Below, piece after piece: positions 1 to 64,000 of a stretch of DNA of 64,000 nucleotides. A program made the position numbers and the translations under genes. The stretch lies in the NCBI GenBank assembly GCA_963576565.1, contig OY755038.1:140732206-140796205 (forward strand). The letters are read 5' to 3'. The stretch comes from Aspidapion aeneum. Its lineage: Eukaryota > Arthropoda > Insecta > Coleoptera > Brentidae. Each line of letters starts with the position of its first letter. Within the stretch, counting starts at the first letter, position 1. The notes under the pieces were generated by a model. The model had not been told where the DNA came from, ran no database searches, and saw only the letters and a program-made list of their open reading frames with translations.

Positions 1-199
1 TGAATTTTGCGAAAAACGCGACAGCTGGGTATTTGTGGTTCTGCTACAGATTTTCCCTGCAATATTTTTTAATATTTTAAAAAGCTTAGTATAGCGAGAC
101 TCAAAAGGAAGAAAAAAAAAGTATGTCAGATAAAATCCGCCTCAGAAATTTCTTGACGTGCCAATGTTTATCAAAATCCCCCAAAAATTGACGAAAATA
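1..199. other. Window edge, no gene recognised
   Basis: AT-rich sequence leading into the Jockey reverse transcriptase that becomes recognisable near position 200. It may be decayed coding sequence of the same element, but I cannot align it to a domain. Confidence 0.4.
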
Positions 200-794
200 G
201 CGTTTTGCTGCCCGACCATATCGTAAAACTATGCAACCTAATTAATGCGTCCTTTAGGCTTAGGTATGTACCTTAGCTGTGGAATGTTACAGAAGTTATC
301 ATGATTCCAAAACCGGGAAAACCACTCCATGACGTGTCATCTTACAGGCCAATATCTTTGCTGCCAATTATATCCAAGCCCTATGGAAAATTATTGCTTA
401 AAAGATCATCATAGAAAGACAAGAAATTATTCCATCTCATCAATTTGGTTTTCGAGACAAGCATTCCACGATAGATCAAGTACACAGAATTACTAATATA
501 TTAGAAAAAGCACTAGAAGAGGGAAAGTTTGTTGTGCAGTTTTTCTAGATGTAGCACAAGCATTTGACAAAGTGTGGAATAAAGGCCTTAATTTTAAACT
601 AAAACGGTTTCTGCCAAAACAATATTCGGATATTTTGGAATCATACATATCTGATAGACATTTTAGAGTGAAACAGGAAGACTCATACTCAAATTTAAAA
701 GAAATTCAAGCAGGCGTGCCCCAGGGTAGCCGACTAGGCCCTTATCTATACTTATTTTTAACTTGCAATATCCCAAAGCCAAAAAATTGTCACA
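200..794 (+). pseudogene. Jockey-clade LINE reverse transcriptase, 5' part
   Basis: Decayed reverse transcriptase of a Jockey-type non-LTR retrotransposon. Read across frames it contains, in order, VIMIPKPGKP, SYRPISLLPI, HQFGFRDKHSTIDQVHRITN, DVAQAFDKVWN and AGVPQGSRLGPYLY, which are RT blocks 1-4 in Jockey order. Several frameshifts and stops are present, and only the segment from 572 onward is open. Coding similarity ends around PKPKNCH at 775-793, immediately before the RT block that would carry the catalytic FADD. That missing block starts at 44425 on the same strand, so this is read as the 5' half of an element split by a very large insertion. It is non-functional. Confidence 0.85.
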
Positions 795-870
795 AAGGGC
801 TCGATTCCTTGCAAAACGCCAGTAAAACTGACGCGTCAGTTATGCGGCACACGTCGTTTAGCCTTAGTCA
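795..870 (+). repeat. Inverted terminal repeat, left copy (partner at 44341-44424)
   Basis: Starts AAGGGCTCGATTCCTTGC and includes the palindromic stretch ACTGACGCGTCAGT. The reverse complement of 44341-44424 starts AAGGGCTCGATTCTTTGC and aligns for about 70 bases with a few gaps, including an ACTGACG...CGTCAGT hairpin. Each copy directly abuts a Jockey coding fragment. No clean target-site duplication could be assigned at the two ends. Confidence 0.65.
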
Positions 871-1213
871 CATGTTTTCTGCCGGCTGAAGGCGAATAAC
901 TCCCCCGTTTTTTTTATCTTATTTAATTTTTTAACTAACTTCATTAAAATAATTTTTATAAAATTACATCAAAGAAATAGCGAAGCTAAAAATGATTCCA
1001 CAGCTATGAAACTATGTCTTGGATTTGTGGTTACGGATCAGAATGTTGGAAATAAAATATATTTTTAAAGATTTAATATGGCGGCTGTGATAAGTAGACG
1101 ACATATGTCGAATATTCGATTTTTGCTGTCCCACGACAACTTAAAAACTACTAATTCATTTTCACACTTTATACGTCGTTTTGTTGGTTAAATATTTCCA
1201 AGAATATTTTATA
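871..1213. other. Non-coding AT-rich stretch
   Basis: No open frame of note, no recognisable repeat boundary and no RNA gene seen. It lies between the left inverted repeat and the first foldback element. Confidence 0.5.
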
Positions 1214-1219
1214 TACATA

Positions 1220-3014
1220 CCGGGTGGGCCAAAAAAAACCGGACAATTTTTTTTTCATTATAACTTTTGAACTATACCATCGATTTTAATCGGACAAACT
1301 GCACTTGGCAGATAATTAATTAAAGGTTTTGACTAAACAAAACATCTCAAAATCCAATATGGCGGACGAAATTTAATTGTAGCCTTCAAAAATTCTCTTT
1401 TATTCTTTATTGCGAACATGTTTATTTTATGTTTTAAAATCAGTAAAAAAGCTGCATTCTTGCCACGAATAGCGAGGTACGAATCATCAAAATCAGGTAA
1501 GTGGTTCTAAAAAAATATTTTTGTTTTAACCATTATTTTGAATATTATATGATTGCATTGCCAATCATGTCTGCATTTATTTCCTTATAAATTCATTACT
1601 ACTGAACCGATTTTAATGAAATAAAAAACATCCTAGTGAGTATTGATTGCTTTTTAAAGATCATTATCAAAAATTATCGCCATCTTAATTCTTTAAAATG
1701 ACGTGTTGATTATTATTTTCTGAAAATGTTTTTCTTTTCTTTTAATTTATAGAAAAGCTTTTTCCCCGCACAACGAGGTAGAAATTAAAAAAATTGGTGT
1801 AGTGGTTCTTAAAAAAACTATTTTTGTTTCAGCCATTGTTTTACAGATTATGCGATTGCATTACCAATCCTGTCTGCATTCATTTCCTTATAAACTCATC
1901 ATTACTGAACCGATCTTAGTGAAACAAAAAAAATCATGGCGAGAATTGATTGTTCTTTAAAGTTTGTAATCAAAATTTGCCGATGTCTTAAAAGTTAAGA
2001 CGCCGGACCGAATCATGCAACCGTATAATTTGTAAAACATTGTTTAAAACAAAATTAGATTTTGTGAGAACCACTACATTTTACTAATTTGTAGCCCTTT
2101 ATGCGAAAGAAAAGTAGCGTTTTTTATAAGTTAAAAAAAACTAACAGATCTTTGAAAAATAAAAATAAACAAGCCATTTTGAAAAATCAAGTACGATTCT
2201 GTCCGACATCTTTAATTCTAAGATGACGGCAAATTTCTACCATAATCTTTAAAGGGAATTCACTAAAATCGGTTCAGTCATAACGAATTTATAAGGAAAT
2301 GAATGCAGACAGGATTGGCAATGCAATCGTATAATCTGTAAAACAATGGTTGAAACAAAAATAGATTTTTTTGAGCACCACCACACCAATTGTTTTAATT
2401 TGTACCTCTTTATGCGGGAGAAAAGTGGTGCTTTTTCTATAAATTAAAAAAAATTAAAACGTTTTCGGAAAATATGAATAAAAACGCCATTTTGAAGAAT
2501 CAATTATGATTCTGTCCGCCATGTTAAATTTTAAGATGGTGGTAACCTTTGATAATGATATTTAAAAAGCGATCAATTCTCACCAGGATGTTTTTTATTT
2601 CATTAAAATCGGTTCAGTAGTAATGAATTTATAAGGAAACAAATGTAGACATGATTGGCAAGGCAATCGTATAATATTCAAAATAATGGTTAAAACAACA
2701 ATATTTTTTTTGCGAACCACTTAACTGATTTTGATGATTCCTACCTCGCTGTTCGTGGCAAGAATGCAGCTTTTTTACTGATTTTAAAAAATAAAATAAG
2801 CATGTTCGCAACACAAAAATAAACGAGCATCTCTGAAGGGTACAATTTAATTTCGTCTGCCATATTGGATTTTGAGATGGCGGACAAAAATATATATTTA
2901 GTCAAAACTTTGATTAATTCTCTGCCCAGTGCAGTTCGTCCCATTAAAATCGATGGTATAGGTTAAAAGTTGTAATGAAAAAAAAATTGTCCGGTTTTTT
3001 TTTGGCCCAACCGG
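1220..3014. mobile_element. 1.8-kb palindromic foldback-type element, non-autonomous
   Basis: The two halves are reverse complements over almost their full length. The left end reads CCGGGTGGGCC and the right end GGCCCAACCGG, so the terminal 11 bases pair with one mismatch. Both ends are flanked by TACATA (1214-1219 and 3015-3020), fitting a 6-bp duplication or a TA duplication of the mariner type. Each arm of about 0.9 kb contains two diverged copies of a ~300-bp unit, for example around 1500-1680 and 1800-1980, sharing a stretch that ends CTGAACCGATTTT. No transposase is encoded; the short minus-strand frames inside are by-products of the palindrome. The centre is near 2110. Confidence 0.8.
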
Positions 3015-3020
3015 TACATA

Positions 3021-3470
3021 TTGGAAAATGTTTTAACTTTTTTTCAATTCCTTTTATTGATATTTTTTTACAGATTTTTTTGAAAAAAAAAGATATACAC
3101 TGAGAGAAGAATTTTGTAACAATAACAAACATTTTGTAACTGTTACCAAATGCGTTGCCCATATTTGGCTTATTAGATATTTGTTTGCAGGTAACAATTC
3201 AGACATTTCAACAATTGAAACAAATATTTGTTAATAAAAACAAAATCGTCTGGTAATATTTAAAAAAAGCTACATCAAGCACTAATATATTGTTGGTATT
3301 TAAAAATATATGTGAGTTTAATTATTAATATACTGTATATTTATTATAAGGATCATTCTTATTTAATATTAAATTAATTAATTATGGGTTATTATATAAT
3401 TAGTAGCTGTAATTATATTTAGTTATTTTGCATTAATAAGGTATTTGTAGGTTTCACGTTCTGTTTAAAA
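3021..3470. other. Non-coding stretch with a TTTGTTAATAA-type repeat fragment
   Basis: Contains a segment beginning TACACTGAGAGAAG near 3099, with AAATATTTGTTAATAA further on. The same motif occurs near 12050 and 12630, where it precedes TTTTCAGTGTAATA. This suggests a shared MITE family with TACACTGA-type ends. No coding signal. Confidence 0.4.
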
Positions 3471-3472
3471 TA

Positions 3473-3899
3473 CAGGGTGTTCATTTTAAAACTTCCCACC
3501 CCAGATTTCTTGAAAATGATTTTTTTTTTTTTTAAAGCCAAAACACGTCAATTAATTTATTAAGGAGGACAAATTCTGGCTATCTTAAAATTGTTGTAGT
3601 ACACACCCACTTTGAGGGGTACATTTTACCCCTATATTTTGAATATAGAAAGTGGGTCAATTGACACTTTTTTTTGAAGGTTTCTTAAATATCTTTACAA
3701 AGGTGTACAAATTTTGAAAATCTATCAATTTGTTTTTGACATATTCACTTATTTTTTCAAAGGGGGTGTGTACTACAAAAACTATAAGATAGCCAAAATG
3801 TGTCCTCCTTAATAAATTAATTGACATGTTTTTACTTTTTCTCAAAAAAAAATCATTTTCGAGAAATCTTGGTTGGGAAGTTTTAAAATGAACACCCTG
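3473..3899. mobile_element. 427-bp mariner-like MITE
   Basis: Begins CAGGGTGTTCATTTTAAAAC and ends with its reverse complement, GTTTTAAAATGAACACCCTG. It is flanked on both sides by TA (3471-3472 and 3900-3901), the target-site duplication of the Tc1/mariner superfamily. The inverted repeats extend inward about 150 bases, including TTAATTTATTAAGGAGGACA on the left and its mirror near 3810. No transposase is present. Confidence 0.85.
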
Positions 3900-3909
3900 T
3901 ATATTTCGA

Positions 3910-4069
3910 TAGGGTTAATGGAAATAAGGACACCACTTTTGATCACACACCTGTATTTCTTCGTCTTCCTCAGGCTAGACACCTTAGCCTTAGGAAGACG
4001 AAAATGGATCGTCGAAAAGAAATAAAGTTGTGTGATCAAAATTGGTGTCTTTTTTCCCATTAACCCTAT
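3910..4069. mobile_element. 160-bp MITE-like palindrome
   Basis: Inverted ends TAGGGTTAATGG and CCATTAACCCTA. The pairing continues inward through AAGGACACCA/TGGTGTCTTT, TTTTGATCACAC/GTGTGATCAAAA and CGTCTTCCTCAGGCT/AGCCTTAGGAAGACG, so nearly the whole unit can form one hairpin. It lies 10 bp from the preceding MITE. Confidence 0.7.
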
Positions 4070-4303
4070 AGAAATGAATAAGGTATAGAATAATAAGAGA
4101 ATTTTAATAATAATAAAAAGCAAGTTGTTTTGATGAAAAATATTTATTTGTATTTTATTATAAAAGTGGAGTCAAATTTTTTTATGGTGGCTGGTAATCT
4201 TTGTTTTTTTTGGAAAGGTTGGTTAATGAAATATACACACGTTTGTTCCATGTGAGATGCACACAAAATTTTGTCAAATCTAACATAAACTGATTTTACC
4301 TCA

Positions 4304-4955
4304 CTATAAGTTCGGGGACTCCACCATTATGAAAGGCCGCATGGGTAGCCCGTGTTTTTTTAAAATGTTTCTCCTTTGTTCAATTACTTCCTCCACCTTC
4401 AAGTCAGTGCTGACCTGAAAAAGAAAATAAATTTTATATATTTGTAAATTTAATACAGAACCAGTGGCGTATATAAGGGGGGGCCTGGGCCCCCCTTTAA
4501 AGTTAAGTTTTCTTAGATATTTTCCACATATTTTATGAATATAAACATAAAATAGCCTAAAATACTGCCTCATGAGGTCTCGCCCCCCCCCCCCCCGAAA
4601 CCGTCTCGCCCCCTCCCCCGATTTTTTTTCTATATACGCCACTGTGCAGAGAATCAAATGTTTGCTTTAAGTTAAAAGGTTTAAACTTCACATTCTCATA
4701 CTAAAGGCTCTTTGCTTAAAAATCTTTAATAATTAATTCAAAGAATTGAAGCCATGATTCAAATGACATCAAATTTAAAATTATTAAAATCACACAATAC
4801 AAATATAAAGCATTCTAAAAAAAATAATAAATAACACTTACTATGTTATTGTGGACGACCAAAGCCAGATTGTTTCCATCTTTAAGCGGATATCTGAAAC
4901 AAAAAAAGAGTATGAATTTTATATTAAAAACAAATAAAACTTACGCCTGTGGATA
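4304..4955 (-). CDS. Terminal exons of an unidentified spliced gene
   Basis: Not recognised as any known family. Minus-strand evidence for a gene: a 52-nt segment (4842-4893) is bounded by a strong acceptor (TTTTTTTGTTTCAG) and donor (GTAAGT). The last exon (4304-4414) is preceded by a pyrimidine-rich acceptor ending TTTTTCAG and runs open to TAG. Joining them in phase gives one frame, with YPLKDGNNLALVVHNNI followed by VSTDLKVEEVIEQRRNILKK and ending RPFIMVESPNL. Upstream, a donor GC|GTAAGT at 4945 would supply KYPQA in phase, but its exon start is unclear because an in-frame TAA lies about 37 bases upstream of the donor. Introns would be 427 and 51 bp. The longer intron contains a hAT-like MITE. 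This could be a host gene 3' end or a captured fragment. Confidence 0.5.
4462..4644. mobile_element. hAT-like MITE inside a putative intron
   Basis: Ends CAGTGGCGTATATA and TATATACGCCACTG are inverted repeats of a type common to non-autonomous hAT elements in insects. Flanking octamers TACAGAAC and TGCAGAGA match at 5 of 8 positions, a degenerate duplication at best. The interior has C- and G-homopolymer runs and the sequence TTAGATATTTTCCACATATT, shared with the fragment at 15173-15350, so the two belong to one family. Confidence 0.7.
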
Positions 4956-5473
4956 CTTGTCGACAATTAGCACATAAATCAGTTAATTAAAAATCAATCC
5001 TATTTACTGTTTGTTTATAAAGCAATCAGTTTCCACAGAACAAAAAGTTTATACAATGAATACGTTTTTATTCTTGAAGCTATATTTCTACCTTTAAAGC
5101 GTTATTCCTGATGACTTTTTGTTCACTTTGACTCTTGCAACCAAAACACCATTATGATCCCATAAAAATACCCGCGTATTTAGGTCTGTATTAGCACAAA
5201 ATCTATACTTTGTTTGGTCAATGTTCTTCCCAAAACATGGCGTCCCCTTAATTTTTGGGCACAGTGTCTACAGAGACATTTCTCTATGAGTGTCTGCGAC
5301 GGTCTGTAATACAATGCTACGTAGGGTGTCGGGTCGGTTCGGTCTAGACCGCGGCTCATACTTAGGGGAGATCGGGGCTCGTTGGGCATAGGGGCACGTT
5401 GAGAAACCCCTATTAACTCGACAATTAGACGTCAGCTGCCAGCGCCACCCACGTGGCAAAGTCGCCTTTGCTC
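4956..5473. other. Non-coding stretch left of the LOA/I LINE
   Basis: No gene identified. The minus strand near 5100-5220 contains a short open stretch (residues like NTRVFLWDHNGVLVARVKV) that looks coding but meets a stop, and I could not assign it to a family. The segment 5260-5470 is GC-richer and contains a TCGGGTCGGTTCGGTC microsatellite-like run. Confidence 0.35.
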
Positions 5474-5480
5474 ATGCATT

Positions 5481-5498
5481 AGTAGTAGTAGTAGTAGT
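5481..5498. repeat. (AGT)n microsatellite, 3' tail of the LOA/I LINE
   Basis: Six AGT units. On the minus strand this is the extreme 3' end of the LINE at 5484-9736. A simple trinucleotide tail instead of poly(A) is usual in several LINE clades of the I/R1 group. Confidence 0.8.
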
Positions 5499-5568
5499 GT
5501 GGGGTAGGCTCTAGGCCTGGCGACTAGGCACATGAAGCGCCCTTTTCGCCAACCCCCGGGCATCCCCC

Positions 5569-8500
5569 CTACTGCGTCCTTCCCTCGCTAAGGAATCTGC
5601 CCGTCTTCTGTACAAAGGCCAGAATATCGGGCCACCTCAGATTCAGAAGGTCCTCCGTCTCAAAGGCCTCCTCTTCGAATACCTCTCTTCTTGCCTCCTT
5701 GTATGCTTCACATGATGAGAGAAAATGCGCCGAGGTCTCGTCCTCGGCCCAACATCGCTCGCACGTCGCGTCCTCCTTCACTCTCATCTTTGCCAGGTGT
5801 CCTTGTAGGACGCAGTGTCCGGTCAGGACTCCCACTATGGCTCCCACCTCTCTTCGTGTTCTACGGAGCAGCCATTCCCTACGGGATTTGCTGTAGCCTG
5901 TCACATACTCCTTCGCCTGTCTGGCGTTTCCTGTGTTAGTCCACTCCCTTTGTATCTCTTTCTGGGTCCACTCTGTTAGGGCCGACTTCATTTGCCCTCT
6001 TGTGAGCCCCAGGAACGGTTCTGGCCCGACGCATTTCTGCTGGGGTCCTCCTCTGGCGAGTCTGTCCGCTTTCTCGTTTCCGGGGACTCCCACGTGACCT
6101 GGGACCCATACGAGCTCTACCTCTCTTACGCCGGCCAATTCCTGAAGTGCATCCGCACACTCCTGCACCAAACCTGCGGACATGGTTGGTTTACACAGTG
6201 CTTTCAGCGCAGCTTGACTGTCTGAACAGATGCAGAGGCGTTTTCCTGTTTCGTTCCTAATTTCTTCCTCCCATGTTAACGCCAGTATAGCGTAAACCTC
6301 TGCCTGGAAGACTGTTGCATTGGATCCCAGCGGGTAGCTTTTTCCAATGCTCTTGCTTTCCACGTACACTCCTGCACCGGTCGAATTCCGGTCTGTCAGC
6401 CTTGATCCGTCTGTATAGCAGACCGTGGCGTCGCTAAGGAGTTCAACTCCGTCCTCCTTCCATGCATCCCTTGGTGGTATGGTTACACGGTATCTCCTTT
6501 TCTCCCTTAACCGCTTTTCTGGCATCGCTAGCCTGTACGTCGATAAAGGAATCTCCTTTTCCGTCACAGTCGCGATCTCCGAATGTCCTTTTTGTCCACC
6601 GCTCCTTCTCCACACGCCCGCGTCCCTTATCCTAAGGTATGCTGCCATCGCTTCCTTCTTTATCCAGGTGGACAGCGATGGGAGACCCAGGATGGTATTC
6701 AGGGCTATGTTAGGAGTCGACCTTAGAGCTCCGGTGATGCTCAAGGTCGCCAGCGTCTGCATGCTTTCGAGCTTTTTGGCGTTAGTGGTTTTCATTGCCC
6801 CCGGCCACCAAACCACGGATCCGTATTGGATCCTCGGTCTTATGATGGCCGTGTAGATCCAGTGCATGATCCTTGGGCTGAGTCCCCACTTTCTTCCTAC
6901 CACCCTTCTTACTTGCCAGAATGTTTTTATCGTCTTTGTTGTGAGTCGGTCTATATGTTGTTTCCAGCTTAGTTTACTGTCTAGCACCATCCCCAGGTAC
7001 TTAACCTCTTGCGATAGTGCAAGTGGTCTTCCGTACATTTGTGGTGCTTTGAAGCCTACTATCTTCCTCTTCTTTGTAAAGAGAACCATTTCCGTCTTGC
7101 TGGGGTTGACGGAGAGGCCGTTCTCTTGGCACCAGTTCTCTATTAGTTTGCACGCCCTTTGCATCCTTTCGCAAATTACGCCTAGGAACTTCCCTGGTAC
7201 TATAACCAGTCCGTCGTCGGCGTACGCTTTGCCGTCAAATCCTTGTTCTTCCAGTTTGTGAAGTAGACTCTCCATTATAAGGCACCAGAGGTGTGGAGAT
7301 AGGCAGTTGCCCTGGGGGCAGCCTCCTTTTACCCTCCTCTTGACCTGGACGTCCTTCATACTTGCCTCCACTTCTCTCTCCTGCAAGGCCATCTCGGTCC
7401 ATGATATGAGGACCGGGTTGATGCCCTTTTTCTGCATTGCTCGACTTATTGAGCTTGTTCTTGCCTTATCAAAGGCTCCTTCGACGTCAAAGAAAACTGA
7501 CAGTGCATATTCCTTGTTTTCGAGAGCTTTTTCTATCCTTTGCACGGTTGTATGGAGGGCTGTATCCGTAGATCTACCCTTCTAGTATGCATGCTGTTCT
7601 TTATGGAGAGGGGATGCTTTGAGTGGTACCTCTATGAGGTACCTGTCAACCATTTTCTCCAATGCCTTCATCAAAAATGATGTCAAACTTATGGGCCGGA
7701 ATGATTTTGCGGTGGTGTAATCTTTCTTCCCTTCTTTGGGTATGAATACTACCCTGGCTTTCCTCCACATTTGTGGGACATAGGCCAAAGCTATGCTTGC
7801 CTGGAATATCCCTTTCAGGTGGGGTAACAGCGACTCAAGGCCCTTTTGCAGTAGAGCTGGGAAGATTTCGTCCGGCCCCGCTGCCTTAAACGGAAAGAAG
7901 CTTTGGACTGCCCAGGATACCGCTTCGTCGGTTACGATTTCGGCCGCTAGGCTCCAATCTGGGGCGGTTATTAAGTGGTTTTCGTCCTGGGCAGCCTCTG
8001 TGGGGTCCCTCTCGCCTGGGAAATGTGTCGCCAGGAGATGTTCGAGAGACTCTTCTGCAGATTTCGTCCATGTTCCTTCCTGTGTCTTAAATACGCCTAT
8101 AGCTTCCTCCTTTTCTTGACTTAGCAGTTTCATCAGTCTGGCGGCGTCTGGAAGGCTTTCCAAGGCCTTGTGCGCATCCCAGGCTTCTTCTGTGTCCTCT
8201 CTCATTGCTCTCCTGAAGGTGTTCCTGGTGTTCCTTTTGAGCTGCTCTAGCTCATTGTTTCACCATGGTAACTTTTTCTGGGGAGCTTTTTTAAGAGGAC
8301 ACGCCTTTTCATAGTTGCAGACTATGCTGCGCTGCACCCGCGTTAGAGCTTCCTCTAATTCTTCTTTTGAAGATACATTCCTAAATGTCCCGCTAAGACT
8401 GTTTTCTAGACCTTCCAGATAGGTGGCCCAGTTTGTAAGTCTTGGGTTTCTTCTTAGTTCTGGTGGTTGTGTCTCACCTGTGATCTCGAACTCAAGCATC

Positions 8501-9276
8501 CTGTGATCCGAGTTCGATATCTCTGGCGAGACACGCCAGTTTATAATTTCCTTTTCTATGCCTCGCGTTGCCAATGTTATGTCTAGAACTTCAGTGCGGG
8601 TTCTTGTCACAAATGTTGGCTCGCACCCCTGATTTAGTATTTCTAAATCTGTACCGCTAAGGAATTCAAGTAGAGCTGCCCCCCTCCCGTTTATATTGGA
8701 GCTACCCCACACTGTGTGATGTGCGTTTGCATCACATCCTATTACGAGTTTCAGATCATTACCTTTAGCATACCTAATAATATCAATTAATTCTTCGGAT
8801 GGTGGTGGTTGTGCGCTATCATATGGGAGGTACGCACTACATAAAATAATGTGTCTTTTTCTACCACTCACCTGGTACTCAATCCGCACCGCTGTGACAT
8901 CCCTGGAACCTAGTTGTGGTAAAGGTATCACGTTGAGGTTCCTGGTTGCCACGATGCAGCTCCTTCGTCCTTCCGCTTCCTCTTTGCCGGTGTAGGTGTT
9001 GTATCCGGCCATCCTTAGACCACTTATTGTTCCCCTAAAAAGAAGTGGTTGTTGTATTAAGACAACCTCCCACCTTTTGCGAGCAAGTTTGCAAACCAGT
9101 TCGCTGGTTGCTGCATGCTCGTGGTGGAGATTGATCTGACTTACCCTTATACGTTCCATGGTGGCGGTCCTCTCCATGGGGGGGTTTCGGCCTTTACTTT
9201 CCTGGTGGGGGGGCGGTGGGCCCTCCGGGGGCGCGTCGGGCAGCCGAACTATATCCGTGACCTCTGCTAACGGCAA
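5569..9276 (-). pseudogene. LINE ORF2: endonuclease, reverse transcriptase and RNase H
   Basis: About 1,235 codons in a single frame broken by only two nonsense codons. Order: an APE-type endonuclease (9276-8260) with CDANAHHTVWGS and the terminal SDHRM motif; an RT with RPISLTSFLMKALEK, VFFDVEGAFDKA, GGCPQGNCLSPHLW and the catalytic YADD (AYADDGLVIV); an RNase H with CYTDGSR, FQAEVYAI, CSDSQAALKAL and the final HVGVPGNEKADRLA, all acidic residues present; and a C-terminal zinc-knuckle-like stretch with paired cysteines followed by SAHFLSSC. One stop is a TGA after KKLPW near 8259. The other is a TAG after KEQHAY near 7580. No frameshift was found. The start at 9276 is 10 bp after the ORF1 stop. 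The encoded enzyme would nick DNA and prime reverse transcription at the target. Confidence 0.9.
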
Positions 9277-9286
9277 AGGTCACGAG

Positions 9287-9724
9287 CTAATAGTAGAGCG
9301 TCCAACGGGCCTCCTCTAATCGGTCCACCACCTCCCTAGACACCCGGAAAGTGAGATGCCACCCCCCAGGTCCTCCTGTTGTGGCCACATGTCTCCACCC
9401 CGGAACGTCCATGGAGCGGTTCTGGAGGTGGAGGATGCGCAGCAGCCACCCTACATCCACTTCTTCCTGGCTCCGTACCCAGAAGCTGATCCTTTCTGGC
9501 CAGGGGGCCTCGTCAGCTCTTATCGGCATAAACGACGCAACCTGGACAGAAAGGGTCTGCTGTAGAAGCCAGTCCCTGGTGAGAGTGTCGTGGGTGGTGA
9601 CCAAAAACCAGTCCGGGTCGACCACCCCCGAATTGTGGAAGCGAAGCTCCAGACCTGGTTCCCCTCCCTCGGGGCCCTCCATGGTCCGGATCATCGCCTC
9701 CACAATTGCTCTCCTCAGGGGCAA
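9287..9724 (-). CDS. LINE ORF1 C-terminal part
   Basis: 145 residues, open to TAG at 9287. Contains DPDWFLVTTHDTLTRDWLL and GWHLTFRVSREVVDRLEEA, which resemble the conserved ORF1 domain (DUF4780-like) found in I/R1-group LINEs and thought to act in RNA binding. The N-terminal part of ORF1 is missing because the element is truncated at the duplication at 9737. It lies immediately upstream of ORF2 on the same strand. The family assignment is from residue pattern only. Confidence 0.6.
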   Translation of the reverse strand: MPLRRAIVEAMIRTMEGPEGGEPGLELRFHNSGVVDPDWFLVTTHDTLTRDWLLQQTLSVQVASFMPIRADEAPWPERISFWVRSQEEVDVGWLLRILHLQNRSMDVPGWRHVATTGGPGGWHLTFRVSREVVDRLEEARWTLYY

Positions 9725-9808
9725 GGCTCAAGGGCAATGCATTAGTCCGCAGTGAGAATCTGTGATGTGTGTATCTCGAAGAAACCGATTTTGACCTATT
9801 CTTTTTTG

Positions 9809-10570
9809 CTCTGTAACGAAATAGCGCGTATCAAAATAGCGCGTATCAAAATAGCGCGTATCAAAACAGCGCTTTTCAAAACAGCGCGTTTTCAGAATAG
9901 CGCGTGTTCAAAATAGCGCGTATTAAAATAGCGCGTGTTCAAAATAGCGCGTATCAAAATAGCACGTGATCAGAATAGCGCGTATCAAAATAGCGCGTAT
10001 TAAAAATAGCGCGTATCAGGTCTGCTTAGGTATATTCACCTAAACAGTTTGAGCAAGGTCAGATAAGTTATACTTACTTAACCGTTAAATAAACCGATGG
10101 CTTGCTATACTAAAAATGTTTCGGTTTGGTTCGGTTCATTTCAGTTCGGTGCGGTTTGAATCGGTTCGGTTCGGTTCGGTTTGGTGAATATCTTACAAAG
10201 AGACCCCTTACTCGAACTATTTTGTAACAGTGACGTTTGTAATGGCGATCTTTCAAAACGCGGTATTTTTAGACGCGCTATTTTGAACACATGGTATTTT
10301 AAACACGCGCTATTTTGATACGCGCTATTTTGAATACGCGCTATTTTGATACGCGCTATTTTGAACACGCGCCATTTTGATACGCGCTGTTTTGATACGC
10401 GCTATTTTGATACGCGTTATTTTGAACACGCGCCATTATGATACGCGCTATTTTGAAAACGCGCCGTTGTGATACGCGCTATTTTGATCACGCGCTATTT
10501 TGAAAACGCGCTCAAATGAGCGCGCTATTTTGATACGCGCTATTTTGATACGCGCTATTTCACTACAGAG
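9809..10570. mobile_element. Foldback element made of 15-bp tandem units
   Basis: The left arm (about 9820-10020) is a tandem array of AGCGCGTATCAAAAT and close variants. The right arm (about 10255-10560) is the same array inverted (ATTTTGATACGCGCT). The outermost bases are also inverted: CTCTGTAACGAAATAG on the left and CTATTTCACTACAGAG on the right. A non-repetitive core of about 230 bp separates the arms and includes a CGGTT microsatellite. Inverted arms built from short tandem units are the hallmark of Foldback-type elements. No transposase frame is present. Confidence 0.75.
10128..10190. repeat. (CGGTT)n microsatellite in the foldback core
   Basis: Degenerate to perfect TTCGG units, best preserved at 10160-10182. 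The same pentamer array occurs at 16371-16388 and 29490-29516. Confidence 0.75.
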
Positions 10571-11309
10571 GCATTTTTTTTTGGACCTCGTAAGTAACTT
10601 TTTGTTATTTCGGAAAACATTTTCCAGATTGTTTTATAACACCTGCATGCCCCCATTCGGTTTTTTATAGTTAACTTTACATATTTAGACAGAGTTTAAT
10701 GAAATTATAACGATGCTAATATTTACGAAAACATGATTGCCAACTCTCTCAATTTTGTATGTAGGTGTGCCGGCCCAGCAAACCCCATACATTTTCTAAA
10801 AACATTTTTTTTTATTTTAAGGTTAAAATCTGCATGCGTACGTATGATGGACTAAAAATCACGTCATGTAATAATTCTCGCCCTAAACAAATGTTTTAGA
10901 TTGTCCGCCTCTTGAAGACTGCGACGACTTGCGCCTGTAGTTATTTATCAAAGTTACCTTTGGCAACGCTGAAACGCTTTCGACTGGAATCGGGCATATT
11001 GCGGTCTCTTATTAATATATGCTATATTCTATCTGTTTTTACCCTCTTATGGAAATTAGGCCCCCTAGATGTGGACTTGTTCACGCGGTATCTTGATTGG
11101 TGTTCTCTTGCAAACAAAAAACGATTAGTTTTTCTGTAAAACTAAGTTATTGGCAGAAGTTATAAGCCAAAAATTGTGAAAAAACAGTAAAAACGCGGCC
11201 ATTTATTTATTTATGACATCACGCAGACCCTTCAACTCAAATTTGAGGTAAACACCCGATGACTTAAAATTGTGTGATCTATTATTACCAATCGATCTAG
11301 GGAAATTTT
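10571..11309. other. Non-coding stretch
   Basis: Mixed-composition sequence. A 75-codon open frame at 10912-11139 shows no recognisable domain, and its lack of any homologous motif makes it an unlikely gene. Nothing else seen. Confidence 0.4.
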
Positions 11310-11690
11310 AAAAATTCGTGCTTTTCCGAAAGCTGGCGAAATAAAGACCAAGAATATCAACCGAAGAAAATGGTCAACAGCTATACTAACTGAAACTCCG
11401 GTTAAAGAAGAGTTGGAACGTGAAAAAAGTTAAAAAAAAGAAAAATCTGTAACCAAAAATGTCTTCAAGGAAAAGAAGCATAGAAAAACTACTCAGAAAA
11501 GGACACTGAAAGATGACAGCGATGATGAAGAGGAAACATTTTGTCTAGTCTGCATGGAAACATTCTCAAACAGCAAACCAAAATAAAAATGGGTACAATG
11601 TTTAACTTACAAGTTTTGGGCCCATGAAACATGTGCTGATGCAGGGTTTACTTATGTTTGCTAAAACCGTAATTCCGAATCAGACTAGAA
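11310..11690 (+). pseudogene. C-terminal tail of a pogo-like transposase
   Basis: One reading frame broken only by stops reads AFPKAGEIKTKNINRRKWST, AILTETPVKEELE, then a lysine-rich segment (FKEKKHRKTTQKR), an acidic stretch (DDSDDEEE) and a cysteine/histidine module CLVCMETFSNSK...WVQCLTYKFWAHETCA. The C-x2-C, W-x-x-C and W-A-H-x-x-C spacing is the PHD-like finger found at the C terminus of many insect pogo/jerky-type transposases. At least three in-frame stops are present, and the upstream DDE domain is absent. It is a dead fragment. Confidence 0.75.
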
Positions 11691-11981
11691 CAAGAATTAG
11701 GTTACTTTATATTGTTTGTTTTTTAAGAAATTTAAAGTTTAGTATTTTATTATTATCAATAACAATAATCTAAGAATTTCCTGTTATTTTATGTTTCATA
11801 TATATACAGTTCCTAATTATTCAACCATGCCCAACCTGCCCCATCGTATGGCCCAACTTACTCCGTGGGTGGGGTTAGTTGGGCCGCTTGCAAGGGTGCT
11901 AGAAAAAAGTGTTTTTTAGGTTTGAATGCATAGTTTTAAAAACCAATATTTGCCTTAAACATATTATAATTGTAAAACTGT
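11691..11981. other. Non-coding stretch with a GGGCCAACTTA-type repeat fragment
   Basis: Contains TGGCCCAACTTACTCC and GGGGTTAGTTGGGCC near 11850-11886, one end of a low-complexity MITE family. Related termini (CCCGCTCTCCCCTA, CCCCACTCTCCCCTAT) occur near 12118 and 14464. Confidence 0.4.
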
Positions 11982-12095
11982 AAGTAATATAGCAATGCTT
12001 TTATTTACAACAAAAATCAGGTTTACCAAATATTTGTTAATAATAAAATCGGTTTTTTTTTTCAGTGTAATATAGCAATGCTTTTATTTGCATTT
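11982..12095. repeat. 60-bp insert flanked by a 22-bp direct repeat
   Basis: TAATATAGCAATGCTTTTAT occurs on both sides (from about 11986 and about 12069) of a segment that starts ACAACAAAAATCAGG and ends TTTTTTCAGTG. The same inner segment occurs again at 12603-12668 without the flanking repeat. Confidence 0.65.
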
Positions 12096-13968
12096 ATGTA
12101 AAAAGTGGCTTAACTAGCCCCGCTCTCCCCTACAAAATATCAACCGAAACATCACGATCTCGCGCGACAAGGCCCGAGCCGAGACTGGTGTTCTGTGGAC
12201 GAGACGGTACTAAGTTATATTGCTCGATAATATCGCTTGTTATTAATAACCAAATTTGTTTGAACTTTACGAAGTAATTAATAGAAACCAATTCAGACCG
12301 TTATAATAACAAAATCACGCCATAACATTATACAAAAAAATGTTTGTTGTAATAAACACAAATAAATATTTGCCAATATTATGAGTATATTGATATTTAG
12401 GAAATTTTAAGTATTAATAACAAAGACGTTCTGTTACCTTAAAAGAAAGAGTGTTTTGGTTATGGTTAATATAAGGCAATTAATATTTACAAAAACATCA
12501 AATTATTAAAGAAACAAATGATATATTATTTATAACTAAACACTTTAAAAAAGGTTTGTTACCAATAATTAATGATATTTGCTTTTAATATTTTTTAATG
12601 AGCACAACAAAAATCAGGTTTACCAAATATTTGTTAATAATAAAATCGTTTTTTTTTTCAGTGTAATACGACCAATACGTAAGAGACAACTTAAAATCCT
12701 ACTTTAAACTAAATTGCCCGAATGTTTCTATTCCTTATATCTCGAAAACGTATAAAATACATTTTCAAGATATCTTTATAAGATTTCTTAAAGGTTATTA
12801 AAGGCCTAGTTAAAACTTATATTTCAAGTTGCGCTGCGGTGTTCTGCAATGAATGCACAACGCATACCACGATTGTTAATAAAAGTTTTAATCAGAGTAT
12901 TTTCGCACCTTTTGGGGCAAATTCAAATAGTAAGAATTTGAATCACTTCTTAAGCTAAGCGTACATATAATGTAGACAGAAAGGCGTTGGCCAGCCTTAA
13001 TAGAATCCACAATATTTTTTTGTCTCATTTTTATTACTTAACCCATAATGCATAAGTAGCATTTTTTAAATATTTTTTTATTTAAGAGATTGCGAAGACA
13101 TATTTCCATTAATTGCATATACTGCATTATAGCGCATTTCTCATCTATTATTTTCCTAATAGGCGCTCCATATGATTTTCGTGAAAGCGGGATATGATTT
13201 AGTTTCTATTATTGCTAATGAGATTTTAAAGGCTGCGCATTTTCGATTTTTGAAAGACATTGTAAGAATGAGAAAGACAGAACAAGGAGGCATCGCGTGA
13301 TACGTTCGCCTATCGTGTTGGTCGTGTCACTTGCAGAGAAAGGTGCTTTTCCAGAAAACAGTAAATGTTTTGTAGAATATTTACAATAAATAAAGTAAAT
13401 TACTGCTTTTTTAGGTTGAATTTGGACGCAAAATATAAAATAATTTAATTTTAATTGATACCAAAAAAAACGCATTTTGGTTTTTGGTATGTGTGTGCAA
13501 TAAGCGTGTAAGTGGTAAAACAATGTTGATTTTTGCCTATCCTGCTTTGTTTAGCATAGCACGCCACTGTAAGCTCCACATATAGTACCGCCCAAAAGAA
13601 GATGAGCAACTACAAAACTGTATATAAATCAGATCATGTAATTGGACATATATAATTAAGTGCTTGATATATTTAACTTGTCATGATCACTAGGAGAGGT
13701 GTAACATTGTAGATACCCTACGGATTGAATGGTTATAACTCTCTTAACAAAAATATGATCTCTTAAAGATTTTATAGACAGAGAGATAGTGTATAAGGAA
13801 GAATATGTGAAAGTTTGAAAAGGTACCTAACTACATTTCCTGAGCAAGTTAATAAAACAGCAAACCTCCATGCAAAGTAATGTTACCTGCCTTGAGGCAA
13901 AGTAGTCAGGTTAAGGTACTACTTTGCCCTACAAAGCATTCTCAAAAATACCAATCTATGGGCACCTA
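12096..13968. other. Non-coding region with MITE fragments
   Basis: Holds a second copy of the ACAACAAAAATCAGG...TTTTTCAGTGTAATA segment (12603-12668) and scattered TTTGTTAATAA-type pieces from 12300. A 102-codon minus-strand frame at 13215-13523 has no recognisable domain. No gene supported. Confidence 0.4.
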
Positions 13969-14170
13969 AGCTCACACTAGGTACTATAATAGTGTACGTG
14001 TGAGCTAATATACTACTTATCTAAAAAATTTGTACACCTGCTATAAAAAAACCCATGATAGGTGTACAATTTTTTTTGAAAAGCAGTAACTAAAAACTGA
14101 AATATATTTTATTTAACTCCAGACTCAATTACCTTTCGTTTGATACCACACAAGCCATGTTTTAACTTAA
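13969..14170. repeat. Hairpin repeat of the AGCTCACAC family
   Basis: AGCTCACACTAGGTACTATA pairs with TAGTGTACGTGTGAGCT (13969-14006) as a near-perfect hairpin. It is followed by a second hairpin (AATTTGTACACCT ... AGGTGTACAATT, 14025-14080) and a segment CTCCAGACTCAATTACCTTT. The first hairpin and the last segment recur at 23983-24250. Confidence 0.6.
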
Positions 14171-14805
14171 ACTTTTAGTTTCTCTATCTCTATTAGTTCC
14201 CTGTAGGAGAGAATCTTCGTCACTACGTATGTTAACAAAATAGAAATAATAAAGCAATTTAAGTAAAAAATCGTCGTAACCTTAAATCTAAGCACCAAAA
14301 ATGTGAAAAAATACGATATCTTTTTACAAAGAAAAAATTACCACAAATGGGTTCTGGATAAAGAACACTAAAAATCGTTTCTTTTATTGTTGCACAACTT
14401 GCTGTGATCACAGGCATGAGCATAAAATCCAAATAAACACTTTGCCCTGAAGGCCGCTATGCCCCACTCTCCCCTATATTGATTTTTTTAAACGGAGTCT
14501 GTATGTTGCCTAATGAACAAAATTAGATATTAATTGTCAAAATTAGGTGGGTAGCTTTAATGGCGCACCTAGGAAAATATCTACAAATTTCTTAGGTTTG
14601 GGGGGGGGGGAGGAAAACGTAATTCACAGTTATATCATTTTAGAACAGCCCCTTAAAAACTTCTTAATGAGGATTTCGTTAAGAGGGTGGTGATCGGTGT
14701 CATTCTATTTGACATTGTCAAATTGACAGTTTTGTCATCGTAGGCTGTAGTCTTGTCACTATTAATAGGCCGAGAGCTCGCAGTCATATTTATTAAAATA
14801 ATATA
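14171..14805. other. Non-coding stretch
   Basis: No gene seen. Contains a G-run (14600-14612) next to CGCACCTAGG, a likely decayed copy of the GGCGCACTTAGG-type MITE described at 15173-15350. Confidence 0.4.
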
Positions 14806-15172
14806 CAGGGTCGCTGTTAAGTATGGAAACAGTGGATTATTTCTTAAATTATTATATAGAAAAAAGTTTAATACGAAAGTTTTAGGGTTTTAAAATGTCT
14901 ACTAAGCAGTAGTCATTTTATTTTTACAGAGTAGGGCATAAAGTTGTAACACAACGTAATTTATTTTTTTTGGATGGAACATTTTGTATATTATTTGACA
15001 TTATAATTATTTCTTTAATCTCAAGCAAAATTCGTCAAAACCTACTGTACTTAAGTTTAACATTTTCTGAATTGTTGAGTTTTAAAATAATGTGTTCGCA
15101 TAAGAAATTTGTGGTCTTATTAACAACTCTATAACAACAATGAATATTAATTAATCAATTTCTTATGTAACT

Positions 15173-15350
15173 GCATTGGCGCACTTAGGGGGGCTTGGGG
15201 GTCCGCCCCCTCGCACAAGCCTAAGATTTTTTTAGATATTTTCTACATATTTTATGAATAAAGACAAAAATAGCACGAAATACGACATTATAAGGACTTC
15301 GACCCCCAAGAGGTTTCGGGACCCCAAGACATATTCATGGGTACCCACTG
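15173..15350. mobile_element. hAT-like MITE fragment
   Basis: Runs from CATTGGCGCACTTAGGGGG to GGGTACCCACTG and shares TTAGATATTTTCTACATATT with the element at 4462-4644. GC-rich, with runs of G and C near both ends. It is nested in the long-TIR transposon. Confidence 0.6.
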
Positions 15351-15458
15351 GTAACTCCATTCATTTTAAAACCTAATAACTCGAAACTATTTAATTTAGG
15401 TACACTATGTATCAACAAACTTTGTTTAAATTTGAAGGTATAATTAAAATAACAAACT

Positions 15459-15490
15459 ATCAAATCAAATCAAATCAAATTTTATTTTCA
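15459..15490 (-). repeat. LINE 3' tail, (TTTGA)n
   Basis: CAAATCAAATCAAATCAAAT followed by TTTATTTTC on the plus strand. On the minus strand this is an AAATAAAA-type signal followed by TTTGA units, the usual 3' end of several insect LINEs. A matching plus-strand end lies at 23282-23330. The LINE body is not recognisable here. Confidence 0.55.
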
Positions 15491-16370
15491 AAATCACAAA
15501 TTACAAATTCTAGTATAACTAATTGGTGGTATCAGGAGACACACTGGAACTAAAATCTGTGTGTGTGCTCCTGCTACCACCAAAGTACTGGTATTTTTTT
15601 AGACAACAATAATAATAATTGTATATTAATCTTTAAAAAATAATTTAAAAAAGTAATAATTAAGCCCCAGCTTAACTTCACAACGATAAGTTAGGTTAAT
15701 GTAACCGTACGTTTGCACAGAAAAATAAATTAACCCTTACTACTCTTAGTAAATTGATATATCTTAAATGTAGTTTATTAATTATTCTTGGCAACAGGTG
15801 ATATTATGATCCAAAATCTATGTATGTAGCTTACTTCTGATTTTAATGTTTGTCTTTTGTTTCATAATGTTTATTTAACAATTGGTATGATCGCTTAAAG
15901 ATTTTCAGCCTGTCTGGTGTTTATATTATGAGCTAGACTCGAATTTCTCGTTTGTTTTTGTAGCCTCACGAAATAAAGTGTCACTAGAAAATTTCCTATG
16001 TTTTTTAATATTACTTTTAGTATATGTTTTTGTGTGAAAATAACCGGGTCCAGGACAGATGTTCCTTTTAAAAAAATATAAGTTGTTGTGTTAGGGCCAA
16101 CCATGTAGAAATAAAATGATTACTGCTTAGTAGACAATTTAGGACCCTACTTCGTCTTTTGTATTATACTTTTTTTGAGATCTTGTATGTATAGTTTAAG
16201 AAATAATCGACTGTTTCCATACTTATCAGTATATTTTTACCTTCCTAGCCTACGCAGCCATGGCTAGAGGAGGTATTATTTTCGACCAATTTTTTTTTTG
16301 AGATAACGCCAAAAATGTTTTATTTGGGTGTATGGTAGGTGGTAGACGCTTTTTACTCATTGGGCGTCGA

Positions 16371-16388
16371 CCGGTTCGGTTCGGTTCG
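16371..16388. repeat. (CGGTT)n microsatellite
   Basis: CCGGTTCGGTTCGGTTCG, three to four perfect units, in the sequence preceding the LINE at 16480. Confidence 0.7.
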
Positions 16389-16479
16389 AGATACCACCAT
16401 GCCAGAACTAAGTAGCGCTAAGTGGTATCACCACGTTCCGCTACTGCGCTGGCAGTCCGGTTCCAACAATGAGTAACAG

Positions 16480-19327
16480 AACATGATGGCGCCTCCAGGA
16501 TCAAAATATTCCGGAGGTAAAATACCCGACCACTCGGATCTCCGGGCGTCGGCTGATCCTGGGGGTCCTTCATGCAAAGACCAAAAACTCAACTCAGAAT
16601 TGATTTTAGCAATACAAGAGGATTAAGTACCAACATGAATTCAGTTCACCAACATCTTGAAGAACAAAGACCTGACATTCTTGTTCTCACTGAAACTAAA
16701 ATCAGTTCTGCAACACCTATTATGAACTATCTTTATCCCGGCTATGACCTACACCACCGATTTCGACATAATTTTGGGATCTGTGTGTACATTAACCTTT
16801 CATGTCATCGAGAGGAGAAGCTAGAACCAGTGAACCTCGATATCATATGGCTAAAATTCACCTCAAAGTCATCGACCAAGTTCATCTGCTGCCTCTACCG
16901 ACCGCCAAGTAACACCGGGTACCAACACTTTTTTGCGACATTATCCGAAAACTGTGATAGTATACAGTCTAACTATCCACATGCGGAAATTGGTTTTTTA
17001 GGCGATTTCAACGTCCACAATATACCCTGGCTAAAACACCACAACAAAACAGATAATGAAGGCAGGGAAGCAGAAGCATTTGCCATAAGTTGTGGTCTAA
17101 CGCAGCTTGTCGATGAACCTACCCGTATCTCAGAAAGGGGTCAATTTGCAGCGCTTTTAGACTTGTTCCTAACTACAAATCCTGACTCGTACACAATTCA
17201 AGTAGATCCCTCACTTGGTTCATCCGATCATAAACTTATAAGAACAAAGTGCGAAATGCTCATACCACCAAGCCAACAATCACTTCATCGTAAAATGTGG
17301 CACTATAAATCGGAAAAATGGAATGACCTTAAACAGTTTTACCTGGATTTTCCATGGCAAGAGGTTTGCTTTAAAACAGCTGATCCCACTATTTGCTGTA
17401 ATGAAATAACGAAAGTAATCTTATCTGGAATGGATGCATATATCCCACATACAATAAAACGCAGAGCTAATGCAAAATCTTGGTTCAACAGCCAGTGTCA
17501 AATGGCTGTACAGAAAAAACACAGAGCATATAACCTTTGGAAATGACAACAAACCGCTCAAAACTACACAGAATTTATAGAAGCCAGAAATAGTTGCAAA
17601 ATTGCTATTGACGCCGCCAAAGAAACATACAATCAAAGAATTGTAGTTCTAGGTCCTTTTGGTCTCCTGCAAAAGCTGTTGGATCAAACTTCACCAAGTC
17701 ATCCATACCACCACTTACAGATAACAATACTCACCTAGCCACAACACCAGAAGAAAAAGCCAATATTCTGGCCAAAGTCTTTTCCTCCAACTCAAACCTA
17801 ACAGTGCCAAATGGAAAAACTCATTCATTGAAAGGGTTTCCCACAGTATGCCAGGGGTACACTTTTGTCACAGAGAAATACGAAAATCCCTTAAAAAGTT
17901 GGATACAAACAAAGCAATGGGTCCAGATGGCATTCCCGCGATAGTACTCAAAAATTGTGCTAGCGAACTCACCACAACTTTCGCAAAATTATTCAATTTA
18001 TCTTATAGGCAAGGAGTATATCCATCATCATGGAAGTCTGCCGCAGTACAACCCATTCCAAAGAAAGGAAAGAGGACAGATCCGTTAAACTATAGACCAA
18101 TTGCTCTACTTCCGGTGATATCAGAAGTAATGGAAAGAGTTGTGAACAATCACCTAACCAAGTACTTGGAAAAGTACAAAATTATCAACGACAAATATAA
18201 AATATAGGTCAACTGGCGATTTACTTACATACGTCACTCACTTATGGCAAAAAGCGATTGAGTTGCGGGGTGAAACAAGAACAATTGCCTTAGATATATC
18301 TAAACCATTCGATAAAGTCTGGCATGAAAATCTGCTCAACAAGCTCAAAGCAATGGGATTGTCGCCGAAACTTTGCACTTGGTTTGAAAGTTACCTTTAT
18401 TTATGTTGCACTGGATGGCCGGAACTCTTGCCAAATAAATGCTGGAGTGCCACAGGGAGCAATCCTTTCGCTAACACTTTTTCTGATTTACATAAATGAC
18501 CTCATAGATAAAACAGTAAATCCACTTTATTGCTTTGCAGATGATGGCAATATAGTCTCCTCAGTCATACCAACCACATGTCTCTCCGCACGTGAATTCC
18601 ATTACCTTAGACTAACTCAAATATTGCGCAGAAAATCCAAGGAGCCCTGTTTTCAAAAAAGACCATTACCGGTGAGCCAAACATCATGCTATCTGCAAGT
18701 GCTGTCACATTGCAGAGCCAGTTGAACATCTTAGGAGTCACTGCAGAGACCAACATGTCTTGGCACAGTCACGTGGCAGATATAGCTAAAAGGGCGTCCC
18801 AAAAGCTTGGGGTGCTATTTCGTACAAGACATCTGTATACACCAAGCCAACTGCTAACACTCTACAAAGCTCATATTCGACCAACTATGGAGTACTGCTC
18901 ACATATATGGAGTGCGGCATCCAAACATACCTTAATGCTTTTGAACACCGTGCAAAAACGAGCTATCAAGCTGATCAATGGCCCCACACTTACCCATAGC
19001 TTGGATAGTCTCGAACATCGAAGAACTGTGGGCGATCTATCTCTCTTCTACAGGTATTATCACGGAAAATGCTCTGAAGAGTTGACACGTATGATCCCCC
19101 CGGGAGTAGCAGCTACTAGGCGAACACGTCAAACAGACGGTAACCATCAATTTATTGTTGAAATAGAGGCACCAAGAACCTCATTATATCAGAATTCATA
19201 TCTCTGGAGAACAGCATCGCTGTGGAATAAACTCCCTGTGACAGTTTTCCCTGCAGGTTACAACCTGAACCATTTCAAAACCAACACACACCAACATTTC
19301 CGCGCACTTGCCGCTTCTCGAGCGTGA
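16480..19327 (+). pseudogene. LINE of the CR1/Jockey group, decayed endonuclease-RT polyprotein
   Basis: A plus-strand element in several frames. 16572-17546 is an APE endonuclease opening with DFSNTRGLSTNMNSV, with VLTETKISS, LYRPPSN, FLGDFNVH and LGSSDHKLI. A stop and two frameshifts follow. 17848-18207 carries early RT blocks (DTNKAMGPDGIPAIVLKN, QPIPKKGKRTDPLNYRPIAL). A short deletion removes the segment before STGDLLTYV. 18263-18499 has LDISKPFDKVWHENL and 18324-18725 has INAGVPQGAILSL and the catalytic FADD. 18686-19327 is the C-terminal domain (HIRPTMEYCSHIW, WNKLPVTVFPAGYNL). At least five inactivating lesions. No ORF1 was seen. The clade within the group is uncertain. Confidence 0.85.
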
Positions 19328-21339
19328 TAGGGATCTCCTTGCGAGTGCGCATACCCGTAAAAAAAATCTTAGCAATATTGTCGTGATGTCTGTCTGTACG
19401 TGTGTCTGTCAGTAACACGGTAGCTCCTAAACCGCTAAACCGATTTTCATAAAATTTTCAGGTAAAATAGTGTTCGCCGCTGTAACGAGCTGGTTAGATT
19501 TTGACCAAAATTCATTAATTGCAAATTTTTTTTAAATGCTATTTTTTTTAACGGAGCATCGCATCAATATGCGGTTTTCGGAAAATAGTAGACTACATTT
19601 TGCTGGATAATTTCTATTATAACCAAAAACTTGTAAACATAACATAAAATGCGAGGCCTTGTCAGTCCCCCCCTCCCAAGACATATTCCTGGGTGCGCCA
19701 TTTTTATTATATTTAATGAGCAAACTCAAATAATAATTATGTTATGCTTAAAAAAAAAAATTCCTATATTAATTTTTTTATTTTACGGTGCGACCTCCTT
19801 AAATCGATCTTATGAGATACCGGACAAAGCCAAACTAATAATCTTAATAGTCAATGTAGAAAGTAGTAGTCCGAAAATGTATTTATACCTCAGAGTAAGA
19901 AACAAAAAAGAGTAGCGGTAACCTCGTTTTGGGCGGTCATTCATTCATTTGTTGGTAAACAATGCATGCGTTACGCTGTTGTCGCCTCCTGTATCTTCTT
20001 CAAATTGTATAAAAAATAAATTAGGTTCAACTTATGACCAGTTGCAAAATATATATATAGTGGTTTGGATTTGTTGACCTATTCAACCCACGCGATATTT
20101 TGTCCTACCCTTATTAGTTCGCGTCGCGTCGTTTTGTACTGTGAATTTTTGATTACATCATTCGAAAACATTTCATTACTAGAACAATTTATGAACGCTC
20201 CCTTTCCCCACGACTTTCACAAGACGTGGTAACAGCGGTATGACGTCATATTACGAATTTTGTGTTAGCAGGGCCGGGTTTGGTTTTGAGCTGTGAGGAC
20301 TACATTCCGATTGAAAGAGGGGTTCTCTATCTTATTGAGGACCCTAAAGAATTAATCATTGATCAACCAAGTCTAACCGATATTAAGGATATTTTATCTT
20401 ATTATTTAATACGCGGCTTATCTGTTTATAGAGTTTAAGCACTATTAATCATCGAAATAAAAATTTCAGTGAGCACTTAATGCTAGACATAATTATGTAG
20501 AAATATATTCAGGCTGACAATTTGAAAAGGTTTCACCCGGAATATTTTGAAAAGCAAAATAAAGTAATTTTTAAAAACATATAGGGCACATAATAAAAAA
20601 GGGAGTTATAAACACCAAACTCAAAAACACCGAACCGTACAACAGCCAACAGCACATTCCACAGAAAAAAAATGTTCGACCGTGCTATTTTAAGCTTTGT
20701 TACCATGTCGCTTCACCTCGCGTGTTGAACTTGCAGAAAAAATAAAGGGCAGTTTATATGTAGGGGCCATAATTAGAAGGGGGGAGGGGGGTGGTGGGTT
20801 TAGCCTTGCGATACACTTAGTGAAATTTTGATGTATTTTTATTAAAAATGCGTGAAGGAGGCGTTACGTAACTTGCCCGGGAACATTGTTCTTAACATTA
20901 AAAACTTTGTGACATTTTTAAGTAACCCTGTATGCTGACCCAAAAAGCAATAGCTTGAGAGGGCATTGATTGCGTTGAGAAAATTTTTGTTTTTCATTTT
21001 CTTAGATAATATTTCTTAATAAAGCAATGTTGTAACCTATATTGGATCTGATATATTTAAAAAATAGTTTTAGGGAATAGGACAATTTGCCGCTGAACCA
21101 TCTCTCCACCGATCCAACTTGCCGCCGACCCAATTCGCCGCCGCCGTGGTTTAGGTTTGCAATTTTCTTCATTTCTTATACTCTACAAATATTTTTTAAA
21201 AATCTAAAATTTAAAAAAAAAAAGTAGTTTTTCGAAAAACTTACAACATTGTGGAAAATGGTGGTATCTCTACAGGTTACGATTTGATTGCGATAATTTG
21301 ATTAGGGGTAGGTTTATTACCAATTTTTATTTCCCAAAA
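19328..21339. other. Non-coding region with short repeat fragments
   Basis: 19378-19470 carries TGTCTGTCTGTACGTGTGTC followed by CCGCTAAACCGATTTT, a fragment type also seen near 57068 (TGTCTGTACGTCTGTC ... CCGATTTT) and in reverse sense near 24340. 19640-19700 is a MITE fragment duplicated at 22129-22190. 21085-21160 carries GACAATTTGCCGCTG and CCAATTCGCCGCCGCCG, related to the GC-rich repeat at 46610-46712. No gene supported. Confidence 0.45.
19640..19700. repeat. GGCGCACC-type MITE terminus, copy 1
   Basis: AACATAAAATGCGAGGCCTT through GACATATTCCTGGGTGCGCCA. It is nearly identical to 22129-22190 and ends like the GGCGCAC termini at 15173. Confidence 0.7.
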
Positions 21340-22128
21340 GGAAGCTTACTTACCAAAAAATAAGTTTTACGCGCAAAATGATGGACTTCCAGTGGGTTTG
21401 TCCCTTTCGCCAGTGGTAGCAAACATTTACATTAAGTGGTACGAGGACCATGCGATCAACACAGCAAGAGTTAAGCCAAGGTTATGGCTACGATACATGG
21501 ATGACACATTTATTATATGACCAGAAAATGATGAAGAACTACAGAATTTGGTACACCATCTGAACGGTATTCGACCAACAATCAAATTACCTTTTTTGGA
21601 TGTTCTTGTCAAACGAATAGACAGAAATATTCAAACCACTGTATATAGGAAACCTACTTACAACAAAATGGTTATACTGAGAAATTAATAAACTCAACGA
21701 TCTCTAAAATTAAAAACAAACCAAATGTAGCAAATTCTCAAAAAATAATTCGTTGGGTTCGATATGTTCAAGGGATTTCAAAAAATATATGACGAATAGC
21801 CAAACACTATAATATAAAAACAGTATTTTCATCCGGAAATACGATAACGAGTATGGTAACTAAAACAAAACCAGAAAGCACTCAAATATTAAGGAATGTA
21901 TTTACCAAATCCCGTGTGAGTGTGGTAAATCAGGCCATGTAGATGAAACAAGGCGCCCTCTTCAGGTTAGAGTAAATAAACAACTAAAAAGTACCCAATT
22001 AGGGGATATTCAAAAATCCGGTTTAGCGGATCACGCATGGTCAAATGATCAATGGTCTGAAGCTAAAGTTTTGCATAAGGAGTCACATTAGCGAACACGA
22101 AAGTGTATTGAAGCTGCATTTATAATGC

Positions 22129-22190
22129 ATAACATAAAATGCGAGGCCTTGTCAGTGCCCCCCTCCCAAGACATATTCCTGGGTGCGCCA
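22129..22190. repeat. GGCGCACC-type MITE terminus, copy 2, inside the Penelope element
   Basis: Almost identical to 19640-19700, with one base changed in the C-rich tract. It separates two copies of the same ~110-bp endonuclease segment. Confidence 0.7.
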
Positions 22191-22473
22191 TTTAGCGGAT
22201 CAGGCATGGTCAAATGATTACATGATTCAATGGTCTGAAGCTAAAGTTTTGCATAAGGAGTCACATTAGTGAACACGAAAGTTTATTGAAGCTGCGTTTA
22301 TAATGCAGAATAAATAAGTTTTCAGTCAACCAAGCACATACATACCAAACATATGAAAACTCAACCTTAAGGAAAACAAGCGTCTTAGAATGAAAAAAAG
22401 GGGCGGGCAGTCACACCCGACTGCACAACAAGTAGTATAAGTAGTAGCCTTTAGACTGGATTGTTTAGTTTAC

Positions 22474-22515
22474 TCTTGAAAACGGTTAGAGATATTTACT
22501 AACCGAAACGTCGTG
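22474..22515 (+). ncRNA. Degenerate hammerhead-like motif of the Penelope element
   Basis: A 7-bp stem CGGTTAG/CTAACCG with a 9-nt loop is followed directly by AAAC and GTC. This matches stem II, the GAAAC core and the cleavage triplet of Penelope-type hammerheads. The 5' core that should read CUGAUGA is CTTGAAAA, so catalysis is not expected. Confidence 0.45.
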
Positions 22516-22560
22516 TTTAAAATAAATAAAGACAATAGAAATCCGAAGTTTTATTTCTAC

Positions 22561-23982
22561 TCAATCATTGTGTACGAGTTTCAAACAAAAAATTATTTTT
22601 TCACTTATATAATGGCAACAAGTTTAATGAGGTGGATCCTCAAGCCGTGTACGGTTAGCCCAGATTTTCCTAAGCTCTAGGGTCGACACCGACAGTAACA
22701 TGTGTTTGTATTAAATGCAGTGTTGTCTTGGCCGTCGAACTCGGTGTATTGAATTTTTGGTGTTTTTTTACTATGTGTTGAGTTTTATTTTTCTACAAAA
22801 GAACTTAGTTGGGCGGAAAAATAAACAAGAAGTGCTATGTTTATGAAAATATTAAGAAAATTCAGCCCAGTTTGGTTTTTGCGAGATGATTCCAGTGATG
22901 CAACTATGTTGCCATCGCCGGGGATTCTGTAAATTCTAAGTTTTCAAGAATGAGCATCACGAATAGATAAAATTTACACGGGGCCGCGGTTGTTTACTTC
23001 TCTTTATATTTTTCTTACTCTAAGAATTATACCAAAGTTAATACATAAATATTAAAAATATATATAAATACACAAAAAAATAACAAAAGTAAAACAAATG
23101 TAAAATATATCAGTTCGTGCTCATTTAATAAGTTTTATTCTTTACGTTCATGCCACTAATTTTAATTGTCCTTTTCCTAAAATTAATACTCGTCCTTTTT
23201 AAAGATATTTTAATCTACAATTATTTTTTTTTTACTTGAGAGTTGAGTCTATGATTATACGGTAAAATTCACTTTCCGTATATATAGATATCCAATAATA
23301 AAGGCTTTTTGATTTGATTTGATTTTATTTTTAAATTATTATTAGCGCTACAGGTTTAACTATTTTTTTAACCAGATGCCACTTGACCTTATTTTTTTAA
23401 ACAATCTTTAAGGGATTTCATTTAGAAGGAAAACCAGCTATGTATTAAATTTGTTTTCCAAAATGACAGGTAAACTAAAGCCAGTGTAAAATTAGCACTG
23501 CATTTTTAAGAAAAGAACTCAATAAATATTCAAAATACATCACATTAAAAACAATTTTTTCTAAAGATTTTTGCGCATTTCTTAAAATTTTACAAAAGTT
23601 TCTAAATGTTCCAGGGTCTCGTGATTTTTGCTCCTCCTCTCTCGTAATAATTAATTATTATTTTGATATTGTTTGATAAACTATACATTTTTTTATCCTG
23701 AATGAATTTGTCTGGTTATGTATTGGGATTTATTGGTTAAATATCTAAACCACAGTGTGAAGGCGCAACAAAATCGTAAAATGTATAATAGTTAATAACT
23801 AAATTTAAGTACAGTACAGTACACGGTCTAATATCGTGCGGATGCTAATTTTATTCGTCATCTTTTACGGTGAAATTTTGCGTTTAGTAGACTGAATTAA
23901 ATCAAGAAGTTTGTTGTCAAAACTTCTCTATAAAACAAGGATTACGCCGATATAAAATACTCTGCCAATATATGGGCCCCTA
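22561..23982. other. Non-coding AT-rich region, with a LINE 3' tail
   Basis: No gene seen. 23282-23330 reads AATAATAAAGGCTTTTTGAT followed by TTGAT units, a plus-strand LINE 3' end with a polyadenylation-type signal. The LINE body upstream is not recognisable. Confidence 0.45.
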
Positions 23983-24387
23983 AGCTCACACTAGGTACTA
24001 TAGTTATAGTGTACGTGTGAGCTAATATAACTAAAAACTGAATATTTTATTTAACTCCAGACTAAATTACCTTTTGTTTGATACCACACAAGCCATGTTT
24101 TGACCTAAACTCAAATTTTTGAAATCTACCCCCACCCTTAAAAAAAACAAAAAACTAAAATGTATTTTGTTAAACTCCGGACTCAATTACCTTTCGTTTG
24201 ATATCACACACGCCATATTTTCACTTAAACTCTAATTTTTGAAATCTACCCCCACCCTTTTATTTGGTTTCTGTTCGGTGGATTTTGTTCATTTTTAAAT
24301 GGGACCATCTCGACCCAAGACCCAGCCTAGGTACCAAATTTCATTAAAATCGGTTTTTGAGTTATGCGCGTTGGTCGTTACAGACAT

Positions 24388-24442
<55 letters not shown>

Positions 24443-24595
24443 TACAGACAGACAGACGGCGCAACAAAAAAGTTTCAAAATCATCTGAAACGCAAAGATA
24501 TATAAAAAATTTTGAAATCGGAGCAACTTTTTTTTTCTCGAAAAAATTAGGATCAACATAGCTTACACTACTATAGTATAGTATATGTGTGAGCT
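23983..24595. repeat. AGCTCACAC-family element with internal duplication and (CAGA)n
   Basis: Opens with the hairpin AGCTCACACTAGGTACTATA...GTGTACGTGTGAGCT and closes with AGCTTACACTACTATAG...TATGTGTGAGCT. Between them lie two diverged ~125-bp units (24040-24150 and 24160-24260), each with TTACCTTT(C/T)GTTTGAT and ATCTACCCCCACCCTT. TTTCATTAAAATCGG and a CAGA microsatellite follow. Long frames through the CAGA array are artefacts. Confidence 0.6.
24380..24459. repeat. (CAGA)n microsatellite
   Basis: About 18 units of ACAG with two CATA interruptions. Confidence 0.9.
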
Positions 24596-24863
24596 AAAAC
24601 GAGAAGTTTTTTATTCTAGTTTGGTGATAAAAAGTGAATTTTTAATTGACTAACCTGCAAATATTTTCGGTTAGACGACAGGTTCGGTTCATTTGTTGAT
24701 ATTTATTTTGTTGAATTAAGTACTATATCATGTGCTACTGTGGCATGCCCGAGCTCTGGTACTGCCTTTTAGTTTTTGATATGATTTCGTGAATACGTAT
24801 AAATGTTAATAATAAAGCGTCTTTTCTAGAAAGAAAAAAAAAACTGTAAAAACATAAATAAAA
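24596..24863. other. Probable 5' leader of the CR1-like LINE
   Basis: Non-coding sequence before the ORF1 start at 24864. The true 5' boundary of the element is not visible. Confidence 0.35.
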
Positions 24864-26351
24864 ATGCCCAGTAACTTTAAAAGGTTAAGTGACTTAAAAC
24901 TAAACGAAATTAAATCTGAGTTGAAAAAAAGAAGTATAAAATGCACAGGAAAAAAAGCCGATCTTCCTGGTAAATTAAAACAATCAGTTGATTCAAGTGT
25001 GATATTCTATAACGACATAAATAATGACACTAATGAAGTAATATCCATCGATGACTCTCCCTTGGAGCAAAAATTAGGCAGACGTACTCTCTACTCTAAC
25101 GGCCGACTACAACCACGACGACGAAATGCCGGCAAAAGTTTTTTCGGAATACTCAATAAATTGACACAGCTCGAAAATAAAATAAAATTCATTTCTGTAC
25201 AAAATACCAAGCTCTTAGACTTAGATCAAAAGTGACTGATAAAAACGAAATGCGAAATAGTCTACAAAATTTAAAAAAAAACTCCTGTTAAAAAAGCATC
25301 GTGTCTTCCTGGACCGAAAACAAAATTTATAATGCCTCTCACAGATACACCTGATAAACAACTGACGCTAACCGAATCGCCGAAAGTGTCAAAACAAAGA
25401 CAAGTATTATTCGTTGGTGACTCTACCGTCTGCGATATGGGAGAAGCCTTTAAAAAAGAAACAAAAAGTGAGTTTTTAGTATCAACGATATGTAAACCTA
25501 ACGCCAAATTTGAGGACATCGTATCTAATTTACAAGACTTGTGTCGCGATTTTTCTTTTAAAAACTATGTTATAATTTCAGGTGGATATAGCAACGCTTT
25601 AAAGGGTGTTGGCATCACATTGCCTGCACTTCAGTTGATTACAGAGTTGAAAAAAGCTACAAATGTTATTTTGCTAACCGTGCCTAGTTGGGAAGAAAGA
25701 AAAATACTTAATAACTTTATCGCAAATATAAACTTTTCTTTTTTTGACTTACCTAATAGTAAATCATTCAATCTTCTCAACTTGGACAGTATCATAGAAA
25801 GATCCGACTTTTGGATTAATGGCAGAGATAGAAAACTAAAATTTTTTTCAAAATTAAAAATAGCTTCAGCACTGAGTAGAATTGTTCTGGAGAAAAAGCC
25901 GTGCTCTTATCAATTAGTTGGAAATCTCACATCCATCGTACCTCTGGATTCCTATAAAAATCTGAAAGATCACTACGACAATACTATGAATGTCAGCGAA
26001 AATTCGACTTCAATGGTCGTTTTAGTTGAACATTCCCCACTTCGATTAAGATCCCCACTTTTAAGTAGCTCCGATTCAGATAATATTGAGAATGATCAGG
26101 AAAATAATACCTCAAGTGTTATAGAAAAGAGTTTTTCTTTAGATACGGTAATTGAACATTCTCCTTTACGATTAAGATCACCGCATTCAAACAGCTCATT
26201 CTCAGCAAATAGGGAGGAAGAGTCATCAGCGACAGCACTTGAAAAAAACGTAAGTGAGAAAAACGTAAATAACAGAATTCAAGAAAAAAAGAATAAATCA
26301 TCAAGAAAGCAACAGAAAGAAAATACTAACAACACGGAGGATTTTCTGTAA
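24864..26351 (+). pseudogene. CR1-like LINE ORF1 with SAP-like and SGNH-esterase-like domains
   Basis: Two open pieces of one protein, separated by two small frameshifts (near 25225 and at an A-run near 25278). Piece 1 (24864-25235) begins with LSDLKLNEIKSELKKRSIK and GKKADLPGKLKQ, a good match to a SAP DNA-binding helix-extension-helix. It ends in a probable coiled coil. Piece 2 (25332-26351) contains VLFVGDSTVCDMGEAF, fitting the Gly-Asp-Ser block of SGNH/GDSL esterases, then YVIISGGYSNALKG. CR1-group ORF1 proteins are known to carry an esterase domain. The C-terminal part has two copies of EHSPLRLRSP (at about residues 233 and 275 of piece 2) and a lysine-rich tail. Roles in RNA/DNA binding and membrane or lipid contact are inferred. 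Confidence 0.7.
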
Positions 26352-29142
26352 GTAGCACCGACTTTGTAATATACCATCAAAACTTGCAGAGTATCGGAAA
26401 TAAAATAAACAAACTTGAAGTAGCTTTGTCAGAATTTGAACCGGACATTCTTCTTTTTACTGAACACTGGCAAAACAGCACATCGCAATCTTGAAGGTTA
26501 TAATTTATGTTCTTCCAAATGACGAAGAAAAGGATGAGCACGGCGGGCTGGCGGTTTTTGCCAAAAAAATGGGTTATTGCCAAATTGTTAACACTTCAGA
26601 TTATCATGTGCCTAGGGTTATGGAATGTTGTGCAATAAAACTTCATGATAAAAAACTGATTATAGCTGTAGTTTACAAATCGCCTAAGGCGAATACAGAT
26701 ACACTTTTATACAATTTAAATAGTTTTTTAGAATTTTTAACTTTAAGCGAATATCGGATTGTAATAGGTGGTGATTTTAACATTAACACCCTAATTCCAT
26801 CAAAAGAATTTTCTAAATTTAATGATCTTATCATGTCTCATAATCTCCAACACGAGTTACACCAACAAGCTCCAAATGCCTGGATAATTTCTTAGTAAAT
26901 AGCCCTATGGGCATGTCTGCCGTTGTTGTAAATCCAGGCTTCTCGGATCATTATGCTCAGATTTTGACAATAAAATGTCAAAGCAAAAAGACAAAGTCCG
27001 TTTTTATCTATCGTCGTTACTTTAGCGAGGAGAATATTTGCTTTTCTTGCTCTAAATTGGAACAGGTAACATGGGTTGACACCATTTATGGGTCAGACGC
27101 CAACAAAGCTTTCGATTCTTTTTTTGACATATTTTCCTTTTATTTTAACCTATGCGTTCCTCTTAAACGAGTAAGAAGTAAGGTTTGTAAAGGAAGGGTC
27201 GATCGCCGTTGGATAACACCGGAGATTACACGGGTAAAAAATTTCTTAGTGACTTTGTCTACCTTAATGAGAAGATACCCCAGGTTTAAACAAACATACT
27301 CTACCCTTAATAGTTTTTATCAGGATTTGTTAAAGAGGACTAGAAAAATATTTAACGACCAGGAAATTTTAAACTCTGACAATAAATCTAAAAAAATGTG
27401 GCAAATAATTAATAACAAAAAGAGCAGTAAGAAAAATAATTCTCAACCTAACATTTTACTTAAGGACAATGGAAAAACCCTTACGGAGTCGGAAACTGCT
27501 GCGCACTTCAACTCTTATTTTAGTGCTATTGGGAAAAAATTATTTGACTCCTTTGATCCATTTATTGACGAAAGTTACATAGAAAAATGCATACCTTCCC
27601 AGAATCAAAGCTTTTTTGTATCACCAGTTGCGCACGACGATATTATAAATATTATCAACGATATTAAATCAACTTTTTCTTGTGGCAATGACGACATTTC
27701 TAGTAAACTTTTAAAACAAGTAAAAAATCTTATTGTTATGCCACTTTCTCACATAATAAACATCTCTTTAAACACCGGAGTTTTTCCTACAGCACTTAAA
27801 ATCGCCATAGTTAAACCCCTATTTAAAAAAGGTGATACTCTTAAGTAGTTTTTCCAAAATTTATGAAAGAGTCATGTATAAAAAACTTTCTAGTTACTTA
27901 AAAAATTTTTGCATAATTCATCCGTCTCAAAATGGTTTTATTAAGGGGAAAAGTCTTGAGAGCGCTCTGTTTTCGTTTCTTTATGAGCTTAATAAAATAA
28001 TCGACAAGAGAGAAATTGGTGTGGCGCTCTATGTTGACTTGAGTAAAGCATTTGATTCTCTTAGTCACGAAATATTAATTCAAAAACTTAAACGATATGG
28101 AATCAGGGGCATTCCACTGGAACGGTTTAAATCCTACTTACAAAATCGTACTCAGAGGGTTAAAATATCATCAGAGGATGGCAAGGTTCTATACTCAGAT
28201 ACTGCAGAAATTAATGTAGGGGTACCTCAGGGATCAATATTAGGGCCTTTACTTTTTATTATTTATGTAAATGATTTGCCTAGTGTTTTCGAGGATCTTC
28301 CTATTATAATAGTATCCTATGCGGACGATACAAACTTTATAATTAGAATACTTAATCGCGATGATATTGAGATGGTTGTCAATGAAGTTTTTCGTAGGGT
28401 TATAAAATGGATGACTGCAAATAAATTGGTTGTCAACAACGACAAAACTGCGTGCATGTTGTTTAAATCAAACAGGTCAAATTTGGAGCTTGATGTTATA
28501 AATTTAGATAATAAAATTTTAAATTTGTTACCAGATATTAAACTGCTAGGCTTTTTTGTTGACACTAATTTGAATTACAATTGCCAGATAGACAATCTAT
28601 GTAAAAAACTAGCGTCTACATGTTTTTGTTTAAGGTCCATGTCAAATGAATGTAGTGAAAAAATTCTTAAAACGTTATATTTCTCAAATTTTTATTCACA
28701 TTTAAAATTTGGTATTATTCACTGGGGAAGAGCAACAAATATCAATAGAGTTTTTATATTACAGAAATATGCAGTTCGCATTATAAAGAGCTTTAACAGG
28801 GGTGAATCTTGTCGCAGGGCATTTAAAGAGTTAGGTCTTCTGACGCTAACAGGACTGTATATTTATGAATTGGTATGTTTTGTTAAAAACAATATGTCTT
28901 TTTTTCAAAGAAACTCTTTAAATGGTCCGTACGATACTAGGAATAAGAAGATTCTATGCAGCGATCAACACTCAACTGCCCTATATCATAGGGGTGCTTA
29001 TTATAATGGCTGTCAGTTTTTTAATGCTCTTCCAAATGACTTGAAAATAACAGCAAATTTAAATAGTTTTAAAACGCAAACTAAAAAACTTTTAATTGAA
29101 ATAGGTCCTTATGACATATCAGAGTTTTTTAGTTTTTTTTAA
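26345..29142 (+). pseudogene. CR1-like LINE ORF2: endonuclease and reverse transcriptase
   Basis: The endonuclease starts in QNLQSIGNKINKLEVALSEF and ILLFTEHW. A small deletion and frameshift near 26480 leads into 26491-26895 (AVVYKSPKANTDT, IVIGGDFNINTL). A second frameshift near 26890 leads to 26907-27848 (NPGFSDHYAQIL, MWQIINNKKSSKKN, KPLFKKGDT). A short deletion at about 27838 removes the block with the YRP motif. Then 27832-29142 carries RT blocks VALYVDLSKAFDSLSHEIL, NVGVPQGSILGPLLFIIYVN and the catalytic SYADD, plus the C-terminal domain (YHRGAYYNGCQFFNALP). Only three or so lesions interrupt about 2.8 kb. The pattern fits the CR1/Crack/Daphne group; the exact clade is not settled. Confidence 0.85.
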
Positions 29143-29409
29143 TTAACAGTGTCTTTTTTTAGCGTTTTTTATTTTTATAATTATTGTATAATCTCATTAA
29201 AATATTATTTTATTTGATTGTTTTACGTTTTTTAGTTATTTTTATATTAGTTATGTTTATATTTATTTTATTATGTAACAACTAGACGTTTTATATTTGT
29301 TATGTAGATTTTTTATTTAGTTTTTTTATGCTAGTTGTAATTTTGACTCAATTTCTATGTATTTGAATGCATATGAAAATAAAGGCAATTTCTATTCTAT
29401 TCTATTCTA
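29143..29409 (+). other. 3' UTR and (TTCTA)n tail of the CR1-like LINE
   Basis: T-rich sequence ending AATAAAGGCAATTTCTATTC followed by TATTC units. A short pentamer repeat instead of poly(A) is typical of CR1/L2-like 3' ends. Confidence 0.7.
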
Positions 29410-30024
29410 AGGGTTCATAGTTTTTGTCTTAACATTTTCTGTGCCGACTTCTATAAGACCGAAATAAAAATTAAAAGAAACTTTAAAAAATCGGTTCGGT
29501 TCGGTTCGGTTCGGTTCATATCGCCATCGTCTTAGACGATTTTTTGCAGAAGTTTTTTGTTTTTGGAGATTTCTCCTGAACTAAGGCATTCAGTGTATTA
29601 CAAGTGAAGTTTTAGAAAAAGGAAGGGTTAGCCCTTCAAAATAACGCAGGTTGGAGTCGTATAACATATTTGGTAGAAATATGGTTAGGGGCTCCCGGAC
29701 TAAAAACACGCTATGTTGATAGTGCCGAAAAAATTGTCGCTAAGAATAGACGACAAAATTTTTGACAAAAACCGGCCAATTTAAAAAAACGTCAGTTTAA
29801 ACGATAAAAAATAAAATCCGGCAGCGCGGCAATGCTACAGTTTTGTTATGAAATGCGTTCGAATTATGCAATTTGCATTTATGTATCTTCGTATATTTTT
29901 GGTTTTATAAACATATATTACTGGATAAATTGTGTAATGAAAAAACATGCTATTTCGTGACGTTTAAAATGTGCAGTTTTATACAAAAATGAAAGCATGT
30001 GTTTATTTTTTAAAAAATAATGTA
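29410..30024. other. Non-coding stretch
   Basis: Contains a (CGGTT)n array at 29490-29516 and no gene. It abuts the Gypsy element whose duplicated target bases AAAC lie at 30025-30028. Confidence 0.5.
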
Positions 30025-30028
30025 AAAC

Positions 30029-30566
30029 TGCGACGCACTTTAATGTGTTTAAAAGAAAAATTATTTTAATTTAACATAATTAAAACATAGTCCAATCTGA
30101 ATACTCTAGAGCCGCTAGTGCGTGCAAAAAGGTTTGCCCGGTGCGTACAGAGTTCGAGAGCGGTGGGGTGGTTCTTTATAAAGAATAAATTGATTGAGAA
30201 AAACAGCACCGAAAATATAAGGGCGCCAGGAAGTGAGCAGACCTTCCAATCTCTCGGTCTTTTTGAGGACTCTATTTTATCAGATTAGAGGAGTGTAGAT
30301 AAATAATAAAAGAATTATTTCTCTTGTAATCCTGTACTATATTTCATTGAAGAATTCAAAAGAATTAACATTGTAATAAAGTGGATAATAATTCGATGAA
30401 AATGAAGTTTGAAGTTAAGCAAATAAATAACTTAAAATAAAATAATTACATCTCGGGTAATAATCCAAAATAACGTTGGACGTGCGCGCGCAACATGATC
30501 ATGTACCGCTTACATAAACGCCGCCGCAGCCGTACTTATCCACAACGGATATAAAAATTAAAAATT
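30029..30566 (-). repeat. Duplicated LTR terminus of Gypsy element 1
   Basis: A second copy of the last ~530 bp of the LTR, joined to the main LTR through AAAATT. The same six bases precede the LTR on the primer-binding side (40187-40192). This copy differs from both full LTRs at about ten positions, while they agree with each other (for example GAGAAAAAC against GAGATAAAC). Confidence 0.8.
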
Positions 30567-33500
30567 TGCGACGCACTTTAATGTGTTTAAAAGAAAAATT
30601 ATTTTAATTTAACATAATTAAAACATAGTCCAATCTGAATACTCTAGAGCCGCTAGTGCGTGCAAAAAGGTTTGCCCGGTGCGTACAGAGTTCGAGAGCG
30701 GTGGGGTGGTTCTTTATAAAGAATAAATTGATTGAGATAAACAGCACCGAAAATATAAGGGCGCCAGGAAGTGAGCAGACCTTCCAATCTCTCGGTCTTT
30801 TTGAGGACTCTATTTTATCAGATTAGAGGAGTGTTGATAAATAATAAAAGAATTAATTCTCCTGTAATCCTGTACTGTATTTCATTGAAGAATTCAAAAG
30901 AATTAACATTGTTAATAAAGTGGATAATAATTCAATGAAAAGGAAGTTTGAAGTTAAGCAAATAAATAACTTAAAATAAAATAATCACATCTCGGGTAAT
31001 AATCCAAAATAACGTTGGACGTGCGCGCGCAACATGATCATGTACCGCTTACATAAACGCCGCCGCAGCCGTACTTATCCACAACGGATATGAAAAATTA
31101 AATTCCTAATTAAATAAATAATTAAGTAAAAATTCATGACAAATAAATTTAACAATTAATAAGAAAATCCAAAAATTGTATCTCTAGATAAAAATTAATC
31201 ACCAATAATTAATAATTGAAATTGGAATAAAAATAAAACTAATAATGATAAAAGGTTCGATCATACCAATCTCCTTTCTATCGTCTCAATCGGGAAATGT
31301 CACAAGTCAGGAAACTACTCTGCATCTCTGAATCACTTGCGGGTGAAAGAATTTGAAATGAACTCATGAAGTCCAAGGTAATAGCGAGTATTCATGAAGT
31401 CCCAGAAAAGGAAACAGTATAAGCCCAGGGAAAAGGACTAGTGCTTGTAGACCGTGGAATGGACTAATTCTTGTAACCCGTGGAAAGCACCCTACAATAT
31501 TTCCACTAATGTAGTAAGCAGTAAAACAACTGAGCAATCTTTGTGTGCATTTATTTATTTATTTAAAGAATAATATTTTTATTTAATGACTTTAGTTTAT
31601 TTGTAAATAATAATTTTAATTTGATTTTATTTCTCCAAACAATAATGTTTTTATTTATTTAATTTAAAAGAAAAAGAACCACAATAATTTAGTTTATTTA
31701 AATAATATTTTTGTTTTAATTTAAATTGTTTAATTTATCAAAAAGAAATCCAATTATGTATGTCTTTTTTATTTAAAGGATAATGTTTTAGTTTATTATA
31801 ATTTAGGTTCATAAAAAAAAAAATAATAACATTAATTTAATTTTAATCAATTAAATATATTTCGAATTTATTATTTTATTTAATTTATTAAAAAAAGTAA
31901 AGCATAATTTATTTTATAATATTTTATTTTATTTGGAAATAATAAATTAATTTTATTTAGCATGATTCAATTTTATTTAAAATAATTTTATAGATCATAA
32001 ATATCCATGAGTTTTATTTTATTTTAATTTATTTTCTTTCATTATTTTATAATATTATTTAGTATAATTTATTCTGAAAGAAAATAGGGACTTTAGTTTA
32101 ATTTTGTTTCTTTTATTTTATTAAAAGAAAATGTATTTTATTTGGAATTACTTGATAAAATGTATTTATTCTATTATTTTTGTATTTTTTTTTCAAATAA
32201 AATATTCTGCCATTTAAAAATGTACGTGATTTACACTAGTACTGTGATTAAAATGTACGTGGTTTGACAACTATAATTGATACAACAGTACTACAATTTT
32301 ATTTAAAGTGTACGTGGTTTTTAGAATTTTGGCACTTCAGTTTTTCGCTTCTTAAAATGTACGTGATCCCAATGTGACAATTAAAAACCCACGTGGGTCA
32401 TAAGCAAAAATTGTAAAACCATTCATTGTAATAATCCCTTGTTACAGTTTGCTATTTCTCTTAATAATTATTTTATTAAATTAGATGTTTTATAACATAA
32501 AAATAACATTTTTAAAGGCAAAAATATTTAATCCGCGACACTACAAAGATGCTCAGCAAATATAAAACTAAGATGGATAGTAAATACTGTGAAAATAAAA
32601 TACTAATAATTAATTACCTTGTGATGTTAAAGGGTTTGACAACCATGCCCATACACTGTATCGCATTAAAATCCACCTTTCGGCGATATGTCAGTCAGTG
32701 TGACTCCAAAATCAAAAATATCAACACAAACCATCAAATAATAAAACACTGGGCAACATTGTTTGAAGAAATTTAGGAAATCCAAATTGATTGGCGAAAA
32801 AAATCGCGAAATAAAATTTCTTCTGTAACTGCAGCGAGTGATGGACAAGGAGTAACGTATTTTCAGCAAAATTCGTAGCAAATCGGAAAATCAGCGCCAT
32901 AGGTGGTCAAAATATGAACTAATAAATTAGAATCAATTCATCAAAATTTTGTATATTAATATATCAAAGGACCACCAAATGACCAACAAGTGACCAGACA
33001 GAGAAAGAGTATAAAATAACTTAATTGAAATAATACACTAAAAATAAACGAATTAAATCTAACATCTTTTTCTTACTTACTAGCTTGAATAAGAAAGAGC
33101 TATACTAACAATATACATTAAGAAAAGATATGCGTTTAGCTTAAATAAAAGATAGAAGCAACAAGAAAGAAAAAGACAGGCAAATAGAAAAGTCACCAAG
33201 TTGCCGCACAGGGCTTAACACACTGTGTACAGAAGATTTAAAGAAATCTCGAAGGCGGGCAAGTAGGCCGCTATTATGGGCTTACTCTATCATCCTAAGA
33301 ATATAAGCTATAGAGAGAAAGTAGTTATTGATAATAATTGGAATGACTATTTATAAGAATATAAACAATGGAAAACATAACTAAAAACAACAAGTTGTAC
33401 CAAGAAAAATATTAAATCGGCCACATTCTTACAATGTGCAAAAATCCAAGAAATCTCAGGAAAAGTTTCAAAGTCAACGTGGCAACATAGCATTTCTTCT

Positions 33501-34646
33501 CCAAAAATAGAATGTGTCTTTGCAGGTGACAATTTGCATTGAAAATCGCGATCAGTTATTGTGTTTATATTGTGATAATATAATAAAATTTTAATTATTA
33601 AATAAAATTGCACTTGTGTAGATCTAAAAATTGTGCAAAATAGTCCGTAAAGGTTTGCTGAATACTATGCTACATTGCTAGAAATCCTAAAGCTGATATA
33701 TTGGGAGGAATAAGTCACTAAAATACAAGGTAAGATAAGAATAGGAAAATAGACAAATAGAGGTGTTAAAATAATCTATTTACATGTTTTAGTCTATGAG
33801 CTAGGCGGATCATGATGCAACAATAATAGGCAAACTAGATAGAGGCTAGAAAAAATCACAGATAAGCTATAAACTAGGAAGATGGATAATAGACAAAAAG
33901 CTAGAAAATAGACAAAAATCAGCATCAAACACATATAATGGATACTAGAAAAGCTGAAATGGGCTCCCATGATGATATGCGAAAAGTAAGAATAAGGAAG
34001 GTTGAAAATTATAGAAAATAAATAGACAAATAGGTAAACTAACTATTTTTACTATTTTTAGGTAAACTACAGCCCAAATAGAATTACTGGAAGCTAGATA
34101 AAAACAGAGGAGTATCTCTGAAGCAAAAGAAGTATGAAAAATCTTCACCAAAACACTAGAGAATAAAATAGACCTAGATAGTAGGTAAATTTGTCTAGGA
34201 TCAACCAATGTGGAATAAAGTGGACTACAATTGTTGCTTTTTATTTGCAATACTATTATTAGCTTTTAGGAGTTGTTTTTGTAAATATTTAAGAATATTT
34301 TAATAATAAAATGCAGATAAAATAGTTATAAAAATTTGATTATTGCAAATAATGTTATTGTAGTTAATTTTTTTTTTATTTCTTACGCAACATTTATTGT
34401 AGAATTTTAAAAGAGAAATCTAATCCTTTTAAAGCCAACAAAATAAAAATAAATTTAGTTAAAAATAAAACCTACTATTTTCGTTTGTTCTTAATTTAAA
34501 AAATTGGCGAATGCGATAGATCTATTGTGCTTTTGTGAATCAGATAAAGAATAGAAATTTAAGTTATTAATAAATTATGAAAAATAATTATAGTAATTTA
34601 ACTAAAAATATTTACTAAACTCTAGTGACGAAATCAACACGTCACA
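30567..34646 (-). repeat. 3' LTR of Gypsy element 1
   Basis: 4,080 bp, beginning TGCGACGCAC and ending ACGTCACA on the plus strand. It contains a very AT-rich block (31550-32220) and a cluster of TGTACGTG motifs. The short frames in it recur in the other LTR and show no domain, so they are not called as genes. Confidence 0.9.
32221..32397 (-). promoter_or_regulatory. Cluster of four TGTACGTG motifs plus CCCACGTGGG
   Basis: Exact TGTACGTG at 32221, 32254, 32309 and 32358, followed by the palindrome CCCACGTGGG at 32388-32397. All five are preserved in the other LTR from 41846. The ACGTG core is that of bHLH-PAS and E-box sites. A regulatory role is inferred from clustering only. Confidence 0.45.
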
Positions 34647-34662
34647 GCTCCCCCTTTTCTCC
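34647..34662 (-). other. Polypurine tract of Gypsy element 1
   Basis: On the minus strand GGAGAAAAGGGGGAGC directly abuts the 3' LTR (TGTGACG...). This is the expected plus-strand primer position. Confidence 0.85.
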
Positions 34663-34898
34663 GATAGGAAGAAAACTTGGGAAGAGTTTTCTGACGATAA
34701 TCATAATCATCGAATAAAAGAAGTGAATAAACTACCTTACTTACGTAATTAATAATAATGTACATTTATCGAGAATAATAAATGTCAATCTACAGAAATA
34801 ATTATTTACAACAAAAATAATACTATAATATGAAAATAATAAACATTATAAAATTTACAAATTATGAATTAATAGAATTCTCTTTTGGTATTTTGCAT

Positions 34899-37800
34899 TT
34901 AAATTTGAGAATTTGAGTCATCATCAGGATTAGTCTGGTCAGGTTTTAGGTCCTGAACATGCCATATACCTTTATTATTGCCATTCTCGTCTTCTAGCTC
35001 ATAACAGCAAGAACCAACTTTGCGTAGAACGATAAACGGACCTAAATAAGTAGGAGCTAGTTTGGCATTGATATAATTGGCGGCATTAGACAGAATTTTG
35101 TTCTTTCTCCAAACCTTCTCACCAACTCTATACGTCATTGGTCTCCGACGTAAATTATAATATTTTCGCTGACGTTCTTGGCCTTGAGAAGTTCTTTGAC
35201 AAACTTTTTCATACATTTGACGAAAACCATTTTGTCTTTTCTCGATGTCTGATAATATATTTGGTGTATTGTCAATATTCATTCGATTCTTATAGTCCTT
35301 GCCAGTTATTTTATGTTCTCGACCAAAATTTACAAAGTGTGGGGTAAATCCTATAGTTTCATTAACACTAGTTCTAATTGCACACGTTATAGCAGCTAGA
35401 TTTTGGTCCCATGTACGATGGTCTTCTTGACGAATGTAGCAACTAATCATTGTTTTGACATCTTTATTTGACCGTTCGGTCGGATTCGGCCTTGGATAAT
35501 AATTCGCAGTGTAAAATGGTTTGACTCCGTATTTAGCACACAAAGACTTAAATATACTAGATTTTAGCTGTGGGCCATTATCAGTTATGATGTATTGAGG
35601 AGTGGAAAACATTAAAAATACATTTTCTTCAACGAATTTAGTAAGAGAAGTAGCTTTAGCGGAACGACATGGAAATGTTAAAACAAATCTACTGAAATAA
35701 TCTCTGACTACTAAAACATAAGTATAGCCTTGTTTCGATCTAGGAAATGGTCCGATATAATCTAAGCTAATACACTGCCAGGGTTCTGTGATATTTGGTC
35801 TGGTTCCCATAAGACCACATGGAGGTTTTTGTTCCACTTTATGCTGAGCACAAATTTTACATGATCGAACATATCTCGCAACATCGGCTTTTAGTTTAGG
35901 CCAATAATATTTTTGCTGAATTCTCCAGAACGTTTTGGAAACGCCAACATGTCCAGAAGTCGGTATGTCGTGACATTCGGTTAAAATTTTTGATCTTACT
36001 TCTTTTGGAATAACGAGTTTCCACAAATCTGGGGTATAACCCAGGTCTGGTATTTGACATTTGACAAATTTGTAAAGCTTATTACCTTCTACTCGCCAAC
36101 TAGGAAATTTGCTTGGAAAGTTTTCTACATTTAGTAACATTTTTAAATACCATCTATCTCTTATATTTACGAATGGAAAATCATTCTCTTTACAATCAGA
36201 GTTTTCAATTTCAACAGAATCTAATGTTTCTGGAACTGCTCTGCTAAGAAAATCGGGAACAACGTGATCTTTTCCCTTTCTGTGTATGATTTCAAAATCA
36301 TATGGAAGCAATCTTAAACTCCACCTTGCAAGTCTGCCTTGAGGATCTTTTAAACGAAAGAGCCATAGAAGGCTATGACAATCTGTGATAACTTTAAAAT
36401 GTTGTCCTTCAAGATAATGTCTTAAATGTTCAATAAAGAAGATGACTGCGAGACACTCTCGCTCAGTAGCGCTAAATTTTCTTTCTTGGCGTGTTAAGGA
36501 TCTTGACAAATAACATATCACTTTTTCGCCGTCTTCAAAATTTTGGGTTAGTACGGCACCAATACCATATGCTGATGCGTCGGTCTGCAAAATAAAAGTT
36601 CTTTCGAAATCGGGGCAAGCTAAAATAGGTGCTGATATTAACAGTTCTTTTATGGTTTTAAAAGCTGTATCACATTCAAATGACCAATTCCATTTTACTT
36701 TCTTTTTCGTGAGGTTTGTTAATGGAGCTACAATAGATTAAAAGTTTTTGATAAATTTCCTGTACCAACTACAAGTGCCTATAAAACGTCTAATTTCAGT
36801 CACATTTTTTGGGGGTTGCAAATTGACAATACTCTCAATTTTTGAAGGGTCTGGTCTTAAGCCAAATTGGTCAACAACGTAACCTAAATAATGGAGTTCT
36901 GGAAGGCAAAATTGGCATTTATCTTCCGAAATTACAAGTCCAGCCTCTCGAAGTCGATCAAACACAATGCCCAAGATTCTTAAATGTTCCGAAAACGAAC
37001 TACTGACGACTATAATGTCGTCAACGTATACCATGACGTAGGGAATTAGGTCAGCTCCAAGAACTTCGTCTACAATACGCTGCCATGTAGCTGGAGCATT
37101 AGTTAGACCAAAAGGCATTGTCAAAAATCTATAAAGGCCTCGTCCTGGGACTGTGAATGCTGTAAAATCCTTAGATTCATCACTAAGTTTCACCTGCCAA
37201 AATGCTGACTTTATATCGATTGAGCTTAGATATTTTGCATCTCTCAGTTTGTCTAAAATCGAGCTGATGTAAGGAAGAGGATATGCGTCTTTCTTAGTTA
37301 AAAAGTTCAATTTCCTGTAATCAACACAGAATCTGTAGTCCCCACTCTTCTTTTTAACGAGACAAACAGGGCTTGACCAAGGGCTTTTGCAAGGCTCTAT
37401 AACTTTCAATTTCAACATTTCATCTAGTTGTTCATCGATAATTTTCTGTTTAAAAGGCGAAACTGGGTAATATCTTTGCTTTAAGGGGGTGGTACCAGGT
37501 ACTACTTCAATCGTGTGCTCTGTAACATTGCAACAGCCTAGTTCTTTTGGCATCTGAGACATTTTTTGAGACACAAATTGATCTAATTGTGTTCTTTGTT
37601 CATGAGTCAAGGAATCTTTATCTTGAATGGAATTTAACATTGGCAAAAGTGGATATTCTTCTTCGGTAAAGTGCCAAACATCTTCATGAAGATTTGGAAT
37701 TATTTTCATACTGGCCCAAAAATCTATGCCAAGTATTATTGTATGAGAGAGTTCTGGCAATACTAGGATATCTATTAATTTAGTTTTTCCCATCAAACTA

Positions 37801-38096
37801 ACAGGAGCTTGGATGTATCCAGTACTTATGCAACTTTGGCCGTTAGCAACTGTACAATTTGTTTTATTTTTCTGTAATTGTAAACCCAATCTTTGAAGAA
37901 TATCATAACCCGGAAGTCCAACAATTGTTCGTGAAGCACCACTGTCTAATAGTCCAAGTAAAGGATAACCGAGTATTTCAATCTGAAGGTAGGGACGTTT
38001 GTCACCATTAGCGTGTGAAATTACGTAATCTAGCAATGCTTTGTTAGAATAATCAATATTGGTCGTCTGTTTTAAATAATTATTAGGAGGGATCAT
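34899..38096 (-). pseudogene. pol: Gypsy element 1 pol: protease, RT, RNase H and integrase
   Basis: One frame interrupted by a single TAA (36738-36740), between RT and RNase H. Order: aspartic protease with LLDSGASRTIVG; RT with SPWSSPVCLVKKK, FCVDYRKLN, LTMPFGLTNAPATWQR and catalytic YVDD (VMVYVDDIIV); RNase H with QTDASAYGIGAVL and the DCHSL block; integrase with the HHCC finger (H-x4-H in ECHDIPTSGHVGV, then CKIC) and the catalytic D, D, E (SLDYIGP, ITDNGPQ, NPTERSNK); and a C-terminal segment with YLGPFIVLRKV. It starts 5 bp after the gag stop in the -1 frame, so expression by -1 frameshift or reinitiation is plausible. No canonical slippery heptamer was confirmed. Confidence 0.92.
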
Positions 38097-38101
38097 GCGA
38101 C

Positions 38102-39490
38102 CTAACGAGCCTCCTGGGATCCGTTTTCCGGATTACATTTTTGACAATTACGACTGGTAACTCCTTGATTTCCACACCGATAACAGTGAAGATTTTTAGG
38201 CTCTGGACAATCTCTATTAAAGTGTCCTACTTTCTGGCAATTAAAGCAAGTAACAGATCTTTGAGGTCTTTGCGGAACACTAGCATTAACAGTATTTAAA
38301 GTTTGCTGTACTTCTGGTATATTTGATGGAGATGTTTGGAATTGATAACAAAAATTTTGTTGGGAAGTGCTTCGTGTATCGTCCGTAGCAATAAAAGCGA
38401 AATCTGGCTCTACAAAGGTATTTCGTTTTCTAGATGGTGGTACAAAATGATCCACGCGATATTTCTTTTGTTCTAATTTTAAGCATTCCTCCTCAAGTTC
38501 TACAAGAGAAGTAACAATGGGCAATTGGGTGGTGTAAAATGGAGCTAAATTACTTGTACAAATGTCTAATTGTACGTCAGATGGAATTTCGCCATATCTT
38601 CTGAATAAAGCTTTCATGCAGCATAAATATTCCACAATGCTTTCAGAAGGATCTTGAGTCCGTGCAAGAATTTCTTTGAAAAGTCTTGATCTATAGTCTG
38701 GAGGTTCAAAATGTTTAAGTAGCAGATTGGATAATCCGGTCCAATTATTAAATCTGGGACGATTGGCTCTAAACCAATTTAATGCTTTGCCCTCAAAAAG
38801 ATCAATAGCTTGATCGAAAAGTTCTTGATCAGATACGTTTCTTGCAATTTTTAATTCATCGACTCGTTCTAAAAAGGTATGAATCGTCATTTGTTTCGGT
38901 TCAGCTGTGAATTTAATGTCCCACTTTTTAACGGGAACCATTCTCGAATTTTTGCTTTGGCTAATAGATTTATTTACATTGATTGGAGATGTAACATGTT
39001 CATCTTCAAGGGAAGTTTCTGAGTCAGAAATGTGTAACTCATCCATAAGCACACTTAAATTTGGATCTTGCTTCATTAAGCTCTCTAGTTCTGATAGAGT
39101 ACTCAATATACTGACAATAACCTCGGATCGATCCTTCTTTTGTTCTTCAGATAATCCATCAAAAGGCAGTCTGTCTATTCTTTGTAACAGCTGCACTAAT
39201 CTTGATTTTACTCGAGCAAATTTACTACGAGCATTTTCACCAAGAACGTTTTTGGTTGAATTTTTTAACTCAGTAAGTTTTCTTTTAATCAATGGTACTT
39301 CGTCGTCATACGTAAATGGATATTTTGGATAAGTCAAAGGTTTTCCTTCTTTTTCCAACTTAAGAATAGGCCTTAAGCAGCTTCTCAGGTCATCCACAGT
39401 TCGTTCATCAGCAACCGGGAGTCCTCTAAAGGTAAATTCGTACACAAGGTCTTCCTTCTTTAAATAGTTTATTTCTAATTTGTAATCCAT
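38102..39490 (-). CDS. gag: Gypsy element 1 gag
   Basis: 462 residues, intact. Central capsid-like segment with WDIKFTAEPKQMTIHTFLER, GKALNWFRANRPRFNNW and ARTQDPSESIVEYLCCMKAL, matching retrotransposon gag capsid domains. The nucleocapsid end has one canonical CCHC knuckle (CFNCQKVGHFNRDC). A second knuckle (CYRCGNQGVTSRNC) has valine where the zinc-binding histidine belongs. It lies upstream of pol on the minus strand, after a ~680-bp leader. It would form the particle shell and package RNA. Confidence 0.9.
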   Translation of the reverse strand: MDYKLEINYLKKEDLVYEFTFRGLPVADERTVDDLRSCLRPILKLEKEGKPLTYPKYPFTYDDEVPLIKRKLTELKNSTKNVLGENARSKFARVKSRLVQLLQRIDRLPFDGLSEEQKKDRSEVIVSILSTLSELESLMKQDPNLSVLMDELHISDSETSLEDEHVTSPINVNKSISQSKNSRMVPVKKWDIKFTAEPKQMTIHTFLERVDELKIARNVSDQELFDQAIDLFEGKALNWFRANRPRFNNWTGLSNLLLKHFEPPDYRSRLFKEILARTQDPSESIVEYLCCMKALFRRYGEIPSDVQLDICTSNLAPFYTTQLPIVTSLVELEEECLKLEQKKYRVDHFVPPSRKRNTFVEPDFAFIATDDTRSTSQQNFCYQFQTSPSNIPEVQQTLNTVNASVPQRPQRSVTCFNCQKVGHFNRDCPEPKNLHCYRCGNQGVTSRNCQKCNPENGSQEAR

Positions 39491-40168
39491 GATGACTCAG
39501 TTCAAGCAAATTATCAAAATAATGTATTGAGAAAGCAAAAATAAAATAATAATTTCAATTTTAATTAAAAAAAAAAAAAAAAAAAAAATGTCAAAATCGG
39601 TAGTCTTTATCGGGAAAAAAAAAGTTTTTGAAAACTTTTGATGAACAAAGAAAAATGTTTTATCAAATATAAAAACAAATAAAACAAAAAAAATATATTT
39701 TTGTGTTTTAAATTTATAATAAAGTTTTTGTCAAAATAAAAAAAGGTCTATTTTGAGTTTTAAGTTTTTTACCGTCAGCATAAACTGTATATTAAATTTT
39801 ATTAAAATCTGACAACAAAAAAAAACTGTCAAAATGACATGTGGCTAAAATCGAGCAACAACTGTAGTATTTCACTTCACTAAATCCACGGACACTATGG
39901 TAACCAAAAAGAATATTGCGAAAGACAAATCAATTGATTATCTTTATAATAAAATGTTTTATTAAAAATAAAACAAAGACCTTAAAAATGTTTCCATAGG
40001 CGCAGGCGCGGTAAATCTATAATAAAGGTCAAGGAGAAGGGTATTTAAATCGAAATCAATAATAAGCGATTTTTTTTTAAGTATTTAAAAGAAAATACAA
40101 AAAAAATATTGCGCATGCGGGAAAAATCAAACAAGCGTTACTGCGCATGTGCCAACGTTTGTTTACTG
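39491..40168 (-). other. Gypsy element 1 leader
   Basis: Untranslated sequence between the primer-binding site and gag, A/T-rich with a long homopolymer at 39566-39588. No frame of interest. Confidence 0.7.
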
Positions 40169-40186
40169 GCCCCACGTTGGGCGCCA
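40169..40186 (-). other. Primer-binding site for tRNA-Lys(CUU)
   Basis: The plus strand reads GCCCCACGTTGGGCGCCA. From memory this is the 3' end of insect tRNA-Lys(CUU), including CCA. On the element strand the complement lies 5 bp inside the 5' LTR, the expected place. Confidence 0.85.
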
Positions 40187-40191
40187 AAATT

Positions 40192-43100
40192 TGCGACGCA
40201 CTTTAATGTGTTTAAAAGAAAAATTATTTTAATTTAACATAATTAAAACATAGTCCAATCTGAATACTCTAGAGCCGCTAGTGCGTGCAAAAAGGTTTGC
40301 CCGGTGCGTACAGAGTTCGAGAGCGGTGGGGTGGTTCTTTATAAAGAATAAATTGATTGAGATAAACAGCACCGAAAATATAAGGGCGCCAGGAAGTGAG
40401 CAGACCTTCCAATCTCTCGGTCTTTTTGAGGACTCTATTTTATCAGATTAGAGGAGTGTTGATAAATAATAAAAGAATTAATTCTCCTGTAATCCTGTAC
40501 TGTATTTCATTGAAGAATTCAAAAGAATTAACATTGTTAATAAAGTGGATAATAATTCAATGAAAAGGAAGTTTGAAGTTAAGCAAATAAATAACTTAAA
40601 ATAAAATAATCACATCTCGGGTAATAATCCAAAATAACGTTGGACGTGCGCGCGCAACATGATCATGTACCGCTTACATAAACGCCGCCGCAGCCGTACT
40701 TATCCACAACGGATATGAAAAATTAAATTCCTAATTAAATAAATAATTAAGTAAAAATTCATGACAAATAAATTTAACAATTAATAAGAAAATCCAAAAA
40801 TTGTATCTCTAGATAAAAATTAATCACCAATAATTAATAATTGAAATTGGAATAAAAATAAAACTAATAATGATAAAAGGTTCGATCATACCAATCTCCT
40901 TTCTATCGTCTCAATCGGGAAATGTCACAAGTCAGGAAACTACTCTGCATCTCTGAATCACTTGCGGGTGAAAGAATTTGAAATGAACTCATGAAGTCCA
41001 AGGTAATAGCGAGTATTCATGAAGTCCCAGAAAAGGAAACAGTATAAGCCCAGGGAAAAGGACTAGTGCTTGTAGACCGTGGAATGGACTAATTCTTGTA
41101 ACCCGTGGAAAGCACCCTACAATATTTCCACTAATGTAGTAAGCAGTAAAACAACTGAGCAATCTTTGTGTGCATTTATTTATTTATTTAAAGAATAATA
41201 TTTTTATTTAATGACTTTAGTTTATTTGTAAATAATAATTTTAATTTGATTTTATTTCTCCAAACAATAATGTTTTTATTTATTTAATTTAAAAGAAAAA
41301 GAACCACAATAATTTAGTTTATTTAAATAATATTTTTGTTTTAATTTAAATTGTTTAATTTATCAAAAAGAAATCCAATTATGTATGTCTTTTTTATTTA
41401 AAGGATAATGTTTTAGTTTATTATAATTTAGGTTCATAAAAAAAAAAATAATAACATTAATTTAATTTTAATCAATTAAATATATTTCGAATTTATTATT
41501 TTATTTAATTTATTAAAAAAAGTAAAGCATAATTTATTTTATAATATTTTATTTTATTTGGAAATAATAAATTAATTTTATTTAGCATGATTCAATTTTA
41601 TTTAAAATAATTTTATAGATCATAAATATCCATGAGTTTTATTTTATTTTAATTTATTTTCTTTCATTATTTTATAATATTATTTAGTATAATTTATTCT
41701 GAAAGAAAATAGGGACTTTAGTTTAATTTTGTTTCTTTTATTTTATTAAAAGAAAATGTATTTTATTTGGAATTACTTGATAAAATGTATTTATTCTATT
41801 ATTTTTGTATTTTTTTTTCAAATAAAATATTCTGCCATTTAAAAATGTACGTGATTTACACTAGTACTGTGATTAAAATGTACGTGGTTTGACAACTATA
41901 ATTGATACAACAGTACTACAATTTTATTTAAAGTGTACGTGGTTTTTAGAATTTTGGCACTTCAGTTTTTCGCTTCTTAAAATGTACGTGATCCCAATGT
42001 GACAATTAAAAACCCACGTGGGTCATAAGCAAAAATTGTAAAACCATTCATTGTAATAATCCCTTGTTACAGTTTGCTATTTCTCTTAATAATTATTTTA
42101 TTAAATTAGATGTTTTATAACATAAAAATAACATTTTTAAAGGCAAAAATATTTAATCCGCGACACTACAAAGATGCTCAGCAAATATAAAACTAAGATG
42201 GATAGTAAATACTGTGAAAATAAAATACTAATAATTAATTACCTTGTGATGTTAAAGGGTTTGACAACCATGCCCATACACTGTATCGCATTAAAATCCA
42301 CCTTTCGGCGATATGTCAGTCAGTGTGACTCCAAAATCAAAAATATCAACACAAACCATCAAATAATAAAACACTGGGCAACATTGTTTGAAGAAATTTA
42401 GGAAATCCAAATTGATTGGCGAAAAAAATCGGGAAATAAAATTTCTTCTTTAACTGCAGCGAGTGATGGACAAGGAGTAACGTATTTTCAGCAAAATTCG
42501 TAGCAAATCGGAAAATCAGCGCCATAGGTGGTCAAAATATAAACTAATAAATTAGAATCAATTCATCAAAATTTTGTATATTAATATATCAAAGGACCAC
42601 CAAATGACCAACAAGTGACCAGACAGAGAAAGAGTATAAAATAACTTAATTGAAATAATACACTAAAAATAAACGAATTAAATCTAACATCTTTTTCTTA
42701 CTTACTAGCTTGAATAAGAAAGAGCTATACTAACAATATACATTAAGAAAAGATATGCGTTTAGCTTAAATAAAAGATAGAAGCAACAAGAAAGAAAAAG
42801 ACAGGCAAATAGAAAAGTCACCAAGTTGCCGCACAGGGCTTAACACACTGTGTACAGAAGATTTAAAGAAATCTCGAAGGCGGGCAAGTAGGCCGCTATT
42901 ATGGGCTTACTCTATCATCCTAAGAATATAAGCTATAGAGAGAAAGTAGTTATTGATAATAATTGGAATGACTATTTATAAGAATATAAACAATGGAAAA
43001 CATAACTAAAAACAACAAGTTGTACCAAGAAAAATATTAAATCGGCCACATTCTTACAATGTGCAAAAATCCAAGAAATCTCAGGAAAAGTTTCAAAGTC

Positions 43101-44242
43101 AACGTGGCAACATAGCATTTCTTCTCCAAAAATAGAATGTGTCTTTGCAGGTGACAATTTGCATTGAAAATCGCGATCAGTTATTGTGTTTATATTGTGA
43201 TAATATAATAAAATTTTAATTATTAAATAAAATTGCACTTGTGTAGATCTAAAAATTGTGCAAAATAGTCCGTAAAGGTTTGCTGAATACTATGCTACAT
43301 TGCTAGAAATCCTAAAGCTGATATATTGGGAGGAATAAGTCACTAAAATACAAGGTAAGATAAGAATAGGAAAATAGACAAATAGAGGTGTTAAAATAAT
43401 CTATTTACATGTTTTAGTCTATGAGCTAGGCGGATCATGATGCAACAATAATAGGCAAACTAGATAGAGGCTAGAAAAAATCACAGATAAGCTATAAACT
43501 AGGAAGATGGATAATAGACAAAAAGCTAGAAAATAGACAAAAATCAGCATCAAACACATATAATGGATACTAGAAAAGCTGAAATGGGCTCCCATGATGA
43601 TATGCGAAAAGTAAGAATAAGGAAGGTTGAAAATTATAGAAAATAAATAGAAAAATAGGTAAACTAACTATTTTTACTATTTTTAGGTAAACTACAGCCC
43701 AAATAGAATTACTGGAAGCTAGATAAAAACAGAGGAGTATCTCTGAAGCAAAAGAAGTATGAAAAATCTTCACCAAAACACTAGAGAATAAAATAGACCT
43801 AGATAGTAGGTAAATTTGTCTAGGATCAACCAATGTGGAATAAAGTGGACTACAATTGTTGCTTTTTATTTGCAATACTATTATTAGCTTTTAGGAGTTG
43901 TTTTTGTAAATATTTAAGAATATTTTAATAATAAAATGCAGATAAAATAGTTATAAAAATTTGATTATTGCAAATAATGTTATTGTAGTTAATTTTTTTT
44001 TTATTTCTTACGCAACATTTATTGTAGAATTTTAAAAGAGAAATCTAATCCTTTTAAAGCCAACAAAATAAAAATAAATTTAGTTAAAAATAAAACCTAC
44101 TATTTTCGTTTGTGCTTCTATTGTGCTTTTGTGAATCAGATAAAGAATAGAAATTTAAGTTATTAATAAATTATGAAAAATAATTATAGTAATTTAACTA
44201 AAAATATTTACTAAACTCTAGTGACGAAATCAACACGTCACA
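40192..44242 (-). repeat. 5' LTR of Gypsy element 1
   Basis: 4,051 bp, nearly identical to 30567-34646. Differences seen include a ~30-bp deletion near 44114 and single changes near 42431, 42448, 42541 and 43651. The transcript should start within it, but no core promoter was assigned with confidence. Confidence 0.9.
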
Positions 44243-44340
44243 AAACAGTAAGAGAAACGTTTAGAAATTATTGGGAAATACATAAGAAAGCCCACGGAAG
44301 GAATCTAACACGAAAAATATGTCTGGTAAGTTTTTTTTAA
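44243..44340. other. Short unexplained segment right of Gypsy element 1
   Basis: An open stretch TVRETFRNYWEIHKK followed by a GTAAGT donor-like site at 44328. It could be an exon remnant cut by the Gypsy insertion. The segment on the far side of the insertion is not coding, so this is not called as a gene. Confidence 0.3.
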
Positions 44341-44424
44341 CTACAAAAATTGCATTTTAAACGACCTCAACGCTACTGACGTTTTCGTCAGTATTTCTGT
44401 CGGTTGGCAAAGAATCGAGCCCTT
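44341..44424 (-). repeat. Inverted terminal repeat, right copy (partner at 795-870)
   Basis: Ends GCAAAGAATCGAGCCCTT immediately before the Jockey frame resumes at GCAACATTTGCC. It includes ACTGACG...CGTCAGT as a hairpin. It aligns as the reverse complement of 795-870. Confidence 0.65.
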
Positions 44425-44596
44425 AGCAACATTTGCCGATGATACTGGTTTATTGACGGTAGAAAAATATATTGAAAAATGTATAGAAAAACTTCAGGAC
44501 GCAGTCACCGAAGTTCACAGTTGGACCACAAAGTGACGAATAAAATTAAATGAAACCAAATCAATTCATGTTGATTTTACAAACAAAAATATAAAT

Positions 44597-44971
44597 ATCA
44601 AAACGAATTTTATACTTCACATAAAGGTATGTGTGCCTAACTTGCGAGTGTCAGGAGAGGGAAGAGTTGATTTTGGTTGATTTCCTACACACACAAGGTT
44701 GCATCTCTAGACGTACGTTTCTGTGTGTTTCACGTCATCAGTAGAGAACAGCAAACCCAGGTAAGCCAATTTCAACCAAAACCAACTCCTACATATGAAA
44801 GACTCGCGGCGGTGCAATGCGAGTAAACTCCAAGGTGTAGCGCCATCTAGCGGACTGGCTCGAGCACTCGAAAGTTTAAGCACACTGGCATCGTCTTGTC
44901 TGAGACGCTGAAGCGCCATCTATGACAAGTTTCGTCCATTAATGTGGTATTAAAACCACGTTTCTTCTTTG
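44597..44971 (-). mobile_element. 375-bp non-coding insertion with a hammerhead ribozyme and 13-bp target-site duplications
   Basis: Flanked by CAAAAATATAAAT at 44584-44596 and again at 44972-44984, within Jockey coding sequence. No open frame, poly(A) or terminal inverted repeat. On the minus strand it holds a type I hammerhead (44697-44757) and two AGATGGCGCT motifs. A short ribozyme-bearing insert with a long duplication suggests retrotransposition, for example a retrozyme-like, SINE-like or solo Penelope repeat. The class is inferred. Confidence 0.7.
44697..44757 (-). ncRNA. Type I hammerhead ribozyme
   Basis: Minus strand, 5' to 3': GGTTTGC, TGT, TCTCTA, the core CTGATGA, then CGTGAAACACACA, the core GAAAC, GTAC, the cleavage triplet GTC, and finally TAGAGA, T, GCAACC. 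Stem I pairs TCTCTA with TAGAGA and, beyond an internal loop, GGTT(T)GC with GCAACC. Stem II is GTG/CAC with a C-A mismatch at the base next to the core. Stem III is minimal, with the self-complementary loop GTAC, as in the short hammerheads of Penelope-like elements and retrozymes that can act as dimers. Predicted cleavage lies between 44710 and 44709. Confidence 0.7.
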
Positions 44972-45650
44972 CAAAAATATAAATCATATACAAATAACAA
45001 TTAACAACTCCCGTACCATATTCAAATCAGACAAAATATCTCGGTATGACACTTGATGCCAAATTGCGCTAGAAATGTGCTTTAAGAAAAAAAAGAAGAA
45101 CTTGAGATAAAGTATAGAAAAATGAACTGGCTAATTGGAAGGAGTCCAATTTAACAATTCATAATAAGTTACTGCTTTATAGACAAATACTAAAACCAGT
45201 ATGGACATATGGTATTCAACTATGGGGTTGTGCTAAAGAGAGTAACATTCTAGTTTTACAGAGATTTCAAAATAAAGTATTAAGAAACATTGTGAATGCA
45301 CCTTGATACGTTCGAAATAGCGATCTTTATCGGGATCTAAAAATCGAAACTGTAGCAGAGACTATAAAAAAAGTACGCAAAAAGCCATGACTCCATCGGC
45401 ATGTGAATGTGGAAGCAATTCAGCTTCTAGACAATACATATAAACTAAGTGAATTACATAAAACAAAATAATGCTATAAACACAACAAAGTTACAGACCA
45501 AACAAAGCTGGTAAAACTGTTGAGTGAACCCTAAGATTAAATCTGACTTTTCTAGTAAATTAAGTTAAAATAAAATTGCTAATTAGTCTTAGTGGCTAGA
45601 TTGTAATACAATAAACATTGTGTGTTTAACAAATAATTAAAAAAAAAAAC

Positions 45651-45869
45651 TGTTCGCCTCTGTCTCTTAAAAATAACGTATACGTAAATTTTACATAGCC
45701 GGAAGTCCTTATCAAAGTGAGCCAGAACTTACATATCTCTACTATTACCGAACTTGTTCCTTGATAGTCGGTACAGAATTTAAAGATTTATTAACAATTT
45801 TAGGTGGTTTCTCAACTTTTGTCCGGTATTGTATGTTTATTCCTTTATTTTGATTTTTTTTTAAACCTA
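45651..45869. other. Non-coding stretch
   Basis: Sequence between the Jockey poly(A) and the tandem array, with no recognisable feature. Confidence 0.4.
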
Positions 45870-46500
45870 GGTCAAAAGTTGTATTGAATTACCTTAAGCG
45901 CTGCAAAGTTTCAAGTTTGAGGCATATCGGTATTTAAATGAAAAAATCCGCCATTTCAAAACCGCCATTTTCATATTTTGGAATTTAAATAAAAAATTGT
46001 ATTAAGTTATCCTGAGCTCCGCGATATTTTATCTTTGAGGCAAATCGGTTTATAAATAAGAAAGTGCGCCATTGTAAATCCACCATTTTCATTTCTTTAA
46101 AGTTTAAGTTAAAAAATCATATTAGCGACCTGAAATACCCCAAAGTTCCGAATTTGATGCATGTCGGTTCATAAATGGGAAAATCCGCCATTTTCATGTT
46201 TTTAAATTTGAGTCAACAATTGTATAAAGTTACCTTAAGCGCCGCGATATTTCAAGTTTGAGGCAAATCGGTTTATAAATAGAAAGTGCGCCATTGTGGA
46301 TTCGCCATTTTGATTTCTTTGAAGTTTAAGTTATAAATCATCAGCGACCTGAAAGACCCCAAAGTTCCGAATTTGATGCATATCGGTTCATAAATGGAAA
46401 ATTCACAATTCTGGATCAGCCATTTTGTTTTTTATTTATTTTATGTAAAAATCTGTATTGAGTCACCTTAGTCCTCACCGCGAAATTTCACATTTTAGAA
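45870..46500. repeat. Diverged tandem array of ~118-bp units
   Basis: Six units start near 45870, 45990, 46110, 46213, 46333 and 46444, each around (A)TTGTATT(A/G)AGTTACCTT or ATCATATTAGCGACCTGAAA. Units 2 and 4 resemble each other (CGCGATATTT...GGCAAATCGGTTTATAAAT). Units 3 and 5 also do (CCCCAAAGTTCCGAATTTGA), giving a ~223-bp higher-order period. Each unit carries a CGCCATTTT-type core. Confidence 0.7.
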
Positions 46501-46609
46501 AATTCTGTTTGTTGGAAAAGTTTGAAACAAAGTTATGCAAATATTATACGAAGTCAATCTATTAAAACCATTTAGACAATTGCCAATGCTAATATAATTA
46601 AACAAAAGC

Positions 46610-46712
46610 TCTCGCTTCGAATTTTCCCCACGGCAAGTCGGCCGGCGGCAAATTGTCCCCGCGGCGAATTGGCCGTGGCGAATCGGCCCCGGCGAATTGT
46701 CCCATCCCCATG
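46610..46712. repeat. GC-rich GGCGAATTGGCC-type repeat
   Basis: Repeated CGGCGAATTG/CGGCAAATTG phrases (CCCCGCGGCGAATTGGCC, CCCCGGCGAATTGTCCC). It resembles the inverse of 21085-21160 and is probably a terminus of one mobile family. Confidence 0.5.
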
Positions 46713-46832
46713 TTGAAAGGTTAAAATGCATTAAAATGTCAATATTTGTTCGCTGAGTTTTATATGATATAGACGGTTATTTTTATAATGGCGGTTCGTC
46801 ATTGGCATTTCATCATTTATTTTTATTATTAT

Positions 46833-47248
46833 TGTTACGGGTTCACAACGACAAATTAAAACTCGCAATTGTTGAAAACGATACGTCAATTTATTTCGAC
46901 AAATTATGTACAAAAACACGCACTTCAACTTACTAATAACTTGCTAATAATTCACTACTATAATCGGTCTATTAACTTCGTGTTAATATCTCACGACCAC
47001 TACAGCACGTTATCTGTGACTGACTCCTGGTGCGCGACCCCGGTCCTATATATAGGATCGTCCATCTCTCTCGAACTTTCCGGCAGCCTTCGACGTCCGG
47101 AAAGTTCCCGCACTACCGCGACCGCAAGCCACAGACAACGCAACTAAAACCTAGACTAAGAATACAACCTTAAGATAAATCGACCTAATACTACACTAAA
47201 CCTAAATAAATTCCAATTATAAAATTTAAATAACTTAAATTTGTAACA
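46833..47248 (-). repeat. 3' LTR of Gypsy element 2
   Basis: 416 bp. It carries CCTATATATAGG near 47044, a likely TATA box in either orientation. It differs from the 5' LTR at a few positions only (for example near 46926 and 47042). Confidence 0.9.
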
Positions 47249-47260
47249 CTATCCTCCTCT
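47249..47260 (-). other. Polypurine tract of Gypsy element 2
   Basis: AGAGGAGGATAG on the minus strand, directly before the 3' LTR and directly after the pol stop. Confidence 0.8.
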
Positions 47261-50200
47261 TCAGGTTTGATCGTCTCGATCAACATTTCCCAGGTAAGGT
47301 TTTAGTCTGTCTAGATGAACAACTTTCATCTTGGACTTCGGGCTTCTCTGGATTCGGTAGACTACATCATTAATTCTCTTAACAACTTTATAAGGCCCTT
47401 CCCATGGTGGTGTCAACTTAGGTGATCTTCCTTTCTTGCGTTGAGGATTGTATAGCCAGACTTAATCATTCTCTTTGAACCCTGAAGAGTTTGCTTTCAG
47501 GTCATATCTCGCTTTCATGCGGTCACTGGCTATTTCTATTCGCTCTCTAACCACTTCATGGGTATCGTGCAGCTTTTGCCTTAAACGTTCGACATAGTCA
47601 TTAACCTCTAAGTGTGCTTCTTCAGGTGAACCAAACATGATATCACATGGTAAACGCAGTTCTCTACCAAACAGGATACTAGATGGAGTAGCTCCTGTTG
47701 TATTGTGAATGGCAGTTCTATAGGCCATCAAAAACAATGGAATATATTGGTCCCAATCTGTTTGGTGCTCATCAACAACTTTGCAAAGATGTTCCTCTAT
47801 TGTTTTATTAAATCTTTCAACCATGCCATCTGACTGCGGATGCAAAGCAGTAGTCCGTGTTTTATGTATTCCTAAAAGGTCACAGAGATTCTGGAAAAGC
47901 TTTGATTCAAAGTTTCTTTCTTGATCTGAATGTAGTTCCAAAGGAATGCCAAATCGGCTGAAAACATCATTTACCAGAACTTCTGCAACTGTAGCGGCCT
48001 CTTGGTTAGGCAAAGCAAAAACTTCTGGCCATTTGCTAAAATAATCCATGACAACAAGGATGTATTTGTTGCCCTTTTTAGTTTCTGGAAATGGTCCGGC
48101 CACATCAATAGCAATGCGTTCGAATGGCAGACCTACGTTATATTGTTTCATTTGACCTCTGGACCTTGTTTTGGGACCTTGGCTGGCTGCACAAGTCGAA
48201 CATCGGCGGCACCAGTTTTTCACATCTTGAAAGTAATTGACCCAATAAAATCGGTTTCGAATTTTGTCCATGGTTTTATTTATGTCTAGGTGCGCGCCTG
48301 ATTTTCCACCATGGCATTCGGCCATTATATTGTCTACCATGCTCTTAGGAACCACTACTTGATTAATCACAGTAAGGCCATCGGCACTTTCCCAGGCACG
48401 TTTAAGGATGTTTTCTTCTACTATCAGTGAATCCCATTGTGCCCACAGTGATTTGAATATCACCCCTTGGTTTGCGATATCTTGCCATGATGGTCGTGGC
48501 TGGTTCTCTTCTTTCAATCGCAAGATAGGTCCTACATCTTTGTCGTTAAGTTGTGTGGTTCTAATCGAAGCCGACATCCATTCTTCATCTGGTTCTAACT
48601 TTATCTGGCGCACGTTGGTAATTCCTTCTTTCTGGTCAATTTTCCTGCAATGTTTACAATCCTCGGGGCAAGGTCTTCTGGACAATGCATCTGCATTATT
48701 ATGCACCCTTCCTGCTCGGTGCTTAATTTGATAATGGTATTGTTGTAGCTTTTCTATCCATCTCGCGACTTGCCCCTCAGGTTGTTTCATTTTCATGAGC
48801 CACTGTAACGCAGCATGATCCGTTCTAATCAGAAACTCTTGTCCGTAGAGATATTTGTGAAAGTGATCTACGGATTTAACTATGGCTAGGAGCTCCTTTC
48901 TAGTAACACAATAATTTCTCTCTGGTTTGGATAGCTTCTTGCTGAAAAATTCGATGACCCGTTCTTCTTCATCTTGTACTTGGGAGAGTACTGCTCTTAT
49001 GCCATCGTTGCTCGCGTCAGTATCTAATATGAATTTTCCTTTTGGAATGGGATATGCAAGAATCGGACTAGAACATAATGCTGCTTTTAGTCTTCTAAAT
49101 GCTTGGTCACATTCGGTATTCCATTTGTAAGAAGCTTTATCTTCTGTAAGTCTATGTAACGGAGACGCTATTTTGGCGAATCCTTCTACAAATCGTCTGT
49201 AGTATGTACACAGACCCAAAAAGCTTCTCAATTCATGTTTGTCACGAGGTTGAGGCCATTCTTTTATTGCTTGTAGCTTCTTTTCGTCGGTATGGATGCC
49301 TTCTCGGGAAACGACGTGACCCAGGAACTCAACTTTTTCTTGGAACAGAAAACATTTCTTTGAGTTTAATTTAAGATTTGCGTTCCTGATTCTTGAGAAT
49401 ACTTCTCGTAAATTATCTAGATGTTCTTGAAATGATTTTCCCATTACTATGACATCATCCAAATAGACTAGGCAGGTTTTCCAAGTAAGGCCTCGTAGAA
49501 CGACTTCTATTAGTCTTTCAAATGTAGCTGGGGCATTGCACAGGCCAAATGGCATCACATTAAACTGATAAAGTCCACTTCTAGCAGAGAATGCAGTCTT
49601 CTCTTTATCTCTTTCAAAGATTCCTACTTGCCAATACCCACTTTTCAGGTCAAGAGTAGAAAACCAATATGATCCTGCCAACGTTGTTAATGTGTCGTCT
49701 ATTCTTGGCAGTGGGTAACTATCTTTCTTGGTCACATCGTTAAGTTTCCTGTAGTCGACACAAAATCTAGTACTTCCATCCTTTTTAGTGACCAACACCA
49801 CAGGAGATGACCAAGGACTTGATGACTCTTCAATAACACCGTCGCTGAGCATTTTATTAATGAGATTGTGAACTTCTTCTTGCTTGGCCATTGGTAGTCT
49901 TCTTGGGGGTTGTCTTATCGGTTGGGCATCGCCAGTGTTGATAGCATGTTGAATAAGGTTTGTGCGTCCCGAACTACTCCTAGTTTCGAAGATATTACTT
50001 TGTTCTTCTATAAACTCTCTCGCTTTACTATATTCTTCTGGAGTGAGATGTTGCCAAGTTGACTCAAATTGCTGAAGTACCTCCATTGGTAACTTGCTTG
50101 TATCCTCGGAAGTTGGCTCTTCACATCTTGTTACTTTCTGTACTGGTTCAAATAATGCTACCACCTCCCCCTTATTAATTTTGACACTATTTGGGAAAAT

Positions 50201-50818
50201 ATTCGCGACTCTAATCGGGATGTCTTTATCGGTTTTAACTAGTGATTTTGCAACGAGGTAGGTGTTGGGTGTGTTTTGTTGGCTTATGAGTCCGACGCAG
50301 CTTGATGTTTTACTTTCTAGCCTCCCAAAAATTATGGTCTCACTGTTACCGACTAGTCTTGTTGTGCATACTGCCACGACCTTTATTGGTTCTTTATTGA
50401 AGTGACTATTTGACAAAATGAACTCTTCGTTCCCAAATCTTAGGGTATTAAGTTTATTATCAAACGCAAATCCATGTTTACTTATCAAGTCCATTCCCAA
50501 AATAAATTCGTCTTCTATTTCGGCAACCAATACAGTGTGGCGAATCTTCAATCTTCCCAGCTGTAGGTCTGTATCTGTCTGCCCCAACACGTCGGCGGAT
50601 TCTCCAGTCACAGTCTTAAGTGTTATTTTCTTTTCTATTGGTCGAATTTTATATCTCGTTGCAATTTTGAACTTAAGCAATGATATGGCAGCACCAGTGT
50701 CTACTGTTATATTAACTTTTCTCCCATTAATGAGTCCGTCGATGTTAAGACTGTCAGCAGTATGTTTTAGGCTCTTAATAGAGTAAATTTTGGGGGCTCT
50801 ATTCCCATTAGCCAACAC
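47261..50818 (-). pseudogene. pol: Gypsy element 2 pol: protease, RT, RNase H and integrase
   Basis: An 1,118-codon open frame (50818-47462), then a TAA at 47462-47464, then a further 66 in-frame codons to TGA at 47261. Protease TVDTGAAISLL; RT with SPWSSPVVLVTKKDG, FCVDYRKLNDV, FNVMPFGLCNAPATFERL and YLDD (CLVYLDDVIV); RNase H with DTDASNDGIRAVL and RTDHAALQWL; integrase finger (ECHGGKSGAHLDINKTM...CSTC) and catalytic D, D, E (AIDVAGPF, LHSDQERNF, MVERFNKT). Beyond the stop lies a GPY/F-type segment (WEGPYKVVKRINDVVYRI). The single nonsense codon removes only this tail, so a mostly complete enzyme could still be made. Confidence 0.93.
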
Positions 50819-50841
50819 CCGCCCCTCTGCGTTGACTAGTT

Positions 50842-52123
50842 TTAGTTTTCCTGATCTCTTCTTCGGTACTCTGTCCCGCTAGATGGCGAGCGAGACCTTA
50901 TTTGGACGCGACAATCGCTTTGAATATGCCCTGTACGTCCGCATCTGAAACACTTTACATTTGGAGGGGATCGTCTGCTTTCTTTCACAGAGTCAATCTT
51001 CTCTATCAGTGATTGAAACATTTGGTTTAGCGTTTTTGAGTTGACCTCATGTCCATTGCTCATTTCTTCTCCCTCCTGAATTGAAACAGCTCTTACTTTT
51101 GGCCTGGACATATTATTTGATGATTCAATTTCAAGGGCTCGAATCAACACTTCACTGCTGTTATGGAAGCGTTCTCGACGAAGTAACTTTGCTAAGTCCG
51201 TGTCTCGTAATCCGTTAATAAAGCGACCTATCGTGAAGGGATCTCTGTAATTTTCTGGCATTTCTGGGTAAGCTAAATACATCAGCCTCCTGATATCTGC
51301 TTCATACTCTTGCAATGATTCTCCTGGTCTTTGTTGACGAATATTTAATTCTATATAACCTTCTTTCTAACGCTGCCACTAAAGCATTATAATTCTGTTT
51401 TTGTTCGACTGGAATGGACCGTAAAAGTCCCAGAGCAGGTTCTCGTAGAGCTACTAACAAAGCTCTAGCTTTTTCTTCATCATCCCAACCATTTGCAGCA
51501 GCGGCAGCTTTAAACTGTTGTTTGTAAGTAGACCAGGAAGACGTACCATCAAAATTTGGAGGCTTAATGTTTTGGTTGGAATTTACAACACATCCTTGAG
51601 CTTTTATTTTGTTGTGTTCTTTCTGAAGCTGTATAAACTGTTTTGACATGTCCTGGAATTTTTCTTCTATGGTTTGAAAAACTTCTTCCCTAACATTCTG
51701 TAGTTTGGTCTCCACTTTTTCTTCAACATTTTGTACCTTTTCCTCAACATTTTGTACCTTTTCTTCTACATTCTGCAATTTATTTTGTACCTTTTGTTCC
51801 ACACTATGCATTCTTTGAGTTATTTCTTCCTTAAGATTTTCGGTTGCACTCTTGAACTCTTTTCTCAGCTGTTCGGAGTTGCTCTTTATTTGATCGAAGT
51901 TTTCTTGAATGCCATCTAATCTTTGCTCAAATGTCTGTTTCATATCGTTCTGGTTTTGTTCGATGGTCTGTCTCATATCATTCTGATTTTGTTCAATAGT
52001 GTGTTTCATGTCGTCCATGGTGCGTTTCATATCGCCCTGGTTTTGAGCCATTTGAGCTGCTAGAGCCTGCATCATTTTAGTTAGATCTTCCATCTTTGCC
52101 GATCCTTGTCTAGTAAGCATCAA
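50842..52123 (-). pseudogene. gag: Gypsy element 2 gag with repeated coiled coil
   Basis: Two overlapping frames of one gag. 52123-51302 gives a long N-terminal coiled coil built of internal repeats (QNQNDMRQTIE-type units and three NVEEKVQ-type units), then a capsid-like start (PPNFDGTSSWSTYKQQFKAA). 51315-50842 continues with GESLQEYEADIRRLMYLAYP and ends in one CCHC knuckle (CFRCGRTGHIQSDC). The join near 51350 is disrupted by a small indel. Pol follows after about 23 bp. The repeats imply a rod-like N terminus that can change length by slippage. Confidence 0.88.
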
Positions 52124-52139
52124 CTTCCTGATAAATCAC

Positions 52140-52930
52140 TTAAAACGTCTATTTTAGGGCTATAAAGCGAATGTCGAAGTCGGTTTTTCAATATCTCTTC
52201 CAATTCTTAAATAGAACCTAATGGAATGTTCTGGAATATACTGGTAAATGCTACTCTTTCTGCTACTAGGCAAATGTAGAAGTCACTTTTTGATTATCTC
52301 TTTTGGTTCTCGAATAGACCGTCGTAGAATGTTATGGAATATTCTAGAAATAATTTCTAATTCTTACTTTTCAAATAACTAAGCTACTGTTGAAGTCGGT
52401 ATTTGTATATCTCTTCTAGTTTTTGAATAGAACGTCGTAGAATGTTATGGAATCTTCTAGAAATTCTTTCTAATTCTTACTTTTGAAATAACTAAACTAA
52501 TGTCGAAATCGGTATTTGTATATATCTTCTAGTTTTTGAATAGAACGTCGTAGAATGTTATGGAATCTTCTAGAAATTCTTTTTAGTTCTTACTTTTGAA
52601 ATTACTAAGCTAATGTCGAAGTCTCTTTTTGGATATTTCTTCTGGTTTTCGAATAGAGCGTCGTAGAAAGTGATGGAATGTTCTAGAAATTCTTTCTGAT
52701 TCTTACTTTTAAAATTACTAAGCTAATGTCGAAGTCGGTATTTGTATATCTCTTCTAGTTTTTGAATAGAACGTCGTAGAATGTTATAGAATATTCTAGA
52801 AAATCTGTCTAATTATCAATTTTTGGACTGTAAAGTTAATGTCAAAGTCGGTTCTTAAATATCTCTTTTAGTTTTTGAATAAAACAATATCGAACTTCTT
52901 CGAATATTCTGGAAAAATCACTTACTGTTT
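52140..52930 (-). promoter_or_regulatory. Leader array: seven 113-bp units, each with a heat-shock element
   Basis: Perfect GAAnnTTCnnGAA sites begin at 52224, 52337, 52450, 52563, 52676, 52789 and 52902, exactly 113 bp apart. The surrounding units share TCGAAGTCGGTATTTGTATA and GAATAGAACGTCGTAGAATG. The array lies between the primer-binding site and gag of Gypsy element 2. Alternating inverted nGAAn blocks are the binding sites of trimeric HSF, so stress-responsive transcription is a reasonable inference. Confidence 0.85.
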
Positions 52931-53000
52931 TTCTGTCCAATTGTCCTATCCGGTGGTAATATGTAAGGATAGTCTTTGCACTATTTATTTCTTTTAATCT

Positions 53001-53014
53001 CACTTCTGACACCA
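53001..53014 (-). other. Primer-binding site for tRNA-Leu
   Basis: Plus-strand CACTTCTGACACCA, 2 bp from the 5' LTR. From memory this equals the 3' end of insect tRNA-Leu(CAG) plus CCA. Confidence 0.75.
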
Positions 53015-53016
53015 AT

Positions 53017-53432
53017 TGTTACGGGTTCACAACGACAAATTAAAACTCGCAATTGTTGAAAACGATACGTCAATTTATTTCGACAAATTATGTACAAAAA
53101 CACGCACTTAAACTTACTAATAACTTGCTAATAATTCACTACTATAATCGGTCTATTAACTTCGTGTTAATATCTCACGACCACTACAGCACGTTATCTG
53201 TGACTGACTCCTGGTGCGCGACCCCGGCCCTATATATAGGATCGTCCATCTCTCTCGAACTTTCCGGCAGCCTTCGACGTCCGGAAAGTTCCCGCACTAC
53301 CGCGACCGCAAGCCACAGACAACGCAACTAAAACCTAGACTAAGAATACAACCTTAAGATAAATCGACCTAATACTACACTAAACCTAAATAAATTCCAA
53401 TTATAAAATTTAAATAACTTAAATTTGTAACA
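53017..53432 (-). repeat. 5' LTR of Gypsy element 2
   Basis: 416 bp. On the element strand GATCCTATATATAGGGCC provides a TATA box near 53230. It ends at the duplicated TTAT. Confidence 0.9.
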
Positions 53433-53745
53433 TTATTATTTAGTCGGTTTAGAACGTTTTTCTACGTTGTCCGACGCCTATTCTCCACCTCCTTCGATCC
53501 TGACAATCATCTTCTGTCAGATTTTTTTGACTCATTGATCTGCGCCCTATTGGTTGCCATTCTAGCACCTGCTTTGGTAATCTTTCGTCGTTCATCCGTT
53601 GTACATGGCCGTACCATATCAGTTGTCTTTTAGTGATGTCATCCCTTATGCTTCCTTCGATTCCCATTCTTTCTTTTATGATCTCATTTCTTATGTGATC
53701 TGTTCTAGCTTTTGTCGTGATTTGTTTTATCCGCAGGCTTAAAAC
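53433..53745 (-). pseudogene. RTE-like LINE, C-terminal fragment
   Basis: Minus-strand frame RQLIWYGHVQRMNDERLPKQ, VLEWQPIGRR and WRIGVGQRRKTF, the typical end of RTE-type reverse transcriptases in insects. The linker between is shortened. Its 3' tail is a TAA repeat, split by Gypsy element 2: part lies at 53433-53442 and the rest at 46818-46832. Confidence 0.75.
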
Positions 53746-56700
53746 CTAATTTTTGCTCCTAAACGGATTAAAAAATAGATTTTATCCCCGATAAAAGAAA
53801 TCAACTATTTACCTTTGGGGGTAAACTCAGATCGAAGGTAAGCCAACAAGAGGTCGGACCAGTCTTCTTTAATGATTACTCTCGCAAGCGATTGTTATGT
53901 CAAGGAAACTACCATCAATTCTACTTGCGTAAGTAACCCCGAAAACTGGTTTCCCTCCTTAATCAGTTTTTTTATATTTTAAAGGTTTTTATTTCTAGCA
54001 AGCGATAAATGTTGTACATGTTGGAATGAAAAATAATTAAAGATAACCTAACCTTGTCTGTGTACCCTGAACTAATAATATTAAATACTACTTACATTAA
54101 TAAACTTGGAGGGAGCACTTTCGGCTGTCATCACATGTAACTTTCACCAAACCCAAAAAAACTCTCCCGTCGAAGCTCCCATTTGCACTGTCCTCGATTT
54201 AATCACTGTTTTTGCAAGCTTGCAACTGCTTATTAAATTAACTATACAGGGTGCTTCATAACACAACCCCCTCCCTTAGAAGCGTTACGTCCCGAAACGC
54301 GAAAAAAATTAATTTATTAAATAAAACGAACGCAAAATGAAAAACTACTTAAACCGCGACAAATTATTGAATCGAAGACAGTCAAATCTTTAACCTATGT
54401 ACCTATCTATATTCCTCAACAATAAAATGTTTAAATCTTCAGCAAAGATAAACTACAAAATTTATTTCTACAGCTCCATAAAAGTTAAAAGTTTAAAAGG
54501 CATAAAAATGACAACATTTTTTAATTATATAATTGTTTTTAAATTTTAAATATTTTTTTTCTACAGACATATTACTTTTATCAACCTTTTGAGGAGTATG
54601 TTTACAACATTTTTATTTCATTACCATTCTTCACTGCTGGTGTTTACAAAATTCAGATATATTTTTTGTTACTCTTTTACGCTGTTCTTACTCAAAACTC
54701 TTCTTTTGTCGTATATTGACTAATACTTTTTTCTTATTTTTAGTATTGTAAGTAAATTTTTTGCAGACTTTAATATGGTTTTTATTCCTTTCTTATCGAA
54801 AACATACATACAACCGATATAAAGTAATATGCTCTGTTTAACTATGAAAAGGCATGAATTGTTGTCATTTCGTTGAAATTACAGAAAAAAATTACAAACT
54901 TTGTTGTTCACATTTTTTGTTACTCTTTTACGCTGTTCTTACTCTAAACTCTTCTTTTGTCGTATATTGACTAATACTTTTTTCTTATTTTTAGTATTGT
55001 AAGTAAATTTTTTGCAGACTTTAATATGGTTTTTATTCCTTTCTTATCGAAAACATACATACAACCGATATAAAGTAATATGCTCTGTTTAACTATGAAA
55101 AGGCATGAATTGTTGTCATTTCGTTGAAATTACAGAAAAAATTACAAACTTTGTTGTTCACATTTTTTTTTAACCTAAAATTTTCAGTCTATTCTTACAA
55201 TATTACCTAAAGCTTGATAATAATTTAAATGTTTTCCAAAAGAAACTGTTTCAAAAATATGTTTGCTTATCAAAAAAAATAGCTTTATAAAGAAGTCTAT
55301 GAGCTGTCACAAATTTTCCGATATTCTACATTTATCTGTCTACTTCATAGCCACATTACCTATGTCCTGTTAAATTATTACCAACATGTACAACGCTTTC
55401 AATAAATATACAGTCACATCTGTACTTTTAACATTAAATTATTGTTTAATTTATCAAATCTAAATCTACCCTGTTAAATAATTACAAACATGTACAAAAG
55501 CTGTCAGTGGACACACATATCTTTTTGACATTAAGCTCTAGTTTAATTCACTTTCAACAATTTACTCTATTTATTTATTTATTTTAATTATATTCCGCGG
55601 TTCTGTAAAAAAATCTTTCCTAATTCCTAAATTATTCAAGTTCTTCGTTCGACTATTTAGTTCAACTTTAAATGTCATATAACTCTGAACAAAATTTTTT
55701 TTTGTGCTACACTTTCTTTAGCTGCTTTGTCAGTATTTTTTGCCACTCATCATTTTATCTTGTAATCATTCTTACATCATATACTCATTTTAACATCTTA
55801 TTAATCATTTTAACATCTCATTATTCACTTAAACATCTTATTAAACATTTTAACATCGCCTTAATCATTTGACCATTTTATATTCTATTTTGCCTAGGCC
55901 TAGGACGTCTTGTTCTTGTGTATCTCCTGCAGCGTAATATTCTATACTTCCTGGCCAAGTAAAAGATAGAATAAGACTGAGCATTCGATATGTTGCAAAT
56001 TCAAATATATCAATCCTTCTTTAACATGTACCAACTGATACAATCAATATACTATATAATTGGTTTAATTCAAATACCCTTATTTGCTTCCCGTTAGCAT
56101 AATCTAAATTTTCCAAGGAATATTTAAATCTTATAAGTTTTGTATTCCAATTTCTTTTAACATCTGCTGGTAAAGTCAATTTTAACAAATTCTAACAATT
56201 AGGCAATTATTTGCCATCACTTAATAAACTCTTTAAAAATTGGACAAGTTTTCTTAAATTACAAAAACTTCTTATTTTTTATCTTACTATTACACAAAAC
56301 ATACAAATGGCGGATTTTATGTTGCAATTATTTCACTTTTATAAGTCTATTTTTATGTTTTTTAAATTACCAAAAAAAATGTTTGTTTGTTAAACTATTA
56401 ACTGTCTCTTGCACGAATAAATGATGCTTGTTATTCTAATAGTACAAAGTCTTCATGTGGTTACTTTATCCCTGATCCGAAACTCTGCCAAAGGTTTTTC
56501 TTGGGATTAATTTGCTGGTACCATTGCATGATTTCTTTACAGATGATTAATTATCCTGGCGCTGAATTTTTCATCTTTTTTATGTTTCTGCTGTATCTAT
56601 TCGCATTTTGTAATAATATTCTCACTAAAAGCTAAAACATACCAAAACAAACCAAGATTAGCCTTTTTTTTAACTTTTTTTGTAGAAATTTTATTTTAAC

Positions 56701-57926
56701 AACATTAAAATAAAATATACAATTAATTAAAAATAATGAATGAACATTAATGTAGAAAATTAATGTATAAACAAAATTAATTTACTCAACTCAACTCATA
56801 CTTGGATTCACACCATTTTGAGTATGTACGTGCTTTTCATTCCAAGAATTTAATTATAAACAATGTTTCTAACATACTGCCGGTAAAAATTGTATCAAAT
56901 TCCTAAGTCTATTAATAAGAAAAAATTGCAAGCATACGTTGTTTGTATTTGACCTACATGTTATTGTATACCTCTTTATTTTACAACAGAATGATTTAAA
57001 ATTTTACGAACGTGCCAAGCCACAAATAATCACATTTATGACTTTTTACATTGAGTCTTTTTTAATCATGTCTGTACGTCTGTCGTCTATGCTAACAACT
57101 CAAAACTATTTTACCGATTTTGACAAAATTTATACTTTTTTTGCAGGTTTTAAAAACAAATTTCTAATAAAAATTTCCCTTTGTATTTATCTATTAATTG
57201 GACTTATTTTCTTTAAATCATCTTCATTATCTCCTTTTTTGAGCCTTTATTTCCTAGCACTCCTTTTTCCCTACGTTTTTCCGACTTAATATTTTTCTGC
57301 TAAATCTATTATAAACCACTTTTAATACTTAGGCGCAACCAACGTTATGACTTTCGCAATTTTTGGGCGCTAAACTACTTTTCTTTTTTAAACGTCTTCA
57401 ATTTTAACATTCCCATTGTAAAGCACGCAAAACACCTTTTATTAATAATAATTTACACATAGACCACCCCCTTTATTTATTCTTAGAAAATATTTTTAAC
57501 CTAACTCGGTTAAGTCGTTAAAAGGAATTCGCCAGTCAATCTGCAGACGTACATCAGACTTTATAAAATGAGTGCGTACACTAAATAAAGCCCTCTTAAC
57601 CCTTTATCTTCTTCTTGCCAACTATATTTGACTTAAAACGATTGATATAAGTAAAATACTTAACTTTAGTTTATTTCAGTCCTGCTGTTGTCTCACTCTT
57701 CTTAGAACTGTTTTTATTCGTAGGTAGCGCTTCTTTAATCTGCATTGTACATATATCGCTCTCCTTATTGTCTTATTCTTGTATTACTGTACGTACTTTT
57801 TATGTATTGTGGGTACCCAACCATTGACGTCTTACAATAACTTTTATTTACAGTGGATCCAATCTAAAAGCTAAAACATACAAAGAAAGAAAAAATGTTA
57901 GTATAATATAATACAAGTTTTGCCCT
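53746..57926. other. 4.2-kb AT-rich region, probably 3' part and LTR of Gypsy element 3
   Basis: No gene. It lies downstream of Gypsy element 3 pol on the minus strand. A purine run on that strand (AAATAAAGGGGGTGGTC, about 57463-57480) followed by TGTGTAAATT could be its polypurine tract and 3' LTR start, but the matching 5' LTR would be outside the window. 54245-54310 holds a TACAGGGTGCTTCATAAC mariner-type end. 55770-55880 has ~22-bp units (CATTTTAACATCTTATTAAT). A 116-codon T-rich frame at 56939-57289 has no domain and is not called. Confidence 0.45.
54662..55162. repeat. Tandem duplication of a ~250-bp segment
   Basis: Two nearly identical copies, each starting TTTTTGTTACTCTTTTACGC and ending ACAAACTTTGTTGTTCAC, with one substitution and a one-base length difference seen. 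A recent local duplication. Confidence 0.85.
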
Positions 57927-59079
57927 TTAGGTTTCGTACTCTACTTTGAGCGACCAGGGGTCATGATACGGGAGGATGCGGCTGACATGGATCACGTCAG
58001 TTTTTTCTTTTCTGTCTAGACCCAGACGTTTTTCGTAGTTTACTGGCCCAATCTTCCTAATAATCTCATAGGGGCCAAAGTACCGAAGTAATAACTTTTC
58101 CGAACGTCCAATCTTTCTCACTGGAGTAAAAACTTTTACTTTGTCCCCAGTTTTGTATTCTACATGACGTCATATCTCTCTTTGTCCCTCCCTTGGCGTC
58201 TCTCTAATTTTTCGACGGCATAGTTGAGAACTGCTAGGGCCCTATCTCGCAACTTACCAATATCTTCAAATTTTACATTTTGGTTTAACGATGCTTCGGA
58301 GGGTAATACTGGGTGTCTTGCATACAACAAAAAGAAAGGACTTACACCTAAGGTACTTTGTACACTAGTGTTGTACGCAAACTGTACATGGTCAACCCAT
58401 AAATCCCAGTCTTCCTGGTTCTCTGAAGTATACATGCTTAACATGGCTGTTATAGTCGCGTTCATTTTTTCTGTTGCCCCATTGCATTGGGGGTGGTATG
58501 ACGTCGTTTGTTGCTTTAATATACCCATTATTCTTAACAATTCATTAAAAAACTCAGATCTTAGCTGACTTCCTCTGTCTGATAGTATTTCTCTTGGACA
58601 CGAATGATTCTTTATTATATTCTTAAAAACAAATTCGACAACTGTTTCTGCCCTTGAATTAGGCAAAGCAGCTATTTCGCAATAACGAGTTGCGTAATCT
58701 GTGGCACAAACTATAAATGTATTGCCTCTGTCCTTTGACTTTTTAAATGGGCCTAATAAGTCTATACCAATTTTTTGGAAAGGCAACCCTACTTCGATGG
58801 GTTGTAAATGAATGGTTTTTTACTTGATTGTGCTTTCCTTGCCTGGCATAATCTACAGCCTTTCACATATTTTTCTACATCTTTGTACATTCCATCCCAA
58901 AAATATCTCCCTTTGATTCTGTTTACCGTCTTTGCAATACCTAAATGACCGGCCAGTGGCTCGTTATGATTTGAAAATAATATCTCTGAAACTAAGTGCT
59001 GGGGAATAACTAAGAGTTTTTCGTTTCCTGTAATTTGCGGATTTTTCTTATACAGGGTGTTAATAAAGTATGTAGCCAA
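57927..59079 (-). pseudogene. pol: Gypsy element 3 integrase
   Basis: Minus strand. 59079-58789 holds the HHCC zinc finger (H-x4-H in NEPLAGHLGIAK with the preceding NH; CRLCQ). After a frameshift, 58786-58160 holds the catalytic core with D, D, E (GIDLLGPF, ILSDRGSQL, GATEKMN). A second frameshift leads to 58121-57927, a GPY/F-type module (RYFGPYEIIRKIGPVNYE, VIHVSRILPYHD). Read with 61253-62632 this is the 3' half of one pol, but a stretch between RNase H and the finger is missing. Confidence 0.85.
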
Positions 59080-61254
59080 ACTTCAGGGGGCGATTCCTGG
59101 AGTCATTTTAGGAAGAAAAGTTCAAATAAGCATAGGTCCGAAAATGCATATCCAGCAAGATACAGGGTGTTAAACTTTGAAAAAAAAAATTGTTTTTTGT
59201 AAATATCTTCAACATCTTTTGCTTGATTTTTTAAAGAAGTTGCAATTAGCAAGTCCAGTGGCGTACCAGGGATGACCTTAGCAAATACTTTGTTAAAAAA
59301 AGTGTACGCCAATGACTTTTTTGACATTTTTGTATTTTTGGCGTATTGTCCAACTAAAAATACATCTTTTAAGTCTTTTGTCTTATTTTTATTACTTGCT
59401 CGGTTTTCCAGATAAAAAAATAAAAAGCATTTTATTTGGAAAAAACATTTTACGGTTAAAAAAATACTAAGTCTTTTCTGGGTAATTTTTGTTTACAAAA
59501 TTTAGGGGAAATTGGGAACTAGTATTTTATTAAGGTGCAAAAGTCCAGCGGCGTCTAGGTGCACACCTTAACCAATAATAATAAAAATTAATTGTACGGC
59601 AGTAATTTTTTGCCATTCTTATAAGTTTTCAGACAGCACAACTAAAAATACGACTTTTTAGAAAAAATGGAATGTCGTGGAGTGAAAGAAAAACAAAACT
59701 GTCAAAATTTGAGAAGTCTCATGGTAACAATCAACAATATCGAAAATTTGACAAAGTCCCATTACAACGATAAACAATATCGTATAAGTACGTTTAATTT
59801 TTTTACGTGCTAATTAAATGTGTTAATTAATTGATTAATTAGCTCTAAAAGTTACGTATGCTAGAGAATGGTGCAATTTACAAACGCAGAAATGGCAGAA
59901 ATGCATTTTGTTTATGGGATGGCTCAAGGTAATGCAAGAGAGGCACGACGTATTTATGCAGAGAGACATCCCAACCGAATTCTACCACACAGACAAACAT
60001 TTGTAAGAATACATGAACGGTTATGCGAGTCAGGTACGTTTGAGAGGAGCGATGCTGTAGGGAGGCCTGCAGTACTTAGAACGGTGGAGCAAGAAGAAGC
60101 GGTATTGCATGAAATTGAACAAAATCCTGGTACAAGTACGAGAAAAATTGCACGTCAATTAGACATAAATCACGTAACTGTATGGCAAATTTTACGATAT
60201 TACCAGCTGTACCCTTACCATCTACAGCGTGTTCAAGCTCTGCTACCTACTGATTTCCCCCAGCGTTTAAACTATTGCACTTGGTTTCTCGAACAACAAG
60301 AGGCATCTCCCAGGTTTTTAAGTCAAATATTATTTACGGATAAAGCCTGTTTTTCAAGAAATGCGATTATGAACTTTCATACAATCATGTCTGGTGTGAC
60401 GAAAACCCTCATGCAGTAATTGAAGATAATTTTCAACAACAGTTCTCAGTAAATGTGTGGGTTGGTATTGTAAATGACAACCTTATCGGGCCCCATTTTT
60501 TTCCAATGCGATTAAATGGTGACCACTACCGTTTTTTTTTGGAATTTGAGCTACCAGAGCTTTTAGAAAATGTCCCTTTGGCAGTAAGAGCAGGAATGTG
60601 GTTCATGCATGATGGTGCCCCGCCTCATTTTAGCATTGTCGCACGTAAGTTTTTGAATGAACATTACGAAGGACATTGGATTGGTCGAGCGGGTCCACAG
60701 TCATGGCCACCAAGATCACCAGACCTAAATCCCTTAGATTTTTTCCTCTGGGGACATTTAAAATCTTTGGTTTACCAAAACTCCACTCAACAATGAGGAA
60801 GAATTAAGACAAAGGATAGTTAATTCTTGTGATCAAATAAGGCAAACACAGGGAATATTTCAGCGTGTCCGACAATCAATGGTAAGAAGACTTCATTCTT
60901 GTATTGAAGTTAATGGAGGACACTTTCAGCAACTTCTGTAGTATAACCTGTTTGATTATGAATTGTAAATGCTTCCTCAAATTCTAAATAAAAATTTTAG
61001 AGAAATCACTTTTAAAAGAGTGTTATACCACCGTGAAATTTGTTTTGTAATAAAATGCTTTTTATTTTTTATCTCGAAAACAGAGCAAGTAGTGAAAAAA
61101 ATACAAGAGACCTAAAAGATGTATTTTTAGTTGGACAATACGCTAAAAATACAAAAATGTCAAAAAAGTCATTGGCGTACACTTTTTTTTTTAACAAAGT
61201 ATTTGCTAAGGTCATCCCTGGTACGCCACTGGACTTGCTAATTGCAACTTCTTT
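59053..61254 (+). mobile_element. Mariner-type transposon (DD41D spacing), right end deleted
   Basis: The left end is TA followed by CAGGGTGTTAATAAAGTATG. A second CAGGGTGTTAA lies at 59165. Inverted arms match at 59235-59440 and 61040-61254 (for example AAAGAAGTTGCAATTAGC). The right arm stops at the base equivalent to about 59235, so the outer ~180 bp of the right TIR is lost together with part of the host Gypsy RNase H. It encodes one transposase. Confidence 0.8.
59868..60941 (+). pseudogene. Mariner-type transposase
   Basis: The N terminus has a helix-turn-helix region typical of insect DUF4817-type proteins (FVYGMAQGNAREARRIYAER, RQTFVRIHERL) and a second one (STRKIARQLDINHVTVWQIL). The DDE core starts at LFTDKACF. 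A frameshift near 60370 moves to VNVWVGIVNDNLIGPHFFPM, MWFMHDGAPPHFS and RSPDLNPLDFFLWG. Between the second and third catalytic aspartates there are 41 residues (DD41D), as in the rosa/Visitor lineage. A second frameshift near 60783 leads to the C-terminal VRQSMVRRLHSCIEVNGGHF and TAG at 60939. With two frameshifts it is inactive. A lysine replaces the residue after the first aspartate, which is usually glutamate. Confidence 0.85.
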
Positions 61255-62632
61255 AGAGCCAAAGTAGGCCCTTTATACTAGAAATATCTCTGCCAAAGAT
61301 AGACAATCCGTAAATAACAGCCAAAGCTTCTAGTTCGGATATAGTATAATTTTTCTCGGCCTTAGTAAGCGTTCTACTTCCATATCCTATAGGGTGCATG
61401 TGACCATTTGTTTCTTGTAACACAATCACACCGAGACCATCTTTAGAAGCATCAGTTCTTAGTTCGCAGCCTAAGTTGGGGTTAAAGTGAGATAACACGG
61501 GTGCCTCTGAAAGTTTCTGTTTTAACTGTTGGAATGCCACTTCTTGTTCCCATTCCCATTTATAACCTGGGTCATTTCTTGTTACTTCGTATAGAAGTTT
61601 TGCTATACGTTAAAAATTTGCTATAAATTTTCTATAATAGGTGCAGAGTCCTAAAAAACTTTGTACAGCCCTCTTTGTTTTTGGGGTAGGGAATGACTGG
61701 ACTGCCATTATTTTTTCTGGATCTGGAGCGATGTGGTCTTTATTTACAATGTGACCCAGTACTTTTATTTCTGCCGCGGCAAAGGCTTTCAAAGTTAGGC
61801 CAGCACTTCGTAGTCTTTCAAAGACTTGCCTTAATTTTTGTAGAGGTTCCTGGAAAGTTCTGCTGAATATAATTGTGTCATCCAAATATTGGAGTAGTGT
61901 GGATCATTTTAGACCTTTAAAGACTCTGTCAACCAAATCAGAAAATGTACTAGGGGCGTTACATAGCCCAAAAGGCATCCTGTTAAATTCAAATAGACCA
62001 TAACCTGGGGTAACAAAGGCTGTATATTCTTTTGATGACTCTTCCATTTCCACTTGCCAATATCCACTAAATAAATCTAGAGTTGAAAAATATTTAGAGT
62101 CTCCAAAGTAAGTTAACATTTCTTCTATATTACTTAATGAATAACTTGATTTTTTTGTAAAAAGGTTAATTTTTGAATAATTTACACAAAATCTTGTTTT
62201 TTCCTCCCCTTGATCCCCCTTTTTCTTTACTAGGACAATAGGGCTGGAAAACGGTGAACTTGAAGGCCGAATTATATTGGCATCTAACATTTCGTTTACC
62301 TGTTTTTCAATTATTTCTCTCTCTTTTGGGAAAACTTTATACGGTTTACTCCTGAATGGCTTGTTTAGCTCCTATGTTTCTTGAGTCTGTTGAAAAACAT
62401 CGCTGTATTGTTTGATTAACTGCTTAAGTTGCATTTCCTCGCTTTTTGTTAATTCAGCACCCATTTTGTACAAGCTTTCCAATAACGTTTCTTCACTCGG
62501 CCCTTTTTTAATTATGAATAACTCCTTTTTAAGACAATTATCTTCTTTTAAAAATGCAATAGTAGTTCCTTTATACACCATCTGCGGTAAACTCGAACTG
62601 TTTATTATTGAAACCATGTCTTTTCTTTGCAC
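61253..62632 (-). pseudogene. pol: Gypsy element 3 reverse transcriptase and partial RNase H
   Basis: Minus strand. 62632-62372 is the segment before RT (GTTIAFLKEDNC; LKQLIKQYSDVFQQ). 62290-61904 carries SSPFSSPIVLVKKKG, FCVNYSKINLFTKK and FNRMPFGLCNAPSTFSDL. After an in-frame TGA (near 61902), 61885-61610 continues with the catalytic YLDD (QYLDDTIIF) and LGHIVNKDHIAPDP. 61540-61253 holds the RNase H start (CELRTDASKDGLGVIVLQ, ISELEALAVIYGL) and then breaks off at the mariner junction. Four or more lesions. Confidence 0.85.
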
Positions 62633-62894
62633 TCCTGTAATGGTGGTTGTAAAAATTTTCCTCTTTTTACCAAAAATTCTTCATTTGGACAAAATACATT
62701 TTTAAGTGGCCGCTGTTCCTTATTTTGTATGGACACAGTAAACTTTTTCTCCTCGAATGGCATTAAAAAATCTGTTTGTGACACACAAACTTTAGAGTAC
62801 CTACACTGATTATCTTCATACAGTTTCTCTTGTTGAACGTAAAACATCTCTTCCAAGTTCTTTCTTTTAACTGCTTGACTTTTGTCTTCATCTA
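62605..62894 (-). pseudogene. Linker between OTU and RT in Gypsy element 3
   Basis: Frame LEEMFYVQQEKLYEDNQ through FLMPFEEKKFTVSIQN and FCPNEEFLVKRGKFLQPPLQ. It resembles the spacer that follows the protease in Gypsy pol proteins (a VxI...N...GT pattern just before RT). No aspartic-protease D(S/T)G motif is seen between OTU and RT. Confidence 0.55.
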
Positions 62895-63330
62895 AGAAAT
62901 TGAGTCTTTCAATTAACTCATAGTGCCCATTTTTTGGTCTCCACTAAATAGCAGGTTTACAGTATTGGCGTGATCCTTCGTGACTATCAAAATTGGCTTT
63001 TTTCTTAAAATTTCGGAAAGATTCTTTTTTCAGAAACGAAAATTTTTAGTTAATATGGTATATTACTCCCAAAGCTATGCATTCCACATAGGTCCCATAA
63101 ACGCCATCTTTCTTAATATTTCTGCAATATTCTTCTTTAGAATGGTATATTATTTTATCTGAGGTAAGGCTTTCTTCAAAAATATATGGTTGAAATTTTT
63201 CCCAGTTTTTTAAAATATGCCCTGACGTAGCGCTTCTCAAAAGTCTGTGTTTTTCCTGAGTTTTAAATAAAGCAAGACTAACAGCGCGGTATAAACAGTT
63301 TCCATCTTTTTTAATTTTGTATTTTTCATA
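62895..63330 (-). pseudogene. OTU-type cysteine protease domain in Gypsy element 3
   Basis: Minus strand. It starts KIKKDGNCLYRAVSLALF, in which DGNC is the OTU catalytic block (Asp-Gly-Asn-Cys, cysteine codon at 63295-63297). It continues SATSGHILKNWEKFQPYI and IKKDGVYGTYVECIALGVIY, the conserved middle block. After a stop at 63046 and two small frameshifts it ends ILIVTKDHANTVNLLFSGDQ and then NGHYELIERL, where the histidine (62923-62925) fits the OTU catalytic His. OTU enzymes cleave ubiquitin from proteins. The domain lies directly between the macrodomain and the pre-RT segment. Catalytic residues survive but the frame is broken. Confidence 0.8.
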
Positions 63331-63377
63331 ATTTTATTTTTATGTAATAGCCGTTTTTCTTTTTGTGCCTTTTCTTT

Positions 63378-63797
63378 TTGAGGGTTAAACGTGTATACTA
63401 ATATTTCTATCTCTATTTTCTTGAAAATAAACAAAATCATATTTTTAACGATGCTCCATTCCAAACCATCTAAGCCGCAACCCATTCTCGAAATCGCCAG
63501 TTTATTAACTTTATGCAGTTTGATCTGATTACGTAATTTAATAAATGCGTACCATAATATTTCATAACTTGGCTTGCCAAAAAATCTTTCTTTTATTACT
63601 AAATAATAGATAAAACGACTTTTTTATTTAAAAATGCAAGTCCCTGTTAATTGGTTTTGATTCACCAATTTATCAATGTCTCCAAAGTTATTTCTAAAAT
63701 GTAAAGCTATTCCCCTCGACATGACCATGTCTTCCGACACACAATGAGCCAGAGGGTACTGCGAGTCAGATGTAAATATGTCCTTATATTGCTCCCA
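63378..63797 (-). pseudogene. TARG1/OARD1-like macrodomain in Gypsy element 3
   Basis: Minus-strand frame with one in-frame TAA (63624-63626). It reads DSQYPLAHCVSEDM, SRGIALHFRNNFGDIDKL, RFIYYLVIKERFFGKPSYE, HKVNKLAISRMGCGLDGLEW and IEIEILVYTF. This is the order of a macrodomain of the TARG1/OARD1 class, which binds ADP-ribose and removes it from modified proteins. The lysine of YLVIKER and the aspartate of GCGLDGLEW fall where I recall TARG1's catalytic Lys84 and Asp125. The frame overlaps the OTU region by a frameshift near 63330, so both were probably one polyprotein with pol. Confidence 0.82.
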
Positions 63798-64000
63798 AAT
63801 TTAATTTTTAAGTTTCGTTTTGTAAATTTATAATTACTTTGTTGAAACTGCTCAAAGCTCTCTGTTCCTTTATTTGCAAGCTGGCTTTTTGTTGTTTACA
63901 TAAATTCTTTATTTTTTAAATCTACTAAATTGCAAACCTTAGATTTCATCTGCAAAAATACTTGCATTTTTTCGTCACTACCCCCATTAATTAAAGACTT
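63798..64000 (-). pseudogene. Upstream part of the Gypsy element 3 polyprotein, unassigned
   Basis: Decayed minus-strand coding-like sequence (NGGSDEKMQVFLQMKSKVC, then a stop, then KGTESFEQFQQSNYKFTKRN). No domain recognised. It may be the end of gag or protease, continuing beyond the window. Confidence 0.35.

Follow-up and report, generated by a model that had tools for sequence, protein, structure and literature searches.

Layout of the Ty3/Gypsy element

The window, that is, the whole 64,000-nt stretch analysed here (G000:C1:140732206-140796205, in a searched genome of 1.286 Gb), carries near its right end a copy of an LTR element read on the minus strand. Comparison of the two LTRs by blastn placed the 3' LTR at 53709..54263 (minus strand) and the 5' LTR past the window end on the same contig (L029:1697-2065 plus 2678-2892, G000:C1), where it is interrupted by about 610 bp. 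The two LTRs differ at 14 of 562 ungapped positions. The gag gene (L029 1330-775, minus strand), located by tblastn with the proteins of relatives, also lies just past the window end, and CCHC motifs are present in the gag of relatives. With the relatives' proteins as queries, the minus-strand order between the LTRs was found to be gag, aspartic protease (PR), macrodomain, OTU, reverse transcriptase (RT), RNase H and integrase (IN).

The first-pass annotation had described a Gypsy element, and its Ty3/Gypsy identity was borne out by the RT, RNase H and IN that follow downstream on the same strand. RT is left as two open pieces (61610..62371, minus strand; PF00078, 1.8e-14 and 1e-4) and is followed by RNase H (61253..61609, minus strand; PF17919, 7.3e-29). 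IN lies at 57927..59082 on the minus strand in three open pieces, which are the H2C2 zinc finger (PF17921, 1.3e-22), the rve core (PF00665, 1.8e-8) and the C-terminal domain (PF24626, 1.1e-11). The same annotation saw no aspartic protease next to RT and proposed that the OTU might take its place, a suggestion that we rejected because PR stands in its usual position after gag (L029 672-394, minus strand; tblastn with relatives' proteins, E 2e-11), beyond the reach of the window, and PR is also recognized by Pfam in the relatives L011, L017, L030, L032 and L033.

An inserted DNA transposon, some 2.1 kb long and foreign to the Gypsy element, separates RNase H from IN (59083..61272, plus strand, outer ends approximate). 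It has long inverted-repeat arms at 59232-59425 and 61059-61255 and a broken transposase ORF with a match to PF16087 DUF4817 (5.8e-8) in 59865-60419. Between IN and the 3' LTR there is a region of about 3.6 kb (54264..57926, minus strand) with no recognised gene and, judged by ORF length alone, no minus-strand stop-to-stop piece of at least 60 aa wholly inside it. Part of this region shares 93-94% identity with L016 and L014, and a 230-bp direct repeat (54661-54890 / 54912-55141) is 100% identical between its two copies. No target-site duplication is visible, as the flanks of the LTRs differ; recombination or age may be the cause, and the coding assignment is unaffected.

Outside the 3' LTR, a 113-bp unit is repeated in tandem at least six times at 52152-52936. 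Two further Ty3/Gypsy elements lie on the minus strand of the window (47465-52135 and 34902-39496); PR, RT, RNase H and IN were recognised in those of their ORFs that were scanned, where Pfam gives neither OTU nor Macro.

Macrodomain and OTU in the window copy and its relatives

All macrodomain and OTU motifs quoted in the first-pass annotation were found again on the minus strand in the order that it gave. The OTU cysteine protease domain occupies 62920..63333 (minus strand) and runs from DGNC to NGHY. Its 95-aa piece at 63046-63333 scores 46.2 bits against PF02338, where the cut-off is 23.3 bits (E 8.3e-12), so the domain is a real OTU; its nearest PDB sequences are OTUD1 (1.6e-7) and OTUD5 (1.3e-5), and tblastn with the OTU of L009 extends it to 62920 at 48% identity. 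The TARG1/OARD1-type macrodomain lies at 63351..63800 (minus strand, limits from tblastn) with one in-frame stop. Pfam gives no Macro match in 63237-63623, the single macro-bearing piece that was scanned. The intact macrodomain ORF of L009 matches window 63312-63797 (G000:C1:140795517-140796002) at E 1.4e-26 and 37% identity, across one TAA. The TARG1-like character that had been proposed is supported through the relatives, whose macrodomains match human TARG1/C6orf130 (PDB 4j5r/2l8r) with E values of 4e-27 to 5.6e-33.

Chance motif matches were ruled out by a codon-shuffle null: against window 61000-64000 the macrodomain and OTU of L009 score 105 and 114 bits, and the best of 100 shuffled versions gave 23.1 and 21.9 bits, respectively. 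The window copy itself is broken. In-frame stops interrupt it, one within the macrodomain match and two within the OTU match, and macrodomain, OTU and RT occupy three different frames.

Both domains are found in open frames elsewhere in the same genome. In L011 one 740-aa frame holds the macrodomain, the OTU and the start of RT, with matches to TARG1 (4e-27, PDB), OTU (6.3e-14, Pfam) and OTUD5 (1.6e-7, PDB). In L013, which belongs to the window's own family, one 381-aa frame holds part of the macrodomain and the OTU; its PDB matches are TARG1 (4.8e-12, over a shorter piece) and OTUD1 (2.8e-7). L010 has OTU, RT, RNase H and IN in a single 1241-aa frame, and the 5' part of this element, L030, lies beyond an inserted BEL/Pao element and encodes PR, macrodomain and repeats in 731 aa. 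A 1084-aa frame in L017 runs through PR, macrodomain and repeats and ends inside the OTU. The first-pass annotation had looked to relatives with every domain from macrodomain to integrase in one frame; the relatives read show macrodomain-OTU-start of RT (L011) and OTU-RT-RNase H-IN (L010), as separate frames. Its assignment of the macrodomain and OTU to the element, as against a neighbouring gene, is upheld by these single frames shared with Pol domains.

A tandem-repeat array follows the macrodomain in L009, L017 and L030. The repeats, which are in frame and lie between macrodomain and OTU, have a spacing of about 135 bp (L009:3523-4764, L017:3060-4646, L030:2474-3539), and the length of the array varies among the three copies. 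Separately, L015 contains an inverted duplication whose two arms align over 1365 bp at 95.5% identity; it takes in pieces of the window family's macrodomain and OTU.

Across the genome, the best 34 rows of the OTU search (E up to 2.2e-13) were merged to 31 loci. At 16 of these 31, a macrodomain row of the same strand lies no more than 3.5 kb upstream, three more (L006, L007 and L008) proved to have a macrodomain on reading, and at one further locus (L010/L030) macrodomain and OTU are paired across an insertion. No macrodomain is within reach at the remaining 11 loci, 6 of which belong to a local array on C3 (79.61-79.82 Mb); none was found at the three of the 11 that were read (two copies in L023 and one in L018). 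Conversely, 16 of the 37 macrodomain rows that we classed as the PR-side type are followed within 3.5 kb by an OTU row, and all these co-location counts are lower bounds because both searches score the best candidates only. Fourteen other RT rows are at least 83% identical to the window RT, and an OTU row lies within 3 kb of 10 of them (the other 4 were not read). A single scan of viral contigs gave no match. The array of window-family OTU-RT fragments in L023 and at G000:C3 about 79.61-79.82 Mb includes a 1.7-kb tandem duplication that is 99.9% identical.

Active-site residues are conserved across these copies. We take DGNC and NGHY to be the sites of the OTU catalytic Cys and His. Of the 32 rows that cover the Cys, 31 retain it, the sole exception being a Thr in the decayed L016, and all 29 rows that cover the NGHY His retain that residue; nine rows in each count come from other, non-LTR-like loci, and the window has both residues. 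The catalytic dyad of TARG1 is Lys84/Asp125 according to PMC5087735 and PMC9411070. The aligned Lys84 is kept in all 22 covering rows, which represent 17 different stretches since some loci are counted twice, and all 23 rows that cover Asp125 keep it; the window is included in both cases.

We also compared substitution rates in pairs with few changes. For the OTU, dN/dS was 0.20, 0.20, 0.24 and 0.28 in four pairs; for the macrodomain it was 0.05 (L032/L033) and 0.51 and 0.55 (L009 vs L017 and L030); for RT it was 0.14, 0.37, 0.51 and 1.67. Two pairs had no synonymous change, namely the macrodomain of L017/L030 (3 non-synonymous changes) and the OTU of L010/L018 (2). These values suggest constraint on the OTU, and the macrodomain signal is mixed. 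As far as sequence can tell, both domains are probably catalytic in the less decayed relatives.

Range of Pol architectures

Taken together, the locus is almost certainly a decayed Ty3/Gypsy copy from a family whose predicted Pol reads PR, TARG1-type macrodomain, OTU, RT, RNase H and IN. The same architecture (PR-macro-OTU-RT-RH-IN) is found in the window family, in L011 and in the L009/L017/L010-L030 group. A second class (L032, L033, L034 and L035) has PR-macro-RT and no OTU, so the OTU is dispensable there. The pol of L034 is 76% identical to that of L010 across L010 residues 389-1224. Relatives lacking both domains, which the first-pass annotation had considered damaging to its proposal, do exist (L037 and L038, in which a linker joins PR to RT), but only in distant families, with RTs 57% and 51% identical to that of the window.

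In L031, which is of a different family from the window's, the macrodomain sits at another place in Pol. Its 1446-aa frame contains a PR-like motif (no Pfam match), RT, RNase H, the macrodomain at residues 771-910 (TARG1, 5.6e-33) and IN, and pieces of a Baculo_F envelope lie downstream of pol. Thus L031:466-6725 (G000:C10) shows a second Pol position for the macrodomain, between RNase H and integrase. L036 matches L031 over RNase H and macrodomain, in a comparison that did not reach IN. Among the 121 rows of the genome macrodomain search, 47 resemble the L031 class, 16 of them in frames of at least 1400 aa, as judged by an identity of 28-34% and a query start at 68 or later, with L031 and L036 alone having been read.

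The RT tree placed the window with L015 and L016 (99/99) and L034/L035 inside the group of L010, L011, L017 and L018 (100/99), with deeper forks not resolved. From this position, the OTU was either lost in the L034/L035 branch or gained beside it. The macrodomains of L009 and L011 are relatively close (58% identity). Those of other families share 33-43% identity with L031 or L032 and 35-44% with human TARG1; in this domain, the families with one or the other Pol position (PR-macro-RT and RNaseH-macro-IN) are about as diverged from one another as from human TARG1. The macrodomain tree, built without the stop-bearing macrodomain of the window, had long branches and poor resolution between families, and it did not distinguish one capture from two for the two Pol positions.

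In the OTU tree all 8 Gypsy OTUs clustered together and were separated from the 8 that came from other elements (100/99, with a long-branch warning). Recent exchange of OTUs with the OTU-bearing non-LTR-like elements was rejected on this separate grouping, to which the same warning applies. Those elements (L019-L022 and L024-L028) carry the OTU at the N-terminal side of their ORFs. Pfam, run on L019-L021 and L024-L026, finds RT together with OTU in L019, L020, L025 and L026, RT in a neighbouring ORF in L021, and OTU with zinc fingers in L024.

Proposed role of the two domains and its alternatives

Relative to gag, the pol of L017, L030, L032 and L033 is read in the −1 frame, and the two genes overlap by 31 or 34 nt. 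The overlap contains CCCAAAT or CCCAAAC at 4 of 4 loci read (two near-identical pairs), and by our own count this heptamer has the X-XXY-YYZ phase of −1 slippery sites. This frame relation and motif in the relatives suggest that Pol would be made as Gag-Pol through −1 frameshifting. Since the macrodomain and OTU lie inside the frameshifted Pol, they would be packed into the particle in small amounts as Gag-Pol, from which PR could free them; with PR present, the OTU would not be needed for basic maturation. In the particle or the incoming complex, the macrodomain might then strip ADP-ribose from protein or DNA, and the OTU might strip ubiquitin or a ubiquitin-like tag. The marks erased would be those by which the host silences or destroys the complex, before or at integration, and the targets could be incoming complexes or host factors near them. 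There are precedents for parts of this scheme in two reports: SIRT6 ADP-ribosylates KAP1 in L1 silencing (PMC4695847), an instance of ADP-ribosylation in silencing, and TARG1 reverses thymidine-linked ADP-ribose (PMC9411070), an instance of a DNA substrate.

As the best overall explanation we lean slightly towards erasers of ADP-ribose and ubiquitin that are delivered by Gag-Pol against host restriction, a function that we infer. In its favour are the frames shared with Pol domains, the co-location of macrodomain and OTU, the retained active-site residues and the heptamer in the gag/pol overlap; what counts against it is the lack of the OTU in L032-L035 and of both domains in L037 and L038, the 11 of 31 OTU loci with no macrodomain nearby, and dN/dS values that are not uniformly low and are based on small counts. 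Whether counter-defence is what the two domains are for we regard as an even question. That host ADP-ribosylation and ubiquitin tagging restrict LTR elements here, and that Gypsy Pol has been armed with particle-delivered erasers in response, is put forward tentatively, as a somewhat doubtful extension.

Three other explanations have to be weighed against this one. The two domains could serve the life of the element's own proteins, the OTU by removing ubiquitin from Gag or IN or by cleaving the polyprotein besides PR, and the macrodomain as an ADP-ribose-binding or nucleic-acid-binding module for assembly or targeting. Being part of Pol, both would be made together with it, and a role in transposition is proposed for the OTU of Ginger1 and Helentron in the passages on these elements in PMC2836005 and PMC4067079. 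However, a normal aspartic protease is present, the macrodomain keeps its catalytic dyad and not the fold alone, and related elements exist without the OTU or without both domains; we consider this reading unlikely, though it deserves serious attention. The domains could instead be passengers, host sequence that the element captured and carries along while it decays unused, as the broken window copy, the macrodomain dN/dS values of 0.51-0.55 and the patchy occurrence of the OTU across relatives would allow. Against this, the frames are open across diverged families, active-site residues are kept where macrodomains are 33-43% identical to L031 or L032, and dN/dS of the OTU is 0.20-0.28, which makes passengers improbable.

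It is scarcely credible that the macrodomain and OTU come from a host gene or another element that the Gypsy copy merely adjoins. The window copy taken alone, with its pieces in different frames, might give that impression, and OTUs also start ORFs of non-LTR-like elements in the same genome. Yet relatives have single frames with macro-OTU-RT and OTU-RT-RH-IN, the macrodomain and OTU are repeatedly co-located, and the 8 of 8 Gypsy OTUs group apart from those of other elements (100/99, long-branch warning). The one-frame relatives refute this explanation, and with it a host gene beside the element, unless they are assembly artefacts.

The preferred reading, Gag-Pol-delivered erasers, can be set beside several known systems. 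Like other Ty3/Gypsy LTR retrotransposons, these elements have LTRs, gag with CCHC in relatives, the order PR-RT-RNaseH-IN and the same integrase type; unlike them, they carry a TARG1-type macrodomain and an OTU between PR and RT or, in the case of L031, a macrodomain that separates RNase H from IN. The macrodomain resembles TARG1/OARD1 (C6orf130), of the ALC1-like class, in its 35-44% identity and its Lys84 and Asp125 equivalents, but TARG1 is a small stand-alone protein and here the domain is part of a retrotransposon polyprotein. The OTU scores above the Pfam cut-off and keeps the Cys and His positions, as in OTUD1 and OTUD5; in contrast to these, it is part of a Gypsy Pol and forms a group of its own relative to other elements' OTUs in the genome. 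Some RNA viruses use macrodomains and deubiquitinating proteases as tools of counter-defence. They offer a likeness in that both erasers occur in one genetic parasite, whereas their replication is unrelated and the macrodomain here is of the TARG1 type.

Among mobile elements, OTU domains have been described in Ginger1, Helitron and Helentron (PMC2836005, PMC4067079), which are DNA transposons, unlike the elements described here. The passages on OTU-bearing transposons in these two papers name no LTR element, and the term 'macro domain' has no occurrence in PMC2836005. Fish epsilon-like endogenous retroviruses carry macro-domain ORFs (Basta et al. 2009, as mentioned in PMC4977317) and so provide a retroelement-borne macrodomain, although, according to that mention, as additional ORFs and not as a domain of Pol. 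Among the titles and starts of abstracts covered by a literature search, which lay outside Repbase and most subscription papers and in two cases took in the best 20 of 3,867 and the best 15 of 916 matches, none described a macrodomain, an OTU or the pair in Gypsy Pol.

The macrodomain and OTU in a retrotransposon Pol, with the macrodomain at two Pol sites, suggest that ADP-ribosylation may restrict retroelements too. If the proposal is true, these elements would indicate that a defence against retroelements based on ADP-ribose has so far gone unrecognised, possibly one acting on cDNA. The open-frame relatives supply defined single domains for direct tests.

Finally, in the macro-only family, pol of L032 is followed by an ORF of at least 687 aa (L032:6938-8998) without a Pfam gathering match. 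It has 21 Cys, 8 NxS/T sites, an RxKR-type site at 107 and hydrophobic stretches near 567-593 and 608-640, and may encode an unrecognised envelope.
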